Of a DNA stretch of 61,004 nt, positions 1 to 61,004 are shown piece after piece. This DNA is from a virus. How positions within the stretch are numbered: position 1 is the stretch's first letter; each line of letters starts with the position of its first letter. Position numbers and translations under genes: made by a program. The notes below the pieces were generated by a model, which saw only the letters and a program-made list of their open reading frames with translations, was not told where the DNA came from and did no database searches. The stretch lies in IMG/VR virus record IMGVR_UViG_3300042731_003085, positions 1 to 61,004 of that record; one strand, written 5' to 3'.

Positions 1-285
1 TGGAATATAGAATGTAAATCTTTTGATATGTGTTTCAGTTGATTTAGTAATAGGATTGTATACTTGTACTTCCTCTGGCTGTGCATCAGTAAATGATAAC
101 TGCTTGCGTTGATTCTTTTTGTTGTACCATTCGAAAGGTAACCAACAATCTTTGTACTGTACTGTACGAGTAGTACCAGTTTCTGGATTAGTAACTTCAC
201 CAAATACGTGAGCAATACGTATTGATTGTGAGCGCTCACGTTGAACTCTTTTGACGACTGTACATGTAATAGTAGTGAATTTCAT
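1..285 (-). CDS. hypothetical protein, truncated by window edge
   Basis: An open frame of 95 codons starts with ATG at 283-285 and runs leftwards off the window without a stop, so its C-terminus is missing. The visible protein begins MKFTTITCTVVKRVQRE and has no motif I recognise. The segment has more C and G than the surrounding sequence, including a perfect 12-bp palindrome (GTGAGCGCTCAC, 228-239). It is transcribed away from the virion genes. If the molecule is circular and position 1 follows 61004, the frame would continue only 13 more codons before a stop. Coding potential is good because the frame is open over its whole length; function is unknown. Confidence 0.6.
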   Translation of the reverse strand, partial: MKFTTITCTVVKRVQRERSQSIRIAHVFGEVTNPETGTTRTVQYKDCWLPFEWYNKKNQRKQLSFTDAQPEEVQVYNPITKSTETHIKRFTFYIP

Positions 286-548
286 AATAATAAATTTTTG
301 ATTATGCTTATACTTCACAATGATAGAATATGTTATCACCGAATGGGAATGCTTGTTAGAGCAATAAACTTTTGTTTACAAAATGTTTTTGCTATGCAAG
401 TATGATAGCATATTGTTTCATTGTAATCTTGCTGCAATCAAAAATATATTGTGAAATGAACATCTTATTTGTATAGCCGTTAAGATGTTGATAGTGAAGA
501 CAATGATTGTAAAGCCAACACCAAACAATTATTTAAGGGGGTGGGATA

Positions 549-644
549 ATGGCAGGTGTGATAGCCCCACCTCTCCAAAAGCGTGAATTTTATCGCAAAA
601 TGCGAAGGCATGAAGCGAAAAGGGTAATAAAACGGCACAGTTGA
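549..644 (+). CDS. possible small basic peptide
   Basis: A 31-codon frame from ATG (549) to TGA (644) encodes a very basic peptide starting MAGVIAPPLQKREFYRK and ending RHS. It is preceded by a purine-rich run (AAGGGGGTGGGATA), one of the few G-rich stretches upstream of a start codon in this genome. There is no recognised family and no operon partner. Such a short frame could occur by chance, so confidence is low. Confidence 0.22.
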   Translation: MAGVIAPPLQKREFYRKMRRHEAKRVIKRHS

Positions 645-860
645 GAAAAAAAAGGCAAAAAAATCTGAGAAAGTGTGACTGCGAAGTGATGGGGTGGGTC
701 TGAAGAAAGTGTTTTTCTAAATTATGTAACTATCCTGATATGTAAGAGAACCCATTTACTCCAGACATTTAACTGCCCCAAACATGTGGCAACTTTTTTA
801 AGCTCTATTAAGTAATTATATAGGTGTGTTAGGCTATTTTTTTTTATGCCACATTTTTAT

Positions 861-868
861 TATATTTG
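861..868 (+). promoter_or_regulatory. Bacteroidetes-type -7 promoter box (TATATTTG)
   Basis: TATATTTG matches the TAnnTTTG consensus of Bacteroidetes primary sigma promoters and is identical to the boxes at 4624 and 41750. No clear -33 TTG is visible. A start near 869-873 would place the hairpin at 888-957 in the 5' leader of the 974-1279 gene and possibly of the GroEL operon. Confidence 0.5.
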
Positions 869-887
869 TTATGAGTTTCATTTGGAC

Positions 888-957
888 AAGTCCAGGTATC
901 TAGATTATGGTTTTGTCTTTTATTTGAATGTTTTTTTCTAATACCTGGGCTTTTTTT
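888..957 (+). terminator. leader hairpin with U-tract, attenuator or terminator
   Basis: Bases 888-903 pair with 938-952: a CCAGGTAT/ATACCTGG core (892-899 with 941-948), extended by TAG/CTA across one bulged C, and at the base by G-C, one G-U and two A-U pairs. The loop is about 34 nt, and GC-TTTTTTT follows. This has the form of an intrinsic terminator, but it sits between a promoter box (861) and the start codon at 974, so it could attenuate that gene or end transcripts arriving from upstream. The long loop is unusual. Confidence 0.5.
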
Positions 958-973
958 AATTAAATCTAATACA

Positions 974-1279
974 ATGCCTAAAAAAAACGACCACAAAGGG
1001 CGGACAGTAGAAGAAGAGTACCGTCACATAAGAAAACACGAGGGATCTGATCGTATGGTTATAAATCACTTAATAACCGAGAGATACTTTGCTGTTAAAA
1101 CAATGATAGAGATAAGAAATAAAGCCGTAGAGATTATTCTAAAAGATTTAGGTAACCTCATCGAAACGGATAATATGTTTGAACTACCAGTTGATATACA
1201 CGATAAACTAAAGGAAATCGATAAGCTAGTGATGGAATGGTCACATGTGGCTAATATGAAGGATCACCCGATTGACTAA
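974..1279 (+). CDS. hypothetical small helical protein upstream of groEL
   Basis: 101 aa, ATG at 974, stop TAA at 1277-1279. The protein is charged and predicted mostly helical (start MPKKNDHKGRTVEEEYRH, then ERYFAVKTMIEIRNKAVEI). It has no cysteines, signal peptide or membrane segment, and no family is recognised. It is the first gene after the promoter and leader hairpin at 861-957 and lies 250 nt before groEL. A weak terminator-like stem follows it, so it may be transcribed separately from the chaperonin pair. Confidence 0.75.
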   Translation: MPKKNDHKGRTVEEEYRHIRKHEGSDRMVINHLITERYFAVKTMIEIRNKAVEIILKDLGNLIETDNMFELPVDIHDKLKEIDKLVMEWSHVANMKDHPID

Positions 1280-1295
1280 TGGGACTGCACGAACT

Positions 1296-1357
1296 CCGCA
1301 CATGTTTCAATGATAATAAACCTAGTAATAATAATGGTTTGCGGGGTTTGTGTTTTT
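1296..1357 (+). terminator. possible weak intrinsic terminator
   Basis: AAACC (1318-1322) pairs with GGTTT (1336-1340) around a 13-nt loop and can be extended by CCGC (1296-1299) with GCGG (1341-1344), leaving one strand bulged. GTGTTTTTT follows. The stem is weak and bulged, so this is only a candidate end for the 974-1279 transcript. Confidence 0.3.
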
Positions 1358-1420
1358 TATTCCGCACGAAGTATCGCACACTGAAGGGGTTTGCTATACA
1401 CCGTATAATTACTAGTATAT

Positions 1421-1452
1421 ACAGAGTTATTGTATACAACAGAGTTATTATA
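1421..1452 (+). repeat. two direct repeats in the groEL upstream region
   Basis: A 14-base element (ACAGAGTTATT-R-TA) occurs at 1421-1434 and 1439-1452 with an 18-nt period, separated by TACA that completes the palindrome TGTATACA (1431-1438). The DNA from 1364 to 1527 is otherwise extremely AT-rich and has no credible gene. Tandem sites before a chaperonin operon could bind a regulator. No perfect TAnnTTTG box lies nearby; TACATTTA (1502-1509) differs in its last base. Confidence 0.35.
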
Positions 1453-1527
1453 CTGCTATTATATAATATATATATATAATAAATATAAAATAAATAAAAT
1501 ATACATTTAATGCAAATTTAATTTACG

Positions 1528-3123
1528 ATGATAGAAAAACAAATAACTTTTAAGAATGAAGCCTGGACCAAAATGCTTGATGGGGTTTATACCTTAAATT
1601 CAGCTGTAGGGTCTACATTAGGGCCAAACGGAAAGACAGTTATACTAGAAGATGCTCACGGAAGACCACACGTTACAAAAGATGGTATTACGGTGGCAGA
1701 AAGCATTCTTTTAAAAGATCCAATAGAAAACCTAGCGATGAATACAGTTCGTCAGGCTAGTAAAAAAACAGCCCTTCGGGCTGGAGATGGGACTACTTCT
1801 TCGATTGTACTTTGTAGTTCTATACTTGGATTGATAACTCGAAATGAAATAAGCAACGTGCATCAGTTTAAAAGAGGGATGTATGATGCAAAAGACTTTG
1901 TTCTTAAAAAATTAGATAAGATGAGTTCAAAGCTTAATAAAAAAGAACTAAAAGCAGTTGCATCTATATCTGCAAACAACGATCCATTATTAGGAGGTCT
2001 TATAGCAGATGCTTATCATAAAGTTGGTAAAGACGGGGTAGTAGCAGTTGAAGAGTCTTACAATGAAAAAAGTTATGTTACAATAAAAGAAGGTACTAAA
2101 ATTGATAGAGGCTGGGCATCCCACCACTTAGTCACGGATATTAATAAACGTGAATTTGTTGCTCAGTCTCCCCTTATTTTCATATCGTCTACTGAAATAC
2201 AAAGTGCGCAGCAGATTTTACCTATACTTCAGTATTGTGCTGAAAAAAGTAAACCAATAATCATTGTTGCTGATACCTCTGATGAGTTTCTAGCCACTAT
2301 GATATTAAATAACAACAAAGGAAGGTTCAAAGCTTGTGTTGTAAAGCCAGCAGGAATAGGGTATAAGAGAGATGAATTATTATCAGACCTGGGTATTATG
2401 ACAGGAGCTTCAGTTTTTTCAGAAGCCCAAGGAAATGATTTTGGACAAATAACACCAGAATATTTAGGAGGAGCTGATAAGGTTATTGTGTCTGAAGGCG
2501 AAACTGTATTTTTTGTAGAGCCTGAAGATCCAGAAACAATAAAGACTTTGAAAGATCATTTAGAAAAAGAGATATCGAAAGAAAAAGAAGCAGACAATGA
2601 GTGGCACTTAAGAGATAGGTTGTCGAAGTTGACAGGAGGAGTTGCTACAGTACATGTAGGAGCTTCAACAGAAGTTGAAATGAAGGAGAAGATGGACAGA
2701 GTGGATGATGCAATAAGTGCTACTCGGGCTGCTATGAAGCATGGGGTTGTTCCTGGAGGAGGTTGTGCTTTGTTACATATTTCAAGAGAAGTGACAAAGT
2801 ATTGTGAAGATGCTAATTTTGAAGAACTTGATTCATCTTATTCAAAAGCATGGGAGGTTTTATCAATTGCTTTGGTTGCGCCACTAACAACAATACTTTC
2901 TAATTCTGGAGTTTCTGACAAATCATATACAATTATAGCTAAAAAAATTGTAGAAGATGATTATAAAATCGGTTACAATGCATTAACTAATAAAATAGTT
3001 GATATGTTTGAAGATAAAATATTAGATCCTACAGCAGTAACTAAAAATGTAGTTGAAAACGCTGTAAGTGTTTGTTGCGAACTTATTACAACAGATTGTG
3101 TAATTACAAATGTACGAGCATGA
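1528..3123 (+). CDS. groEL: phage-encoded group I chaperonin (GroEL)
   Basis: 531 aa, near the normal GroEL length. ATP-site residues fall at the same numbers as in E. coli: TLGPNGK at 30-36, KDG with D52, GDGTT at 86-90 with D87, and an aspartate equivalent to D398 at 394 before ATRAA; GVVPGGG is at 406-412. The subunit should form a double ring that folds proteins in the cytoplasm, most likely virion proteins. Two things are odd. The C-terminus ends at TNVRA, without the usual Gly-Gly-Met tail that lines the cavity floor. The apical segment reads DRGWASHHLV where E. coli has DRGYLSPYFI, so several co-chaperonin/substrate-binding hydrophobics differ. It overlaps groES by 4 nt (ATGA). Chaperonin genes in phages are uncommon. 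Confidence 0.97.
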   Translation: MIEKQITFKNEAWTKMLDGVYTLNSAVGSTLGPNGKTVILEDAHGRPHVTKDGITVAESILLKDPIENLAMNTVRQASKKTALRAGDGTTSSIVLCSSILGLITRNEISNVHQFKRGMYDAKDFVLKKLDKMSSKLNKKELKAVASISANNDPLLGGLIADAYHKVGKDGVVAVEESYNEKSYVTIKEGTKIDRGWASHHLVTDINKREFVAQSPLIFISSTEIQSAQQILPILQYCAEKSKPIIIVADTSDEFLATMILNNNKGRFKACVVKPAGIGYKRDELLSDLGIMTGASVFSEAQGNDFGQITPEYLGGADKVIVSEGETVFFVEPEDPETIKTLKDHLEKEISKEKEADNEWHLRDRLSKLTGGVATVHVGASTEVEMKEKMDRVDDAISATRAAMKHGVVPGGGCALLHISREVTKYCEDANFEELDSSYSKAWEVLSIALVAPLTTILSNSGVSDKSYTIIAKKIVEDDYKIGYNALTNKIVDMFEDKILDPTAVTKNVVENAVSVCCELITTDCVITNVRA

Positions 3124-3374
3124 AGGCGTTAGGAGAATATATAGTTGTAAATGCAATCACAGATGAAATTGAATCTGGAGGAGTTATACTTTCAAGTAAA
3201 ACAGACAAGAACGTCAGATATGTTAAAGGCATAGTAGAGTCTGTTGGAAACAAAGTAACAGAGGTCAAAACAGGAGATCATGTTTATTATGATAGAATGG
3301 CTGCTTCTGAAATGAGAATAAATGGTGAAATCAAGTTAGTTCTACTTGAAAGTGGCATCGTTGTCAAAGAGTAA
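3120..3374 (+). CDS. groES: phage co-chaperonin (GroES)
   Basis: 84 aa from ATG at 3120, overlapping the groEL stop as ATGA. A longer upstream frame exists, but this start removes residues with no GroES similarity and gives the standard translational coupling. The sequence has the GroES pattern: MKALGEYIVV first strand, a mobile loop ESGGVILSSK whose VIL tripeptide matches the IVL that docks into GroEL, then GIVESVG and VKTGDHVYY. It should cap the phage GroEL, and perhaps host GroEL, as a heptameric lid. It is shorter than bacterial GroES (about 97 aa) and closer to a minimal lid, as in phage-encoded substitutes such as T4 gp31 (known role). Confidence 0.93.
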   Translation: MKALGEYIVVNAITDEIESGGVILSSKTDKNVRYVKGIVESVGNKVTEVKTGDHVYYDRMAASEMRINGEIKLVLLESGIVVKE

Positions 3375-4099
3375 TGTACATACCTCTTTTCGAATATGAA
3401 AAAGATAGAATCATTATGGAATCTTCTTTTAGATTCGAAGGAAAGAAATATCTGTTTTTTCCTGAAGGAGTGGAATATTATAGTTTATACAGGACTACAA
3501 GAAAAATAAACTCTATTCAAGAAGTAGAGTACGTGGCGGAAAAATTAAGGTGGCTTAATCCAAAAATTGAATACTCTGTTTTTGTACGCCACATGAAGCA
3601 AATGACAGATAGATCAAACGGACATGTTATTAGAACATACAGCGATAGAAGAATAGATGCAATTTGTGAAGATGTTTGGGAAAAAACTTTAACAAAACCT
3701 TATTGTAGAAAAAAGAGAAAGGTTATCTTTAACCCATCGAAAATGATACCAATTGAAGAGAAACGAAAGATTGTGCAGCAGTTAATTCATCCAAGTATAA
3801 GATTTGAATCATCTGATATATGGAGAGCCTGCAGCCAAATCCAAGGTAAACTTACGATGAAAAAAATCGGAGAAGTCCTTGGTTGTAGTGCACCTACGGT
3901 GCGCAGAAGTTTCGATAATAAGATGTTATTAAATCTTAAGCTTCGAAACAAGGACATAAAAAAGGAATCGGAGTTTCTTAAGTGCAAGCATGCTGTGGCT
4001 GAGATAAAAGACGAAGGTCTACCTGTTACAATGAGGGAACTAAAAAGCAGGGTTTCCGTAAGAGATTACGATGTTTTGAAAAAGGCGGTCAGTCTTTGA
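3374..4099 (+). CDS. helix-turn-helix DNA-binding protein, possible regulator
   Basis: 241 aa; its start overlaps the groES stop as TAATG, so it is translationally coupled to the chaperonins. A second ATG at codon 15 is possible. Residues about 160-182 (KLTMKKIGEVLGCSAPTVRR) form a clear helix-turn-helix. The C-terminus is basic and helical, and the N-terminal 120 residues resemble no family I know. It could be a transcription regulator acting at phage promoters or a DNA-binding packaging/replication factor. The end overlaps the convergent gene 4089-4577 by 11 nt, so no terminator fits between them. Confidence 0.8.
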   Translation: MYIPLFEYEKDRIIMESSFRFEGKKYLFFPEGVEYYSLYRTTRKINSIQEVEYVAEKLRWLNPKIEYSVFVRHMKQMTDRSNGHVIRTYSDRRIDAICEDVWEKTLTKPYCRKKRKVIFNPSKMIPIEEKRKIVQQLIHPSIRFESSDIWRACSQIQGKLTMKKIGEVLGCSAPTVRRSFDNKMLLNLKLRNKDIKKESEFLKCKHAVAEIKDEGLPVTMRELKSRVSVRDYDVLKKAVSL

Positions 4100-4577
4100 T
4101 TTTTCGATTCATCTTTTTTATTGCCATTCTATAAACCCTGTCAGTATAGGTTGTGCCCTTCATGACGGGGTTTATTCTTGGGTTTTCAGAAATTTTTTCT
4201 TCCAGTAACAACCTCTTATACACCAAGTTACATATTCTGGCAGATTTTACAGATAGCTCGTATATTGGTTTTCTATTAGCTACTTCATTTTTTTTTCTCC
4301 AAACATTTATAAATTTATTTTGTTTTAAATTCCAAAAACGATTACGATCCCAATGCATTACGTTTGCATATTCTTTAAATTTATCCATGTTAAATTTACC
4401 TTCATCATAAAGAAAAAGAAGCATTTCCAAATCAGATTCAGATAAATTATATTTTCTTTTTACATAATACTTTATAATCCTCCAATATTTGAGAAAATTA
4501 TATTTTCTTTCTTTTTCATATGCTATATGATATTTATCGGAAGCTTTTTGTCGAATCCTTTTCGCTGGTCTTTTCAA
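4089..4577 (-). CDS. basic winged-helix-like protein
   Basis: 162 aa, transcribed leftwards; the only available start giving the full frame is TTG at 4577, with an in-frame stop just upstream (4584-4586). The protein is basic (MKRPAKRIRQKA). Residues about 45-110 (LSESDLEMLLFLYDEGKF, then WNLKQNKFINVWRK) resemble a MarR-like winged helix, and its two ends are Lys/Arg-rich. A Bacteroidetes-type box (TATTTTTG) lies 21-28 nt upstream, so it probably has its own promoter, divergent from that of 4636. Gene order suggests a regulator opposing the chaperonin/HTH operon, but the function is inferred. Confidence 0.75.
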   Translation of the reverse strand: MKRPAKRIRQKASDKYHIAYEKERKYNFLKYWRIIKYYVKRKYNLSESDLEMLLFLYDEGKFNMDKFKEYANVMHWDRNRFWNLKQNKFINVWRKKNEVANRKPIYELSVKSARICNLVYKRLLLEEKISENPRINPVMKGTTYTDRVYRMAIKKMNRKIKD

Positions 4578-4597
4578 GTAGATTTAATTTATAAACT

Positions 4598-4605
4598 CAA
4601 AAATA
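4598..4605 (-). promoter_or_regulatory. leftward promoter box (TATTTTTG)
   Basis: On the minus strand TATTTTTG matches TAnnTTTG and lies about 20 nt upstream of the TTG start at 4577. It is 18 nt from the rightward box at 4624, giving a tight divergent promoter pair. Confidence 0.5.
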
Positions 4606-4623
4606 ACGAACTTTTTTTTATCG

Positions 4624-4631
4624 TATATTTG
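4624..4631 (+). promoter_or_regulatory. rightward promoter box (TATATTTG), near-leaderless
   Basis: TCGTATATTTGTG contains a perfect TAnnTTTG box that ends only 4 nt before the ATG at 4636. With the expected spacing, transcription would start at or one base before the start codon, giving an almost leaderless mRNA. The extended sequence TCGTAWATTTGT recurs at 30911 and 41748. Confidence 0.6.
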
Positions 4632-4635
4632 TGCC

Positions 4636-4935
4636 ATGGCAAAGAGAGTAGATAAATCTAAGATGAAATGCAACTCACCACGCCCTAGCACTAGGCCAGG
4701 AAAGAAAAGAATGGTGAAGGCTTGTTCTGGAGGAACAGAAAAAATAATTCATTTTGGAGCTAAAGGTTATGGTCATAATTATTCGTCAGCTGCAAGAAAA
4801 TCTTTTAAAGCTAGACATAATTGTTCTTCTGCAACCAATAAGTTGACAGCAAGATATTGGGCTTGTAAAAATTTATGGGCTGGAAAAGGAGGGTCCACTA
4901 AATCATCTCCTAAATCAAGACAAGGAAAATATTGA
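4636..4935 (+). CDS. small basic Cys-containing phage protein (FGAKGYGHNYS...SFKARHNC type)
   Basis: 99 aa, strongly basic, with KACSGGTEKIIHFGAKGYG, SFKARHNC and TARYWACKNLWAG motifs. Small phage proteins with the pattern (IxFGxxG...R..FKARHxxN...AYWxxxxxW) are frequent in marine podoviruses and cyanophages; I recognise the pattern but not a proven function. It has no signal peptide or membrane segment. It heads a run of tiny basic genes coupled by TGATG/TAATG overlaps and starts 5 nt after a promoter box. A minor virion or DNA-binding role is possible. Confidence 0.85.
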   Translation: MAKRVDKSKMKCNSPRPSTRPGKKRMVKACSGGTEKIIHFGAKGYGHNYSSAARKSFKARHNCSSATNKLTARYWACKNLWAGKGGSTKSSPKSRQGKY

Positions 4936-5108
4936 TGGCAAATTTATTTAAAAATCATAAAGGTCTTGGGGATACGGTCGACGCATTTACAACAGCTACA
5001 GGAATAAAAGCTATTGTAAAAGCTGGATCAAAATCATTAAATAAGCCTTGTGGCTGTGAAGGTAGAAGAAAAACTTTAAACGAAATATTTCCATATGGCA
5101 AAAAGTAA
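4935..5108 (+). CDS. 57-aa small protein with CGC motif
   Basis: ATG at 4935 overlaps the previous stop (TGATG). The protein begins MANLFKNHKGLGDTVDAF, followed by TATGIKAIVKA and a C-terminal NKPCGCEGRRKTLNEIFPYG. The pattern GLGDT...TxATGIKxxV...CGCxxRxxxLNxxFPY is familiar from marine phage genomes as a short conserved hypothetical; the CxC may bind a metal. It overlaps the next gene by 14 nt. Position, start/stop coupling and conserved-looking motifs support a real gene; function unknown. Confidence 0.75.
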   Translation: MANLFKNHKGLGDTVDAFTTATGIKAIVKAGSKSLNKPCGCEGRRKTLNEIFPYGKK

Positions 5109-5262
5109 AACAAAAGCAAACAGAGGCAATAAAATATGTCCTGCAGGAATAGCTTGGGCTAAAAGAACATTTGATAGATATCCTAGTGCGTATGCAAACA
5201 TGGCTGCATCAAAATACTGCAAAGATCCAAATTATGCTAAAAAGTCAAAAAGTAAAAAATAA
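5095..5262 (+). CDS. 55-aa basic protein (AWAKRTFDRYPSAYANMAAS type)
   Basis: ATG at 5095 lies within the end of the preceding gene; stop TAA at 5260-5262 overlaps the next ATG. The central motif CPAGIAWAKRTFDRYPSAY followed by ANMAASKYCKDPNY belongs to a widespread family of very short phage proteins whose role is undefined. It is lysine-rich at both ends with two conserved-type cysteines. Co-translation with its neighbours is likely. Confidence 0.78.
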   Translation: MAKSKTKANRGNKICPAGIAWAKRTFDRYPSAYANMAASKYCKDPNYAKKSKSKK

Positions 5263-5504
5263 TGGGAGCCTTAAAAAAATGGAGAGATGAAAAGTGGGTT
5301 AGAATTTCTACCAGCGGTAAAATCATGGGTCCATGTGGCACAAGCAAAAATAAAAAGAATCCAGACAGATGCCTTCCTCTCTCGAAAGCACGTTCTCTTT
5401 CCCAAGCCGAAAGAGCCAACACTGCAAAGAAAAAGAAAAGGGTAGGAAAAACTACACAATTTGTGTCAAACACAAAGAAAGCTAAAGTCAGAACAAAAAG
5501 ATAG
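5262..5504 (+). CDS. 80-aa basic protein with GPCGT...CLP motif
   Basis: The start overlaps the previous stop (TAATG). The N-terminal half carries KWVRISTSGKIMGPCGTSKN and then DRCLPLSKARSLSQAERANT, a pattern I know from small phage domains of unknown function (W.RI...GKI.GPCG....RCLP..KA.SL...ER..TA). Two cysteines may bind zinc. The C-terminal 25 residues are Lys/Arg-rich, suggesting nucleic-acid contact. It is part of the five-gene small basic cassette 4636-5637. Confidence 0.82.
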   Translation: MGALKKWRDEKWVRISTSGKIMGPCGTSKNKKNPDRCLPLSKARSLSQAERANTAKKKKRVGKTTQFVSNTKKAKVRTKR

Positions 5505-5508
5505 TAAA

Positions 5509-5637
5509 ATGCCAAAACCTAAAGGAAGAAAAAAATATTCTGAAGCACAGAAAAGAATAGCAAGAATAGCTAAACCAAGAAATGTAATTACAGGTGCAGA
5601 TTTTAAGGCTCTTAGAAAAAGAAAAAAAAGACGCTAG
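5509..5637 (+). CDS. 42-aa Lys/Arg-rich peptide
   Basis: ATG at 5509, stop TAG at 5635-5637, 3 nt before the large adhesin gene. The peptide begins MPKPKGRKKYSEAQKRIAR and ends KALRKRKKRR, so nearly half the residues are Lys or Arg. No family is recognised. It could be a DNA- or RNA-binding virion peptide; being the last member of the tightly packed small-gene cassette supports expression. Confidence 0.6.
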   Translation: MPKPKGRKKYSEAQKRIARIAKPRNVITGADFKALRKRKKRR

Positions 5638-5640
5638 TAT

Positions 5641-8600
5641 ATGGCACAAACAAAAATAAAATCAGGACAACTCGATTTAAGCGGAGCTGCACACGGCACT
5701 GATGGACAAGCTTTATTGTCTAATGCTGATGGTACAATGCGATGGGGTGATATTCAAGTTGCTGGCCCTGGTTATACTTCTTTAGATTATCCTGGTGCTA
5801 CAACAGCTTTAAATGCAGCAGGAGGTCAGACATTAATTATTAATGGATCAGGATATGATGCAAATACTACTGTTACATTTGGAACAACATCAGTTTCAGC
5901 TATAAGCGTTTTATCTGCAACACAGCTTTCTGTTACCACCCCTGCCTTAGCAAACGGAACATATGATTTAGTATTAGGAAATGCTGCTGGTGGTACAACC
6001 ACACAAAGCAATGTTATTATTTATAACGCAACTCCTTCTTGGACAACAGCTGCTGGATCTTTAGGATCTGTAGTAAAAGACACTACCGCAAACTTTACTG
6101 TAGCTGCAACAGAACCAGATGGAGGTGCAATAACTTATGCTGTTACATCTGGAGCTTTACCTACAGGATTATCTTTAAATACATCTTCAGGAGCAATTAC
6201 AGGTACAGCAACACCATCTATATCTTCAAATACTACATATAACTTTACAATAACAGCTACTGATAATGAAAATCAAACTAACGCTAGAGCGTTTAGTATT
6301 GAAGTAACTGTTCCTTTACCATCTGAAAGATTTGAAGTTATTACATATACAGGTAATGGAGGCACACAGAAAATAGAAGGGGGTAAAATATTAAGAGGTG
6401 CAGTATTTAATGGGAGTAATAGTACAATAACAATTCCTGACAGTTCTATTTTTGATTTTGTGAATGCCACAAGTATGAGTTTCTTTGTTAATAGAAACAC
6501 AACAAATAGAGATTTTATTATAGACAAAGCTAATGGTGGTAGTGGAAGCTATGGGTGGCAATTAGAATATTTCGGAACAACCAAAGGTTATCAATTTCAG
6601 ATACATAATACTTCTAATGGTGTAATAAGTAATTTAGAAACAGGAGCAAATTCTACTACAGGAAATTGGGAACATATTGTTGTAACACATAATGGTAGTG
6701 GAGAATTTAAAATATATTTTAATGGAGTTTTAAAAGCAACTCAAACATTATCAGGTACTGTCTCAACAAATACAGGAGATGTCAAAATAGGTACATATCA
6801 GTTGTCGAGTGGATTTGAATTTGATGGTAAATTAGACCAATTAAGATTTTTTAACAAAGCATTATCCTCTTCAGAAGTAACAACTTTATATCAAGAAGAT
6901 GATTACACTTCTACAACTAAATCAACAACAGATATATTTAGCGATGGTAGTGGTGTTACTCTTTATGAATTTGAAACTAATGCAAATGCTACAGATAGTG
7001 TGACTGAAATTGCATTTGATTCTACAATAAATACAAGTTCTATTGCATATACTGTAAATAACAGAAAGATAGCAGGTAATACAGGCGGCTCTTATGCATC
7101 AACAAGAGTTACAGAAAGTAAAAGTTCAGGAAAGTGGTATTTTGAAATGTATTATGATAATTCAAGTTATTTCCCAAGTTCAAGAGGTGGTTTGGGATTA
7201 CTTTGTCCTACTTGTACTATGACAACATATCTTGGTGGTACAAGTCAAGATGAATGGGCAGTATTTAATGGAGGTAATGTTATAAATAATGGCTCAAGTG
7301 TACATAATGAAAGTTTAGGCGATTTTTCAATAGGTAATGTAATAATGTGTGCTTTAGATTTAGATAATCAAAAAGTATATTTTGGAAAAAATGGAAATTG
7401 GTTTAATAGTGCAAACCCATCAAATGGAACTAATAGTTTTACATTATCAGGTAGTGAATACTATGCAGCAGGTTGGGTTTATAATACTTCTGACCAATTA
7501 ACATTTAGATTTAGAGAAGGAGATTTTGCTTATACTGTACCTACAGGATTTTCAGCTTATTCAGAAACTAATTACGATGGAACTGCATCTAATGTAGCAT
7601 TTAAAGAAGGAACTAAATTTTCTCCTGATTTGGTTTGGATAAAGCAAAGAACAGGAAGTGTTGCAAATCACGTAATATTTGATTCTATTAGAGGTGTGCA
7701 TAAACAGTTAGGGGCAAATACAACAAGTTCAGAAATAGACAGAACATCAACTGATAAAGGTGTAACTTCTTTTAATTCTAATGGATTTACTGTAAAAGAT
7801 ACAAGTGCAGGAGATTATGAAATTAATGGGCCTAGTGGTGGAACATATTCAGGAAATGGCTCTTATGTTGCTTGGTGTTGGAAAGCAGGAGGAAGTAGTA
7901 CATCATCAAATTCAGATGGAACAATCACAACAAATATTTCAGCCAACGTAGCAGCGGGATTTAATATAATATCTTATGCAGGTAATGGAACCGCTGACTC
8001 AACAATAGGGCATGGATTAGGACAACAAGTAAAATTAGCTTTTTTTAAGAATAGAACTACAGGGTCAACTTATTGGTATGTTTATTCCGATGAATTATCA
8101 GGCAGCACTTATAATTTATATTTAAATGCTAGCTCGGCACAAACAGCTGATAATGTACTGCGAGGTGGTAATACTACAACTATTCAAATATCAAATAGTA
8201 CAGCAGTAAATGCTACAAGTAATAATTATATTTGTTATGCTTTTGCTAATATAGATTCTTATCAAAAAATAGGTAAATATACAGGCAATGGCTCTACAAA
8301 TGGAACTATTGTAGAAACAGGATTTGAACCTGCTTTTTTAATGATTAAAAGGATTGATAGTTCTGCAAATTGGAGAATATTAGATAATGAAAGAAGTCTA
8401 AGCAATCCAAGAGATAAAGAATTGTACCCTAACTTATCAAATGTAGAGGGTGATTATGATGCAATAGATTTTCTTTCTAATGGGTTTCAAAATATTTCTA
8501 CTGACTCAAGTTATAATGCTAATGGCGGAACCTACCTCTACCTTGCAATAGCAGCAGATCCAGATATAACACAACCAACACAAGCAAATAGCTTTGATGT

Positions 8601-9555
8601 TGTTACTTATACAGGGAATGGTAGTACACAAGATATTGAAACGGATTTTAAACCTGACCTTGTTTGGATAAAAGAACGTACAAATGCATCACATCACGCA
8701 TTATTTGATTCTGTTAGAGGTAATCAATATTTAATATCACCAAATCAAACTATATCTCAAATAGACCAATCTGCTAACCCTGCTTTAGAATCTTTTGATA
8801 TAAATGGATTTACAGTAGACCAAACAAATACGAGTAACTATTACGTAAACAGAAGTTCACAAACCTACGTAGCTTGGTGCTTCAAGGCAGGTTCACACGA
8901 TGACAACCTACCTGAAATAAACACAGAGGGTAGTATAGATAGTATTGTATCGGTTAATGATGCAGCAGGATTTTCTATTGTGAAGTATACAGGTACAGGT
9001 GCAAATGCAACAGTTGGTCACGGACTTTCAAATCCACCTGAACTAATTTTTGTAAAAACTTTAGATTCAGTAGATAATTGGATGGTTTTAAGTACAGCTG
9101 TAGGTTCTGAAAAAAAAGCAGCTTTAAATGCAGATGTTGCTTTTGATGATGATTCATTACCTTGGAATAGTACAGACCCAACATCTTCTGTGTTTTCAGT
9201 AGGAACAAAACCTGCTACTAATGCAAGTGGAGATAAGTTTATAGCATATTGTTGGTATTCAGTTACAGGACATAGTAAGATAGGGAGTTATGAGGGTAAT
9301 AATGATTCAGGAGACCAATCTATAACAGGACTTGGATTTCAGCCGAGATTTTTACTTCTTAAAAATGCAGATGATACAGGAAGATGGGTAATAATTGATT
9401 CAGTAAGGGGAAATGATGAAGAATTATATCCAAATTTATCTAATGTAGAATCAAATGAACCAAACAGAACTACTTTAGATTCAGATGGTTTTACAGTAAG
9501 AAGTGGTAGGTATAATAATAACGGAGATACGTTTATATATATGGCATTTAAATAA
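5641..9555 (+). CDS. multidomain adhesin/tail fibre protein (IPT, Ig-like, LamG, SPRY-like, repeats)
   Basis: 1304 aa. N-terminus MAQTKIKSGQLDLSG is a typical virion-attached fibre start. Next come an IPT/TIG-like domain (about 40-130), a putative Ig/cadherin-like domain (about 135-225, PTGLSLNTSSGAITGT), a LamG/concanavalin-like domain (about 240-420, ending KALSSSEVTTLY), an SPRY-like segment (about 490-640) and several repeats of the type YTGNGSTQDIETDFKPDLVW...SNGFTV...YVAWCFKAG up to the C-terminal YIYMAFK. Such repeats occur in marine phage tail proteins. It likely recognises host surface glycans. It is a paralogue of 17634-21020 and shares identical DNA blocks with it. Confidence 0.9.
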   Translation: MAQTKIKSGQLDLSGAAHGTDGQALLSNADGTMRWGDIQVAGPGYTSLDYPGATTALNAAGGQTLIINGSGYDANTTVTFGTTSVSAISVLSATQLSVTTPALANGTYDLVLGNAAGGTTTQSNVIIYNATPSWTTAAGSLGSVVKDTTANFTVAATEPDGGAITYAVTSGALPTGLSLNTSSGAITGTATPSISSNTTYNFTITATDNENQTNARAFSIEVTVPLPSERFEVITYTGNGGTQKIEGGKILRGAVFNGSNSTITIPDSSIFDFVNATSMSFFVNRNTTNRDFIIDKANGGSGSYGWQLEYFGTTKGYQFQIHNTSNGVISNLETGANSTTGNWEHIVVTHNGSGEFKIYFNGVLKATQTLSGTVSTNTGDVKIGTYQLSSGFEFDGKLDQLRFFNKALSSSEVTTLYQEDDYTSTTKSTTDIFSDGSGVTLYEFETNANATDSVTEIAFDSTINTSSIAYTVNNRKIAGNTGGSYASTRVTESKSSGKWYFEMYYDNSSYFPSSRGGLGLLCPTCTMTTYLGGTSQDEWAVFNGGNVINNGSSVHNESLGDFSIGNVIMCALDLDNQKVYFGKNGNWFNSANPSNGTNSFTLSGSEYYAAGWVYNTSDQLTFRFREGDFAYTVPTGFSAYSETNYDGTASNVAFKEGTKFSPDLVWIKQRTGSVANHVIFDSIRGVHKQLGANTTSSEIDRTSTDKGVTSFNSNGFTVKDTSAGDYEINGPSGGTYSGNGSYVAWCWKAGGSSTSSNSDGTITTNISANVAAGFNIISYAGNGTADSTIGHGLGQQVKLAFFKNRTTGSTYWYVYSDELSGSTYNLYLNASSAQTADNVLRGGNTTTIQISNSTAVNATSNNYICYAFANIDSYQKIGKYTGNGSTNGTIVETGFEPAFLMIKRIDSSANWRILDNERSLSNPRDKELYPNLSNVEGDYDAIDFLSNGFQNISTDSSYNANGGTYLYLAIAADPDITQPTQANSFDVVTYTGNGSTQDIETDFKPDLVWIKERTNASHHALFDSVRGNQYLISPNQTISQIDQSANPALESFDINGFTVDQTNTSNYYVNRSSQTYVAWCFKAGSHDDNLPEINTEGSIDSIVSVNDAAGFSIVKYTGTGANATVGHGLSNPPELIFVKTLDSVDNWMVLSTAVGSEKKAALNADVAFDDDSLPWNSTDPTSSVFSVGTKPATNASGDKFIAYCWYSVTGHSKIGSYEGNNDSGDQSITGLGFQPRFLLLKNADDTGRWVIIDSVRGNDEELYPNLSNVESNEPNRTTLDSDGFTVRSGRYNNNGDTFIYMAFK
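8589..8621 (+). repeat. identical 33-nt block shared with 20021-20053
   Basis: TAGCTTTGATGTTGTTACTT and the next 13 bases are identical at 8589-8621 and 20021-20053, in the coding frames of the two adhesins (SFDVVTYTGNG). Confidence 0.9.
9250..9291 (+). repeat. identical 42-nt block shared with 20700-20741
   Basis: The stretch beginning TGTTGGTATTCAGTTACAGG is identical over 42 nt at 9250-9291 and 20700-20741; it encodes CWYSVTGHSKIGSY in both adhesins. The flanks diverge, which suggests gene conversion or strong selection. Confidence 0.9.
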
Positions 9556-9556
9556 G

Positions 9557-9706
9557 ATGGAAGATTTGAAGATATATGGAGCGAATTTAATAGCACTAGC
9601 GTTTAGTGTTTCAGCAATAAACCCCTACTTGCAGATGATATCAATGTTGTTAGCAATAGGGTATACTATTATATCAATAATAAAAAAATTAAAAAATAAA
9701 GACTAA
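9557..9706 (+). CDS. small two-segment membrane protein, possible holin
   Basis: 49 aa from ATG at 9557, right after the adhesin stop. I chose this start over an upstream in-frame ATG that lies inside the adhesin gene. Residues 7-22 and 25-42 are hydrophobic (GANLIALAFSVSAINPYLQ, then MLLAIGYTIISI) and the C-terminus is KKLKNKD, so a two-helix membrane protein with a cytoplasmic basic tail is likely. Size and topology fit a class II holin or accessory lysis protein; the recognised holin-like gene at 11439 is an alternative holin. Confidence 0.65.
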   Translation: MEDLKIYGANLIALAFSVSAINPYLQMISMLLAIGYTIISIIKKLKNKD

Positions 9707-9728
9707 GTTTAATTATAAATTTATAAAT

Positions 9729-9854
9729 ATGGAAGCAAGACGTAGAGACGAGTCAAAGCAAGACTATAAAATCAGAATGGGTTTAGTTACTAAAGAAATT
9801 GAAGTTAAGCCAAGAGAAGTTAAAATAAAGAAAACAACCAAAAAAGAAGATTAA
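9729..9854 (+). CDS. 41-aa charged peptide
   Basis: ATG 9729 to TAA 9854. Sequence begins MEARRRDESKQDYKIRMG and ends TKKED; almost entirely charged, no cysteines or hydrophobic segment. No family recognised. It sits between a small membrane protein and another tiny basic gene, both with close spacing, supporting translation. Confidence 0.5.
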   Translation: MEARRRDESKQDYKIRMGLVTKEIEVKPREVKIKKTTKKED

Positions 9855-9856
9855 TT

Positions 9857-9961
9857 ATGCCAAAAGTAGGAGGAAAAAAATTTGCATATACTAAAAAAGG
9901 AAAAGCTGCAGCTAAAAAATATGCAAAGAAAACAGGTAAAAAAATGAAAAGTAAATACTAA
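9857..9961 (+). CDS. 34-aa lysine-rich protamine-like peptide
   Basis: ATG 9857; TAA overlaps the next ATG (TAATG at 9959-9963). 14 of 34 residues are lysine; the start MPKVGGKKFAYTKKGKAAAK matches a recurrent pattern in marine phages (P.v.GKKF.YT.KG..AAKK). Composition is like a protamine or histone tail, so DNA or RNA binding is plausible but unproven. Confidence 0.65.
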   Translation: MPKVGGKKFAYTKKGKAAAKKYAKKTGKKMKSKY

Positions 9962-10203
9962 TGAATTTAGGCAAAACAGCTTTATACTATAAAAGCAATC
10001 CAAAGGCAAGAGCCAAGAAAGCTTCTTATGACAAACAGTTTCAGAAAAAAAAGAAACAAGTCAAAAAACGTGTAGAGTGTAATGCCTGGAATCGTAAATA
10101 TGGAAAAAAGGGCGATAAAATAGATTGTTCACACAAGAACGGAACCATAGTCGCAGAACATAGAAAACGAAATAGAGCAAGAGGAGGTGCTAAAAGATTA
10201 TGA
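9961..10203 (+). CDS. 80-aa basic phage protein (DxSHKNGTIV...NRARGG type)
   Basis: The start overlaps the previous stop. Basic protein with YDKQFQKKKKQVKKRVECN, WNRKYGKKGDKIDCSHKNG and EHRKRNRARGGAKRL. This pattern (ARAKKxxYDKxF..K..QVKKRVExN..NR..G...G.D.SH..G.IV......NR.R) is a frequent marine phage small-protein family, sometimes listed as structural. It vaguely resembles HNH-type metal motifs (DCSH...EHRKR), but spacing is not convincing. It overlaps the CDGSH peptide gene by 4 nt. Confidence 0.8.
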   Translation: MNLGKTALYYKSNPKARAKKASYDKQFQKKKKQVKKRVECNAWNRKYGKKGDKIDCSHKNGTIVAEHRKRNRARGGAKRL

Positions 10204-10277
10204 AAACTAAACCATGTCAGTGTGGTAACACACAAAATACAGAAGGTAATTGTGACGGATCACATTTAAATAAATAA
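10200..10277 (+). CDS. 25-aa CDGSH-type iron-sulfur peptide
   Basis: ATG at 10200 overlaps the previous stop (ATGA); TAA at 10275-10277. The peptide contains CQCGNTQNTEGNCDGSH. CDGSH domains coordinate a 2Fe-2S cluster through three Cys and one His (known family pattern CxCxx[ST]xxxPxCDG[ST]H). Here all four ligands are present (C6, C8, C18, H22), but there is one extra residue before CDGSH and the usual proline is missing. At 25 aa it is little more than the cluster-binding loop; known CDGSH proteins dimerise. Redox or Fe-S transfer roles are inferences. Confidence 0.65.
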   Translation: MKTKPCQCGNTQNTEGNCDGSHLNK

Positions 10278-10281
10278 TAAC

Positions 10282-10578
10282 ATGAATAATATAATTTTAA
10301 TTTTAATTGCTGTCATTGTAGCTTTAATTATAGTAAATATTTTGGCTATATGGATGACAAAAAAAGGTCTTACAAAAGATGAAAACAATAACATGATTCC
10401 TGATATTCTAGAACAAAAATTCGCAGAGTTAAAGGATGACGTTACTATTCGAGTTGAACGTGTTGGCCAAGAGCTTAAGGATGTTTCAAAAGCAATCAAA
10501 GAGGTAGGAAATCAAGTAGGAGATATACCAAAAGCTGCTACAGGAAAAACTAGACCAGGAAGAAAGCCTAAGAAATGA
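10282..10578 (+). CDS. single-TM protein with cytoplasmic/periplasmic coiled-coil
   Basis: 98 aa. An N-terminal membrane helix (residues 3-25, NIILILIAVIVALIIVNIL) is followed by an amphipathic helical stretch (DILEQKFAELKDDVTIRVER) and a basic tail (TRPGRKPKK). The layout fits a small membrane-anchored accessory lysis or virion protein, e.g. a spanin-like or holin-associated factor. Its stop overlaps the endolysin start (ATGA), so the two are probably co-translated. Confidence 0.78.
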   Translation: MNNIILILIAVIVALIIVNILAIWMTKKGLTKDENNNMIPDILEQKFAELKDDVTIRVERVGQELKDVSKAIKEVGNQVGDIPKAATGKTRPGRKPKK

Positions 10579-11033
10579 AAATTAGCGATCATATTTCATA
10601 TGCAGAAGCTATTAAATCGAACACAGCTCTTAGATTAGGTATCGAAAACAAACCAAGCGGTTATCAATTAACAAATATGGTTGGTGTCGCTTTTAATGTT
10701 TTCGAGCCCTTAAGAAAGTGGGTTGGCGGACCAATAAAAATTAATAGTTTTTTTAGGTGTCCAGATTTAAACAAAGCTATTGGTGGAAGTTCAAGAAGCC
10801 AGCATTGTGAAGGTAGAGCGATTGATATAGATGACATATTTGGTCATAAAACAAATGCTGAAATGTTTCATTATATCAAAGACAACATAAATTTTGATCA
10901 ACTCATATGGGAGTTTGGAGATGAAAATAATCCAAATTGGGTTCATGTGAGTTATGTGTCTGAAGACGAGAATAGAGGTAGATGCCTTAAAGCAGTTAAA
11001 TTGAATGGTAAGACAAAATACGAATTAATATGA
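10575..11033 (+). CDS. peptidase M15 family endolysin
   Basis: 152 aa. The M15A (D-Ala-D-Ala carboxypeptidase/L-Ala-D-Glu peptidase-like) zinc motif is present: SRSQHCEGRAIDID with H77 and D84, and NWVHVSY with H124; a DQLIWEFG segment (108-115) carries the catalytic acid region. It should cleave peptide cross-links of the host wall during lysis. No signal peptide is present, so it depends on a holin for release. It lies between membrane-protein genes with 4-nt overlaps on both sides, a classic lysis cassette. Confidence 0.92.
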   Translation: MKISDHISYAEAIKSNTALRLGIENKPSGYQLTNMVGVAFNVFEPLRKWVGGPIKINSFFRCPDLNKAIGGSSRSQHCEGRAIDIDDIFGHKTNAEMFHYIKDNINFDQLIWEFGDENNPNWVHVSYVSEDENRGRCLKAVKLNGKTKYELI

Positions 11034-11437
11034 GTAACGAAACTTTACAGAAAAGACCAAATACAAAAACTGATAAACCAAAAATGAAGAATAAAGAAAT
11101 CAGACATTACGTAGGAGCTGCAGGTGTTTTTATACTTGTAGTCGCATTAATGCTTTTTTTAGCTTATAATGACATACCTCAATCTAATAAAGATATATTT
11201 GTTAGTATTATAGGTATGATTGTCGGATCATTATCTGTGGTTATATATACAATAATTGGTAAAAACCCAGATGAAGTAAATGCTTTACAACAAAAAGTTG
11301 AATCACTTCAGTCTTTAGCTGATACAATGGAAAAAAGAAATGATCAGCTTGAAGCTATGATTATAGAACTTCAAAGAGAAATTATATCAAAGCTTTCAGT
11401 TGTTGGAGCGCAGTTTGTTTTAAAAGATAAAAAATAA
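11030..11437 (+). CDS. two-TM coiled-coil membrane protein of the lysis cassette
   Basis: 135 aa. After a basic N-terminus there are two membrane helices (about 30-47 GVFILVVALMLFLAY and 60-78 GMIVGSLSVVIYTIIG), then a long coiled coil (VNALQQKVESLQSLADTMEK). The start overlaps the endolysin stop (ATGA). A holin or antiholin-like role fits the position; coiled-coil tails also occur in spanins. The separate gene 11439-11816 is a better match to a named holin family, so this may be the partner protein. Confidence 0.75.
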   Translation: MSNETLQKRPNTKTDKPKMKNKEIRHYVGAAGVFILVVALMLFLAYNDIPQSNKDIFVSIIGMIVGSLSVVIYTIIGKNPDEVNALQQKVESLQSLADTMEKRNDQLEAMIIELQREIISKLSVVGAQFVLKDKK

Positions 11438-11438
11438 A

Positions 11439-11816
11439 ATGTTAAAAGCATTATTAAGTCTTCTTGGAGGTGGTGGATCTGGAAGAAGTAAAATAGGAGG
11501 ATTGGCTCTAGACCTTAGAGAAGCTATCAAAGGGAAGGAGCTTGATCCAAATCAAATATTAGAACTTCAAACAAAAATTAATGAGGTTGAAGCACAGCAT
11601 AGAAGTATGTTTGTTGCTGGATGGAGACCTTTTATAGGCTGGATTTGTGGTATTGCTTTTGGGTATCATTTTATAGCCTTCCCTATAATAAGAACTATAT
11701 ACCCAGATATAGAGTTTCCTCAATTAGATTCTGAGCCTCTATTTACTGTTTTAATGGGTATGCTTGGACTTGGTGGATTAAGAACTTTTGAAAAGCTTAA
11801 GGGTAAAGCTAAATAA
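11439..11816 (+). CDS. 3-TM holin family protein
   Basis: 125 aa. The segment FVAGWRPFIGWICGIAFGYH and the C-terminal LMGMLGLGGLRTFEKL match the 3-TM holin family first described for gene-transfer-agent release (pattern AGWRPfiGWvCg...LLg..GLRtfEK). A gly-rich N-terminus (LLSLLGGGGSGRS) precedes an amphipathic helix. It starts 1 nt after the previous stop and is the final gene of the lysis cassette. It should form the membrane lesion that frees the M15 endolysin. Confidence 0.85.
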   Translation: MLKALLSLLGGGGSGRSKIGGLALDLREAIKGKELDPNQILELQTKINEVEAQHRSMFVAGWRPFIGWICGIAFGYHFIAFPIIRTIYPDIEFPQLDSEPLFTVLMGMLGLGGLRTFEKLKGKAK

Positions 11817-11871
11817 AGATTTACATAGGCTTTGTGTTTTCGTATAAGAGTTTAGCACTTGTTTTTTTTTG

Positions 11872-11879
11872 TAAATTTG
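11872..11879 (+). promoter_or_regulatory. promoter box (TAAATTTG) for the fibre operon
   Basis: GTAAATTTGC carries a perfect TAnnTTTG box 17 nt before the ATG at 11896, in an 80-nt gap after the lysis genes. No gene lies in that gap. It probably drives the tail-fibre genes from 11896 onwards. Confidence 0.55.
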
Positions 11880-11895
11880 CATTAAAAGTAAACCT

Positions 11896-12237
11896 ATGCC
11901 TAGAATAAGTTCATATCCAATAGACACTAATATCAGTGGAAGTGATTTATGGATTGGGTCTGACGGAGACAACGGTCTAGTCACTAAAAATTTTAGCCCT
12001 GATTCATTAGCTAGTTATTTCAATACACAGGGATCTGTTAAAGAGCCTACTTTTGTTTTTAATCAAACAAACTCTTCTGCGACTTGGACAATAAACCACA
12101 ATCTTCAAAAGTTTCCAACTGTAACAGTTGTTGATTCTGGAGGAAACGTAGTAATGGGTTTTCAAACATATAACAATAATAACCAGATAGTCTTAACATT
12201 TTCAGCTCCTTTTACAGGGTCGGCATATCTAAACTAA
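11896..12237 (+). CDS. small tail fibre protein with fibre C-terminal domain
   Basis: 113 aa. N-terminus MPRISSYPIDTNISGSDLWI is of the kind used by fibre proteins; the C-terminal part (TWTINHNLQKFPTVTVVDSG, then IVLTFSAPFTGSAYLN) is a compact beta-domain found at the ends of many marine phage fibres. The same kind of domain ends the next gene (AVTHNLGTEDVIVQLFDNS). Likely a short fibre or adaptor on the tail. It follows its own promoter box. Confidence 0.8.
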   Translation: MPRISSYPIDTNISGSDLWIGSDGDNGLVTKNFSPDSLASYFNTQGSVKEPTFVFNQTNSSATWTINHNLQKFPTVTVVDSGGNVVMGFQTYNNNNQIVLTFSAPFTGSAYLN

Positions 12238-12243
12238 AAAACA

Positions 12244-13353
12244 ATGGCAATAGATTTTTTAAGTAGTATTGATTTAAATAAGAATGAACTTCAGAATGGA
12301 GTTATTCATGTTTTAGCTTCTGCTCCAAGTAATCCTGTTGAGGGACAGATATACTACAATTCAACAGATAACAGGATATATTTCTTTGATGGAACATCTT
12401 TTGTAGATGCGTCTGGAGATATTAAAAGCGTACAAACCACTACATCTAATCAGTTAACAATAACAGATCCAAATGGACCAAATCCAAGTTTAGCTATTGT
12501 AACAGGTGCAGTAACAAATTCAGGAACATCTCTAGCCACAGGAGATCAGATATATGATTTTGTATATGGAGTTGCACAAGAAGTTACAATTAATGGCACT
12601 ACAAATGAAATAGAAGTAACAACTACAGGAGGTAGTGCAGCAGGTAAGTTTGGTCCTAGTGATACAATAACAGTTGGGCTTCCAAATGATGTAACAATAG
12701 GAAATGACTTAACCGTAACAAACGACTTAACTGTAAACGGTAACGTAACTTTAGGTAATGCTAACACAGATACGGTTACCATCTCTGGAGATTTAACTGT
12801 CAATGGAACAACTACTACTGTAAATTCCAACACTGTAGAGATAGGGGATAGCATTATCACATTAAACTCTGACGAAACTGGTGCTCCTTCACAAGATGCA
12901 GGTATAGAGGTTGAAAGAGGAACAGGTGCTAATAGAAGTTTAATATGGGACGAGAGCGATACAGACTGGAAGATCCAGCAATCTGGAGGAGCTTACGAAA
13001 GAATAGCAACGTATGCGGACTCTGTAGAGGACGTTACTATAACGGAAACAGGGGCAAGTGGTGTCACGGTTACAGAAACACTATCAGGCACAGGTAACAG
13101 AATAAAAACTTATGACATTGCTGTTAATCTTGACGACCTAAGATATAAAGCTAGTATTGGAGATGGATCAACAACAGCTATTGCTGTAACACATAATCTT
13201 GGAACAGAAGATGTAATTGTTCAGCTTTTTGATAATTCAACAAAAGAAACGGTGTATGCTGATGTGTCTAGGAATAGCGTAAATCAAATTACTGTAACAT
13301 TTGCAAACGCTCCTGCATCAAACGCAATTAGAGTGCTTATACAGAAATTATAA
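12244..13353 (+). CDS. tail fibre protein
   Basis: 369 aa. The N-terminal LASAPSNPVEGQIYYNSTDN and RIYFFDGTSFVDASG are typical fibre-attachment motifs. The centre is a beta-rich repeat (NDVTIGNDLTVTNDLTVNGN) similar to trimeric beta-helix shafts, followed by EIGDSIITLNSDETGAPSQD and a C-terminal domain like that of the preceding gene. It is expected to trimerise and bind the host surface. 6 nt separate it from the upstream gene and 8 nt from the next fibre. Confidence 0.87.
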   Translation: MAIDFLSSIDLNKNELQNGVIHVLASAPSNPVEGQIYYNSTDNRIYFFDGTSFVDASGDIKSVQTTTSNQLTITDPNGPNPSLAIVTGAVTNSGTSLATGDQIYDFVYGVAQEVTINGTTNEIEVTTTGGSAAGKFGPSDTITVGLPNDVTIGNDLTVTNDLTVNGNVTLGNANTDTVTISGDLTVNGTTTTVNSNTVEIGDSIITLNSDETGAPSQDAGIEVERGTGANRSLIWDESDTDWKIQQSGGAYERIATYADSVEDVTITETGASGVTVTETLSGTGNRIKTYDIAVNLDDLRYKASIGDGSTTAIAVTHNLGTEDVIVQLFDNSTKETVYADVSRNSVNQITVTFANAPASNAIRVLIQKL

Positions 13354-13361
13354 TTTAAAAC

Positions 13362-16300
13362 ATGGCAAATCGTTTTCTTAATAACATAACGATAAATGAT
13401 GCCTATACACTTCCATCTACAGATGGGACTTTAGGGCAAGCAATAGTAACAGATGGTGCGGGTAATTTAACTTTTTCTACTGTTGCTGCAGGAACAGCTG
13501 ACGCTGCTCTGAAAATATCTTTTACAATTAAAAATGTATCTGGTGGAACTCTTAGTGCAGGAACAATAGTTCGTGCTGCGCCCACAACTAATCCACCAGC
13601 AGGAAACGTGTTAGAGGTAGATGTGGCTGATAATTCAGCAGCCTCTACAATGCCCGCTATTGGTATATTGACAGATTCTGTAGCAGATGCGGCAGAAGGT
13701 GATGCAATCGCTTTTGGTAGAGCCTCTGGGTTTTCTACATCAGGATACACTGAAGGAGACCCAATATGGGTTGGATCAAGTGGGGCTTTTGTAGGCACAA
13801 AACCAACAGGTTCTGATTTAATACAAAGGTTTGGTCAGATTGTAAAAGTTCATTCTACCAATGGTAGTATTGAAGTTTTTGGTGCTGGCAGAACAAATGA
13901 TGTTCCTAACCTGTCTCAAGGTAAGATATGGGTAGGTACAGCTACAAATACAGCAGAATCAACTTTAATAGATGTCGATGAGACAAATAATATATTAACG
14001 GTAAACGGTAAAGTATACTACGGTAATGTTTTTTCTCAAGAATCAGACCTACCATCTGCAACTACCTATCACGGGATGTTTGCTCATGTACATGGAACAG
14101 GATATGCATACTATGCTCACGCAGGGTCTTGGGTTAAATTAGCTAAGTTAACAGACATAAACGATTCAACATTAACTGTAACTGCAGGAACTGGATTATC
14201 AGGTGGGGGAACATTTACGACAAATCAATCTTCAGACAGTGCTGTAACTGTTAATTTAGATGATACAGCAGTAACTCCAGGAACTTATGGAGATGCTAAT
14301 AACACTCCACAGATTACAATAGACCAACAAGGTCGTATTACTTCTGCTACAACAGTAACTACTGCAGGATCAGGGTCTGGAGGCGGTGGAGCAGAGCTTT
14401 CTATTGAAAGGAATGTATTTACTGCTACAGCAAATCAAACAGCTTTCACTATATCTTCTGACATAACAGCAAGTTCTAATACACAAGTTTATATTGATGG
14501 TGTATACCAAGCTAAAAGTAATTATACAACAAGCGGATCGGTAGTCACTTTTTCTACAGGAGTTCCTTTAGGTTCAGAAGTAGAAGTAGTACATTTTATA
14601 GCTGTTTATTCAAAAATATATACTGACACATTTACTGGTAATGGTTCTACAACTCAATATACGACTTCTAAAGACGTTTCAGATGAAAATGAAACACAAG
14701 TATATATTGATGGAGTTTATCAATCTAAAGACAACTATACAACTTCTGGCACGACTGTAACATTTTCTACGGCACCACCAAATGGAACTGCAATAGAAGT
14801 GGTTCATTTTGATGCAGCAGAATACACATCCTTAGCATCAAATCAATTTACAGGTACAGGATCACAAACGGCTTTTACATTAACACAATCAGATGTTGAT
14901 GAAGACAGTTCGTTTGTTTTTATTCAGGGTGTTTATCAAGAAAAATCTACATATAGTATAAGCGGATCTACATTAACATTTACCACAGCACCACTTAGTG
15001 GTTATACTATAGAAGTAATAACAGCAGGTGTTGTAGCTAATGTTACATCAAGCCCTGTAACAAGTGTTAATGGACAAACAGGAGCAGTAACTATAGAAAC
15101 ACCACCTGTAACAAGTGTTAATGGACAAACAGGAGTAGTAACTGTAGAAACAGGAACTGACTGGGACACTTCAATTAAAACAGCAAACTTTACAGCTGTA
15201 GCTGGGAAAGGTTATTTTGTAAATACTACAAGTGCAGAAATAACAGTTACAATGCCAAGCTCACCTAGTGCTGGTGACGAAGTGCATTTAGTAGATTATG
15301 CTGGAACAGCTGACACTAATAAAATTATAATAACTTCATCTAATAAAATAAATAGCTCAAATAATAATGTAAAGATTGACTATGAAAGAGGAGGGGTTTC
15401 TTTGGTTTATTCGGATTCTACTCAAGGCTGGTTAGCTTATAATGCCGCTAATGAAACTGCAACTTCTTTAGTTAATGACCCTATTCTTTTAAATGTTGAT
15501 TATTTAGTTGTTGCTGGAGGTGGCTCTGGTGGAATTTCTGGAGGAGGTGGAGGAGGTGCTGGAGGTTTAAGAACGTCTTATTCAAATTCATCATCTTTAT
15601 CTGGACATACTGAGTCATCTTTGTCAGTACCAGCAAATACAGATATTACTGTAACAGTTGGAGCTGGAGGAGCTTCTAAGTCTGGTGCTGGAAGTGGACA
15701 AGCTGGAAATACTGGTGACGATGGGGGAGATTCGATTTTTTCTACAATTACTTCAACTGGAGGCGGTGGAGGTCGTGCAAGACCAGCTGGCTCACCATAC
15801 ACAACCCTAGTTGGTAGAGATGGTGGTTCTGGTGGTGGTGCAGCGAGTCCATATAGTAAGGGCAGTTCTGCTGTACAAGGAGGGTCAGCTGTAACAAGTC
15901 CAGTAGTTCAAGGATATGATGGAGGCGATGGAAACTGGTTTGCTTCTGGGTATCAAGCTATGAGCGGTGGAGGCGGAGGCGGTGCTGGGCAAGCTGGTGC
16001 TGATGGTGCAAATCAAGCTCAAGGAGCTGATGGAGGAGATGGTTTAGCTGTTTCTATTACTGGTTCTTCAGTTACTTACGCTGGCGGAGGCGCTGGCGAT
16101 GGTGCAAATGGACCACCTGGCGGAGCTGGAGGAGCTGGAGGCGGCGGTGCTGGAGGCTATGGTCCAAATTATACTACTAATTTTAATTTTATAAGCGGAA
16201 CTTCTGGAACAGTAAATACCGGAGGAGGTGGAGGAGGTGCTTCAGATGGCAGTTCTGGAGCAGGAGGCTCTGGCATTGTTATAGTACGCTATCCAAACAC

Positions 16301-16418
16301 TTACACAATAACAGAGACTACAAGCCCAGCAGTTTTAACGTTCTCAACTGCCACAGATGGCTCGGACAAAGTAACAACATTTACAGCTGGAACAAGTGGA
16401 ACAATTCAATTTAGTTAA
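13362..16418 (+). CDS. large fibre with glycine-rich receptor-binding domain
   Basis: 1018 aa. N-terminal NRFLNNITINDAYTLPSTDG resembles fibre starts. Residues about 345-560 carry three copies of a beta-repeat (FTGNGSTTQYTTS...VYIDGVYQSKDNY...IEVVHF). Residues about 560-600 repeat VTSVNGQTG twice. Residues about 707-985 are extremely glycine-rich, starting VDYLVVAGGGSGG and ending GSGIVIVRYP, matching the glycine-rich domain seen in phage fibre tips; a poly-Gly-II sandwich as in phage S16 adhesin gp38 is a structural analogy, not shown here. Loops between Gly runs would contact the receptor. Likely a main host-range determinant. Confidence 0.88.
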   Translation: MANRFLNNITINDAYTLPSTDGTLGQAIVTDGAGNLTFSTVAAGTADAALKISFTIKNVSGGTLSAGTIVRAAPTTNPPAGNVLEVDVADNSAASTMPAIGILTDSVADAAEGDAIAFGRASGFSTSGYTEGDPIWVGSSGAFVGTKPTGSDLIQRFGQIVKVHSTNGSIEVFGAGRTNDVPNLSQGKIWVGTATNTAESTLIDVDETNNILTVNGKVYYGNVFSQESDLPSATTYHGMFAHVHGTGYAYYAHAGSWVKLAKLTDINDSTLTVTAGTGLSGGGTFTTNQSSDSAVTVNLDDTAVTPGTYGDANNTPQITIDQQGRITSATTVTTAGSGSGGGGAELSIERNVFTATANQTAFTISSDITASSNTQVYIDGVYQAKSNYTTSGSVVTFSTGVPLGSEVEVVHFIAVYSKIYTDTFTGNGSTTQYTTSKDVSDENETQVYIDGVYQSKDNYTTSGTTVTFSTAPPNGTAIEVVHFDAAEYTSLASNQFTGTGSQTAFTLTQSDVDEDSSFVFIQGVYQEKSTYSISGSTLTFTTAPLSGYTIEVITAGVVANVTSSPVTSVNGQTGAVTIETPPVTSVNGQTGVVTVETGTDWDTSIKTANFTAVAGKGYFVNTTSAEITVTMPSSPSAGDEVHLVDYAGTADTNKIIITSSNKINSSNNNVKIDYERGGVSLVYSDSTQGWLAYNAANETATSLVNDPILLNVDYLVVAGGGSGGISGGGGGGAGGLRTSYSNSSSLSGHTESSLSVPANTDITVTVGAGGASKSGAGSGQAGNTGDDGGDSIFSTITSTGGGGGRARPAGSPYTTLVGRDGGSGGGAASPYSKGSSAVQGGSAVTSPVVQGYDGGDGNWFASGYQAMSGGGGGGAGQAGADGANQAQGADGGDGLAVSITGSSVTYAGGGAGDGANGPPGGAGGAGGGGAGGYGPNYTTNFNFISGTSGTVNTGGGGGGASDGSSGAGGSGIVIVRYPNTYTITETTSPAVLTFSTATDGSDKVTTFTAGTSGTIQFS
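15054..15150 (+). repeat. 51-nt period direct repeat in the fibre gene
   Basis: Two 46-nt copies beginning CCTGTAACAAGTGTTAATGG lie at 15054-15099 and 15105-15150, differing at two bases. They encode PVTSVNGQTGxVTxET twice. The length (17 codons) keeps the frame, so copy number could change without disrupting the fibre. Confidence 0.85.
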
Positions 16419-16420
16419 TT

Positions 16421-16789
16421 ATGGCTCATTATGCACTTTTAAATTATAATAATATTGTAACTAAAGTTATAACTGGAAAAGATGAAGATTCTGTACATTA
16501 TAATATGGAATTAGTTTATCAAGACATGTTTAAGCAAGTTTGTAAAAGAACTTCCTATAATACTATAGGAGGCATCCATAAATTAGGAGGAACGCCTTTT
16601 AGAAAAAACTATGCTGGGATAGGATATACATACGATGAAAGCCGAGATGCATTCATCCCTCCAAAACCATTTGATAGCTGGACACTAAACGAAACTAGCT
16701 GTCTTTGGGAGGCCCCTGTAGCTTATCCTACAGACGGGAAAGCATATGAATGGAATGAAGAAGAACAACAATGGGATTTAATAACTTAA
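16421..16789 (+). CDS. conserved fibre-associated protein (AGIGYTYDE..DAFIPPKP type)
   Basis: 122 aa. It has the very characteristic motif block KNYAGIGYTYDESRDAFIPP then PFDSWTLNE and YEWNEEEQQWDL, shared by a family common in cyanophages and other marine phages and often found next to fibre genes. The N-terminal MAHYALLNYNNIVTKVITGK also fits. Function has not been defined to my knowledge; a fibre cap, chaperone or virion decoration role is suggested by position 2 nt after the large fibre. Confidence 0.85.
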   Translation: MAHYALLNYNNIVTKVITGKDEDSVHYNMELVYQDMFKQVCKRTSYNTIGGIHKLGGTPFRKNYAGIGYTYDESRDAFIPPKPFDSWTLNETSCLWEAPVAYPTDGKAYEWNEEEQQWDLIT

Positions 16790-16798
16790 AATAAAAAA

Positions 16799-17149
16799 AT
16801 GGCACTAACTAAAGTAACATCAGCGGTATTAAATGACGATGCCGTATCATATGACAAGCTTGGGGCTGAATTTACAACAGCAGCAACTATATCTGCTAGT
16901 GCTGTTGATTTTAGTACAGCCCAAGTATTTACAAAAACACTATCAGCAGATACCACATTAACATTTTCAAATGTATCAACAGGTATGGTGAAAGATCTTG
17001 TAATTACAGGATCGTTTGTATTAACTTTACCTGCATCTGTAAAAGTTATATCTGGAACATATGACGGCTCAGTAAGTAATCTGATTCAGATTGCTGTAAC
17101 AAATGGAGCTACAGAACAATGGGCAACAATTAGTAAAGCAGCAACATAA
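16799..17149 (+). CDS. small tail fibre-like protein
   Basis: 116 aa. N-terminus MALTKVTSAVLNDDAVSYDK is the common attachment motif of marine phage fibres, followed by a beta-rich, Thr/Ser/Val-rich body with no membrane segment or cysteine. It resembles the N-terminal part of larger fibres (e.g. MAQTKIKSGQLDLSG in 5641-9555), so it may form a short trimeric spike or adaptor. Its last base overlaps the next start (TAATG). Confidence 0.75.
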   Translation: MALTKVTSAVLNDDAVSYDKLGAEFTTAATISASAVDFSTAQVFTKTLSADTTLTFSNVSTGMVKDLVITGSFVLTLPASVKVISGTYDGSVSNLIQIAVTNGATEQWATISKAAT

Positions 17150-17628
17150 TGGCAACAAAAGCAATAAATAAAAACGGAACAATAAAGGTATATCAAGGAG
17201 TACCAAAAGTATTGTATGCATCGAATGGAACACATTTAAATGCTCCAGCTATGAGTGATGTTTCTTTAAGAGAAGCTGGATTATTTGATGTCGTTTTACC
17301 TACGGACTATAATTCTGCTATACATGATCTAAGTGATATATTTTGGGATTCAGAAAATACTGTATTTACTTATACAAAAAGTAATAAAACTTGGGATCAG
17401 AGTTTAGCTGATATGAAAGCAGCAAAGATTGTAAATCTAAAATCTGTTTACAAATCAAAGCTTGCAGAAACAGATTGGTATACAAGCAGAAAATCAGAAT
17501 TAGGAACTGCAATACCTCAAGATATTTTAGATGCAAGAGCAGCTCTTAGGACAGAGTGCAATACAAAAGAAGCAGAAATAAACGCAAAAACAACTAAGGC
17601 TCAAGTAGTTCTTTATAATATAAATTAA
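17149..17628 (+). CDS. fibre assembly chaperone-like protein
   Basis: 159 aa. The C-terminal half (LADMKAAKIVNLKSVYKSKL, then AETDWYTSRKSELGT and DILDARAALRTECNTKE) resembles helical tail-fibre assembly chaperone/DUF4376-like regions, where LK...KL..TDWY..RK...G is typical. The N-terminal half is beta-rich. It is placed between fibre genes, just before the second large adhesin, which fits a chaperone for that fibre. TAATG coupling links it to the gene before. Confidence 0.72.
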   Translation: MATKAINKNGTIKVYQGVPKVLYASNGTHLNAPAMSDVSLREAGLFDVVLPTDYNSAIHDLSDIFWDSENTVFTYTKSNKTWDQSLADMKAAKIVNLKSVYKSKLAETDWYTSRKSELGTAIPQDILDARAALRTECNTKEAEINAKTTKAQVVLYNIN

Positions 17629-17633
17629 TATTA

Positions 17634-20600
17634 ATGCTTGGTAAGAGGCTTATAAAATCAGGTGCAGAAGCAACAAGCGGAGCAAATACTTTTGCTTCAG
17701 AAAACTTTAATACAGTTCTTTATGCAGGTAGCAGCACTACACAACGTATAGGTGGGTTTATAAATAGAGGTGCTGTATTTAATGGGAGTAGTAGTTATAT
17801 TTCTGCATCGAATCCTTTAGGAACAGGAAATGTTGCTTATTCTGTTAGTGCTTGGGTTTACTTAAACACATCTTCCCATACGGCAGGAATTTATACAATT
17901 TGGGATGGCGGAACTAATGTGGGAACTTATTTGTTTTTTAAAGTAGAAGGAGGTAAAATATCAATAGGTAATTATGGTTCTTCCGTAACTTCTGTTAATA
18001 GCTTGTCTGTCGGTCAATGGGTACACGTTGCGGTTACAAGAGATACAAGTAACAATGTTGTATTATATGTAAACGGCTCATCTGATACAACAGGAACTTT
18101 ATCCTTGAATTTAGGAAATCATTCGCCAAAAATCGGAGCATTAGATACTACCACACAAAATCTTAACGGCAAAATAGACCAAGTAAGAATATTTAATAAA
18201 GCATTATCTTCTTCAGAAATAACAACTCTATATGGAGAAACCCACTCATCTACTACAATATCAACTACAGATATATTTAATGATAATAGTGGAGTTGCTT
18301 TATACCAATTAGATGGTAATGCAAATGATACAGGACTTGTATCAGCAGGGACTATTGTAAGTTCTAATAAAATTATAGATTTAAATGTAGACAGTTATAC
18401 AAGCGGCACTACTATAGATGATTCTACTTCAAATAATAACGATGCTACAATAGTTGGAGATGTTAGTTATGATAATTGGTTAGGTAGAGGTAGATTTGAT
18501 TTACAAGGTTCTAGTGATTACTTAAAAATAGATGCAAGTACAACATTTAATGGTGCTACTGATTTAACGCTAGAGGGTTGGTTTAGACCTGATAATTTAA
18601 CTGCTGTAGACCACTTTTTTTCAATATACGATGGAGGAGGTAGTAGTAAACTTTATGTACGATTAAATGATGCTGATGGGGACATTGACGCATTTGCTTA
18701 CACTGCATCTGTTGGAACTGCTGCAAATTTAATAACAGGTAATTCAGCAGTTAGAGTACAAGCAAATAAATGGAATCATATTGTAATGACTTATGCAGAT
18801 GGTGGAAGTGGAAAAATGGCTGTATATATAAATGGTGATTTAGCAGGTTCAACTACCCCTGTTGGAGCTATAAACACAGCAGGAACTGAAGATTTATATA
18901 TTGGAGTATTAAAAAATTATATTGGCACTTATGATTTTGATGGAGAAGTAGGTGAAATAAGAGCTTATAGTAGTGCATTAACTGCATCTGAAGTTTTACA
19001 AAACTTTAATGCTACAAGATATTATTACGCTGCTTATGATGGAACTGCATCTAATATAACTTACCAAGAAGCTACGAAATTTGCCCCTGATATGGTTTGG
19101 ATTAAAGACAGAACTTTAGGATATTCTCATTCATTACAAGATACTGTAAGAGGTCCTGGCACTTCAACTTCTTTATATCCAGATTTAACTTCAGCTGAAG
19201 GCACTTATGGTGCATACGGGCAAATTAGTGCTTTTAATACAAATGGATTTACAGTGGCAAGTGGTGGGCACTCACAATATGGCTATGCACAAGTAAATGA
19301 AAGTGGAAAAAACTACGTTGCTTGGTGCTTTAATGCAGGTAGTGAAAGTTCAGCATCTAACACAGATGGAACAATTACAAGTACAGTAAAAGCTAATACA
19401 GATGCAGGGTTTAGTATTGTAAATTTTACATCAAGTTTTAATGTTACTCAAACTGCAGGACACGGATTATCTTCTACTCCTGAAATGATTATTATTAAGC
19501 ACGTTAATAATTCATCAAATTGGTATGTTTGGACAAAAGATTTGACATCTGGAAATTCACTTGCATTAAATTCAACAAGAGGAGAAAATACTGATTTAGC
19601 TTTTACTGTTAATTCAAGTAATTTTACAACAAATTGGTCTAATACAAGTTATGAGTACATCGCCTACTGCTTCCATTCAGTACCAGATTACCAAAAAATA
19701 GGTACTTATACTTCAGCATATCCTAATACAACTCACGTTGAAACAGGATTTGAACCTGCTTTTGTGCTTATAAAATCTCACAATCAGCCAAGAAATTGGT
19801 GTATTCACGACAATAAAAGAAAAGTTACAAATACAGACCAAAGGCAACTTTATGCAAATTTAGCTAATTCAGAAGCAGATATTGATGACCAAATTGAATT
19901 TACATCTAATGGTTTTTTAATTAGAGGTGGGTCAAATGATTTAGATGGAGGGTCATCTTACAGTTACATTTACCTTGCAATAGCAGCAGACCCAGATACT
20001 ACTACTCCAACAGTAACAGATAGCTTTGATGTTGTTACTTATACAGGGAATGGGGGAACTCAAAGTATTGAAACGGATTTCAAACCTGACTTGGTTTGGA
20101 TAAAGAATAGGGATTACTCAAGTGGAATTAATCATTTTTTATCTGATTCAGTTAGGGGTGGTCAACAAAGATTGTCTTCCAGTTCTACAAATGCTCAAGT
20201 TGACTTATCACCTTACGGAGATGGTATTATGTCTTTTGATTCGAATGGTTTTACCATTGCGGATGACCTTAACGGAGATAATGGCATAAATGGTCAAGTA
20301 GGGGGTACATATGGCTCTTCTTATGTTGCTTGGTGTTGGAAAGCAGGAGACCACGATGATAATCTCCCACAGATAAATACAGAAGGAACTATTGAGAGTA
20401 CAGTTTCAGTAAATGATGCAGCAGGATTTTCTATTGTGAAGTACGTTGGCAACGCTACAGATAATGCTACTGTGGGAACAGGTTTATCGAGTGCTGCTGA
20501 ATTAGTAATAGTTAAAGATTTGGATAATGCAAATTACTGGGTAGTAGGCGGCTCTGTAGTAGGAAATGGTAAAACATTATATTTAAATGATACTAGTGCT

Positions 20601-21020
20601 TCATTAACAAGGGATAGAGTAAAAAGCGTACAATCAAATACGTTTACATTAGGAAGTCATTTTGAATCTAATGGAAATAACGTAAACTTTATAGCCTACT
20701 GTTGGTATTCAGTTACAGGACATAGTAAGATAGGGAGTTATACAGGAGCAACAGGAAGTGTTAGTGTAACAACAGGATTTCAGCCAAGATTTTTGTTAAT
20801 TAAAAAGACAAATACTTCTACTAATGGAGATTGGTCTATATTTGATTCAACAAGAGATACAAGTAGTAATAACTTCCAATTATTCCCAAATCAAAATTAT
20901 GCTGAAATACAAAGAAGTAATTTAGTTACTTATAATTCAGATGGATTTACAATTAACAACAATACAGTACATCAACTAAATAATAGTGGTGATACATACA
21001 TATATATGGCATTTAAATAA
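17634..21020 (+). CDS. second large adhesin with two LamG domains and tail repeats
   Basis: 1128 aa paralogue of 5641-9555. N-terminal MLGKRLIKSGAEATSGANTF is a fibre-type start. Two LamG/concanavalin-like domains follow (about 43-205 ending KALSSSEITTLY, and about 255-465), then the repeat type YTGNGGTQSIETDFKPDLVW...DSNGFT...SYVAWCWKAG, ending YIYMAFK as in the paralogue. It lacks the IPT, Ig-like and SPRY-like regions of the first copy. Likely glycan binding at the host surface. Blocks of identical DNA (e.g. 20700-20741 with 9250-9291) show past or continuing exchange between the two genes. Confidence 0.9.
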   Translation: MLGKRLIKSGAEATSGANTFASENFNTVLYAGSSTTQRIGGFINRGAVFNGSSSYISASNPLGTGNVAYSVSAWVYLNTSSHTAGIYTIWDGGTNVGTYLFFKVEGGKISIGNYGSSVTSVNSLSVGQWVHVAVTRDTSNNVVLYVNGSSDTTGTLSLNLGNHSPKIGALDTTTQNLNGKIDQVRIFNKALSSSEITTLYGETHSSTTISTTDIFNDNSGVALYQLDGNANDTGLVSAGTIVSSNKIIDLNVDSYTSGTTIDDSTSNNNDATIVGDVSYDNWLGRGRFDLQGSSDYLKIDASTTFNGATDLTLEGWFRPDNLTAVDHFFSIYDGGGSSKLYVRLNDADGDIDAFAYTASVGTAANLITGNSAVRVQANKWNHIVMTYADGGSGKMAVYINGDLAGSTTPVGAINTAGTEDLYIGVLKNYIGTYDFDGEVGEIRAYSSALTASEVLQNFNATRYYYAAYDGTASNITYQEATKFAPDMVWIKDRTLGYSHSLQDTVRGPGTSTSLYPDLTSAEGTYGAYGQISAFNTNGFTVASGGHSQYGYAQVNESGKNYVAWCFNAGSESSASNTDGTITSTVKANTDAGFSIVNFTSSFNVTQTAGHGLSSTPEMIIIKHVNNSSNWYVWTKDLTSGNSLALNSTRGENTDLAFTVNSSNFTTNWSNTSYEYIAYCFHSVPDYQKIGTYTSAYPNTTHVETGFEPAFVLIKSHNQPRNWCIHDNKRKVTNTDQRQLYANLANSEADIDDQIEFTSNGFLIRGGSNDLDGGSSYSYIYLAIAADPDTTTPTVTDSFDVVTYTGNGGTQSIETDFKPDLVWIKNRDYSSGINHFLSDSVRGGQQRLSSSSTNAQVDLSPYGDGIMSFDSNGFTIADDLNGDNGINGQVGGTYGSSYVAWCWKAGDHDDNLPQINTEGTIESTVSVNDAAGFSIVKYVGNATDNATVGTGLSSAAELVIVKDLDNANYWVVGGSVVGNGKTLYLNDTSASLTRDRVKSVQSNTFTLGSHFESNGNNVNFIAYCWYSVTGHSKIGSYTGATGSVSVTTGFQPRFLLIKKTNTSTNGDWSIFDSTRDTSSNNFQLFPNQNYAEIQRSNLVTYNSDGFTINNNTVHQLNNSGDTYIYMAFK

Positions 21021-21310
21021 TGAAAAAAATATATAACATAATATTATTCTCGTTTTTTTGTTTTACTATAGGATATAGTCAAAAAAACGACAGCCATATA
21101 GTAAGCTCTCCTACAGAGAGGCTTAAGATGGTATTATATTCTGAAGGAAAACCTGTAGCAGAAGGAAGTGTATTAGTTGTAAATGGAGATTTAATTAATG
21201 ATGGGATGTTTATTATATACAAGCCAGACGGTAGTGTATATCAAACAGTTCATTATGATATGGGTAAAATCGTTAAAGTGACAGATTTTACAGACAATGA
21301 AAAAATGTAA
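21020..21310 (+). CDS. secreted/periplasmic protein with MORN-like repeat
   Basis: 96 aa; the start overlaps the adhesin stop (TAATG). An N-terminal signal peptide (KKIYNIILFSFFCFTIGYSQ) with cleavage after GYS, followed by Q, is typical of flavobacterial exported proteins. The mature part contains VNGDLINDGMFIIYKPDGSV and YDMGKIVKV, resembling one MORN_2/YwqK-type repeat. An exported product among tail genes could act in superinfection exclusion or lysis, or be a virion piece; all are inference. It may be a captured host gene. Confidence 0.7.
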   Translation: MKKIYNIILFSFFCFTIGYSQKNDSHIVSSPTERLKMVLYSEGKPVAEGSVLVVNGDLINDGMFIIYKPDGSVYQTVHYDMGKIVKVTDFTDNEKM

Positions 21311-21528
21311 TGAATTATATTAGAAAAATATCAGTTGGCTCTGATTATAAAAACGCCATGCATTATGTTGTAGATCAAGATGTGATGGGTGGAAAGTGGA
21401 AAATACATGCGGTTTCCCAAGATGAAGAAGGATATCATCTATGGATACAAAAAGATGAGGAGATAAAAAAATGGAAATTTTTTAATCAAAACACTCCAAT
21501 AACAATAGAATATAATGTTAACTTTTAG
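21310..21528 (+). CDS. 72-aa conserved-looking hypothetical
   Basis: Start overlaps the previous stop. Sequence MNYIRKISVGSDYKNAMHYV, then GGKWKIHAVSQDEEGYHLWI and a C-terminal PITIEYNVNF. I recognise the overall pattern (YIRKISVGxDYKNAMHY.V...V.GG...IH......Y..WI...) as recurrent in flavophage and marine phage genomes, without a known role. It has no membrane segment or metal motif. It overlaps the next gene by 14 nt. Confidence 0.75.
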   Translation: MNYIRKISVGSDYKNAMHYVVDQDVMGGKWKIHAVSQDEEGYHLWIQKDEEIKKWKFFNQNTPITIEYNVNF

Positions 21529-22075
21529 ACCTACACGTTCGTTTTTAATAACACCGAAAAACAATCAAGAATACAACAGAGAGAAGGGTGGAGTTATAGT
21601 CACCTCATCTATAGAAAGTGCCAAAGATGTAAATAGATTTGGTATTATAAAAAAAACTCCATTATACTATGATGGCGACCTTGTAGAAGGTGACGAGGTC
21701 GTACTGCATCACAATGTATTTAGATCATATTACGATATGAAAGGATATGAAAGAAAAAGCAAAGAGTATTTTAAAGATAATTTATATTTAGTTGATGAAT
21801 CAAAAATATATCTAGTAAAAAGAAAAAAAGGATATTTAAGTTTTGATGATTATTGTTTTGTATCACCGAAAGGAGAAGAAAATTTAGAGGTGTCTTTAGG
21901 GTCTTACGAACTTCATAAAGGAACTGTGAAATTTGTAAATCCAAATATAATAAATCAAGGCATAGAAGAGGGGATGGAAGTTGGATATACAAAAGATAGC
22001 GAATATGAATTTGAAATTGAAGGAGAGCTTTTATATAGAATGAAAAGAAAGGATATATGTGTTAAATTTTTTTAA
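21515..22075 (+). CDS. GroES-like fold protein, second candidate co-chaperonin
   Basis: 186 aa. The N-terminal 100 residues show a GroES-type arrangement: GGVIVTSSIESAKDVNRFG (mobile-loop-like), GIIKKTPLYYDGDLVEGDEV (the G-V...V..GD.V pattern), then VVLHHNVFRSYYDMKG, and FKDNLYLVDESKIYLVKRK. Similar marine phage proteins (HHNVFRxYYD...SxxxFKDNLYxVD..qIY) have been suggested to adopt a chaperonin-10 fold; I cannot test this here. The remaining 80 residues are extra. It lies far from the groEL/groES pair, before the packaging genes, so it may serve virion assembly. Confidence 0.6.
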   Translation: MLTFRPTRSFLITPKNNQEYNREKGGVIVTSSIESAKDVNRFGIIKKTPLYYDGDLVEGDEVVLHHNVFRSYYDMKGYERKSKEYFKDNLYLVDESKIYLVKRKKGYLSFDDYCFVSPKGEENLEVSLGSYELHKGTVKFVNPNIINQGIEEGMEVGYTKDSEYEFEIEGELLYRMKRKDICVKFF

Positions 22076-22076
22076 A

Positions 22077-22316
22077 ATGCAAGATTCTTTTATAAAAAAC
22101 AATTTATCTATTGTTGTATCTTTTGTTGTTGCGGTTTTTACAGCAGGAGGTGTTTTTTCAGAATTTACTTCTTTAAAAGATGAAATAAATTTAGTACATG
22201 ATAGATTAGATGAAAAAATATTAGTGATAGAAAATTTAGAAAAACGTATATTAGACATTGAAAAAAAATCAGAATACGAAAGAGGTCTTTTTGAATCAAG
22301 AAAAAAATTAAAATGA
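22077..22316 (+). CDS. single-TM coiled-coil protein, inner-membrane spanin-like
   Basis: 79 aa from ATG at 22077, just after the previous stop; an earlier in-frame ATG (22059) lies inside that gene. A hydrophobic segment (about 12-31, LSIVVSFVVAVFTAGGVFS) precedes a heptad-rich coiled coil (LVHDRLDEKILVIENLEKRI) and a basic end. This is the architecture of an i-spanin (membrane anchor plus periplasmic coiled coil), and a lipoprotein-like gene follows in an overlapping frame. A structural tail-membrane protein is an alternative. Confidence 0.62.
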   Translation: MQDSFIKNNLSIVVSFVVAVFTAGGVFSEFTSLKDEINLVHDRLDEKILVIENLEKRILDIEKKSEYERGLFESRKKLK

Positions 22317-22534
22317 GTAGTGAAATTAAAATAAAATCAAACGGATTAAGAAACGAATTGAAGGAAATACGTAAAAGTATTGACAAACTAACCAACGCTA
22401 TTATTATGGCACAAACAAACAAACATGATAAAAACAATTTATATTTTAGCTGCGACCCTAATGACGATGGGGTGCGGTGGACAGAAACATCTACGGATGG
22501 AAGCTTACAAACAAATGACGAAAGACGTTTGTAG
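22313..22534 (+). CDS. 73-aa hypothetical, coiled-coil N-terminus
   Basis: The start overlaps the previous stop (ATGA). Residues 1-35 form an amphipathic helix (MSSEIKIKSNGLRNELKEIR then KSIDKLTNAIIMAQ). After residue 38 the composition is irregular, as expected where the frame is shared with the lipoprotein-like gene starting at 22425 (110 nt shared). Real translation is likely because of the coupling, but the C-terminal half may be an accident of overlap. No family recognised. Confidence 0.5.
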   Translation: MSSEIKIKSNGLRNELKEIRKSIDKLTNAIIMAQTNKHDKNNLYFSCDPNDDGVRWTETSTDGSLQTNDERRL

Positions 22535-22661
22535 AGATAACCCACATGAGGTAAAAATGGCACAATTACTTTACATACAATATGTTTTAAATGAAAAACA
22601 AATTAAATACAATAGAAAGAGTAATACAGGCAGGGGAGAAAGCAGTGGAGGAACTAATTAA
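22425..22661 (+). CDS. lipoprotein-like protein, outer-membrane spanin candidate
   Basis: 78 aa. The N-terminus MIKTIYILAATLMTMGCGGQ looks like a lipoprotein signal with the acylated Cys at position 17, although the lipobox (TMGC) is not ideal. The mature part is a short polar helix (KHLRMEAYKQMTKDVCRDN). The start lies inside gene 22313-22534 in another frame and the end overlaps 22591-22878 by 71 nt. With the TM/coiled-coil gene at 22077, this would make an Rz/Rz1-like overlapping spanin pair; this is inference from architecture. Confidence 0.5.
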   Translation: MIKTIYILAATLMTMGCGGQKHLRMEAYKQMTKDVCRDNPHEVKMAQLLYIQYVLNEKQIKYNRKSNTGRGESSGGTN

Positions 22662-22878
22662 GGTTGCTCATGATGAAATTATTACTGATGACCCTGATGA
22701 TGATTTAGCTGCTGATAGATTAAAAAATGCTGCAGCAACAAAAAAACTTGCAATATTCGATGCTTTTGAGATATTGAATAGAATACAATTAGAGCGAGAA
22801 AAACTAAATGGAAGTGATACAGACAAAAAGGATACAGGTTTCCAAAGCTTCGCAGAATCTAGAGGAAGAAAATCTTAG
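22591..22878 (+). CDS. small helical protein upstream of large terminase (TerS candidate)
   Basis: 95 aa, mostly helical: NTIERVIQAGEKAVEELIKV, a Asp-rich turn (DDPDDDLAADRLKNAAATKK), then FDAFEILNRIQLEREKL and a basic end. Genes of this kind regularly precede the large terminase in Bacteroidetes podoviruses, so a small terminase subunit is the best guess, but no HTH is obvious. It overlaps the lipoprotein-like gene by 71 nt and the terminase by 71 nt, so expression of all three is tightly linked. Confidence 0.6.
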   Translation: MKNKLNTIERVIQAGEKAVEELIKVAHDEIITDDPDDDLAADRLKNAAATKKLAIFDAFEILNRIQLEREKLNGSDTDKKDTGFQSFAESRGRKS

Positions 22879-25096
22879 GCTGTACACGGTAATTGGCACA
22901 ATATCTGACGAAGATAAAAGAAAAAAAAATAAAACTTCGTCATGGGAATATGGTTATAATCCTGATTATGATGTTGTTGTAATTTCTAAGACAGGAAAAA
23001 TTGGAGATGTCATCAACATAAACGGAATAAAAATAGCTTTACCTTTGCAGCCGAAGAAAGTATTTTCAAGGAGTGGCAAAAAAGAAGAGCAATTCTGGGA
23101 AGCACAAGAATATCCAAAACAACTGTCAAAGATTAAGACCGTTTTCCAGTGGAATGAGTACCCACCTCTATTCAAGGAAACGTGGGTTGATTACATTGAG
23201 GTTGAATTCGAAAGAAGAGAAAATGGTTTTTGGTTTAAGAATAATGGCATTCCTGTTTATATTACTGGCTCTCATTACATGTACTTGCAGTGGACCAAGA
23301 TTGATGTTGGGCTCCCAGAGTTCAGAGAATCTAATAGAATATTCTATATCTACTGGGAAGCGTGTAAAGCCGACCACAGGTCTTATGGAATGTGCTATCT
23401 TAAAAACAGAAGGTCTGGCTTCTCTTTTATGTCTTCATCTGAATCCGTCGCTCAAGCAACAATTACTTCCGATGCACGGTTCGGGATACTGTCCAAATCT
23501 GGTGCTGATGCTAAAAAAATGTTCACAGATAAAGTTGTCCCCATATCTACAAACTACCCCTTCTTCTTCAAACCAATACAAGATGGAATGGATAGGCCCA
23601 AAACAGAATTGGCGTATAGAGTCCCAGCTTCGAAACTTACCAGAAAAAATATCGAACAAAAAGAAAAAGACGAACTCACAGGTCTTGATACAACAATCGA
23701 TTGGAAAAATACAGGCGACAATTCCTATGATGGTGAAAAGCTCAGACTCCTTGTCCATGATGAATCTGGAAAGTGGGAGCGACCCGATAATATCCTCAAC
23801 AGTTGGCGTGTCACTAAAACTTGTCTCAGACTAGGTAGAAGAATTATAGGCAAGTGCATGATGGGATCGACTTCTAATGCATTAGATAAAGGAGGATTAA
23901 ATTTTAAAAAACTTTTTTATGATTCAAACCCATTAGAAAGAAATGCTAACGGGCAAACTAAAACAGGTTTATACAATTTGTTTATTCCTATGGAATGGAA
24001 CATGGAGGGCTTTTTAGATAAGTATGGTCATCCTGTTTTTAGAACTCCAGAATCTCCATTAATAGATATCAATGGTGATTTTATATATCAAGGAGTTTTA
24101 GATTATTGGGAAAATGAAGTAGATTCATTAAAAAATGACGCTGATGCATTAAATGAATTTTACAGACAATTTCCTAGATCAGAAAATCATGCTTTTAGAG
24201 ATGAATCAAAAAATAGTTTATTTAATCTTCAAAAAATTTATGAACAAATAGATTTTAATGACACCAATGGAACTCACACTTTCGTTGATAGAGGAGATTT
24301 ACATTGGGAAAAAGGCGAAAGAGGAACAAACGTAATATGGACACCAACGAGAAATGGTAGATTTTATGTAACTTGGATACCACCAAAAGATTTAAGAAAC
24401 AATGTTAGAAGGGACGGCAGCAAATTTTGGCCTCTTAATGCTCATATTGGTAGCTTTGGTTGTGACAGTTATGACATATCTGGAGTAGTTGGAGGTGTTG
24501 GTTCTAAAGGAGCTTTACATGGGTTGACTAAAATTAATTTTGATAATGCACCATCAGAGCTCTTCTTTTTAGAATATATTGCTAGACCACAAACCGCAGA
24601 GCTTTTTTATGAAGACGTTTTAATGGCGTGTCATTTTTATGGTATGCCGATACTTGTTGAAAATAATAAGCCTAGGCTATTGTATTATTTAAAAGAAAGA
24701 GGTTATAGGGCATTTGCTATGAATAGACCTGATAAATTAAAAAACGATTTATCAAAGTCAGAAAGAGAGCTTGGAGGTATACCATCTTCACAGCCAGTGA
24801 TTTCTGTTCATGCTGAAGCCATAGAAGCTTATATAGAAAGAAACGTAGGAGTAGACACAATGGGTGTTTACAGAGATGTCGGAGACATAGGAAAAATGTA
24901 TTTTATGAGGACATTAAAAGACTGGTCCAACTATAATATATTTAACAGAACAAAGTTTGATGCCACGATAAGCTCAGGCTTAGCAATTATGGCGAATCAA
25001 AGGTATGTAACCAAACCTGAGAAAAAGCGTAGCAAAATAAGTGTTAACTTTGCAAAATACGATAATTCAGGTCTAAATAGCGAAATTATAAAATAG
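22808..25096 (+). CDS. terL: terminase large subunit
   Basis: 762 aa. ATPase domain: CYLKNRRSGFSFMSSSE (about 196-212) occupies the Walker A place in a deviant RRSG form, LRLLVHDESGKW (312-323) is Walker B with D318/E319, and CMMGSTSNALDKGG (350-363) is the coupling motif. The C-terminal nuclease part includes SFGCDSYDISGVVGGVGSKG and ILVENNKPRLLYYLKERGY. The sequence resembles crAss-like and other Bacteroidetes podovirus terminases. It cuts and pumps DNA into proheads together with the portal next door. No other ATG occurs before residue 150, so the start at 22808 is needed despite the 71-nt overlap. Bases about 23055-23870 have more C/G in third positions than the rest. Confidence 0.93.
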   Translation: MEVIQTKRIQVSKASQNLEEENLRLYTVIGTISDEDKRKKNKTSSWEYGYNPDYDVVVISKTGKIGDVININGIKIALPLQPKKVFSRSGKKEEQFWEAQEYPKQLSKIKTVFQWNEYPPLFKETWVDYIEVEFERRENGFWFKNNGIPVYITGSHYMYLQWTKIDVGLPEFRESNRIFYIYWEACKADHRSYGMCYLKNRRSGFSFMSSSESVAQATITSDARFGILSKSGADAKKMFTDKVVPISTNYPFFFKPIQDGMDRPKTELAYRVPASKLTRKNIEQKEKDELTGLDTTIDWKNTGDNSYDGEKLRLLVHDESGKWERPDNILNSWRVTKTCLRLGRRIIGKCMMGSTSNALDKGGLNFKKLFYDSNPLERNANGQTKTGLYNLFIPMEWNMEGFLDKYGHPVFRTPESPLIDINGDFIYQGVLDYWENEVDSLKNDADALNEFYRQFPRSENHAFRDESKNSLFNLQKIYEQIDFNDTNGTHTFVDRGDLHWEKGERGTNVIWTPTRNGRFYVTWIPPKDLRNNVRRDGSKFWPLNAHIGSFGCDSYDISGVVGGVGSKGALHGLTKINFDNAPSELFFLEYIARPQTAELFYEDVLMACHFYGMPILVENNKPRLLYYLKERGYRAFAMNRPDKLKNDLSKSERELGGIPSSQPVISVHAEAIEAYIERNVGVDTMGVYRDVGDIGKMYFMRTLKDWSNYNIFNRTKFDATISSGLAIMANQRYVTKPEKKRSKISVNFAKYDNSGLNSEIIK

Positions 25097-25100
25097 CAAT

Positions 25101-27515
25101 ATGCTAAACGACGATTTTAAAATTGCCAACATATCCTTTCCAGATCAGTTAGCTTCTGATTCTGTAAAATCATCAAAGGAATATGGGTTATCTGTAGGTA
25201 AAGCTATAGAATCCGAATGGTTTAGAAAAGACAATGGCGCAGCTCGTTTTTACAACAACAGAGATAATTTTCATAAGCTAAGACAATACGCTAGAGGAGA
25301 GCAGTCTGTTCAAAAATATAAAAACGAATTAGCGATTAATGGGGATACATCATATTTAAATTTAGATTGGACTCCTGTGCCAATAGTCCCAAAGTTTGTG
25401 GATGTAGTGGTAAACGGAATGACTAATCGTTTGTTTGATGTAAAAGTAGAAGCTATAGATGATGTAGCAAGAGCTAGAAGAAGTAATTATAGGAACACTA
25501 TAGAAAAAGACATGCTAGCTAGACCAGTTTTAGAAATACTTGAAGAAGCGAGCGGACAAAATTTATTCTCTACAGATCCAAGTAAGTTGCCAGATTCTGA
25601 CGAAGAGCTGGAATTACACATGGAATTGTCTTATAAGCAGAAGATAGAAGTAGCAGAAGAAAAAGCTTTACAGGCAATACTTGATGTTAATGATTATGAA
25701 TTAATAAAAAGACAAGTTGATGAAGACGCTACAGTGTTAGGATTGTCTTCTGTAAAACATTCTTTTAATACTCATGATGGAATTAAAATAGAATATGTTG
25801 ATCCAACTCAATTAATACATTCTCCTACGGAAGATCCAAATTTTAATGATTGTTATTATTTTGGAGAAGTTAAAAATGTAAACATTACTGAACTTAAAAA
25901 AATTAATCCTTCTTTAACACAAGAAGAAATCAAAGAAATATCTAAACTTAGCGCTAAGTGGGATGCATACCAGGGAATCAGAGGTGGATATAAAACCGAT
26001 AACTTCGATTCAAATACAGCAACACTTTTGTATTTCTGTTATAAAACAGATAGAAATATAATTTATAAGGTTAAAGAAAACAATAATGGAGGTCAAAGAG
26101 CAATACGAAAGGATGAATCTTTTAATCCTCCAAAAACTGAGTCAGCTAAATTTGTAAAACGATCAAAAAGAATAGATGTATGGTACGAAGGTGTACTTGT
26201 TCTAGGAACAAACCAAGTGTTGAAATGGGAGTTAATGAAAAACATGGTGAGACCGAAGTCGGGTATACAGAAAGTACTTTCACCTTATATTGTAAGTGCC
26301 CCGAAGATGTACAGAGGGCAGATAGACTCTCTAGTAAAAAGAATGATTCCCTTCGCTGATCAAATACAACTTACTCATTTAAAACTTCAGCAGGTTATAT
26401 CTAAAATGATTCCAGACGGAGTTTATTTAGATTTAGATGGTATTGCTAGTGTGGACTTAGGAAACGGAGCAATGTACAATCCGAACGAAGCTTTGAACAT
26501 GTATTTTCAAACAGGGAGTGTTGTTGGTCGTAGCTTTACAGAAGATGGAGAATTCAATAACGCAAAAGTTCCTGTTCAAGAACTTAATGGATCAGGGTCA
26601 AACGCAAAGATATCTTCATTAGTAAGTATGTATAATCATTATGTAGCTATGATACGTGATGTTACAGGAATTAATGAAGCTAGAGATGGCTCTATGCCAG
26701 ATGCAAAAACTTTGGTTGGCGTGCAAAAATTAGCTGCTTTAAACTCCAACACAGCTACAAGACACGTATTAGATTCAGGTCTTAGGTTAACAAAAAGATT
26801 AATTGATTCAATAACATATCGTTTTTCAGACATGCTGGAATATACTGATATGAAAGAGTCCTTAATGAATATGATAGGATCAAAATCTGTTGAGATTATT
26901 GATGACATAAAAGACGCACACCTGCACGATTTTGGAATTGAGATAGAACTACACCCAGACGAAGAAGAGAGAAATATTTTGGAGCAAAGCATACAATTAG
27001 CGTTACAAAATCAAATGATTGATTTGGATGACGCTATTGATATCAGAAATGTTAGAAATATTAAACTCGCTAATGCTTTACTAAAAGTAAGAAAGGATAA
27101 GAAAGAAATATTAGATTTGAAGAAAAAAGAAGCTAATATTAAAATGCAAACAGAGTCTAATATTGAATCTTCTAATGCAGCATCTACAAATCAAATAAAA
27201 GAAATGCAGTTTAAAATGCAATCTGAATTAGAGCTTGAAAAGCAAAAAGCAATGCTTGAAATTCAAAAAATGCAAAAACAAGCTGAATTAGACATGATGC
27301 TGCAAAAACAAAAATTAGAGTTTCAAATGATGACTAAGCAATCAGAATTATCTCAGCTTTCATCAAGAGAAACTAATAGGGAGGATAGAAAAGATCAGAG
27401 AGTAGATAAGCAAAGTGAGAATCAATCAAGGCTTATTGAACAAAGAAAAACAAATCAACCAGCTCAAGAATTTAGTGACGATACACAAGGAATAGTAGAT
27501 CAATTACTTAGCTAA
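25101..27515 (+). CDS. portal protein
   Basis: 804 aa, 4 nt after terL. Central segments such as WTPVPIVPKFVDVVVNGMTN, SPYIVSAPKMYRGQIDSLVK and VTGINEARDGSMPDAKTLVG are typical of the large portal proteins of crAss-like phages. The C-terminal 150 residues form a long, Gln/Met/Lys-rich coiled coil (e.g. LELEKQKAMLEIQKMQKQAE), also a crAss-like feature. It should form the dodecameric DNA channel at the head vertex and dock the terminase and the ring proteins. The position between terminase and scaffold/capsid genes agrees. Confidence 0.92.
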   Translation: MLNDDFKIANISFPDQLASDSVKSSKEYGLSVGKAIESEWFRKDNGAARFYNNRDNFHKLRQYARGEQSVQKYKNELAINGDTSYLNLDWTPVPIVPKFVDVVVNGMTNRLFDVKVEAIDDVARARRSNYRNTIEKDMLARPVLEILEEASGQNLFSTDPSKLPDSDEELELHMELSYKQKIEVAEEKALQAILDVNDYELIKRQVDEDATVLGLSSVKHSFNTHDGIKIEYVDPTQLIHSPTEDPNFNDCYYFGEVKNVNITELKKINPSLTQEEIKEISKLSAKWDAYQGIRGGYKTDNFDSNTATLLYFCYKTDRNIIYKVKENNNGGQRAIRKDESFNPPKTESAKFVKRSKRIDVWYEGVLVLGTNQVLKWELMKNMVRPKSGIQKVLSPYIVSAPKMYRGQIDSLVKRMIPFADQIQLTHLKLQQVISKMIPDGVYLDLDGIASVDLGNGAMYNPNEALNMYFQTGSVVGRSFTEDGEFNNAKVPVQELNGSGSNAKISSLVSMYNHYVAMIRDVTGINEARDGSMPDAKTLVGVQKLAALNSNTATRHVLDSGLRLTKRLIDSITYRFSDMLEYTDMKESLMNMIGSKSVEIIDDIKDAHLHDFGIEIELHPDEEERNILEQSIQLALQNQMIDLDDAIDIRNVRNIKLANALLKVRKDKKEILDLKKKEANIKMQTESNIESSNAASTNQIKEMQFKMQSELELEKQKAMLEIQKMQKQAELDMMLQKQKLEFQMMTKQSELSQLSSRETNREDRKDQRVDKQSENQSRLIEQRKTNQPAQEFSDDTQGIVDQLLS

Positions 27516-27534
27516 AATGTGTTATAAAAAACTT

Positions 27535-27542
27535 TATTTTTG
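27535..27542 (+). promoter_or_regulatory. promoter box (TATTTTTG) for scaffold/capsid operon
   Basis: ACTTTATTTTTGTG contains a TAnnTTTG match 22 nt before the scaffold start, in the short gap after the portal. With the terminator at 30015-30068 it would define a separate scaffold-capsid transcript, suited to high capsid expression. Confidence 0.5.
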
Positions 27543-27564
27543 TGCTATAATTTAATTTAATCAA

Positions 27565-28632
27565 ATGGCGGATATAAAAGTACGTGCTCTGGATGAAAAC
27601 GCACCAGAGGTAAAAATAACATCTGAAACCCCACAAGTTGAGGAAAGTAAGATAGAAGAAAAAAAAGAGGAGCCTATAGAAAATCCTACAGAGGAAGTTT
27701 CTAAGGAGCCAGTAGAAGAACAGGTTGAAGAAACAAAAGTAGAAGAGCCTGTTCAAGAGGTTCAGGAAGAACCAGAACAAGAAGTTCTTACAAATACTGA
27801 AGAAAAACAAATCGAGCTTTCAGACGATGTCAAGTCTTATCTTAAATTTAATGAAGAGACTGGGCGTGGAATGGAAGATTATGTTAAGCTTAATATGAAT
27901 TATGACGAAATGGATCAATCAGATTTATTACGTCAGTATATAAAGCAAGAGAAACCACATTTCGATGAAGATGATATATCTTATTATATCGAAAGCAATT
28001 TTGTTTCATCAGAAGATGATGATGATAATGTGGCAAGAAAGAAAAAGCTCGATTTAAAAGAAACTATATATAAAGCGAAAAATCATTTTAATAGTCTGAA
28101 GGAAGAATACTACACCCCTGTTGAGTCATCAGGGCAAGTACCAGAAGATTATAAAAAAGCTTTTAGCTTTTATAGTGAATATAAGAAGGACCAGGAAAAG
28201 CAGGATATTTTATCTAAAAAAAGAGGCCAATATTTTCTTGAGCAGACCAATAAGTTGTACGATCAGATCGAAGGTTTCGAGTTTGACTTAGGTGACAGCA
28301 AACAAGTTTATAAGATAAACGACAAGGAAAGCGCAAAAAAACAAACGGCAAGCTTAAATGATTTTGTCGGAGGATTTTTAGACAAAAAAGGCTATATAAA
28401 AGATACTGTTGGTTATCATCGTGCGATGACTGTGGCTTCACAACCAGACAAATTTGCCAAGTATTTTTATGATCTTGGACAAGCAAGAGCAGTTAATGGA
28501 ATTGTTAAAGAAACAAAAAACATTGACATGACTGTAAAAGCGAATACAGGGCAAACAGAAGATGGTAGAACGAAGTTTAGAGTTGTTGATACGGGGTCTG
28601 GCTCTTCGTTGAAAATTAGAAAACGAAAATAA
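27565..28632 (+). CDS. acidic scaffolding-like protein
   Basis: 355 aa. The first 95 residues are extremely Glu/Pro/Val-rich (e.g. EEKKEEPIENPTEEVSKEPV), probably unstructured. The middle is acidic and helical (DLLRQYIKQEKPHFDEDDIS), followed by a helical region with NHFNSLKEEYYTPVESSG, and the C-terminus is basic (KIRKRK). Location between portal and major capsid, charge, helicity and basic tail all fit a scaffolding protein that guides prohead assembly. No protease gene or domain was recognised nearby. Confidence 0.75.
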   Translation: MADIKVRALDENAPEVKITSETPQVEESKIEEKKEEPIENPTEEVSKEPVEEQVEETKVEEPVQEVQEEPEQEVLTNTEEKQIELSDDVKSYLKFNEETGRGMEDYVKLNMNYDEMDQSDLLRQYIKQEKPHFDEDDISYYIESNFVSSEDDDDNVARKKKLDLKETIYKAKNHFNSLKEEYYTPVESSGQVPEDYKKAFSFYSEYKKDQEKQDILSKKRGQYFLEQTNKLYDQIEGFEFDLGDSKQVYKINDKESAKKQTASLNDFVGGFLDKKGYIKDTVGYHRAMTVASQPDKFAKYFYDLGQARAVNGIVKETKNIDMTVKANTGQTEDGRTKFRVVDTGSGSSLKIRKRK

Positions 28633-28652
28633 AACTTTAAAAATTATTTATT

Positions 28653-30005
28653 ATGGCTGTTACTATGTCACCCACTCCTGCTGGAGTGCCGATTACGCCT
28701 GCTCCAACTAAGAGCACGTTGTCATCAAACTACATCACAGACTTTGATTTTTTAAATCAATATTTGCCTGATGTTTATGAAAAAGAATTTGAGCGTTATG
28801 GAAATCGTTCTATCGCTTCTTTCTTAAGATTAGTAGGTGCTGAACTACCTTCTAACTCTGACCTTATCAAATGGTCTGAGCAAGGTCGTTTACACACTAT
28901 TGTAAAAAGTGCGACTAGAAGTGGTGAAGTTATCACTTCAAACTCACACCCTTTCAGATTAAACCAAACTGTTATCATCTCTGATGGAACAAACACTGCA
29001 AAGGCTTTAATTACTGCTGTAAATACAAACGGTAATGCATTCACTGTATCTGCATATGGTGCTGCAAACCTTACTGCTGCTGGATTAACTGGAACTACAG
29101 GATTAACTGTATTTGTATATGGTTCTGAATTTAAAAAAGGAACTAGCGGAATGGAAGGTAGCTTAGAAGCTAACATCGATATATTCGAAAACAACCCAAT
29201 CATAATCAAAGACAAGTATGAAGTTGCTGGTTCTGATATGGCTCAAGTAGGATGGATTGAAGTTACTACTGAAAATGGAGCAACTGGATACCTATGGTAC
29301 TTAAAATCTGAGCATGAAACAAGACTGCGTTTTGAGGATTACTTAGAAACTGCTATGGTTGAAGGCGAGCCTGCTGCAACTGGATCAGCTGCTAAAACTG
29401 CTGGTTACAATGGTACAAAAGGTTTATTCCACGAAGTAGAAGACAGAGGAAATGTTGCTACAGGTTCTATCGCTGCTAAAACAGATGTAGAAGCTATCGT
29501 AAAAGTTCTTGACAAGCAAGGAGCAATTCAAGAGAATGTTATCTTCTCTAGCAGAGATAAGTCTTTTGAAATCGACAATATGCTTGCAGGTCAAAGTACT
29601 TACGGTACAGCTGGTGCTGCTTCTTTCGGTTTATTTGATAATGATAAAGACATGGCTTTAAATCTTGGGTTCTCTGGATTTAATATTGGTTATGACTTTT
29701 ACAAAACTGATTGGAAATACTTAAACGATGCTACAACAAGAGGAGCTATCGGAGATATCGACGGAATTGTTGTTCCTGCTGGTACTACAACTGTTTACGA
29801 TCAAGTACTTGGAAAAAATGCTAAACGTCCTTTCTTACACGTTCGTTACAGAAAGAGCGAAGCAGAAGATCGCAAGTATAAGACTTGGGTAGTTGGTTCT
29901 GCTGGTGGTGCAAGTTCTAGCGACTTAGACGCAATGCAAGTTCACTTCTTAAGTGAAAGAGCACTTTGTGTTATGGGAGCTAACAACTTCGTTATCATGA
30001 AGTAA
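28653..30005 (+). CDS. major capsid protein
   Basis: 450 aa. It follows the scaffold gene and starts MAVTMSPTPAGVPITPAPTK. Segments YLPDVYEKEFERYGNRSIAS, EANIDIFENNPIIIKDKYEV and FLHVRYRKSEAEDRKYKTW are of the type seen in large HK97-fold capsid proteins of crAss-like and marine Bacteroidetes podoviruses. Codon use differs from neighbours: C-ending codons for Phe, Tyr, Asn and Ile are frequent, as in highly expressed genes. A strong terminator follows at once. It forms the icosahedral shell. Confidence 0.92.
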   Translation: MAVTMSPTPAGVPITPAPTKSTLSSNYITDFDFLNQYLPDVYEKEFERYGNRSIASFLRLVGAELPSNSDLIKWSEQGRLHTIVKSATRSGEVITSNSHPFRLNQTVIISDGTNTAKALITAVNTNGNAFTVSAYGAANLTAAGLTGTTGLTVFVYGSEFKKGTSGMEGSLEANIDIFENNPIIIKDKYEVAGSDMAQVGWIEVTTENGATGYLWYLKSEHETRLRFEDYLETAMVEGEPAATGSAAKTAGYNGTKGLFHEVEDRGNVATGSIAAKTDVEAIVKVLDKQGAIQENVIFSSRDKSFEIDNMLAGQSTYGTAGAASFGLFDNDKDMALNLGFSGFNIGYDFYKTDWKYLNDATTRGAIGDIDGIVVPAGTTTVYDQVLGKNAKRPFLHVRYRKSEAEDRKYKTWVVGSAGGASSSDLDAMQVHFLSERALCVMGANNFVIMK

Positions 30006-30014
30006 TTTATAATG

Positions 30015-30068
30015 AAGGGGGTATTGCCAAGCATGAAAAAGCCCTGCTAACGCCCCCTTTTATTTTTT
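30015..30068 (+). terminator. terminator after the major capsid gene
   Basis: AAGGGGG (30015-30021) pairs with CCCCCTT (30053-30059); the enclosed part can pair AGCA with TGCT. TTATTTTTTAA follows. A good intrinsic terminator isolating the capsid transcript. Confidence 0.8.
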
Positions 30069-30090
30069 AATCTAATTAAATTTAAATAAA

Positions 30091-30861
30091 ATGCCTACAA
30101 CAAAAACAGCACGAACTAGTGCTAAAAAAGACAATTGGGTTGTCAAAGAAAGAAGATATATATTAAAAGGAACTAAAAACCCTATATCCTTTTTGCTTAG
30201 ATCATCACATCACCCAAACAAACCATTACAATATTTTGATGGAGAAAATTATCGACCTCTTCGATATGCTTCTAATTCAACAACTCCTTTTATGGATGAA
30301 CAAGATGGTTATGTTATTTCAGAAGCCATAGAGTTTGAAAACGGAGAGCTTCTTGTCCCAGCTGCTAATGTAAATTTGCAGAAATTTTTAAGTAATTTAC
30401 ACCCTGATAAGGATATTGTTTATGAAGAATGGGATCCTACAAAAGACGCACAAGAAGATTTAGAAATAGAGGAATATATTTTAGACGCACAGCTTACAGC
30501 AAGAGACATGCCTATTGAAGAGCTTGAAGCAATAGCTAGAATAGTTTTTCGAACAGACGTTAGTAAAGTAACTTCTGCAGAATTGAAAAGAGATATGCTT
30601 ATGTATGCTAGAGCAAATCCTAAAGAGTTTATTGATTATGCTAATGACCCTGATATTAAATTAAGGAACTTAGCTATAAGATCTGTAGATTCAGGAGTTT
30701 TAGCTATAAAAGATGATAACAGAACTATTGTTTGGAATGACAAATCACAACAAACAGTTTTAACTGTGAAGTTTGGTGAAAATCCAATAGGCGAATTATC
30801 AGCATATTTTAAGACGGACGAGGGAATGGATTTAATGGAAGCTATAGTTAAGAAGCTATAA
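30091..30861 (+). CDS. head-completion/structural protein of unknown type
   Basis: 256 aa, flanked by terminators on both sides. N-terminus is basic (MPTTKTARTSAKKDNWVVK); the middle holds SSHHPNKPLQYFDGENYRPL and an acidic linker (EEWDPTKDAQEDLEIEEYIL), then a helical region (ARDMPIEELEAIARIVFRTD) resembling a small protein-binding helical domain, and SVDSGVLAIKDDNRTIVWND. Genes at this place in crAss-like genomes encode head or neck proteins. No catalytic motif is visible, so the name is based on position. Confidence 0.7.
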   Translation: MPTTKTARTSAKKDNWVVKERRYILKGTKNPISFLLRSSHHPNKPLQYFDGENYRPLRYASNSTTPFMDEQDGYVISEAIEFENGELLVPAANVNLQKFLSNLHPDKDIVYEEWDPTKDAQEDLEIEEYILDAQLTARDMPIEELEAIARIVFRTDVSKVTSAELKRDMLMYARANPKEFIDYANDPDIKLRNLAIRSVDSGVLAIKDDNRTIVWNDKSQQTVLTVKFGENPIGELSAYFKTDEGMDLMEAIVKKL

Positions 30862-30880
30862 ACTCTTCCTCCCTCTTACA

Positions 30881-30910
30881 AAGCCCCTCACATGAGGGGT
30901 TTCTTTTTTT
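30881..30910 (+). terminator. perfect intrinsic terminator
   Basis: CCCCTCA (30884-30890) and TGAGGGG (30893-30899) form a perfect 7-bp stem with a 2-base CA centre, flanked by AA/TT, followed by TTTCTTTTTTT. It ends the 30091-30861 transcript, 3 nt before the next promoter box. Confidence 0.88.
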
Positions 30911-30912
30911 CG

Positions 30913-30920
30913 TAAATTTG
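30913..30920 (+). promoter_or_regulatory. promoter box (TAAATTTG) for connector/ring operon
   Basis: TCGTAAATTTGTG directly follows the terminator T-tract and lies 14 nt before ATG 30935. It is one of the best examples of the phage's extended box TCGTAWATTTGT. Confidence 0.65.
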
Positions 30921-30934
30921 TGTAAAAATTAATA

Positions 30935-31639
30935 ATGATCAATAGCGTAAGAAATACTGTTCTTTCAATTATCGATAAGGATAATAGTGGCTTTATTTCA
31001 CCACTTGAATTTAATCTATATGCAAAGTCAGCGCAGCTTGAGATATTCCAGGAATACTTTGATAATTTTAGAAAAGCAGTTTTAGATAAAAACAACAGAA
31101 GAGGATCAAAGGGAGCTACTGATGAAGTAAAAGATATACGTCATAAACTTGACATATTTACAAAAAAAGAAAATTTAACTAGAGTAGGAGTTACAAACAG
31201 ATATACTTTACCATCAGATCTTTATATGGTTAATAATGTTTTGTCAAACACAGACATAGTAGAGGAGGTTGATAAAACAGAATTTTATTTTCTTGGTCAG
31301 GCAAATCTAGCTTCACCATCAGATACATATAAAATATTTACAAGGTTTGGTAATGAAATAGAAGTTTCACCAGCTCTTACTGCAACGCAGACACTTAGCA
31401 TGGTTTATTACAGAACTCCTGCAGAACCCAAGTGGACTTACATAGCTACAGCTGGAGGAGATCCCATATACAATGCAAGTGCTACTGATCATCAAGATTT
31501 TGAATTACATCCAGAGGAAGAAACGCAGTTGATTGTTAAGATATTACGATACGCTGGTGTAAGTATTAGAGCAGAAGATGTAGTTACTACAGCTAACACT
31601 CAAGACAAAACAGAGTTTGAAAAAGAAAATTTAACGTAA
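30935..31639 (+). CDS. neck/connector protein with EF-hand-like loop
   Basis: 234 aa. Position after the head genes, and motifs such as SPLEFNLYAKSAQLEIFQEY, TNRYTLPSDLYMVNNVLSN and VYYRTPAEPKW, match the first ring (neck) protein of crAss-like phages. Residues 14-25 (DKDNSGFISPLE) fit the 12-residue EF-hand calcium loop exactly: acidic or hydroxyl ligands at 1, 3 and 5, Gly at 6, Ile at 8, Glu at 12. Only one loop is present, so whether calcium binds is uncertain. Expected to sit beneath the portal. Confidence 0.75.
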   Translation: MINSVRNTVLSIIDKDNSGFISPLEFNLYAKSAQLEIFQEYFDNFRKAVLDKNNRRGSKGATDEVKDIRHKLDIFTKKENLTRVGVTNRYTLPSDLYMVNNVLSNTDIVEEVDKTEFYFLGQANLASPSDTYKIFTRFGNEIEVSPALTATQTLSMVYYRTPAEPKWTYIATAGGDPIYNASATDHQDFELHPEEETQLIVKILRYAGVSIRAEDVVTTANTQDKTEFEKENLT

Positions 31640-31643
31640 ATAG

Positions 31644-32498
31644 ATGAGTACTTCACAACAATATTATAACACAGCTTCAAGGCACGGAGAGTATCAATAT
31701 GTTTCAATGAAAAACATAGTGAACAACTTTATGCTTATGAATGTTGGAGATGATAAGCTTATAAATGACATACCAAGATATCAGGTTGTCCATCATGTTA
31801 AAAGAGCAATTCAAGAGCTTAATTACGGAGCTTTGAGAGAGGTTGTGAAAATGGAAATAGAATTAAGTTCAGCTCTTAAAATTACTATGCCAGAGGATTT
31901 TGTTCAAGTGACAAAAATATCGGTTGTAGATAAATGGGGAAGATTACATCCTTTAATAGAAAACAGAAACAACGCATTACCAAAAGCTTATTTACAGGAC
32001 GACGATACAAATTTTACTTTTGACAGTGATGGAGCTCTGCAAGAAGCAACAAGTATTTCAGAAACTAGAATGGCGGAAATATCAACTCAACAATCTGATG
32101 TTGATGCCATGGAAGATGAGCACACAGGAGGTCGTTTTGGTATGGATACTGGATCAGCTAATAAAAATGGTAATTATTTAATTGACAAAAAAAGAGGATT
32201 TATAAAATTTAGTTCTCATTTGATTGATGGGGATATTATAATTCTGGAATATATTTCTGATGGTCTTTTCGGAAGTAGTGATAGTGAAATTAACATTAAC
32301 AAACTTGCAGAAGATTATCTATACGCATATCTTCAAGCTGCAATACTAGAGAACAAATTTGGTGTACAAGAGTATATTGTTAGAAGAACACAAAAGGCAG
32401 CATCCGCTAAGCTTAGAAACGCTAAGATAAAACTCATGAATATCAATATGGACGATTTAGTTCAGCGTTTAAAAGGCAAGAACAAGTGGGTTAAATAA
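31644..32498 (+). CDS. second ring/tail-tube-like protein
   Basis: 284 aa. Helical N-terminal half (HVKRAIQELNYGALREVVKM) followed by beta-rich segments (SALKITMPEDFVQVTKISVV, WGRLHPLIENRN) and INKLAEDYLYAYLQAAILEN. This combination, between the neck gene and the giant stabilisation-like gene, corresponds to the second ring/tail tubular protein of crAss-like podoviruses. Its last base overlaps the start of the next gene (TAATG), so the two are coupled. No enzyme motif. Confidence 0.75.
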   Translation: MSTSQQYYNTASRHGEYQYVSMKNIVNNFMLMNVGDDKLINDIPRYQVVHHVKRAIQELNYGALREVVKMEIELSSALKITMPEDFVQVTKISVVDKWGRLHPLIENRNNALPKAYLQDDDTNFTFDSDGALQEATSISETRMAEISTQQSDVDAMEDEHTGGRFGMDTGSANKNGNYLIDKKRGFIKFSSHLIDGDIIILEYISDGLFGSSDSEININKLAEDYLYAYLQAAILENKFGVQEYIVRRTQKAASAKLRNAKIKLMNINMDDLVQRLKGKNKWVK

Positions 32499-35400
32499 TG
32501 AAAATAAAAAACATATTTAACTCTGGTAAAATGAATAAAGACCTGGACGAAAGGCTTCTTTCTGAAGGTGTTTATAGAGATGCATTAAATGTCAGAGTAA
32601 TAGGATCTTCAGGTTCAGATGTTGGGTCACTAGAAAATGAACCAGCAAATGTAGGATTAACACAGCTTAATTTTGGAGCTGGTGCAGTCACTATAGGTTC
32701 TGTTTCTGACGATACAAATAAAAAAATATATTGGTTTGTAAGATCAAATACAGGATCTTTTATCTGTGAATATGATGTAGATAATGATAGCTCTACCTTT
32801 GTTCTAAAAGACACTAGAAGCTGGAAAACAAATGTTTTAAACTTTTACAAGACAAACTTTGTTGAAGCTAATATCCTAATAGATATTGACAATAATAAAA
32901 GATTTTTGTTTTTCACAGATGGGATCAATCCTCCTAGACGAATTGAAATAGATTCAGCAAAACTTATTAATGCTAATTCTTTTACTAAATACGATATTGA
33001 CGTAATACAGCAACCTCCTTTAAGTGCTCCCACTTTAGTGTTAGGATCAAGCGCAACAAATGAAAATAATATAAAAGAAAGGTTTTTGTATTTTGCTTAT
33101 AGGTATAAATACAAGCACGGAGAATACAGTGCATTATCTCCTTTTAGTGAAGTTGCTTTTTTGCCAGGTACATTTTCTTTTGATTTTACCACAGGACTTA
33201 ATAAGTCTATGGTAAATGCTTACAATCAAGTCGATATAACATTTGAAACAGGAACTGCGAATGTAGTTGAAATAGATTTAGTTTTTAAAGAAAGCAACAG
33301 CAGTAATGTTTATGTGGTGCAAACTTTTAATAAAAAAGAGGAGTCTATTGCTAATAACAGCACTAAAACACACACTTTTACTAATAGTAAAGTTTATACT
33401 GTATTACCAGAAAAAGAGCTTCTCAGGGTTTATGATAATGTTCCACTAACAGCAGCAACACAACAGTTAATAGGAAACAGAATAGTTTATGGAAATTATA
33501 CTGAAAATTTTAATCTCAAAGACGCTAATGGTGATGACATAGCTTTTGATATTACTGCAAGCCTAAACACATCAGCTATAACTTCTCCAAATGTTGCGAA
33601 AAGCATAAAAACTAATGTTGATTATGAGGTTGGAATAGTTTATCTAGATGATTATGGGAGATCTACAACTGTAATAACATCTAATGGAGCAAGTGTTAAT
33701 GTTCCAATAAGCGCATCTAAAACACAAAACAAAATCAATGTCACAATAGATCATTTACCACCTGCTTTTGCAAAAAAATATAGATTTTATTTAAAAGAAA
33801 GTAAAGGGTCTTATGAAACAATAACGCCATCTATATTTTATAACGAACAAGAAACTGGCTATGTTTACATTCAATTAAATGGAAATGATGTCAATAAAAT
33901 TTCTGAAGGTGATTTTTTAATAGTAAAAGCAGACACAAGAGGTCAAAAAACAAATCTTGTAGAGACACAAGTTTTAGAAGTAAAAGCACAAAGCGTAAAT
34001 TTTTTAGAAGACAGTAGTTATCCTGGAGCAAGTGATCCAGCTGTAGCACAACAAGCTGGAGTTTATATGAAAATAAAACCAGTAGGATTTTCTATTTCAA
34101 CTGCAGATTATGAGCTTACCGAACATACAGATGTAGATACATCTGGTGCTTCTCGTAACAATCCATTAAATAACTCACAAACTGCAGGAGCTTATTTTGA
34201 AGGTCCATTTGTTTATCCAGCTACAAATAGTAACGCTGCAGCATCAGACATAACAATTTCAGGAACGTATACAACATCAAATATATTTTCAAGAATTACA
34301 ATAGAAATTGACGCTGTAAATGCTGGTGGTGATACATTTACAACAACTGTAGATACTTTAGATTCTAATGCTGGAACAGGATCAACCACTACCACACAAG
34401 CTATAACAGTTGGAACCCCTATATCAATTCCAGGAACAGGTTTAAGCGTAGACTTTGCTTCTGCTACAGGTCACACTCTTGGCGATAAATGGACTATAAA
34501 CGCTAGACCTTCTACATTTTCTTATACTAGAACAACTAAAGCATTTGCAACATTTAGATCTTTTCCACAGGCATCTGAAGAAATACCTTTAGGAACAATA
34601 ATAGATTTTGTTTACGATGAGTACAATGAAGAAATACAACATGTATCTGAACAATTTACATCACCTGCTCTTTATGCAAATCTAGAAGAGTGGTATCATG
34701 AAAGCGGAGCAAAAGCAACTATAACTGCAACCATACCTGAAGATAGAATATTTTTTCTTAGGGGAACGTATGGAGAAAAAGAATCAGACATTACAAGTAA
34801 TACGACAGATGATCTTCTAATGATTATAAGGTCTTTAGGCACACAAAATAATGCTATCGACAAACAAGCAAAGATAGATTCCTCTATCAGCTTTTTAGTT
34901 AGACAGACTACAGATGTTTTATGTTTTGAAACTAGAGCTAATGATAAAAATGAAGATATATTCTATGAGATTCCTGGCACATACGACATAAGCTCGAATG
35001 GATATCATAATGTTCCTAGTCCTGGAACATCACAAACCGATACAGTGGCTGCTAGTTTAACTTTAGGTTTTTTTAATGTTTTTTCTTGGGGAAACTGCAT
35101 AGAGTCTTATAAGATTAAAGATAATTTAAACGCTAAGTTTTTTCAGTTAGAAAATAGACCATCAACAAACCTAAAAGATTACAAAAAAAATCACAGAACA
35201 GCATCTCTGACTTACAGTAATGTTTACAGTCAAACTACTAAATATAATGGTCTAAATGAATTTAATTTAGCTGTGGCTAATTACAAAGACATGGATGACT
35301 TCTTTGGTGACATAAACAAGATAGTTGCAAGAGAAGCTGACTTAGTAGTTTTTCAAGAAAATAAGGTCAGTAAAGTGTTATTTGGAAAAAGCGTTTTATT

Positions 35401-37144
35401 TAATGCTGACGGATCTTCAAATGTAACAGCTGTAGATTCTGTGTTAGGGCAAGAAGTGGCTTTTACAGGAGAGTATGGTATCACAAACAATCCATTTGCT
35501 ACAGTAATGTGGGGTGGATTAATTTATTTTATTGATGAAAGAAGAAGAACTGCTTGTAGGCTGTCAGGAAATACTATAGAACAAATATCTGACTATGGAA
35601 TGATCGATTGGTTTAATGATAATCTTTCAGACTCTGCACCACCACAAGTAATTGCTGAATACGATCCAAGAGATAGACAAATTGCTTTTTCTCTAAAACA
35701 AACACAAGTAGAGTGGAGAGAAGACGAAGTTGAGTGTGAAATATTATTTGATAATACTGATACTGATGGAGATGGAATATTTGATTCCCTTGACCCTGAT
35801 GATGATAATGATGGAGTACTAGATGTTAATGATGCATTCCCATTAGACCCTACAGAAAGCGTGGATACAGACGGAGATGGAATAGGAGACAACGCAGACA
35901 CAGATGACGATGGCGATGGTATACCTGATGCCACTGATTCAACACCACTTGATCCTGAAGAACAAATTACATTAGATACAGACGGAGACGGTATATTAGA
36001 TATTCATGATCCAGACGACGATAATGATGGAATTCCAGATGCACAGGAAATCAATACAAGTTCTACAAATGCAGATACTGATGGAGATGGGGTAAATGAC
36101 TTGACAGATGCATTTCCAACAGATCCAAATGAAAGCGTTGACACGGATGGTGACGGAACAGGAGATAATGCAGATACAGACGACGACGGAGACGGAGTGC
36201 CTGACAGCGAAGATGCTTTTCCATTAGACCCTGATGAGAGTACGGATTCCGATGGTGACGGCATAGGAGATAATGAAGATCCTGACGATGATAATGATGG
36301 CATATTAGATGTAGACGAGCCAGATTCAGATAATGATGGTATTCCTGATGATACTGATACTGACGATGATAATGATGGTACTCCTGACAGTAGTGATGCA
36401 TTCCCAACTGACCCAAACGAACAAGTTGATACAGATGGAGACGGTACGGGTGATAATGCCGACACGGATGATGATGGGGATGGAGTCCCAGATTCTTCAG
36501 ATGCTTTTCCATTAGATCCAGCAGAATCACTTGACACCGATGGCGATGGTACGGGAGATAACGCAGATACTGATGATGATAATGACGGAACTCCAGATAC
36601 ATCTGACGCTTTTCCTAGAGACCCAGCAGAAACTACTGATACTGACGGAGATGGTATAGGCGATAACGCTGATACTGATGATGACGGAGACGGTGTTATT
36701 GATACAGAAGATAGATTTCCAAATGATCCAAATGAATCAAGAGATACAGATGGTGATGGTACTGGAGATAATGCAGACACCGATGACGACAATGATGGGA
36801 CTCCTGATAGTCAAGACGCGTTCCCAACTGATCCTGAAAATCAAACAAACACGCCAACAGACACAGATAGTGATACTGTAATAGATTATCATGACACAGA
36901 TGATGATAATGATGGTTTTACAGATTCTGATGAGATAGCTGCTGGTTCAGACCCATTAGACGCAACTGACACACCTACAGACACGGATGGAGATGGAACT
37001 CCTGATATAACAGATACAGATGACGATAATGATGGTGTGCCTGATTCTCAAGATCCATTCCCATTAGACGCAACTAGAGACGCACAAGCAACATTTAGCA
37101 TAAGTATAAATAATAACACAAAAGTAGACCACACGGTTCCTTAA
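32498..37144 (+). CDS. giant tail stabilisation/muzzle-like protein with TSP3 calcium repeats
   Basis: 1548 aa. The N-terminus MKIKNIFNSGKMNKDLDERL is the hallmark of the large stabilisation or muzzle-type tail proteins of crAss-like and related podoviruses, followed by ~1080 residues of beta-rich structure (e.g. RFLFFTDGINPPRRIEIDSA, GQEVAFTGEYGITNNPF). Residues about 1087-1535 then consist of thrombospondin type-3 repeats (DTDGDGxxDxxDxDDDxDGxxD, 11 modules with D[TS]DGDG). These acidic loops bind calcium in known TSP3 proteins. The C-terminus is short (TFSISINNNTKVDHTVP). Calcium would stiffen an extended arm; this is inference. Such repeats are common in marine Bacteroidetes surface proteins. 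Confidence 0.85.
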   Translation: MKIKNIFNSGKMNKDLDERLLSEGVYRDALNVRVIGSSGSDVGSLENEPANVGLTQLNFGAGAVTIGSVSDDTNKKIYWFVRSNTGSFICEYDVDNDSSTFVLKDTRSWKTNVLNFYKTNFVEANILIDIDNNKRFLFFTDGINPPRRIEIDSAKLINANSFTKYDIDVIQQPPLSAPTLVLGSSATNENNIKERFLYFAYRYKYKHGEYSALSPFSEVAFLPGTFSFDFTTGLNKSMVNAYNQVDITFETGTANVVEIDLVFKESNSSNVYVVQTFNKKEESIANNSTKTHTFTNSKVYTVLPEKELLRVYDNVPLTAATQQLIGNRIVYGNYTENFNLKDANGDDIAFDITASLNTSAITSPNVAKSIKTNVDYEVGIVYLDDYGRSTTVITSNGASVNVPISASKTQNKINVTIDHLPPAFAKKYRFYLKESKGSYETITPSIFYNEQETGYVYIQLNGNDVNKISEGDFLIVKADTRGQKTNLVETQVLEVKAQSVNFLEDSSYPGASDPAVAQQAGVYMKIKPVGFSISTADYELTEHTDVDTSGASRNNPLNNSQTAGAYFEGPFVYPATNSNAAASDITISGTYTTSNIFSRITIEIDAVNAGGDTFTTTVDTLDSNAGTGSTTTTQAITVGTPISIPGTGLSVDFASATGHTLGDKWTINARPSTFSYTRTTKAFATFRSFPQASEEIPLGTIIDFVYDEYNEEIQHVSEQFTSPALYANLEEWYHESGAKATITATIPEDRIFFLRGTYGEKESDITSNTTDDLLMIIRSLGTQNNAIDKQAKIDSSISFLVRQTTDVLCFETRANDKNEDIFYEIPGTYDISSNGYHNVPSPGTSQTDTVAASLTLGFFNVFSWGNCIESYKIKDNLNAKFFQLENRPSTNLKDYKKNHRTASLTYSNVYSQTTKYNGLNEFNLAVANYKDMDDFFGDINKIVAREADLVVFQENKVSKVLFGKSVLFNADGSSNVTAVDSVLGQEVAFTGEYGITNNPFATVMWGGLIYFIDERRRTACRLSGNTIEQISDYGMIDWFNDNLSDSAPPQVIAEYDPRDRQIAFSLKQTQVEWREDEVECEILFDNTDTDGDGIFDSLDPDDDNDGVLDVNDAFPLDPTESVDTDGDGIGDNADTDDDGDGIPDATDSTPLDPEEQITLDTDGDGILDIHDPDDDNDGIPDAQEINTSSTNADTDGDGVNDLTDAFPTDPNESVDTDGDGTGDNADTDDDGDGVPDSEDAFPLDPDESTDSDGDGIGDNEDPDDDNDGILDVDEPDSDNDGIPDDTDTDDDNDGTPDSSDAFPTDPNEQVDTDGDGTGDNADTDDDGDGVPDSSDAFPLDPAESLDTDGDGTGDNADTDDDNDGTPDTSDAFPRDPAETTDTDGDGIGDNADTDDDGDGVIDTEDRFPNDPNESRDTDGDGTGDNADTDDDNDGTPDSQDAFPTDPENQTNTPTDTDSDTVIDYHDTDDDNDGFTDSDEIAAGSDPLDATDTPTDTDGDGTPDITDTDDDNDGVPDSQDPFPLDATRDAQATFSISINNNTKVDHTVP
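35756..37074 (+). repeat. thrombospondin type-3 repeat array (coding)
   Basis: About 1.3 kb of imperfect GAT/GAC-rich repeats (gayacngayggngayggn) encode the calcium-binding Asp/Gly array of the 32498-37144 protein. Modules are 22-60 residues long, several of 35 residues (DTDGDGTGDNADTDDDGDG...AFPLDP). The opposite strand gives a long Ser/Pro/Val open frame (36004-36792) that is only a shadow. Confidence 0.92.
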
Positions 37145-37154
37145 AATATAAAAT

Positions 37155-40100
37155 ATGGCAATACAGCTTCTACAGACCGTAACAAAAGCAGAAAACTCTT
37201 CTGGTAATATTGGCGTATATACTATTAAAGTAAAAGATGGATATGCTATGGTTCAAAATCCCGACATATTAACTATTAATGGTGATGAATGGGATTTAAC
37301 AGGAGATAACACTCCTATAGCTATTACAACAGGCACTGACCACAGAGAAACTGATGGAAACGGAAACGGTATACATGGCACACAGACATTTAATATAAAT
37401 CTTGAATACGCAGCAGGAAACTTAAATCCTTCTGACGATAACACTAACGAGATCACACTAAATCTACATGTAGAAAAAATAAAGTTTTTATGTGCTAACA
37501 CCTCAGAGTATATTGTAATGAGAGGTGGAGTTCCTTCATTCAACTTTTTTGAGCCAATAACTAATTACAGCGCAACAACATTTTATGGATCTGATCCTTT
37601 ATATTTAGCACTAGCACAGCAGACATATGCTTGGTTTATAGACAATGAAAACGATGCGTTTTGTTTACACACATCTGGTACAGGTTTATCTATGACAGGA
37701 CAATATTCAAAAACAGTTAGTGTTTCTACTTCTGTTTATACAGGGACCAAAACAATATACTGGGGCGATATAACAGTAACTTGCTCAGGAGATTTTGGTA
37801 CAGCAAGCATGATATTTGATGATGGTCTTAGATCTACAAAAGATTGGATTAGGTATGAAGAAAGTTGTGTGGTTTTGTATACATCAGCTTCAACCGCAGA
37901 AAGGGAAGATAATGATTTGCTTAACGTTATTAAAATAGACGACTGTGAATATCTAGGCACTGGAGCAACAACCACTTACCAAGAAGTTTTACATTCAAAA
38001 ACTAACGGATACAATTTTGCACTAAAGTACCAGTTTGATAATCCACTTACTTATTCTTTTTCAAAAAAAGAAAACAACATTTATTTATCAGTTGTACAAG
38101 ATGGTCAAATTGGACAAGGAACATTAGCTAGATCAACTGATGGAGTTAATTTTCAAATATGTCAATTTAATCCTACAGACAGCCAACTTGTTGCAACATT
38201 TGGGCACAATCAATCACTAGCAGCTTTTAGAAGACAAACATACATAGAAGACTTTTGTTATGCTGGAGTAGACTCTAGTGGCAATCATGTATGGTATGCC
38301 TTATGTATGTTAAATGATTCTCAAAATATAGGAGGACCTTTATCTTCATCAGTCAATAAATTGTTTCTAGCTAAATCAATTGATAATGCGGTTTCCTTTT
38401 CTATTTTAAATTTTGATGAAACAAAAACAGGAAACGCAGATTTTTTTGGTGAATTGTCAGTTTCAAGAGGCACAGGTTCTGGTACAGCCACTATATTGCA
38501 CAGATTTGGCAGTGTACGAATATACGCTAGCATTGAGTATGATTATTTGTTTATATATAGAGGTGTAGGTGCTAGATATATAGATCAAAACGGTTCTACT
38601 CAATATACTTCAGTTTTATATAGATATTTTCCTAGTCAAGATAATAATACTACTAGCGATGACTGCGTCATAAAACCTATAGTAGCTGGACGGTTTTCTC
38701 AAGGAAGTCCAGAAAAAACTGGTGTAGACTCATTTGAAACATATTATATTGAACTAGATGTAGACAATAAATCTGTTCCTTTTTTAGTGCTAAATAATGG
38801 ATTGTGTGTTTTTACTGGAATGGGACAATATGCAATTTCTTGGAACTATGGAATAAATTGGACTGTAGCAGATTTACCAACCATAAGTGACACACACACA
38901 AATGGGAGCACTTATGTATATCCAGAAGACAGTCCTTCTCCTTATGAGCAAAATGGAAACGTGCATTTTGTTACAGGAACGTATAATAATAGTTTTCAAA
39001 GAAACACACCGTATCGACAAGGAGTCGTCAATGGATCACACACCTTGTCTTTTGGTCTTTTCAATTCATTTATGAGAATGAATATAAAAGGAGAAAACAC
39101 AAATCTAGGAGGCACAGTCCCTACGTCATGGACAGATGCAACAGATTATAATACTATTACGACCAAGGTTGTCACGGTACAAACTTACACTCCATCACCA
39201 AGCAATAATATATTTGTTATAGACGGCACTTCATCATTTAACCAACAAATTTCAGCTCCGAAAGGAAGTGTAATTAGGTTTGATCAAAGTGACACCTCAA
39301 ATGCAGGAAAACAAATATTATTTTCTACTGAGTCTGCTTCTGGTTTACAATACGCAAATCAATACACTACAGAAGTAACTGTAAATGGAACTCCTGGAAC
39401 ATCTGGTGCGTTTACTGATATAAAAATACCTGGATCAGGTACAATTTATTTTTTCCATAATACAGGAAGTGGAACTACACATACGTATGGTCATGCTCTT
39501 AACGGATCTTATTCTGTGAATGTGTCTGATATAATAGAAGACTGGACTCTACTTAAAGAGTATGATTACAGCTCATCTAAATTAATAAAACGTGTTTCTG
39601 ATATTTTTGTAGACGAAGAAGAAAATAGAGTATTTATATCACACGGACAATCCGTTCAGGATAGTGAATTTGGCATGACTTTAATCCCATCGCCACCATC
39701 TCCAACAATTTCAAATACAGGGATATTTACAACGATCACAACACCAACCCTTCCTTCTGGAACTACATTAACACAGGCATCAGCTAATCAAGGGTATTAT
39801 TATGAAGTTTATTCTGAAAACCCATTTTCTATAGTATTTACAACTGGTAATGGAGATCAGCGCAAATTTGACGGAGTATTTGATATAGTTGTATTAAGTA
39901 AAACTCTTCCAGTTGTTTTAGACACAGTGTCGAATCAACAGTATACAACTTATCAGGGCATATTTGATATGGGCGATGCGCCTACATCTCTTGTCCCGAA
40001 CCCACAAAATAATGGAACTCTTGTGTCAGGTTCTTTTGGAACTTCAGGTTTAACACAACTCGGACAATATATTGTTAGGGATGCTTTCTTGTATTATGGA

Positions 40101-40742
40101 TTTATTCCTAAAGTTTATGTAAATGGTTTTTGGAGATCAGACCCAGAAGGAAGCAATGCAAATGCAGCCACTAATTTAAAAACATATTCTAGAGTCGAAT
40201 TAACAGTTGGGGATAGACCAAGACAAGTTGCATCTGGACAATCAATAGAATATCTTTTTGACCCAGCAAATGGACCTATATTAACTACTCCTTCTAATTA
40301 CAATTTTACTCATATACTAGGTATGTACAGTGGTGGAACAACGCTAGGGACTGGAAACAGTCAATATAGGTCCATTAACGGCAGCTTACCTTTGTATGGT
40401 GATGTTATATTTTGTTTTCCTAAAAGAAATTCTGATGGATACACTGTTCCGACATTTTTCAATGGCAATCCTTCAAGCAATATATTCACAAATTCTGGGG
40501 ATATAAACACAATAGGACTTAAGTTTTACTCAGACTATACTGGTACTGAGTTTATATCGGGGTATTATGGATCGAGAACTACTGAACAAGCTTCAATATA
40601 CAGAAGAATAAATCCAGATTCATCAGTTCAGCTAGATTTTGCAGATAAGTATAATAAAAATTATATACATGTCAACTCAGACGGATTTGTAAATGAAGTG
40701 GGAGACGTAGCAAACTTGCCAAATTATAATCAATGTAATTAG
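37155..40742 (+). CDS. large tail/virion protein, beta-rich
   Basis: 1195 aa, 10 nt after the TSP3 protein. Starts MAIQLLQTVTKAENSSGNIG. Body is beta-rich with no membrane segment; GTLARSTDGVNFQICQFN and WNYGINWTVADLPTISDTHT resemble BNR/sialidase-like beta-propeller repeats, but no complete set of Asp-box motifs is seen, so enzymatic activity is not claimed. Near the C-terminus the peptide YTGTEFISGYYGS recurs in the gene 41773-42375. It is probably a tail hub or fibre protein. Own promoter not seen; likely read from 30913. Confidence 0.72.
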   Translation: MAIQLLQTVTKAENSSGNIGVYTIKVKDGYAMVQNPDILTINGDEWDLTGDNTPIAITTGTDHRETDGNGNGIHGTQTFNINLEYAAGNLNPSDDNTNEITLNLHVEKIKFLCANTSEYIVMRGGVPSFNFFEPITNYSATTFYGSDPLYLALAQQTYAWFIDNENDAFCLHTSGTGLSMTGQYSKTVSVSTSVYTGTKTIYWGDITVTCSGDFGTASMIFDDGLRSTKDWIRYEESCVVLYTSASTAEREDNDLLNVIKIDDCEYLGTGATTTYQEVLHSKTNGYNFALKYQFDNPLTYSFSKKENNIYLSVVQDGQIGQGTLARSTDGVNFQICQFNPTDSQLVATFGHNQSLAAFRRQTYIEDFCYAGVDSSGNHVWYALCMLNDSQNIGGPLSSSVNKLFLAKSIDNAVSFSILNFDETKTGNADFFGELSVSRGTGSGTATILHRFGSVRIYASIEYDYLFIYRGVGARYIDQNGSTQYTSVLYRYFPSQDNNTTSDDCVIKPIVAGRFSQGSPEKTGVDSFETYYIELDVDNKSVPFLVLNNGLCVFTGMGQYAISWNYGINWTVADLPTISDTHTNGSTYVYPEDSPSPYEQNGNVHFVTGTYNNSFQRNTPYRQGVVNGSHTLSFGLFNSFMRMNIKGENTNLGGTVPTSWTDATDYNTITTKVVTVQTYTPSPSNNIFVIDGTSSFNQQISAPKGSVIRFDQSDTSNAGKQILFSTESASGLQYANQYTTEVTVNGTPGTSGAFTDIKIPGSGTIYFFHNTGSGTTHTYGHALNGSYSVNVSDIIEDWTLLKEYDYSSSKLIKRVSDIFVDEEENRVFISHGQSVQDSEFGMTLIPSPPSPTISNTGIFTTITTPTLPSGTTLTQASANQGYYYEVYSENPFSIVFTTGNGDQRKFDGVFDIVVLSKTLPVVLDTVSNQQYTTYQGIFDMGDAPTSLVPNPQNNGTLVSGSFGTSGLTQLGQYIVRDAFLYYGFIPKVYVNGFWRSDPEGSNANAATNLKTYSRVELTVGDRPRQVASGQSIEYLFDPANGPILTTPSNYNFTHILGMYSGGTTLGTGNSQYRSINGSLPLYGDVIFCFPKRNSDGYTVPTFFNGNPSSNIFTNSGDINTIGLKFYSDYTGTEFISGYYGSRTTEQASIYRRINPDSSVQLDFADKYNKNYIHVNSDGFVNEVGDVANLPNYNQCN
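40539..40570 (+). repeat. 32-nt direct repeat with 42337-42368 (31/32 identical)
   Basis: ACTGGTACTGAGTTTATATC followed by GGGGTATTATGG at 40539-40570 matches 42337-42368 except one T/A. It encodes TGTE-F/Y-ISGYYG in two otherwise unrelated virion genes, in frame in both. Confidence 0.92.
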
Positions 40743-40744
40743 TT

Positions 40745-40752
40745 TAAATTTG
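40745..40752 (+). promoter_or_regulatory. promoter box (TAAATTTG), near-leaderless
   Basis: TTTAAATTTGTAGT contains TAnnTTTG ending 4 nt before ATG 40757, placing the expected start at or next to the A of ATG, as at 4624-4636. Confidence 0.5.
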
Positions 40753-40756
40753 TAGT

Positions 40757-41743
40757 ATGAAGTATAGATCAGGATATAAAGTAGTTAAGACACTTAGAAA
40801 GTATGTAAATGGGAAGCCTACAAACATAACAAAGGCTAACGTATCAGGTCAGGACGATTATATAGAAAAGTATTTATCTGATGAATGCCCTGTAAATCCA
40901 TTGCCTGCAGGTATTTCTGAAAGCATTGTAAATCCAGCACAAGAAGCTTCTTTGTTTACAACAACAACTCAAGCTAATACAAATTCATATACGTTAAGTT
41001 TTAGTCAATATATAAATGGATGGACAAGCTTTCATTCTTGGAAGCCAGAATCTATGATATCATCAAACGGAGAGTTTTATAGTTTCAAAGACGGTCACCT
41101 ATATAAACATCACGCAAATGAAACATTAAGAAACACCTTCTATGGTCAACAATATAATTCAGAAATTGAGTTTGTAGCAAACGACAGCCCTTCTGATATT
41201 AAAATGTATAGAACTATTAAAACAGAAGGTAATAGTAAAAATTGGGATATAACAATTGAAAGCGAAACCGAAACAGGTTTTGTAGATAAAGCATCATTCA
41301 AAAAGAAAGAAGGGATGTATTATGGTTATGTCAGGAATAATAACACTGATGTTGACTACAAAAAACTAAGTGTGCAAGGTTTAGGTCTTTGTGCTTCATC
41401 TACTACTACTACAGTAACGATAAATAATCTAAATGTAGGATTAATGTCTGTGGGTGATAAATTATATAAAGCAGTAATGTCTGCAGGGACTGGTTATACA
41501 AGTGGAGACACTATAGGAACACCATCTCTTTTAGGAACAATAACATCTATCAGTGGTAATGTAATTACCCATAATGGATCTACTGCAGCAGCAGCAGGTA
41601 ATTTTATATTATTTGCAAAAAATCAAACAGCAGAGTCGGAAGGAATAAGAGGGTATCATGCTAAAATAAAATTGACCAATAATAGCACCAGCCCTGTTGA
41701 ATTATTTGCCGTTGACTCTGAGGTAACTAAGAGTAACCTTTAA
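40757..41743 (+). CDS. tail protein related to stabilisation-protein C-terminus
   Basis: 328 aa. The block INGWTSFHSWKPESMISSNG, EFYSFKDGHLYKHHANE and NSEIEFVANDSPSDIKMYRT resembles the C-terminal part of crAss-like stabilisation/muzzle proteins, here as a separate gene. The C-terminal third (GLMSVGDKLYKAVMSAGTGY, then AKIKLTNNSTSPVELFAVDS) is a small beta-domain. It may complete the function of the 32498-37144 protein, whose own C-terminus is replaced by TSP3 repeats: a possible gene split. Flanked by promoter boxes on both sides. Confidence 0.72.
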   Translation: MKYRSGYKVVKTLRKYVNGKPTNITKANVSGQDDYIEKYLSDECPVNPLPAGISESIVNPAQEASLFTTTTQANTNSYTLSFSQYINGWTSFHSWKPESMISSNGEFYSFKDGHLYKHHANETLRNTFYGQQYNSEIEFVANDSPSDIKMYRTIKTEGNSKNWDITIESETETGFVDKASFKKKEGMYYGYVRNNNTDVDYKKLSVQGLGLCASSTTTTVTINNLNVGLMSVGDKLYKAVMSAGTGYTSGDTIGTPSLLGTITSISGNVITHNGSTAAAAGNFILFAKNQTAESEGIRGYHAKIKLTNNSTSPVELFAVDSEVTKSNL

Positions 41744-41749
41744 AATTCG

Positions 41750-41757
41750 TATATTTG
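41750..41757 (+). promoter_or_regulatory. promoter box (TATATTTG) for internal virion proteins
   Basis: TTCGTATATTTGTT, a perfect match to the recurrent TCGTAWATTTGT box, 15 nt before ATG 41773; likely drives the three internal virion protein genes to 51199. Confidence 0.62.
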
Positions 41758-41772
41758 TTAAAATTTAGCTAA

Positions 41773-42375
41773 ATGGATCCATTCACAGCCGTATCATTAG
41801 GAATTACAGCAGTTGGCGCAGTCACAAAGATGATTGATGGCTTTGCACAGAAAAAAAGAGCAAAAGCAAAAATGAGACAGCTAGAACAAGCTGCGTTACC
41901 TACTAATGCTTTTGAAGGATTGCAAGTACCTACTGAAGGAATAGATCTCGCCAGAGAGGGTATTGAAAGAGGCGTTGCTACTCAAACACAGGCTTTGAGA
42001 GAAGCTGGAGTGAGGGGCTTAATGGGTGGTTTAGGCAGAGTTCAACAAGGTGCTCAGCAAGGATATAGAGAAGTAGGAGCACAATTTGGAGATATGCTAT
42101 ATGATAGAAATATTGCTATAGCTGAAGAAGACGCTAACATACAAAGAGTTGCAGAAGCTAGGTTACAGGGTCAAATGAGACAAGCAGGTGAACAGTATGC
42201 TGGTGCTAGACAACAAATCATGAGTGGTGTTTCAGATTTAGGAACTGCAGCTGGTCAATATGGAAATATTCAGGGGTTAGAGACTGCTCAAGGCACAGGT
42301 CAATTAAATAAATCAAAAAAGAAAAAAGAGGAGGAAACTGGTACTGAGTATATATCGGGGTATTATGGCATGTAA
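41773..42375 (+). CDS. small internal virion protein (T7 gp14-like position)
   Basis: 200 aa. Short hydrophobic N-terminus (MDPFTAVSLGITAVGAVTKM), then Ala/Gln/Arg-rich helices (e.g. GLMGGLGRVQQGAQQGYREV, QMRQAGEQYAGARQQIM) and a Lys-rich tail. Size, composition and place before two larger virion proteins fit an ejected inner-core protein that inserts into the host outer membrane. The last residues, TGTEYISGYYGM, come from a 32-nt segment nearly identical to one in gene 37155-40742. Confidence 0.72.
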   Translation: MDPFTAVSLGITAVGAVTKMIDGFAQKKRAKAKMRQLEQAALPTNAFEGLQVPTEGIDLAREGIERGVATQTQALREAGVRGLMGGLGRVQQGAQQGYREVGAQFGDMLYDRNIAIAEEDANIQRVAEARLQGQMRQAGEQYAGARQQIMSGVSDLGTAAGQYGNIQGLETAQGTGQLNKSKKKKEEETGTEYISGYYGM

Positions 42376-42389
42376 AATTAACATAAATT

Positions 42390-44366
42390 ATGGCTAGAAG
42401 GGGGTCTAGATTTAATAGAGGTCGTGTTCAAAGATTTGGAACCGTTGGACAATATGATTACGGTCCTTCTGGGGCAATAACTGAAGATTTTGGCGATGTT
42501 GCTAAAGAAGTTGGCACTGCATTTCAAAAAAGAGTTGAAGTTGCAGAAAAAGCAAAAGAACGTATTGATAAATATGATAAAGAAGCTTTAGAAGGATTAG
42601 ACTTTCCATACACGGGTGTTGCTGATCTTGATCGTGCAACAATGGCTATAGCTCAACAAGCAAAGGAAGGGTTGTTTGCAGCTAAACAAAGGATTGGAAC
42701 TATGGTGGATGATCCTAATAGACCAGGAAAGAAAAAAATGTACACCATAGATGATTTTTCTTCTTTTAAAAACAATCTTTTAAATGGCGCAAAAATATAC
42801 AAAGGCACTCCTGATTTAGTTCAGAAACAACTTGAGAGCTTTTCTAAAAACGAAAACATCTCAGATATTTCATCAGATGGATTAACAAAAACACTAGGGT
42901 CTAGGCTTAGCACTGAAAGCGCGTATAATATTGAAATAGATAAGAAAGGAAATTTTGTAGGAAGCTCATTAAATAAAGATGGAGAAAGGCAGAATTACGA
43001 CATGAAAAAACTCGCTATGAATGGAGTTCAAGAAGTCGAGAAATTTGATTCTATAAAAGATATTGCTGATTTTCAAAAAGTATATGCTAGTAAGCAAAAA
43101 GATTTTGAAATTGACGGACAAACTTATACGGCAGAACAAGTTTTAGGAAACCCTGTTTTATTTACAAAGCATGTAGAAGGTCAGGCAGGCCCTGCGTTTG
43201 AATCTGCAAAAAAACAATATCTAGAGAACTTCAAAACAGACGATAACAAGGTTATATCATATCTTTATGATAGAATGGGCGTTAAATTAGGTGATAAAGA
43301 TGATAAGGAAAACAGTATTATTCTGAATAGTGATACTGGTAAATTTGAAATATCAGAAACATTAAGAAAAAAAGCAAGGGATGCGTTTGCTCTTGAACTT
43401 GAAGGTGCTTTCGGAACTAAAACTACTGGCAAGGCTCAAATTTTACCAAAAGACAAGCCAGTTAAAGGAAAGATAGATACTGATAGAGCTGATGTTGTTA
43501 TAGGTGAAATGAATCAGACATTCAGCACAGAAGGCAATCAGGCAATTACAGTAAATGAGAAAGGTCAAAGCAAAAGATCTGTTCATAGTTTTAAAGATTT
43601 AGATTTCTCTCTTCATTTAACAGGGAATATTGGAAGTGAAAAAGTAATTGATGCTGCTTCACAATCAATGGATACTGACACAAACGCTACAAATTCAGTT
43701 TTATCTACCAAAGCACAACAGTTTTTAAATGACAACAAACTAACTGGCAGAAATAGCGATTTGTATGCTGGTGGAAATATAAGACCAAAATTTGTTAGTG
43801 AAAACGCATCTGAAGCATTAAAGATTGATCCAGAAACAAATGAAATTGGAATAGAAAAAGATATTAGTAGCGGTGCATTAGGAATTCAAGGATTTTCATT
43901 AGGGCTTGATCTTACTGAGGCTGATCTTACTGAATTAGGGGCTGTTGGAATGAATGGTAATGCTTTATCTGGAATCACAGGAGTTTCATTTACATATGAA
44001 AGATATAAAAATAATGACTTTGTACAAGACGCTACCGAAACAGATATTGAATCTGCTTATCCTAGAAGACCTGTTGGAATTAGATTTGTTGGAAACACTA
44101 CATTAAAAAGAAAATCAGACACTAAAGGTACTTTTGAATCAGGACAACAATTAGAAAAAGGAACAAAAATTGTTGGTGAATCAAAAGAAGTTGGTCAAAT
44201 GATGACTAATATGATAGAAGATCAACAAATAGCAGCTTACGTCAAAGTTTTAGGTAAAAATCAGCCTGGAATACAAAAAGCATTTAATGATGCTGTCAAG
44301 AACAATATGACAAATACTGAAGCTTTTTATAAAGCTATGATAACACTTAAAGCACTAAAAGGTTAA
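42390..44366 (+). CDS. internal virion protein, helical
   Basis: 658 aa. Basic Arg-rich start (MARRGSRFNRGRVQRFG), then mostly helical, charged and without cysteine-rich or catalytic motifs (e.g. YTGVADLDRATMAIAQQAKE, HVEGQAGPAFESAKKQYLEN). It lies between the small Ala/Gln-rich protein and the 2277-aa protein and overlaps the latter by TAATG, as the middle member of a three-protein ejection set comparable in order to T7 gp14-gp15-gp16. The function is inferred from position. Confidence 0.7.
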   Translation: MARRGSRFNRGRVQRFGTVGQYDYGPSGAITEDFGDVAKEVGTAFQKRVEVAEKAKERIDKYDKEALEGLDFPYTGVADLDRATMAIAQQAKEGLFAAKQRIGTMVDDPNRPGKKKMYTIDDFSSFKNNLLNGAKIYKGTPDLVQKQLESFSKNENISDISSDGLTKTLGSRLSTESAYNIEIDKKGNFVGSSLNKDGERQNYDMKKLAMNGVQEVEKFDSIKDIADFQKVYASKQKDFEIDGQTYTAEQVLGNPVLFTKHVEGQAGPAFESAKKQYLENFKTDDNKVISYLYDRMGVKLGDKDDKENSIILNSDTGKFEISETLRKKARDAFALELEGAFGTKTTGKAQILPKDKPVKGKIDTDRADVVIGEMNQTFSTEGNQAITVNEKGQSKRSVHSFKDLDFSLHLTGNIGSEKVIDAASQSMDTDTNATNSVLSTKAQQFLNDNKLTGRNSDLYAGGNIRPKFVSENASEALKIDPETNEIGIEKDISSGALGIQGFSLGLDLTEADLTELGAVGMNGNALSGITGVSFTYERYKNNDFVQDATETDIESAYPRRPVGIRFVGNTTLKRKSDTKGTFESGQQLEKGTKIVGESKEVGQMMTNMIEDQQIAAYVKVLGKNQPGIQKAFNDAVKNNMTNTEAFYKAMITLKALKG

Positions 44367-47300
44367 TGGATCCACATATTAAAGCTATATTAGAAAAAAT
44401 TAAAGACGAAAATTCTGAGGCTTATCAAAATGGGGATTTTGAAACCTTGTTTGATGACTACAATAAAGCCGCGCCTTTTAAGGTGGCTAGTGTTGCAACC
44501 CTGCAAGAGTTTTATAATCAATTAGATTCGTTGCAGGCTGAGGATGAAAAAAAAAATCCAGTCAACAACGATCCGTTAGACAGCTTGGTTACAGGCGTAG
44601 ATTCAGCATCAGAATCTTCAGAAGAACAATCACCATCTCAATCGATATTCGAAAAGTATAAAGATACTACCACAAAAATCCTTGATTATATTGGTGATAG
44701 TGAAGCTGTAGATAATGACTACAATTCTTATCAAGGATCTTTTATGAAAGATTCGCCTCAACATGACTTCCAAAGCATGTCTATTGCAGGGGTTATGGAT
44801 TGGCAAAAAAAACATAGCGACAAAGCTGTGGGTAGATATCAGTTCAAGCGAAAAACACTCCAAGACATACTGGAAAAGACTGGACTTAAAGAAAGCGATC
44901 AGTTTAGTCCAACAAATCAAGATCTTTTAGCCACTGAACTTTTAAAACGCAGAGGATATGAAAAATATCTTAATGGTGAGGGATGGGAAGATTTTTCTGT
45001 TGGATTAGCAAAAGAATGGGCTGCAATACCATTACTTATGGAGACTGATGGTAAGCTTGCAGGTGAATCTTATTATCAAGGTGAAGGCACAAATCAAGCT
45101 AGGGGAAATAAAGAAAAGTTAGAAAAGATTCTCAGAGAGGGTCCTATAAAAGCATATACTAAATACACTCAAAATTATTTTGAAAGACAAAATGATCAAA
45201 TGATGAACGAGTTATTTTCTGGTATCACCCCTGACTTACTACGTAATAAAACTGAAGAAGAATTAGAGGTAGAACTAAAAAAATCCTTTCAGCATTTAGG
45301 TTTTGATGTAAGACAAGCTGGGCAAGGAAATGTAGATGCAGTAATTATTTCACACCCTGCTATTGATAATGAATTTGAGTTGAACTTAGACGATTTAGAT
45401 ACAGATCTAGAGTTTTTTGGTATGGCTTACGACAGACCAGATGAGCAGCTTTTAGTTCAGAAAGCTAAAGAATTAAAATCATTCATGAGACAAGCTTCTT
45501 TAGAGGCAAATCCAGAAGTTCGATACAGTGCCATTTTTGAGCAAGGTCCAGCTCCTGCTTTAATGGCGATGACAAATGAAATTCTTTTGAATCCGAAACA
45601 AGTTGATGCTGCAAAATTTAGGATACAAGAGTTGACCAAAACACTACGAGAAACACCAAAACACATACCAAATCCTGATGGCCCTTTTCTTTTAGTCAAC
45701 GAAGAGTATCAAAAATTAAAAAAAGAATTATCAGACGCACAATCTGTTTTAAGAACAGCCGACAAAAGAAAACAACAACTTACAAGGACTTTTGATAATC
45801 TAGCTGACAAAAATGGTGGATTAGAAGAGCTTTTGAAAGACCCTCAGTTTGCTCAGTTATTTATTCAAAAAATTATTTCTGGACAAATTAGTGCTAGAGA
45901 ATTAAGAATGCCATCGATAAGAATAGACGGTAGGCTTAGTAGTATTGAGACTTTAAGAAATATGATGCTCGATACTGATATGCGTGGAGCTCTTATGGAT
46001 GGAAAAATAAACGTTGAGATATTTAATGACGGAAGTGCTTTTCAAGGGACAGTATTGCAAGGGACAGCAAAAGATATGACTAAAGAAGCTGAAGATTTAA
46101 TGAAAAGAAACACAAAAGCTTCTGGAGTTGCTGGTCAGGTTGAATGGACAATGAGAAGCACTTTTGCTCCTTTAGCTGCAAGTTTAGTTAATGCGACTGC
46201 AAATGTTGGTGAATTTATACTTGATGTGGCTCAATGGCCAAGTGATGCTTTTGATTCAGTTAATAGATTAATATACGCAGATGCTGGGCCAGAGGCTGTG
46301 GCTGATGCTTATTATGATTCTGCTGGTGAAATATATCAAAATAAATTTGATTCGATGAGAGCTTATGTTGACCAAAATATTAGAAGCGTTGTTCCTGAAA
46401 CTTCAGGGGACTTATCTTCTTCAGAGTCTATAGCTGAGTTTTTTCAAAAAGGAGCGGTAGCAGGGTCAGAAAGTATTCCATATATGGCACTTTTTGCTAT
46501 AAACCCAACTTTAGGAGTTGGCGTAACAGGTATGGCAACGTATGGTGAGACTTTGAATCAAGCAAGACAATATAAAAGTCTGGCTCAAGAAATAATGAAA
46601 ACCGACGGTTATGTTCCAGATGACCTTGATGAATATTTAAATATTAGTAATTGGCAAATGAGGGCTATGGCATTGGCAAAAGGCGGTGGTGAAGCAGCTT
46701 TAACAGCGTTTTTTACAGCTAAATATTTCAAAAACCTATCGAATCTTGCAAAGCCAGGAATGAGTGCAACTCAGTTTAGAGAAGCAGCAAAGGCATATAG
46801 GAGAGGTTATATTAGTAATTTCATGAATCAAGTGCCTCGAGCAGGGATGAATGAGACATTAGAGGAGGGATTGATTTCTGTTGAGAACATGGCTGTTGAT
46901 GAGATATTCGGAATGAAAGACTACAGTGCAGCTGATTATTTCAAAGGCGTGTATAATGCTGGTTTACAATCTGTATTTACAACTACCCCTTTAGCTACGT
47001 TGGGATCGATGCGTCAAAAAAATGCAGCTAGAGATTTATTTCAAAACCAAGTTTTCAAAACAATGTTTTTGAGAAACGCTGAGAACAATGGTTTATTTAA
47101 TGAAAAGCTTGCTATAGACACCAAGTTAGCACAACTTAATAAAAACAACAGAACCAATCAATCCCTTACAGATCAATCGGTTGCCTTGGCAAAAGAAATA
47201 GCTATTCGTGAAAACAAAGTCAGAACTATCTTGTCAGAAGCGCCGATAGAAAAACTTGCTGATTTTGTAGATGCGGAAGTTCAGATACAAAAGACACTTC

Positions 47301-50300
47301 AAAACGCAAAAGAAGCTAGCATTGAAATGACTGCTGACCAAGCTAGAGAAGGAACAGAAATATCTAACACAGATAATACTCTTAAAAATGTGCCATCTGA
47401 TATTAAAAGAAGAACACAGGCAAAGATCAGAAGCTTAGTAAAGAAGCAGCAAAAGATAATGAATGATATTGATCCTAAGTATCAGTACAATGCCAGCAAC
47501 GATGTAAAAATATATATAGATTCTTTTATAGGTGCAAAATCTGATTCTGAAGAAGCTGATGAAGTTATCATGCATTCTACAACAGACATTGATAATGTGA
47601 TATCAGGTGATAGACTTGTTACAAATAAAAAAGCGAAACAATCTGGCACAGAAACATTGTCTGACACGCCTGATCAACAAGGAGGTGAGAATGCTGTTTT
47701 CTTTACTTCAGACCCTAAGTGGGACATGGGAAATAGAAATGGTAAGTTTTATTTTAGCAAAAATAAAATGAAAGAACAGCTTACTCCAGGCAGAAGTGAA
47801 AAAGAATTTGAATTGCTTTCAAACGGCGATGTTATTCTTTCAAGAGAAAATGGCTTGATGGGAATTGAGTTCGTTGAAGGAGTTGATATATCTGACCAGA
47901 TATATTCACAGCCAACTATAAAAGGTCAAGAAGTTGAATTTGCTATAAGCAATGAAGAAAAAATAAAAAAGATTGACGAGCTTGATAGACAAAATTCTGC
48001 TGATTATTTATCGAAGAGAAAAGCAATTCTTGAAAAAGCTCAGAAGACTGCTGATAAATTTGGAGTGCCTGTAGTTATAACACAGCATAGGGGTAATTAT
48101 CAAATGTTTGAGTCCGCAGGAATCGAAAGCAGAATCAAAGATGAAGTTGTTTATCCAAAGAATGCAACCGAACAAGATTATGCAAACTTTGGTCAAATGA
48201 TACAGGATCAGGTTCGAATGGCTCCTGCTGAAAATGATCAAGAAAGAAAATATAGAAATGCAGCTAGTATTTTGACAGGTTTCAGAACAGCTGTCTCAAA
48301 TAAAATACCATTCCAAGAAGGTGTAGAAACTTTGGGGGATGACAACCATTTCACTCGAGCACCACAGGACGTTCAAAACTTAATTGAATACTTATCATAT
48401 GTTAGAGAAGGAGATTTAAATACCAAGGAGAGAGCTAAACTTGATGGTTTTGTAAATAAACTTATTGATATAAAAGAAAACCCAAGCGCTTTTGAGTCGA
48501 TTGCTATTTCACAAATGGCAAACGAATTGCATGGTTCAATGGAATTAGTAAAACAAATTAGATTAGGAACGCCTGTTGACCTTGAAAATAAAAAAATAAA
48601 ACCACAAACTTGGCTTGAATCTTTATTTACTATTAAAGGGTATGAGTTTGCTACAACGAATCATATATTATCAAACTTATTCAAGCGATCTTCAATGAAG
48701 CAGCCTCTGCTTACTGTTTCTAATAATATCGATGCGTCTATTGCTAGGAACTCAAAAGAAGTAGATTTAATTAGACAATCTTATAACAACTTAGATCATC
48801 TTTCTGAAAAGGTAAAACAAAAAGTTTATTTTAAAGACGAAAACTTGTTAGAGCGTCATTTCATGAGCTTTTTAGGCAAATATGAAGACACTGGTCTTGA
48901 AGGATTATCAAAACAAGAGAGCATAATTACTCAGTTTGAAGCTAAAAAAATGCGTCTTCAGGAGCACATAAACGAAATGGCTGAAGATAGCTCTCCAAAA
49001 TCACTAAAAGACAAGCAAGCTCTTTATCAAAAAGTTTACGATAAGATAGTTTTGAATGCTCAGGATTATGCTGCTGTAGAAACTAGAGCTGAATCTTTTA
49101 ACAAAGAGGGAGTAGAACATTTACGCTCCTTGTTTAATCAAGACACAAAAAAGGTATATGACTTTATGAAAAATTTTCATGGTCGTGTACCAACTAAGTT
49201 TGAAAAATATCTACCAACAGTTTATTCTAATGTTGGTGAAAACAAAGGTGCTGGTGAAGGATTTGTTACTGATTATGATGCCACAAACACAAACTTTAAC
49301 AGATCTACAGGCACAATGAAAGAGTCATCAGCTCAGCTAGGCAAGCCAGCAGGTGACCTTAATTTTGAAAACTATGAAAATGTTTTATTTGATCTTTTAG
49401 CTAGTGGAAGAATGCAAATGGAAACCATGGCTGATGTTTTCAAGCTGAAAGGTTTTTATGAATCCAAAGGATTTGAAAGCTTTTTTGATTTAGAAGCAAC
49501 AAAAGGAATTGGAAGTAGAGGTGAGGCTACAGATTTTACTAGAATGAGAGATTATTTACTAGCTACTCTACAACAAAAAGTAGATCGTATAAATAGAGTA
49601 AGTGTAAATCAGAGAAAAAAGAATACTGTCGCAAGAAATTTTGCAAGGGTAGGAAGAACTATTGCAAAAATCGCATCAGCAAAAAGATTAACCAGTGTTT
49701 CGATGAGACCGAAGCAATATTATTCAGCGACATTGGCGCAGCTTCCTAACTTAAATTACAAGGCGAGAACTTTTATGACTAAAAGAATCCTGTCTTTTAC
49801 GTTTGGACAAGATGGTAGAACATTGGCTAATGACAGGAATCAACAAGCTTTGCTGTCTGCATCTTTAACTCAAGGAAGGACGGGTAAATCAAAAATACAA
49901 ACAGAGTTTTTAGATAGTATGGCACAGGAAACATCTAAAACCATATTAGGTAAAGGTGTTGAAAAAGGATTCAAAGGTTTGGATAATGTTTCAGAAAAGC
50001 TCATGGATGCTTTTTTAGCGCAGACGGATAGATTGGCAGCAAACAATACCTTTCTTGCTTTTTATATGGATTACGAACATAGAAACAATCCAGAAACACA
50101 GAAGCTTAGTGATAAGGAATTCTTTGAATATGCTGCTAATAATATAAACAAAAAAGCTGTTGCATATGCTGATGAGCAGGTAGGAAGATCTCAGACTCAA
50201 TCTGATGAGTGGAATAGCTTGGGTGTTTACGGTCAAGGAAATACTGAAAACAAAAGAACGCTTGCAAACTTTTTATTCCTTTTCGGAAGATTTCAAAACA

Positions 50301-51199
50301 ATAGGAAGGTGGGTATAGCAAATGATTTGAGTATATTATCTGATGACTTTGCATCTTCTACAGACAAAGCAAACGCAGGGAGAAGATTAGCTTCAGCTGC
50401 TATTGAAATAGGTGTTTTCAAAGCATTAGGCCCAATGTTTTCAATGGCTTTTGCTAAAGGAATGCAAGACGAGATAGCTGGTTTGCTTGGGTGGGATGAA
50501 GAGATTGATGAAGCTGCTAAAATATATGAAGCTTATGCTGGTGCATCAGGATATGAATGGATGAAAGAAAGCCAGTTTTCTTTAAATAATTACAAAAGAA
50601 ATATTTCTAAGGAATTTGCCACATCTTTGTTTGATGGTATGTCACCCTTACCTGTGCCTCAAGTTGCATCAGAGTTAATGTATTCTTCACTAAATAAATT
50701 ATCTTCAGAATTAGGAGGTGATCCAGATTTATTAAATGTTTACAGTCCTTTTGCTAGGTCTATATTCGATGAAGAAAGAGGCCCTATAACTGATATCGCT
50801 ATTGCTGATGGTATATTTAATAATGCTGGTCTTTATACTTTGATGGCTCAAGATATGGTTGACGTTTATCAATCACTCAAATATATTCAAACAAGTAAGT
50901 TTCCACCTTACATGAATTTAGGTAAGGATAGATACGTGCGTAAATATGGACAGAAAGCAGCTGACATTTTATCTTACACAACTTTATTGAACACTATTGT
51001 TCCTTCAGCAGATCTTAATACTTTTAATAGAATACTTAGAGGTAAAATAGAAAGAGACTATTTGACAACAAAACCAAACGTAGAACAAAAGAAGAAAGAG
51101 CAAAATCCTATAGTGAGAAAGCCGAAACAAGAAGCCGATAAGGTTTTAAGAAGGCGAAAATTAGATGACGCAATTAAAAAATCTCTAATTAATAATTAA
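44366..51199 (+). CDS. giant internal virion protein with lysozyme-like domain
   Basis: 2277 aa, the largest gene. Residues about 125-260 contain MSIAGVMDWQKKHSDKAVGR, YQFKRKTLQDIL and LLATELLKRRGY, the pattern of lysozyme-like muramidase/transglycosylase domains (AVGRYQF). This would locally open peptidoglycan during DNA entry, as gp16-type proteins do. Most of the rest is helical, with hydrophobic stretches around 600-760 (e.g. ESIPYMALFAINPTLGVGVT) and about 1980-2010 (FKALGPMFSMAFAKGM) that could insert in membranes. It is probably packaged in the head and ejected. The end overlaps the convergent gene 51185-51643 by 15 nt with no terminator between. Confidence 0.85.
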   Translation: MDPHIKAILEKIKDENSEAYQNGDFETLFDDYNKAAPFKVASVATLQEFYNQLDSLQAEDEKKNPVNNDPLDSLVTGVDSASESSEEQSPSQSIFEKYKDTTTKILDYIGDSEAVDNDYNSYQGSFMKDSPQHDFQSMSIAGVMDWQKKHSDKAVGRYQFKRKTLQDILEKTGLKESDQFSPTNQDLLATELLKRRGYEKYLNGEGWEDFSVGLAKEWAAIPLLMETDGKLAGESYYQGEGTNQARGNKEKLEKILREGPIKAYTKYTQNYFERQNDQMMNELFSGITPDLLRNKTEEELEVELKKSFQHLGFDVRQAGQGNVDAVIISHPAIDNEFELNLDDLDTDLEFFGMAYDRPDEQLLVQKAKELKSFMRQASLEANPEVRYSAIFEQGPAPALMAMTNEILLNPKQVDAAKFRIQELTKTLRETPKHIPNPDGPFLLVNEEYQKLKKELSDAQSVLRTADKRKQQLTRTFDNLADKNGGLEELLKDPQFAQLFIQKIISGQISARELRMPSIRIDGRLSSIETLRNMMLDTDMRGALMDGKINVEIFNDGSAFQGTVLQGTAKDMTKEAEDLMKRNTKASGVAGQVEWTMRSTFAPLAASLVNATANVGEFILDVAQWPSDAFDSVNRLIYADAGPEAVADAYYDSAGEIYQNKFDSMRAYVDQNIRSVVPETSGDLSSSESIAEFFQKGAVAGSESIPYMALFAINPTLGVGVTGMATYGETLNQARQYKSLAQEIMKTDGYVPDDLDEYLNISNWQMRAMALAKGGGEAALTAFFTAKYFKNLSNLAKPGMSATQFREAAKAYRRGYISNFMNQVPRAGMNETLEEGLISVENMAVDEIFGMKDYSAADYFKGVYNAGLQSVFTTTPLATLGSMRQKNAARDLFQNQVFKTMFLRNAENNGLFNEKLAIDTKLAQLNKNNRTNQSLTDQSVALAKEIAIRENKVRTILSEAPIEKLADFVDAEVQIQKTLQNAKEASIEMTADQAREGTEISNTDNTLKNVPSDIKRRTQAKIRSLVKKQQKIMNDIDPKYQYNASNDVKIYIDSFIGAKSDSEEADEVIMHSTTDIDNVISGDRLVTNKKAKQSGTETLSDTPDQQGGENAVFFTSDPKWDMGNRNGKFYFSKNKMKEQLTPGRSEKEFELLSNGDVILSRENGLMGIEFVEGVDISDQIYSQPTIKGQEVEFAISNEEKIKKIDELDRQNSADYLSKRKAILEKAQKTADKFGVPVVITQHRGNYQMFESAGIESRIKDEVVYPKNATEQDYANFGQMIQDQVRMAPAENDQERKYRNAASILTGFRTAVSNKIPFQEGVETLGDDNHFTRAPQDVQNLIEYLSYVREGDLNTKERAKLDGFVNKLIDIKENPSAFESIAISQMANELHGSMELVKQIRLGTPVDLENKKIKPQTWLESLFTIKGYEFATTNHILSNLFKRSSMKQPLLTVSNNIDASIARNSKEVDLIRQSYNNLDHLSEKVKQKVYFKDENLLERHFMSFLGKYEDTGLEGLSKQESIITQFEAKKMRLQEHINEMAEDSSPKSLKDKQALYQKVYDKIVLNAQDYAAVETRAESFNKEGVEHLRSLFNQDTKKVYDFMKNFHGRVPTKFEKYLPTVYSNVGENKGAGEGFVTDYDATNTNFNRSTGTMKESSAQLGKPAGDLNFENYENVLFDLLASGRMQMETMADVFKLKGFYESKGFESFFDLEATKGIGSRGEATDFTRMRDYLLATLQQKVDRINRVSVNQRKKNTVARNFARVGRTIAKIASAKRLTSVSMRPKQYYSATLAQLPNLNYKARTFMTKRILSFTFGQDGRTLANDRNQQALLSASLTQGRTGKSKIQTEFLDSMAQETSKTILGKGVEKGFKGLDNVSEKLMDAFLAQTDRLAANNTFLAFYMDYEHRNNPETQKLSDKEFFEYAANNINKKAVAYADEQVGRSQTQSDEWNSLGVYGQGNTENKRTLANFLFLFGRFQNNRKVGIANDLSILSDDFASSTDKANAGRRLASAAIEIGVFKALGPMFSMAFAKGMQDEIAGLLGWDEEIDEAAKIYEAYAGASGYEWMKESQFSLNNYKRNISKEFATSLFDGMSPLPVPQVASELMYSSLNKLSSELGGDPDLLNVYSPFARSIFDEERGPITDIAIADGIFNNAGLYTLMAQDMVDVYQSLKYIQTSKFPPYMNLGKDRYVRKYGQKAADILSYTTLLNTIVPSADLNTFNRILRGKIERDYLTTKPNVEQKKKEQNPIVRKPKQEADKVLRRRKLDDAIKKSLINN

Positions 51200-51643
51200 T
51201 TCTTTAATTATTTTAACGACTTCTGCGCAATCTTTTTGGTTTCTAGGCATAAAAAGGTCAGATTTTATGTTTTTCTCTATTAAATACCTCTTAAAAAGCT
51301 TCCAGCGTATAGGAAACGATTCGTTTGGATTACCTTTGCATTCAATAATGAACCTAGGGGGGTCCTGAATATCTAAAAAATCTGGCGTATATTTGATCGG
51401 CAATACATTCTTGTTGCCCCTATCATGCAAGTATTTCTTTACACGAGTTTTCTCGTAGCTTGCGTTTGTAAAACTAAACCCATCAACTAATGAAAATGTT
51501 TTCCCTTCGTAATTTACAGGTATTTTTTCTTTACACAATAATTTGTACATGTATGCTTCTAATTTTGAGGCAAATTGCACACCTTTATATTTTACTTTCT
51601 GCGACCGAGTTATTTGTCGATTTTTTAATTTCTTCCGTCTCAT
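51185..51643 (-). CDS. endonuclease I-like PD-(D/E)XK nuclease (Holliday junction resolvase candidate)
   Basis: 152 aa. Pattern E29 (GVQFASKLEAYMYKLL), then KYTPDF with D88 and FIIECKG with E101/K103 gives E...D...ExK as in T7 endonuclease I and DUF1064-type nucleases. The substrate is likely branched DNA, to resolve recombination or packaging intermediates. Basic N-terminus (MRRKKLKNRQITRSQKVK). It is the last gene of the leftward early operon and its start overlaps the previous stop by 4 nt (ATGA). Confidence 0.82.
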   Translation of the reverse strand: MRRKKLKNRQITRSQKVKYKGVQFASKLEAYMYKLLCKEKIPVNYEGKTFSLVDGFSFTNASYEKTRVKKYLHDRGNKNVLPIKYTPDFLDIQDPPRFIIECKGNPNESFPIRWKLFKRYLIEKNIKSDLFMPRNQKDCAEVVKIIKELIIN

Positions 51644-51924
51644 AATTTTACTCTTTTGTATGGGGATTTATCCTCATCCATCCATTGATTGCAGGTGTCC
51701 GCAACTGTTTTGTAATAAATATCAGGGTTTGTGTTAGTTTTTCTATGATCAACAACGCACATTTGAGGTCTATTGTTATATATTCTACATTTATTATCCT
51801 TTAACAAATGCTGACATCTGCCTGTTGAATCGGCTTTCAATCCATTTTTACGTAATATTTCTTTGGGGACTATATTGAGTCTTCTACAACAAGCTCCGCA
51901 AGATGTGCAAGGAAATTTATTCAT
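51640..51924 (-). CDS. YkgJ-like cysteine-cluster protein
   Basis: 94 aa from ATG at 51924; a TTG one codon upstream is also possible. Starts MNKFPCTSCGACCRRLNIV, giving the CxxCxxCC motif, followed by GRCQHLLKDNKCRIYNNRPQ-MC and DTCNQW. This is the UPF0153/YkgJ pattern (CxxCGxCC...GxCxxL...CxIYxxRPxxC), believed to chelate zinc or iron. Phage copies are known, but their function is not established. It overlaps the upstream gene by 8 nt and the nuclease by 4 nt, so it is part of the operon. Confidence 0.85.
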   Translation of the reverse strand: MNKFPCTSCGACCRRLNIVPKEILRKNGLKADSTGRCQHLLKDNKCRIYNNRPQMCVVDHRKTNTNPDIYYKTVADTCNQWMDEDKSPYKRVKL

Positions 51925-52375
51925 CAAGATCTACTACATACATGAGATCGTTAAATCCAATGTCTTTGAATAGTAACTCCGCTTCTTTTTCTGTTTTAGC
52001 GAATACACATTCATTTTCTACAACTTGTTCCACTCCTGCTGTAGTTTTGATCTCACCTGTACAAGGTACATATTTTTTATAATTACCTATGTTGTTCCAG
52101 TATAAAACTTCACGAAGTTCTTGATAAAAGTTAAAAGAATGAAAAAAATAATCTATAACCTCTTGTTCTGTAAAATTATATTCAAGACACATATGTTTTA
52201 CTCTTGAAGATTTATATAGTTTGAAAAAAACTTCTTCTGGTTTATTGCTTAAAAAAACATACATATGATTATTTTCAAGAAGACTATAATATTTCTTTTC
52301 TTCAAGAAATGATATTATCATAATCTCTTGTTCTAAAGTTGGGGGTACACTATAAAATATCTTATCATTGAACAT
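51917..52375 (-). CDS. hypothetical protein
   Basis: 152 aa, no recognised family. Starts MFNDKIFYSVPPTLEQEIMI; aromatic-rich helices (SFNFYQELREVLYWNNIGNY) follow, and the end is acidic (NDLMYVVDLDE). It has two cysteines (VPCTGEI, NECVFAK) in a beta-rich C-terminal part. It lies downstream of a likely terminator (52389-52420), so expression may depend on read-through. Confidence 0.72.
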   Translation of the reverse strand: MFNDKIFYSVPPTLEQEIMIISFLEEKKYYSLLENNHMYVFLSNKPEEVFFKLYKSSRVKHMCLEYNFTEQEVIDYFFHSFNFYQELREVLYWNNIGNYKKYVPCTGEIKTTAGVEQVVENECVFAKTEKEAELLFKDIGFNDLMYVVDLDE

Positions 52376-52388
52376 AAAGCTAAATTAC

Positions 52389-52420
52389 AAAAAAACACCT
52401 GGCAATATTTTACCAGGCGT
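52389..52420 (-). terminator. leftward intrinsic terminator inside the early operon
   Basis: On the minus strand CGCCTGG pairs with CCAGGTG (plus-strand 52413-52419 and 52396-52402) around a 10-nt loop, followed by TTTTTTTG. One pair is G-U. It would reduce transcription of the last three genes of the operon. Confidence 0.78.
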
Positions 52421-52456
52421 TCTTCCATAATCAGACTCTAAAACAATGATTAAAAA

Positions 52457-52630
52457 TCATCGATACCAAATTAATGAAAATCCAAAGACAAAACAAAATA
52501 TTTGAATCATATGTTGCTCTTCCTCATCTTTTGGTTCTTCCATCCAATCAGGCCATTGATCCATAGAACTATTCCAATAGTTAATTCCTATTGTTAATCC
52601 ATATAAAGGGAAAAATACAACTTCAAACAT
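52457..52630 (-). CDS. 57-aa small membrane-associated protein
   Basis: ATG at 52630, TGA at 52457-52459, just 2 nt after the metallophosphoesterase stop. The protein begins MFEVVFFPLYGLTIGINYWN, has a Trp/acid-rich centre (WPDWMEEPKDEEEQH) and a hydrophobic C-terminus (MIQIFCFVFGFSLIWYR). Two hydrophobic segments flank an acidic loop, so a small membrane protein is likely. Similar Trp- and Glu-rich short proteins occur in Bacteroidetes phages, without known role. Confidence 0.65.
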   Translation of the reverse strand: MFEVVFFPLYGLTIGINYWNSSMDQWPDWMEEPKDEEEQHMIQIFCFVFGFSLIWYR

Positions 52631-52632
52631 AA

Positions 52633-53778
52633 TTAAAATAAATGTGTTATTCTAGCTAATTGTCCATGCTCTTTCGAGTGAATAAATCCTTCAACTGCTT
52701 TAGGTGCATGTTGATAGCCATTTCTATGGTGCCATGAGTCAGTTCCAGAAGGTGATCGCAAAGCCTCAACAGTAACGCCAATAAAATCTTTAGCCATTTT
52801 ATGATGTATGTGATGTATGTAAACGTATCTGTTTTTAGATTGTGCCCATTGCTCTTTTGCTTCTTGTGCCATAAGTAAAGGTAAATCCTGTGTTTTCGCA
52901 CCATCACCATGAGTGGTACCGATAAGATTATTGTGATATTGATAATATTTTCTATGTGCAATACTAACATCAAAACTTACATTCTGGCATTTTTTATACC
53001 ATGAACTTATAGAGTCAGCCAAAAAAAATCCACTTTGATAGTCGTGGTTAGAAGGATTAAAGGTAAAATGAACATCTGCAACCTTCATAAGCTGATCAAC
53101 AACATCAATATACAACCTTTTTGCTAATAAAAAGTTATCATACCACATTCCATCTGTATCTTGAGGCGTTCCTGCTGACGTTGTTCTTCTAGGTGTGTCT
53201 ATATGCATAATGTCATTACCAGCTATAAATAATATTTTGTCAATATTAAATCCAGCTGCTTTATCTAGTATACCCTGAACGCCATCTTTTACTCTTTGAA
53301 CTGCGATCTGACTATTATAATCTTCTCCTGTTTCAAAGCTTTTCGCTAATTTGCCAATATGCACATCAGCAGGATCAATAACAAGTAAGCAAGCATCAGG
53401 ATAGTTGTTTCTGACAATCGGTTCATAATTAAAAGTGTGGTTTTTTACATCTTCTATGTGTTCTTTTAACATTTCCTCAAATGTTGGTCCAGAGGATCCT
53501 GGCTTAAAATTTATACTCCAATGTTCTCCTTTGTACCAAGCGTGCCGAACATCGTTCGGATCAATGCCAACAGTTTCGCATTCTTCTGCTAATGCAGGGT
53601 TTTCCTTTTTTATAGCGTTCCTGTTTAGCCATGATGATAGTGAACGTCTGAGCTTTTCGACTGGCATGTCAAGCTTATATTTCTCAATCATCATTTTAGC
53701 AAGCAAAGTTTTATTAGTAAACCCCGCTTCATAGTGATCAAGGGCATACTTCCTTTGCTCTTCATTCATTGTTGTCAT
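52633..53778 (-). CDS. calcineurin-like metallophosphoesterase with N-terminal HTH-like region
   Basis: 381 aa. Metal-site motifs are complete: DVH (138-140), GND (187-189), NHD (244-246), HGD (290-292) and HIHH (323-326). The N-terminal 60 residues (TNKTLLAKMMIEKYKLDM, then RRSLSSWLNRNAIKK) look like a helix-turn-helix, followed by GIDPNDVRHAWYKGEHWSI. Such HTH-phosphoesterase fusions are frequent in podovirus replication regions; the substrate is not known, possibly DNA ends or nucleotides. Start ATG at 53778, or codon 4 (53769), which would reduce the overlap with the next gene. Confidence 0.87.
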   Translation of the reverse strand: MTTMNEEQRKYALDHYEAGFTNKTLLAKMMIEKYKLDMPVEKLRRSLSSWLNRNAIKKENPALAEECETVGIDPNDVRHAWYKGEHWSINFKPGSSGPTFEEMLKEHIEDVKNHTFNYEPIVRNNYPDACLLVIDPADVHIGKLAKSFETGEDYNSQIAVQRVKDGVQGILDKAAGFNIDKILFIAGNDIMHIDTPRRTTSAGTPQDTDGMWYDNFLLAKRLYIDVVDQLMKVADVHFTFNPSNHDYQSGFFLADSISSWYKKCQNVSFDVSIAHRKYYQYHNNLIGTTHGDGAKTQDLPLLMAQEAKEQWAQSKNRYVYIHHIHHKMAKDFIGVTVEALRSPSGTDSWHHRNGYQHAPKAVEGFIHSKEHGQLARITHLF

Positions 53779-53938
53779 GCAAATGTCTTCTTAACTCCTG
53801 TAGCCTATAAATAAACTTGTTGATATTATTTTTCGCTGTATCGTGTGACTGATCTAAACAATCTTCATAAATCTCATCAAGAAGCGGAGAGAGTTCTTTA
53901 TTGAAATAATAATTCAAAAAATCAGCCGACTTTCTCAT
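53762..53938 (-). CDS. 58-aa hypothetical helical protein
   Basis: ATG at 53938 overlaps the previous stop (TAATG) and the end overlaps the phosphoesterase start by 17 nt. Starts MRKSADFLNYYFNKELSPLL; helical and charged throughout (NNINKFIYRLQELRRHLHD), no family recognised. Coupling on both sides supports a real gene filling an otherwise empty 159-nt gap. Confidence 0.65.
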   Translation of the reverse strand: MRKSADFLNYYFNKELSPLLDEIYEDCLDQSHDTAKNNINKFIYRLQELRRHLHDNNE

Positions 53939-54183
53939 TATACAACTAATTCTTTTTCCATCATGTGTGCTTCAAGAATATAACCATCTAAAGGACTGAT
54001 TTGAGCTATTGCTCTATATATCTTTCTGCTTTTTTTCTTATTTTCAGAAACTTCTTTTTTTGTTGAATCAATACCAATTCCCATATATAGCTCGTGGTCT
54101 ATCCGAAGTAATTCATCAACTTTTTTTTCGACGCTCCAAGTTTTATATCCGATTATTTTTTTTATTTTGTTTTCTAGATCCAT
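53938..54183 (-). CDS. 81-aa hypothetical protein
   Basis: Helical, Lys/Glu-rich protein starting MDLENKIKKIIGYKTWSVEK with KVDELLRIDHELYMGIG in the middle and ending HMMEKELVV. No recognised domain. The start overlaps the MazG-like gene by 10 nt and its stop overlaps the next start by TAATG. Probably a cytoplasmic early protein. Confidence 0.7.
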   Translation of the reverse strand: MDLENKIKKIIGYKTWSVEKKVDELLRIDHELYMGIGIDSTKKEVSENKKKSRKIYRAIAQISPLDGYILEAHMMEKELVV

Positions 54184-54566
54184 TGTTTTAGAATTTTTGT
54201 TAAATCAGGTTTAAAATAATTTTTACCTTTTAATACTTTGCCATCATCTCGCCTCAAAGCTTTCCCATTTTCTAGCTTACTCATGTTTGATTCATGAACT
54301 TCTTGAAAAAGATTTTCGAATACATTTTCTAATCCGTGAGCAATGATGATTCCAGACAAAATATATTGCATGTCAACAATTGCGTCTGATATTTCGACTA
54401 GATTATTGTTTTTACATGCCTCAATATATTCAGAAAGTTCTTCGGTCATTAGCTTGGCTTTGAGAGTCCAATCTTCTTCCTGAAGAACTTCTGGTTGTTT
54501 ATTGGCTTTTACGCCAAACGATTTATTAAATTGTTTTACCAATTCTATGGTGCTTTTGATTTGCAT
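54174..54566 (-). CDS. MazG-like nucleotide pyrophosphohydrolase
   Basis: 130 aa. The all-alpha NTP pyrophosphatase pattern is visible: KLMTEELSEYIEACK (ExxE metal ligands), ISDAIVDMQYILSG (D..xxD) and the phage-typical C-terminal HESNMSKLENGKALRRDDGK, VLKGKNYFKPDL. Closest in style to HisE/PRA-PH-like phage enzymes that act on dNTP or dUTP-like substrates, or on alarmones. It probably tunes the nucleotide pool during replication. It lies 34 nt after the upstream hypothetical gene. Confidence 0.85.
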   Translation of the reverse strand: MQIKSTIELVKQFNKSFGVKANKQPEVLQEEDWTLKAKLMTEELSEYIEACKNNNLVEISDAIVDMQYILSGIIIAHGLENVFENLFQEVHESNMSKLENGKALRRDDGKVLKGKNYFKPDLTKILKQWI

Positions 54567-54600
54567 AAGTACCTAATTCTTAAAATCATACGGCATTAAG

Positions 54601-54858
54601 TTACGAATTATTTTTTAATCTATTATAAATGTCTAAATATAAGATCCATATAGCTTTTTCTGCTTCCTTCTGTTTTTTATAAAGAACCTTACCTGTTTTG
54701 ACTATACCTTTATAATCTAACTCAACCATGAATTCTTTCCCAAACCTTACTATATAGGCCTTTATGTCGTTTTCAAAACAATAACTTGTTGCCTCATACA
54801 TTTCTTTTGATGGAGCAAAGTATTTAATGTTTTTAGAAAATAGAGTCTTGGATTTCAT
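54601..54858 (-). CDS. 85-aa hypothetical protein
   Basis: Starts MKSKTLFSKNIKYFAPSKEM and ends KKQKEAEKAIWILYLDIYNR-LKNNS; mixed alpha/beta with a beta hairpin (AYIVRFGKEFMVELDYKGI). It overlaps the end of the primase-helicase gene by 26 nt. No family recognised. Confidence 0.68.
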   Translation of the reverse strand: MKSKTLFSKNIKYFAPSKEMYEATSYCFENDIKAYIVRFGKEFMVELDYKGIVKTGKVLYKKQKEAEKAIWILYLDIYNRLKNNS

Positions 54859-56620
54859 TTAATTCTTTATCAATTAATACAGTTTGTTTAATCTTATTTG
54901 ATTTATTTTTTAACCAATTGCTATTATCCCACTGTGGTATTTCTTCTTTGATGCTATCATACCTGCCATTGTTAACATTCCACACAAAGTTACAATGAGC
55001 ATCATTTGTTCCTAAATTCGCAAACTTTACTTTTAAAACTTTTATGGTTACTAAATTATTTTGCAGTCCATCTTCGGTCCTATCCCTATGAACCAATATT
55101 CCATGAGGACTCATGTCATAAAATTCCCCTCCACCTTTTACATCATAGAATGTTGGTGGTTGTAACTTACCATCTATCTTTTCAGGTTTGGTCGGGTGAG
55201 CAACCAATATTACTAATATGTCGTGTTTTTTACAAAAGCTGTCAATCTTATTTAGATATTCATTTGTATAGTCATTTATGCTTAAGTTTTTACCATCTTT
55301 ATATCTGACTTTATTGTATGGGTCAATCACAAGGCATCGTATCCCTTTTCTTTTAACAAGCTCTTCCCCTTTTTTTAAAACTTTGTCTAAATCGTAACCA
55401 TCTTCATAATTTATATGAAAAAAATTATTACTTACATATTCTACAGTATTTGACCATTCTGTTTTTTTAACTTGTGTTTCATCAGGTTTGTTTCCATAAA
55501 ACTTTCTAACTATTTTATCAACATGAAGATAAGCTGGAAAGTTCTCCGTTGAAGCGTATGCGACTTTCCATCCGTGTAACATATTATAACCAACACACAT
55601 TTGATCAACAAAATCAGATTTACCAGAAGATGGAAATCCTGTAACAACAATAAATTGTTTTGTGTAAGTGGTAAATATACTATCAAACTCTTTTAGTCCA
55701 ACACCAAAACCTTTCTGATGTCCATTCAAATAAAAATTTTCTAAATCGTTTGCAACATCTTTAGCTGTGACTACGTTTTCTAATGGACATTGAGGAGCCA
55801 TAACGATTGCTTCTCTCAAAGATTCTTTCCCATATTTTAATAAATATTCGTTTGCATCCTTACAATCTTTTAAATTCACAAGATAACATATCTCAGCTCC
55901 AAACCTCCTGATTAGTTCAGCCTGTCCTTTTCGCCCTGCTTCGTCATTATCAACGCAGAGATATATCTTTTTTTTATTTTCAAAGAACTCATAGTAGTCA
56001 GATAAAAAATCAAGATTTATATTTCCTTGAGAAGTAAAGCCATTTGGAACACTGATGCAATGTTTTATTCCAGACTCTATTACAGAAGCTACATCCATTT
56101 CGCCTTCAACAATAACCACTTGTTCTGTAAATCTTATCGAATCTAAATTGTAAAATATTTTCTCAGCATCTTTAACCATTTTAAAATTTTTCTGCCCATC
56201 TCTAAATTTTGTGTTTATTATTTGAGAATCTAAATAATAATTAAATTGAATTGTGTGACATTCTTGCTTTGTTTGTGGCATCCACTCTAATCCATCACTA
56301 ATTCTTAAATATCTTATGGTATCAATAGATATGCCCCTGCTTTTAAACCAAGCTATTACTTTTTCATTTGGATCGTTAAATTCTTTTGGCTGAGGTCTGA
56401 TGTATGTTTTAGTTTGATTTTTTTTTTCATATTCGTGCATTTGCATAACGCTTCCACAATGTTGACAGGTAGCAAGAGCTCTTTCCCAGTCAAGCATAAC
56501 ACACTTGTCATTCTTTTTCTTTCTGGTATGAGAACACAAAGGACATTTGTCTGTTTTAGCATCCTGTTTGAATCCATATTGATTATACGTTTTTATTGTA
56601 AACCCGTTTATTTCGTTCAT
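54833..56620 (-). CDS. primase-helicase (T7 gp4-like bifunctional protein)
   Basis: 595 aa. N-terminal zinc ribbon with C26-x2-C29 and C52-x2-C55; TOPRIM primase core with VIVEGEMD (169-176) and CVDNDEAGRKG (222-232); RecA-like helicase domain with Walker A GFPSSGKS (328-335), Walker B CLVIDP (429-434), VAHPTKP (473-479) and KGGGEFYDMSPHGILVHRD (495-513). It unwinds the fork and makes primers. Because no phage DNA polymerase is visible, it would have to work with the host polymerase. Its start overlaps the upstream gene by 4 nt. Confidence 0.94.
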   Translation of the reverse strand: MNEINGFTIKTYNQYGFKQDAKTDKCPLCSHTRKKKNDKCVMLDWERALATCQHCGSVMQMHEYEKKNQTKTYIRPQPKEFNDPNEKVIAWFKSRGISIDTIRYLRISDGLEWMPQTKQECHTIQFNYYLDSQIINTKFRDGQKNFKMVKDAEKIFYNLDSIRFTEQVVIVEGEMDVASVIESGIKHCISVPNGFTSQGNINLDFLSDYYEFFENKKKIYLCVDNDEAGRKGQAELIRRFGAEICYLVNLKDCKDANEYLLKYGKESLREAIVMAPQCPLENVVTAKDVANDLENFYLNGHQKGFGVGLKEFDSIFTTYTKQFIVVTGFPSSGKSDFVDQMCVGYNMLHGWKVAYASTENFPAYLHVDKIVRKFYGNKPDETQVKKTEWSNTVEYVSNNFFHINYEDGYDLDKVLKKGEELVKRKGIRCLVIDPYNKVRYKDGKNLSINDYTNEYLNKIDSFCKKHDILVILVAHPTKPEKIDGKLQPPTFYDVKGGGEFYDMSPHGILVHRDRTEDGLQNNLVTIKVLKVKFANLGTNDAHCNFVWNVNNGRYDSIKEEIPQWDNSNWLKNKSNKIKQTVLIDKELNEIQDSIF

Positions 56621-57330
56621 TGTTTTATAATCTTTATTAGTTTGAAATTGAAACCATCCACATCATAAGTTTTTTTTGCACGTTCATATTGTTCTTTTGT
56701 ACCAGTTAATAAAGCCTGACCGTTCCACTGAAATTGGTATATGTCTTGGCTTTTTACTTCATGTTCTTTTACCTTTTGATAACGAAGCCAATTTGTAAAA
56801 TGCGTCTTGAATTCTTTGAAACTTGGCTTACGATCATCTGATGACTCAATATGTTTTAAAAATCTTTCGAGCATAAACTTCATTTGCCCTACTGTAATTT
56901 TATTATGCATGCATAGCATTTCCTGCCATGCAATATCTTTTAAAGCCATTCGTAAAAACATTTTATTGTTGTTCTCATGCTTGACTAAAAAATCTGTAGC
57001 TATAATATCTGCTTGATAGTTTTCATAATTTAATAGAGTGATTTTTGTAAATCGTTTTGATTTTACTGTGTCAATCTCTCCGGTCTGACTTAATTTTGTT
57101 AAGGAAGTTCTGATTTGTGAAACAGTCATACCAAGATCTTCAGCCAACTTTCTGTAAGAAGTCATAACCTCTCCCCTTGTGACTAATGCGTCATTTTGTA
57201 AGCATTTATCTTGGCATGCTGTTATTAATAAATGAAAAAATACTGATTTAGTTAATGGCTCCTTGTACCACCTCCATTTCAAGATTTTCGAATGTATCTT
57301 GATTGGATGTTTCGTTGTTTCTTTTTTCAT
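56617..57330 (-). CDS. DnaD-like/replisome organiser winged-helix protein
   Basis: 237 aa. The N-terminal 110 residues (IHSKILKWRWYKEPLTKSVF, then VMTSYRKLAEDLGMTVSQIR and FTKITLLNYENYQ) match the winged-helix N-terminal domain of phage replisome organisers. The C-terminal part (FKEFKTHFTNWLRYQKVKE) resembles the end of DnaD-like domains. It may load the primase-helicase encoded next to it. It overlaps the DnaA-like gene upstream by 83 nt, an unusually long overlap; no later ATG would keep the IHSKILKW motif. Confidence 0.82.
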   Translation of the reverse strand: MKKETTKHPIKIHSKILKWRWYKEPLTKSVFFHLLITACQDKCLQNDALVTRGEVMTSYRKLAEDLGMTVSQIRTSLTKLSQTGEIDTVKSKRFTKITLLNYENYQADIIATDFLVKHENNNKMFLRMALKDIAWQEMLCMHNKITVGQMKFMLERFLKHIESSDDRKPSFKEFKTHFTNWLRYQKVKEHEVKSQDIYQFQWNGQALLTGTKEQYERAKKTYDVDGFNFKLIKIIKQ

Positions 57331-57823
57331 TTAAAGTTTTGATTAAAAAGTCCACCTCTTCTGAATCATTTCTCTCACACAAATTATAAGTTAAATGTGC
57401 GAGCATTTCATGATAATGTAAAGTAGGGTTGTATGAATCTAATTGTGTACTATCCATATTTTTTATAAGATCTGAAATTTCTTTATCAGCTTTTTCCATA
57501 TGTGAATCGTACATTTTATCTACATCTCTTCTTCCATCTATCAATCTTACCGCATGTAATACAGAAGCATGATCCCATAGCTCCTTTATATCCCACAGTG
57601 TTGCGCAACTGCCTATTTCATTCAGAGAAATTTTTAATCCATTCATAGATCTGACATTTCTCCTTATAAAATACCATGCTTCTTGTCTAGCTTCTACTAA
57701 AGGCCTCTTTCTTCCTCTCTTGAATAAAGCATGAGGGAAGAGCCCGTGCCATTCACAGACTCTTTCCACTACAGCCTTGACCTTTTCGTTTCTTTTTCCT
57801 ATTATATTAGAAAGGGAGGTCAT
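57248..57823 (-). CDS. DnaA domain IV-like DNA-binding protein
   Basis: 191 aa. Residues about 35-97 follow the DnaA C-terminal domain: RKRPLVEARQEAWYFIRR (38-55), SLNEIG (66-71), and WDHASVLHAVRLIDG (83-97), where DHASVLHA replaces the DHTTVLHA signature that reads the DnaA box. No AAA+ domain is present, so it is only the DNA-reading part plus a helical tail (MEKADKEISDLIKNMDSTQL). It may mark the phage origin for the DnaD-like and helicase proteins, or modulate host DnaA. A perfect DnaA box lies at 60811-60819. Confidence 0.82.
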   Translation of the reverse strand: MTSLSNIIGKRNEKVKAVVERVCEWHGLFPHALFKRGRKRPLVEARQEAWYFIRRNVRSMNGLKISLNEIGSCATLWDIKELWDHASVLHAVRLIDGRRDVDKMYDSHMEKADKEISDLIKNMDSTQLDSYNPTLHYHEMLAHLTYNLCERNDSEEVDFLIKTLNEKRNNETSNQDTFENLEMEVVQGAIN

Positions 57824-58136
57824 CTGCTACTTCATTTGGTTCTCCTGCAGGCTCAAAATTTGCTCCTTTTGGTGCAGGTTGTGACATTTCTCTTGAAGTT
57901 TTTGGAGTTAATCCGTCTGTCCAATAAGTTGATCCATTGCCCAACCATATAGGTGCTTCATCAGGATTGTTTTTGTCTTTAGAAAACTTTACAGAAATGT
58001 TCTGATTATATTGATCGACCTCGTCTTTGACTGCGATCTCTAAATTTGCCCACTTCTCGCCTTTTTTTGACGTAGAAATTTTTGCTTGATTTTGACCAAG
58101 TTTGGTCAGGTTAATTGAAATGTTTGCTTTGATCAT
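57807..58136 (-). CDS. ssb: single-stranded DNA-binding protein
   Basis: 109 aa. N-terminal OB-fold-like region (MIKANISINLTKLGQNQAKI, GEKWANLEIAVKDEVDQYNQ), a Pro/Gly-rich linker, and an acidic C-terminus ending DDLPF, the classical SSB protein-interaction tip. It is shorter than bacterial SSB. It should coat ssDNA at the fork and recruit partners. Upstream lies a 75-nt AT-rich gap with a likely terminator, so it may begin a second transcript or be reached by read-through. It overlaps the DnaA-like gene by 17 nt. Confidence 0.82.
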   Translation of the reverse strand: MIKANISINLTKLGQNQAKISTSKKGEKWANLEIAVKDEVDQYNQNISVKFSKDKNNPDEAPIWLGNGSTYWTDGLTPKTSREMSQPAPKGANFEPAGEPNEVADDLPF

Positions 58137-58171
58137 AATTAAAAAATAAATAAATAAAAATAAATAAATAT

Positions 58172-58193
58172 GATGATACTACTTATTATCATC
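58172..58193 (-). terminator. possible leftward terminator upstream of ssb
   Basis: GATGATA/TATCATC form a perfect 7-bp stem with an 8-nt loop, followed on the minus strand by ATATTTATTTATTTTTATTT. AT-rich, so moderate strength; it could set relative levels of the recombination and replication genes. Confidence 0.5.
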
Positions 58194-58211
58194 GGTTCTA
58201 CACTGTCGTTT

Positions 58212-58940
58212 TTAAATGATCCCATACTCAACAAATTGAGTTGGATCAATCGTTTTATTGACGTACATGTCAAGATAATTCTGTTCAGCCTCCATAGCTT
58301 TCATCTTGCCTTTTTCTAATGTTTCGTCAGAGACGTCAATTTGTTTCATTCTTAGTGATCCTTTTTCGATCACAAAAAACATTACATCAAGATTAAATAA
58401 TTCTCGATATATCCAAGCTTGGCTATCATAATTATAAAGCCTAGCTTTACTTCCAAAAGCATCTATATTACTTGTGGTTTTTAAATCAATAATTTTATTT
58501 ACCACAGGGCTTATAATATCTGCTTTTCCTTTCCAAAGAACACCATTGCCAAATATATCTTTGATCATTGGCTCTTCATAAATATTTTTGTCGTCAAACA
58601 AAATGTCTGCTGCTTTAGTTTGCCTCAGAGTTTTTGAAATTAATTTACATTGTTCCATTTCTTTAGCAAGAAGAACGTGACCGTCTATTTCTTTTTGACG
58701 ATATATCTTTGTATTACGACTTGATGCATCGATCGATGTCAAATCGGTTTTACCAAAGAATGTTAGTTCATGGACTGCATTACCCATTATCATGTCCACT
58801 GTTTTCTCAGTTTCCTTTTTGAAATCTTTAGGGTTCTTTCTTAAAACTTCTATATTGGAATTAGATAAATATTTTTTACCTATACCATTGTAATACTCCT
58901 CATCTATACGAAGAGTATTAATTATTTCTTTATATTTCAT
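58212..58940 (-). CDS. PD-(D/E)XK exonuclease (recombination partner)
   Basis: 242 aa. RecB/Exo VIII-like nuclease motifs: MGNAVHELTFF with H57, WKGKADII with D141, IIDLKTT with D152 and K154, and YDSQAWIYRE with Q174. Resects double-stranded ends 5'-3' to give single strands. It lies directly after the ERF annealing protein, the usual exonuclease/annealase pair of phage single-strand-annealing recombination. Start ATG at 58940, 15 nt after the ERF gene. Confidence 0.88.
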   Translation of the reverse strand: MKYKEIINTLRIDEEYYNGIGKKYLSNSNIEVLRKNPKDFKKETEKTVDMIMGNAVHELTFFGKTDLTSIDASSRNTKIYRQKEIDGHVLLAKEMEQCKLISKTLRQTKAADILFDDKNIYEEPMIKDIFGNGVLWKGKADIISPVVNKIIDLKTTSNIDAFGSKARLYNYDSQAWIYRELFNLDVMFFVIEKGSLRMKQIDVSDETLEKGKMKAMEAEQNYLDMYVNKTIDPTQFVEYGII

Positions 58941-58955
58941 TTGGATGTTTTATAA

Positions 58956-59456
58956 TTAAATTTTGAATTTATCTCTTATTAGTTTCCTATGTTCAGGAAT
59001 TACGGTTCTGGTTTGTAAAGCTTTTTTCGCTTCTTCTACAGTTCCATTCTTCAGAAGATATTGAAGTCCATCGTTTGAAAGCATTTGTTTTTTAACTGCA
59101 GAATTTATGGTTGAATTACCATCATCATCTTCAGCTTGTAATGCTAACAATGAAGCGAGGCTATAACGTCTGTAATATGTTATTGCTCCTCCCATTTTTT
59201 GAGGATCAGGAATATCGGAAAGAGGTATGCCTCCTTCAACGAAATTACCTGTTTCAACATCTACAAGTCTAGTCATCACAGTTCCGTTATCAATAGGCTG
59301 TAAAAGTAATATCTTATGCTCCTTTAAAAGTGGCAAAACTTGTGCTATAAGACTGTTAATGTCAAAATATTTTGATTTGTAAAAAGGATTTTTTTGGTCC
59401 TTTGATATTGCTCCAATTTTTTGTTGGATATCGAATAATTTAGAATAAATACTCAT
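58956..59456 (-). CDS. erf: ERF-family single-strand annealing protein
   Basis: 166 aa. ERF signature segments: KNPFYKSKYFDINSLIAQVL, VLPLLKEHKILLLQPI, and DPQKMGGAITYYRRYSLASL-LALQAEDDDGN. It anneals complementary ssDNA during recombination, repair or circularisation of the incoming genome. It pairs with the nuclease gene that follows. It starts inside the stop of the small upstream gene (ATGA overlap, 59453-59456). Confidence 0.93.
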   Translation of the reverse strand: MSIYSKLFDIQQKIGAISKDQKNPFYKSKYFDINSLIAQVLPLLKEHKILLLQPIDNGTVMTRLVDVETGNFVEGGIPLSDIPDPQKMGGAITYYRRYSLASLLALQAEDDDGNSTINSAVKKQMLSNDGLQYLLKNGTVEEAKKALQTRTVIPEHRKLIRDKFKI

Positions 59457-59602
59457 ATTTCAATAATTTTATTTGTTTTAGTGTCTATAATTTCCTGATG
59501 CTCCCCTCTGAAAGCGATACGTTTTGCATCACTGATTGTTTCGGCGTACCATGTTTCATCGTCGCCTTCGCCTCCGTGGTAAATATTTATTTTGTATCTC
59601 AT
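59453..59602 (-). CDS. 49-aa hypothetical protein
   Basis: ATG at 59602, TGA at 59453-59455; both ends overlap neighbours by 4 nt (ATGA). Sequence begins MRYKINIYHGGEGDDETWYA and ends TKTNKIIEI: short alpha/beta protein with an acidic turn, no recognised family. It fills the only gap between two operon genes, which supports it. Confidence 0.72.
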   Translation of the reverse strand: MRYKINIYHGGEGDDETWYAETISDAKRIAFRGEHQEIIDTKTNKIIEI

Positions 59603-60021
59603 GAGTTTAAAATTAACTTTTTTGTATGTTTTAATTGTCTCATTTTAGATATTAATTGCGTTATTTCTAATTCTTTTTCTTTGTATTTTTTAAATGCGCC
59701 TCGAGATTTATTCAAATATAAATGCTCTCTCAGTGCTTTTAATTTACTCCATGACCTTGTATACGCAATTTTTCTAATACCCTCTAAAACACCATCTTTT
59801 AAGATTGTGTCGATGTCTTGGTCTGTTATATCCGGATATAGATTTGAATCAGTGTATACTGCGTTCAATTCTCCTCCCTCAATAGTTACCTTCATGTATG
59901 GCATTATAAATCCAATCTCACCTGTAAATACATTTATCACGTGAGGCGCACTGTAATCGGCTAACTTCGCCCACAGTTTTTCTTTTTTGGTGGTTGATTC
60001 CACATTAACTAATTTTTCCAT
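59599..60021 (-). CDS. hypothetical early protein
   Basis: 140 aa. Mixed beta N-terminus (SAPHVINVFTGEIGFIMPYM) and a basic helical C-terminus (YTRSWSKLKALREHLYLNKS, KKYKEKELEITQLISKMRQL). The basic helices could contact nucleic acid. No family recognised. It overlaps neighbours by 4 and 13 nt. Confidence 0.7.
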   Translation of the reverse strand: MEKLVNVESTTKKEKLWAKLADYSAPHVINVFTGEIGFIMPYMKVTIEGGELNAVYTDSNLYPDITDQDIDTILKDGVLEGIRKIAYTRSWSKLKALREHLYLNKSRGAFKKYKEKELEITQLISKMRQLKHTKKLILNS

Positions 60022-60248
60022 TTGTTTAAAACTAGATTTACGATATCAAGTATTTCATTATAATAATATTTCGAGCGATTAGCTGTGATATCATTCAACA
60101 CATCGCTGTCATCAGGTTTTATATTGAAAGTTTTTACTTCCATTTCTACCCGTTCATCTACGATTGAGCTTATTCTATCGTATACTTCACTAAAGACTTT
60201 CATGTTGTCTCCTTTGCTGAGTTTTTCAGAATGTAATATATCTCTCAT
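60009..60248 (-). CDS. hypothetical early protein
   Basis: 79 aa from ATG at 60248 (MRDILHSEKLSKGDN); a second ATG at codon 16 (MKVFSEVYDRISSIVDERVE) is possible. Helical, acidic centre (NIKPDDSDVLNDITANRSKY), no recognised domain. The first start overlaps the previous stop by ATGA, which favours it. Confidence 0.68.
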   Translation of the reverse strand: MRDILHSEKLSKGDNMKVFSEVYDRISSIVDERVEMEVKTFNIKPDDSDVLNDITANRSKYYYNEILDIVNLVLNKWKN

Positions 60249-60412
60249 ATACCATATCTTTTTAATGTTTCTACAAATAACATTGCTTCATCTTTAGTAT
60301 CAAAATCTTTATACCCAGCTCTTATTTTATCACAGCAAGCCCAATGAACTCTTACTGTATTAAATATTGTTTCTTTTAATTTAAACTTAATTGATTCATC
60401 TGTTTTTATCAT
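60245..60412 (-). CDS. 55-aa hypothetical protein
   Basis: ATG at 60412, TGA at 60245-60247 overlapping the next ATG by 4 nt. Begins MIKTDESIKFKLKETIFNTV, has RVHWACCDKIRAGYKDFDTK and ends LKRYGI. The adjacent cysteines and following aromatic/basic residues are suggestive but match no family. It starts 5 nt after the first gene of the operon. Confidence 0.68.
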   Translation of the reverse strand: MIKTDESIKFKLKETIFNTVRVHWACCDKIRAGYKDFDTKDEAMLFVETLKRYGI

Positions 60413-60417
60413 ATTCT

Positions 60418-60777
60418 TTATTTAATTTTATTCTCGTTTTCTATTCTTTTTATTTCTTCAAGTTCTTTTTCATCTGAGTCACCCATATAATGAACATCAT
60501 TTTTTTCATCATATAAATAGTATTTCTTATCTTCACATACAAGATTAGCTAAAGCATATTCTAAATCAACCCACTGATCTGATCCCCATAAAAGTATTTG
60601 TGAAGTTTCATCAAAATCTTTGTTGTGTATGTCGTTGCCATTTTCATCGCCAACGTACTCGCCCACAAAAATACTATCGGGGCGTTTCCAATAGTCGTTT
60701 TTACCATAGGAAAACTTAATTTGTTTACCTATTAGTTTTTCTAATTCTGAATAGTAAAGTTTATTTATATGTTTCAT
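60418..60777 (-). CDS. first gene of the early operon, hypothetical
   Basis: 119 aa. Starts MKHINKLYYSELEKLIGKQI with KFSYGKNDYWKRPDSIFVGE and VGDENGNDIHNKDFDETSQI; acidic and aromatic-rich, ending in a Lys/Glu helix (DEKELEEIKRIENENKIK). No family is recognised. As the promoter-proximal gene on the replication strand it would be among the first proteins made, a position often used for host-takeover factors; this is inference. Confidence 0.72.
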   Translation of the reverse strand: MKHINKLYYSELEKLIGKQIKFSYGKNDYWKRPDSIFVGEYVGDENGNDIHNKDFDETSQILLWGSDQWVDLEYALANLVCEDKKYYLYDEKNDVHYMGDSDEKELEEIKRIENENKIK

Positions 60778-60795
60778 AAATCTGAATATTTTATG

Positions 60796-60826
60796 TAAAT
60801 ATAATCAATGTTATCCACAAATACAA
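60796..60826 (-). promoter_or_regulatory. early operon promoter (TTG-N20-TATATTTA)
   Basis: On the minus strand TTG (60824-60826) and TATATTTA (60796-60803) are separated by 20 nt, fitting the Bacteroidetes -33/-7 layout with one mismatch in the last -7 base. The predicted start is near 60791, 14 nt before ATG 60777. The DnaA box lies in the spacer. Confidence 0.45.
60811..60819 (+). promoter_or_regulatory. consensus DnaA box (TTATCCACA)
   Basis: TTATCCACA is a perfect match to the high-affinity DnaA box. It lies between the -33 and -7 elements of the early promoter and about 50 nt from the GC-rich tandem repeats, so DnaA (host, or the phage DnaA-like protein) could both act on the origin and control the operon. 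Confidence 0.6.
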
Positions 60827-60870
60827 GTTAATAAGCATTAATTTTTATAAACTCGCCACATTCGACACTG

Positions 60871-60900
60871 CCCTGCGTCGCCCTGCGTCGCCCTGCGTCG
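60871..60900 (+). repeat. three perfect 10-bp tandem repeats (CCCTGCGTCG)
   Basis: CCCTGCGTCG occurs three times without interruption, 80% G+C in a strongly AT-rich genome, and is followed by CGCG. Copies one helical turn apart are typical of protein-binding iterons. No coding frame is involved. Confidence 0.95.
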
Positions 60901-60925
60901 CGCGTGATGATAGTGAATCAACATA

Positions 60926-60948
60926 AGATGTAACAAAAAGTTACATCT
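60926..60948. repeat. perfect 9-bp inverted repeat
   Basis: AGATGTAAC, AAAAA loop, GTTACATCT. Followed rightwards by CTTATTTTAATT, so it could also be a weak terminator for rightward transcripts, although no rightward gene precedes it. An origin-associated cruciform or protein site is an alternative. Confidence 0.85.
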
Positions 60949-61004
60949 CTTATTTTAATTACTTAATAAGTAAATAAACAAAGTAATAAGTATAATAATA
61001 CATA

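Follow-up and report, generated by a model that had tools for sequence, protein, structure and literature searches.

Positions 60778-61004 of a virus record bring together short perfect repeats, an exact DnaA box, a hairpin and AT-rich DNA, and the question that they raise is whether replication of the phage starts here, as the original prediction proposed, or whether these elements serve the expression of the neighbouring genes. The window referred to below is the whole stretch of DNA analysed, the 61,004 bases of that record. Judged from its sequence, the region, which lies where one leftward operon of a Bacteroidetes phage of about 65 kb ends and the next begins, is a control region.

The phage and its relatives

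The region is internal and not a genome end. No end repeats were found in the 61,004-base window, and contig L038, which is nearly identical to it (99.9% over the window tail and 99.5% over its head), links the end of the window to its start via 3.86 kb of additional sequence. The genome size is accordingly about 64.9 kb; that of one relative, G004, is 64,835 bp. The phage encodes groEL, a terminase and a portal protein. Its terminase matches those of Flavobacterium phages, Cellulophaga phages and podovirus ctfjg026, so the host very probably belongs to the Bacteroidetes. The region is present in five phages: the window phage (window/L038), G001 (L004/L010), G002 (L005/L017), G005 (L016) and G004 (L013/L014); in a sixth phage, G003 (L012), the contig stops before it. 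Searches with a 569-aa gene and an ERF profile yielded no clade members beyond these six, and the pattern CCCTNNGTCG...TGATAGTGAA gave, among viral contigs outside the clade, just scattered matches in unrelated sequence.

Anatomy of the region

Followed in the direction of transcription, the region would consist of a terminator hairpin after a gene for a 29-aa peptide, TGATAGTGAA, a 10-bp array and a promoter, TTG-N20-TATATTtAC, from which the replication operon would start (Table 1).

Table 1. Positions of features in the window
Feature	Position	Strand	Remarks
Divergent intergenic region	340-973	.	Gene direction and GC skew switch; TGATAGTGAA at 489-498; GCCACATTTTTATTATATTTG at 848-868
GroEL-like chaperonin, phage-encoded	1528-3123	+	
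Primase-helicase	54833-56620	-	
DnaD-like helicase loader/initiator	56617-57330	-	
Stand-alone DnaA domain IV-like protein	57248-57823	-	191 aa; without ATPase domain
First operon gene below the promoter	60418-60777	-	119 aa
Bacteroidetes-type replication-operon promoter (predicted)	60795-60826	-	TTG at 60824-60826, 20-nt spacer, TATATTTAC at 60795-60803
Perfect DnaA box TTATCCACA	60811-60819	+	Within the promoter spacer; absent in two of five phages
GCCACATT	60855-60862	+	Kept in four of five phages; second site at 848-855, before the rightward promoter
Candidate iterons/operator sites, three perfect 10-bp CCCTGCGTCG	60871-60900	+	Start-to-start distances 10 and 10
TGATAGTGAA	60908-60917	+	Adjoins the array; invariant in five of five phages; copy of a genome-wide one-stranded motif
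Hairpin, probable terminator	60926-60948	-	AGATGTAAC-N5-GTTACATCT; follows the upstream gene's stop codon
Gene for 29-aa membrane peptide, 3' part	60955-61004	-	Cut by the window end; the "AT-rich end"

The array far exceeds chance. CCCTNNGTCG occurs three times in the window against 0.26 expected, same-lag runs reach 22 nt, whereas none in 60 simulated windows (GC at least 50%) exceeds 11, and a tandem scan of the 61 kb returned this array as the sole one. Its GC content is 81%, against 34% for the window, and the earlier description of three perfect repeats in an AT-rich genome is accurate. The array has the mark of an iteron origin, at least three clustered short direct repeats above chance, and it is flanked on both sides by AT-rich DNA (17-24% GC), one side of which is conserved coding sequence. 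RNA folding of the array gave a z of about 0, which suggests that it acts as DNA; an RNA element was also discarded on the grounds that an Rfam search of the window gave no match that reached the gathering threshold, and a part of a protein on the grounds that no ORF of at least 60 aa runs across the array. The repeats are most likely same-face sites, about one helical turn apart, at which one phage DNA-binding protein would bind.

Two other elements had been read as signs of an origin. The perfect hairpin does exist, but it is terminator-like: the minus strand folds better (z of -4.5), a stable hairpin is found in four of the five phages (formed by other sequences in G002, G005 and G004, and missing in G001), and a clear T tract follows it in G005 and G004 only. 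It probably terminates the upstream operon. The end of the window is AT-rich (17% GC), as had been claimed, but AT-rich repeats explain this stretch less well than conserved coding sequence does: the peptide (MPRNKFSDIFFN...), which is unannotated, is exactly 29 aa long in all five phages, with the full gene in L038, L004, L005, L016 and L013.

Predicted promoter and DnaA box

TTG-N20-TATATTtAC has one exact match in the window and is among the best-conserved parts of the alignment, invariant or nearly so in the five phages. It resembles the flavobacterial TAnnTTTG sigma-A promoter, from whose consensus TATATTTAC departs in having A in place of the last G, the upstream TTG being present. This predicted minus-strand promoter sits between the array and the first operon gene, in agreement with the proposal that the region heads the replication operon.

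An exact DnaA box is expected 0.78 times per 61 kb on both strands and 0.003 times per 227 bp; a single perfect box is uncommon, though not remarkable. The broader class TTWTNCACA is not enriched (5 found against 11.4 expected). The corresponding site reads TTATCCACA, TTATTCACA, TTATTCACA, TTTTCAACA and TTATTAACA in the five phages, the box having been lost in G004 and G005. A DnaA/oriC-type origin has several boxes kept in relatives, and a single, twice-lost box was found here; the exact box stands, but its position in a promoter spacer and its losses argue against it as an origin sign. A DnaA-type protein bound at this site would block transcription. The box is also consistent with transcription control alone, in which a repressor or activator at the 10-bp sites would time the replication operon and replication would start elsewhere, for example at 340-973.

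The array in related phages

Conservation of the repeats in relatives had been suggested as a check on the prediction, and the array is indeed in place in the four relatives, with diverged units. The window phage and L038 have three copies of CCCTGCGTCG; G001 has two pairs of CCCTGCGTCG/CCCTACGTCG, spaced by 30 bp; G002 has three copies of CCCTGAGTCG with one degenerate copy; G005 has CCCTAGGTCG/CCCTCGGTCG and one degenerate copy; and G004 has the loosest array, based on TCGCCCT. The unit CCCT-NN-GTCG is kept in three of the four relatives with differing NN, the fourth having the looser version only. Copies are more alike within a phage than between phages, and their number varies. Both features suit a neutral tandem duplication without function, but the position of the array is identical in the four diverged relatives, and CCCT and GTCG at the borders of the unit persist, as for the most part does the 10-bp phase, where the surrounding DNA has fallen to 67-85% identity; a neutral duplication is highly improbable. 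The likeness within each phage, together with the kept CCCT/GTCG frame, would rather fit sites of one protein homogenised by tandem exchange.

Proteins of the replication operon

The replication proteins are as had been described. In profile comparisons the DnaA domain IV-like protein matches solved DnaA structures (1L8Q/2HCB, E 8.6e-9), as well as a complex with the DnaA box (1J1V, 9.7e-8), and it has the helix-turn-helix profile and the D-H-x-[ST]-V-L-H signature by which domain IV was recognized. PF08299 is matched by all seven members of the family, although the window protein scores 28.4, just below the Pfam cut-off of 31.5. It is not a full-length DnaA, a protein that has an AAA+ ATPase domain: DnaA models matched in their C-terminal part only. 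An AlphaFold model of this protein (pLDDT 55) was set aside. The DnaD-like protein and the primase-helicase were likewise confirmed. DnaA-IV proteins are present in L076 and MW202828, in which the array is absent, and the array is therefore not a universal DnaA-IV site. L076 (NZMJ01000013.1, 64,653 bp) is assigned to a Maricaulis MAG, where it seems to be a phage genome binned by mistake; its replication module includes a 60% identical primase-helicase, a DnaA-IV and a DnaD-like protein, and 9-bp in-frame repeats lie at 4084-4115, in the corresponding gap.

Origin or operator

The array immediately precedes the predicted promoter from which the DnaA-IV, DnaD-like and primase-helicase genes would be transcribed, which favours an origin; its distance of about 3.1 kb to the DnaA-IV gene, and its place outside any initiator gene, speak against one. 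A GC-skew switch at the region, another proposed check, did not materialize. The cumulative skew turns 4-5 kb from the array, where transcription diverges, a test confounded by gene direction, and third-codon-position skew has mixed signs on both sides of the array. The divergent region at which the skew turns is conserved, as is the element TGTGATAGCC within it, and its GCCACATTTTTATTATATTTG resembles a rightward promoter.

Sister lineages provided further evidence. A look at the 1 kb that precedes the primase-helicase gene in 45 other loci showed short tandem arrays in 6 of them (5 independent) against 0.43 expected; arrays at these loci were already known when the comparison was set up, so the contrast is somewhat overstated. 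Among the independent arrays, four of five lie within a DnaD/O-like gene and the fifth (L098) lies outside called ORFs; the units are 11 bp in two of the four, a length that repeats in the encoded protein would not produce. These five independent arrays support an iteron habit. Against an origin, no array lies upstream of the primase-helicase in the closer sister loci (50-60% identity).

The same observations bear on a role as operator only. The array has a probable terminator on one side and a strongly conserved predicted promoter on the other, GCCACATT is common to the array region and the rightward promoter, and the skew turns at the divergent region, all of which would suit such a role; yet no second copy of the array was found at any other promoter of the window, the tandem arrays of sister lineages are at initiator genes and not at promoters, and no cognate regulator has been identified. 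A pure operator is a distinct possibility, if a somewhat doubtful one.

From the anatomy, conservation and protein families observed, we infer as the likeliest reading a control region that doubles as an origin of the SPP1 oriR kind. An initiator, for which the DnaA domain IV-like and the DnaD-like proteins are candidates, would bind the 10-bp units as iterons and assemble there, the AT-rich DNA beside the array would open, and the DnaD-like protein would load the primase-helicase. Such a dual role is plausible and close to evenly balanced, though unproven. What survives of the proposed initiator-iteron system are the proteins, the conservation of the array and the sister arrays, while the DnaA box, the hairpin and the AT-rich repeats have better explanations and the GC skew does not speak for it. 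The candidate measures 230 bp and has five natural variants that differ mainly at two site positions, which makes it suitable for binding and plasmid tests.

A one-stranded motif beside the array

TGATAGTGA(A) occurs in the window at 489, 32279, 44695, 53635 and 60908, always on the plus strand, and also in G001, G002, G004 and G005. Among the 9-mers of three diverged genomes, none exceeds its expectation as strongly as TGATAGTGA (23 copies against 1.28 expected, none in reverse). Leftward-gene territory of the five phages holds 23 copies against about 0.3 expected (about 80-fold, none in reverse), and the remainder of these genomes 13 against about 1.05, counts that are not independent across phages because some sites are shared by descent; the motif is enriched in each genome alone, for example in G001 (7 against 0.1). 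In leftward territory all copies are opposite the coding strand or between genes, and codon usage does not account for those opposite genes. The motif keeps its orientation across both the array and the strand switch, and copies cluster between the two in G001 and G004. Beyond the clade the motif is rare (3 and 2 copies in about 1 Mb of loci), and it is not enriched in 247 Bacteroidia genomes. A host Chi or KOPS reading was set aside since none of the sampled Bacteroidia genomes comes near the phage density, in a sample that may miss the host.

This one-strandedness points to some strand-reading machine in these phages, and the candidates are systems that read direction, among them packaging, recombination and unidirectional replication. 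The region, array included, might be a site at which packaging, recombination or some other strand-reading process lands or takes its direction, marked by a motif that is invariant beside the array, over-represented, one-stranded and densest in leftward-gene territory; this is very unlikely, given that other copies of TGATAGTGA have no array and that no terminase gene is close by. A broader scheme, in which the ATPase-less DnaA-IV protein would act as initiator on CCCT-NN-GTCG iterons that evolve fast, and in which this machine or a partner of it would read TGATAGTGA genome-wide as a direction mark, is unlikely.

Comparison with known systems

The DnaA-trio, or BUS, consists of at least three triplets with a middle A next to a DnaA box (PMC8287927). 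The region resembles it in the succession of DnaA box, GC-rich DNA, trinucleotide-like GATGATAGTGAA and AT-rich DNA. The likeness was rejected: the triplets of GATGATAGTGAA (TGA TGA TAG TGA) do not fit the definition by eye, they are removed from the DnaA box by about 90 nt that include the array, and the motif recurs genome-wide.

Among Bacteroidetes phages, Cellulophaga phi13:2 and phi19:3 (Pachyviridae) likewise carry, among their replication genes, one for a stand-alone DnaA domain IV-like protein, annotated "DnaA protein", whose product is 26-36% identical to that of the window over half the protein. These two phages carry five to six copies of the 12-bp repeat AGTAACAGATAC (L052:10021-10082 in phi13:2 and L053:10163-10237 in phi19:3); unlike the array of the window, the repeats are inside the gene beside an annotated DNA replication protein. 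Podovirus ctfjg026 (MW202828, circular, 60,850 bp) has a terminase that is 66.5% identical, groEL and groES, and a DnaA-like gene behind a TAnnTTTG-type promoter, but it has no array near that gene and no TGATAGTGA. The literature searched contained no mapped origin of a Bacteroidetes phage with a lone DnaA DNA-binding domain.

Lambda-type origins lie inside the initiator gene. Sister arrays with units of 11-12 bp, candidate origins, follow this plan, being tied to the DnaD/O-like gene upstream of the primase-helicase (L034:837-871 and L035:8489-8523, L088:1500-1529, L097:417-452 and L102:1345-1371). Iterons of this kind were sought in the DnaD-like and DnaA-IV genes of the window, where no repeats were found; the array is intergenic and lies about 3.5 kb further upstream of the DnaD-like gene.

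SPP1 oriR, with direct repeats and AT-rich DNA in an intergenic position, is the precedent of a working origin (PMC6316719), and both oriR and oriL use gp38, gp39 and gp40 as phage initiator, loader and helicase (PMC6316719). The region is like oriR in its intergenic direct repeats beside AT-rich DNA, its surrounding transcription signals and its distance from the initiator gene. It differs from SPP1 in that its origin is putative, its units are GC-rich and 10 bp long, its helicase is fused to a primase, and the part of gp38 would be played by a candidate initiator that is DnaA-IV and/or DnaD-like.
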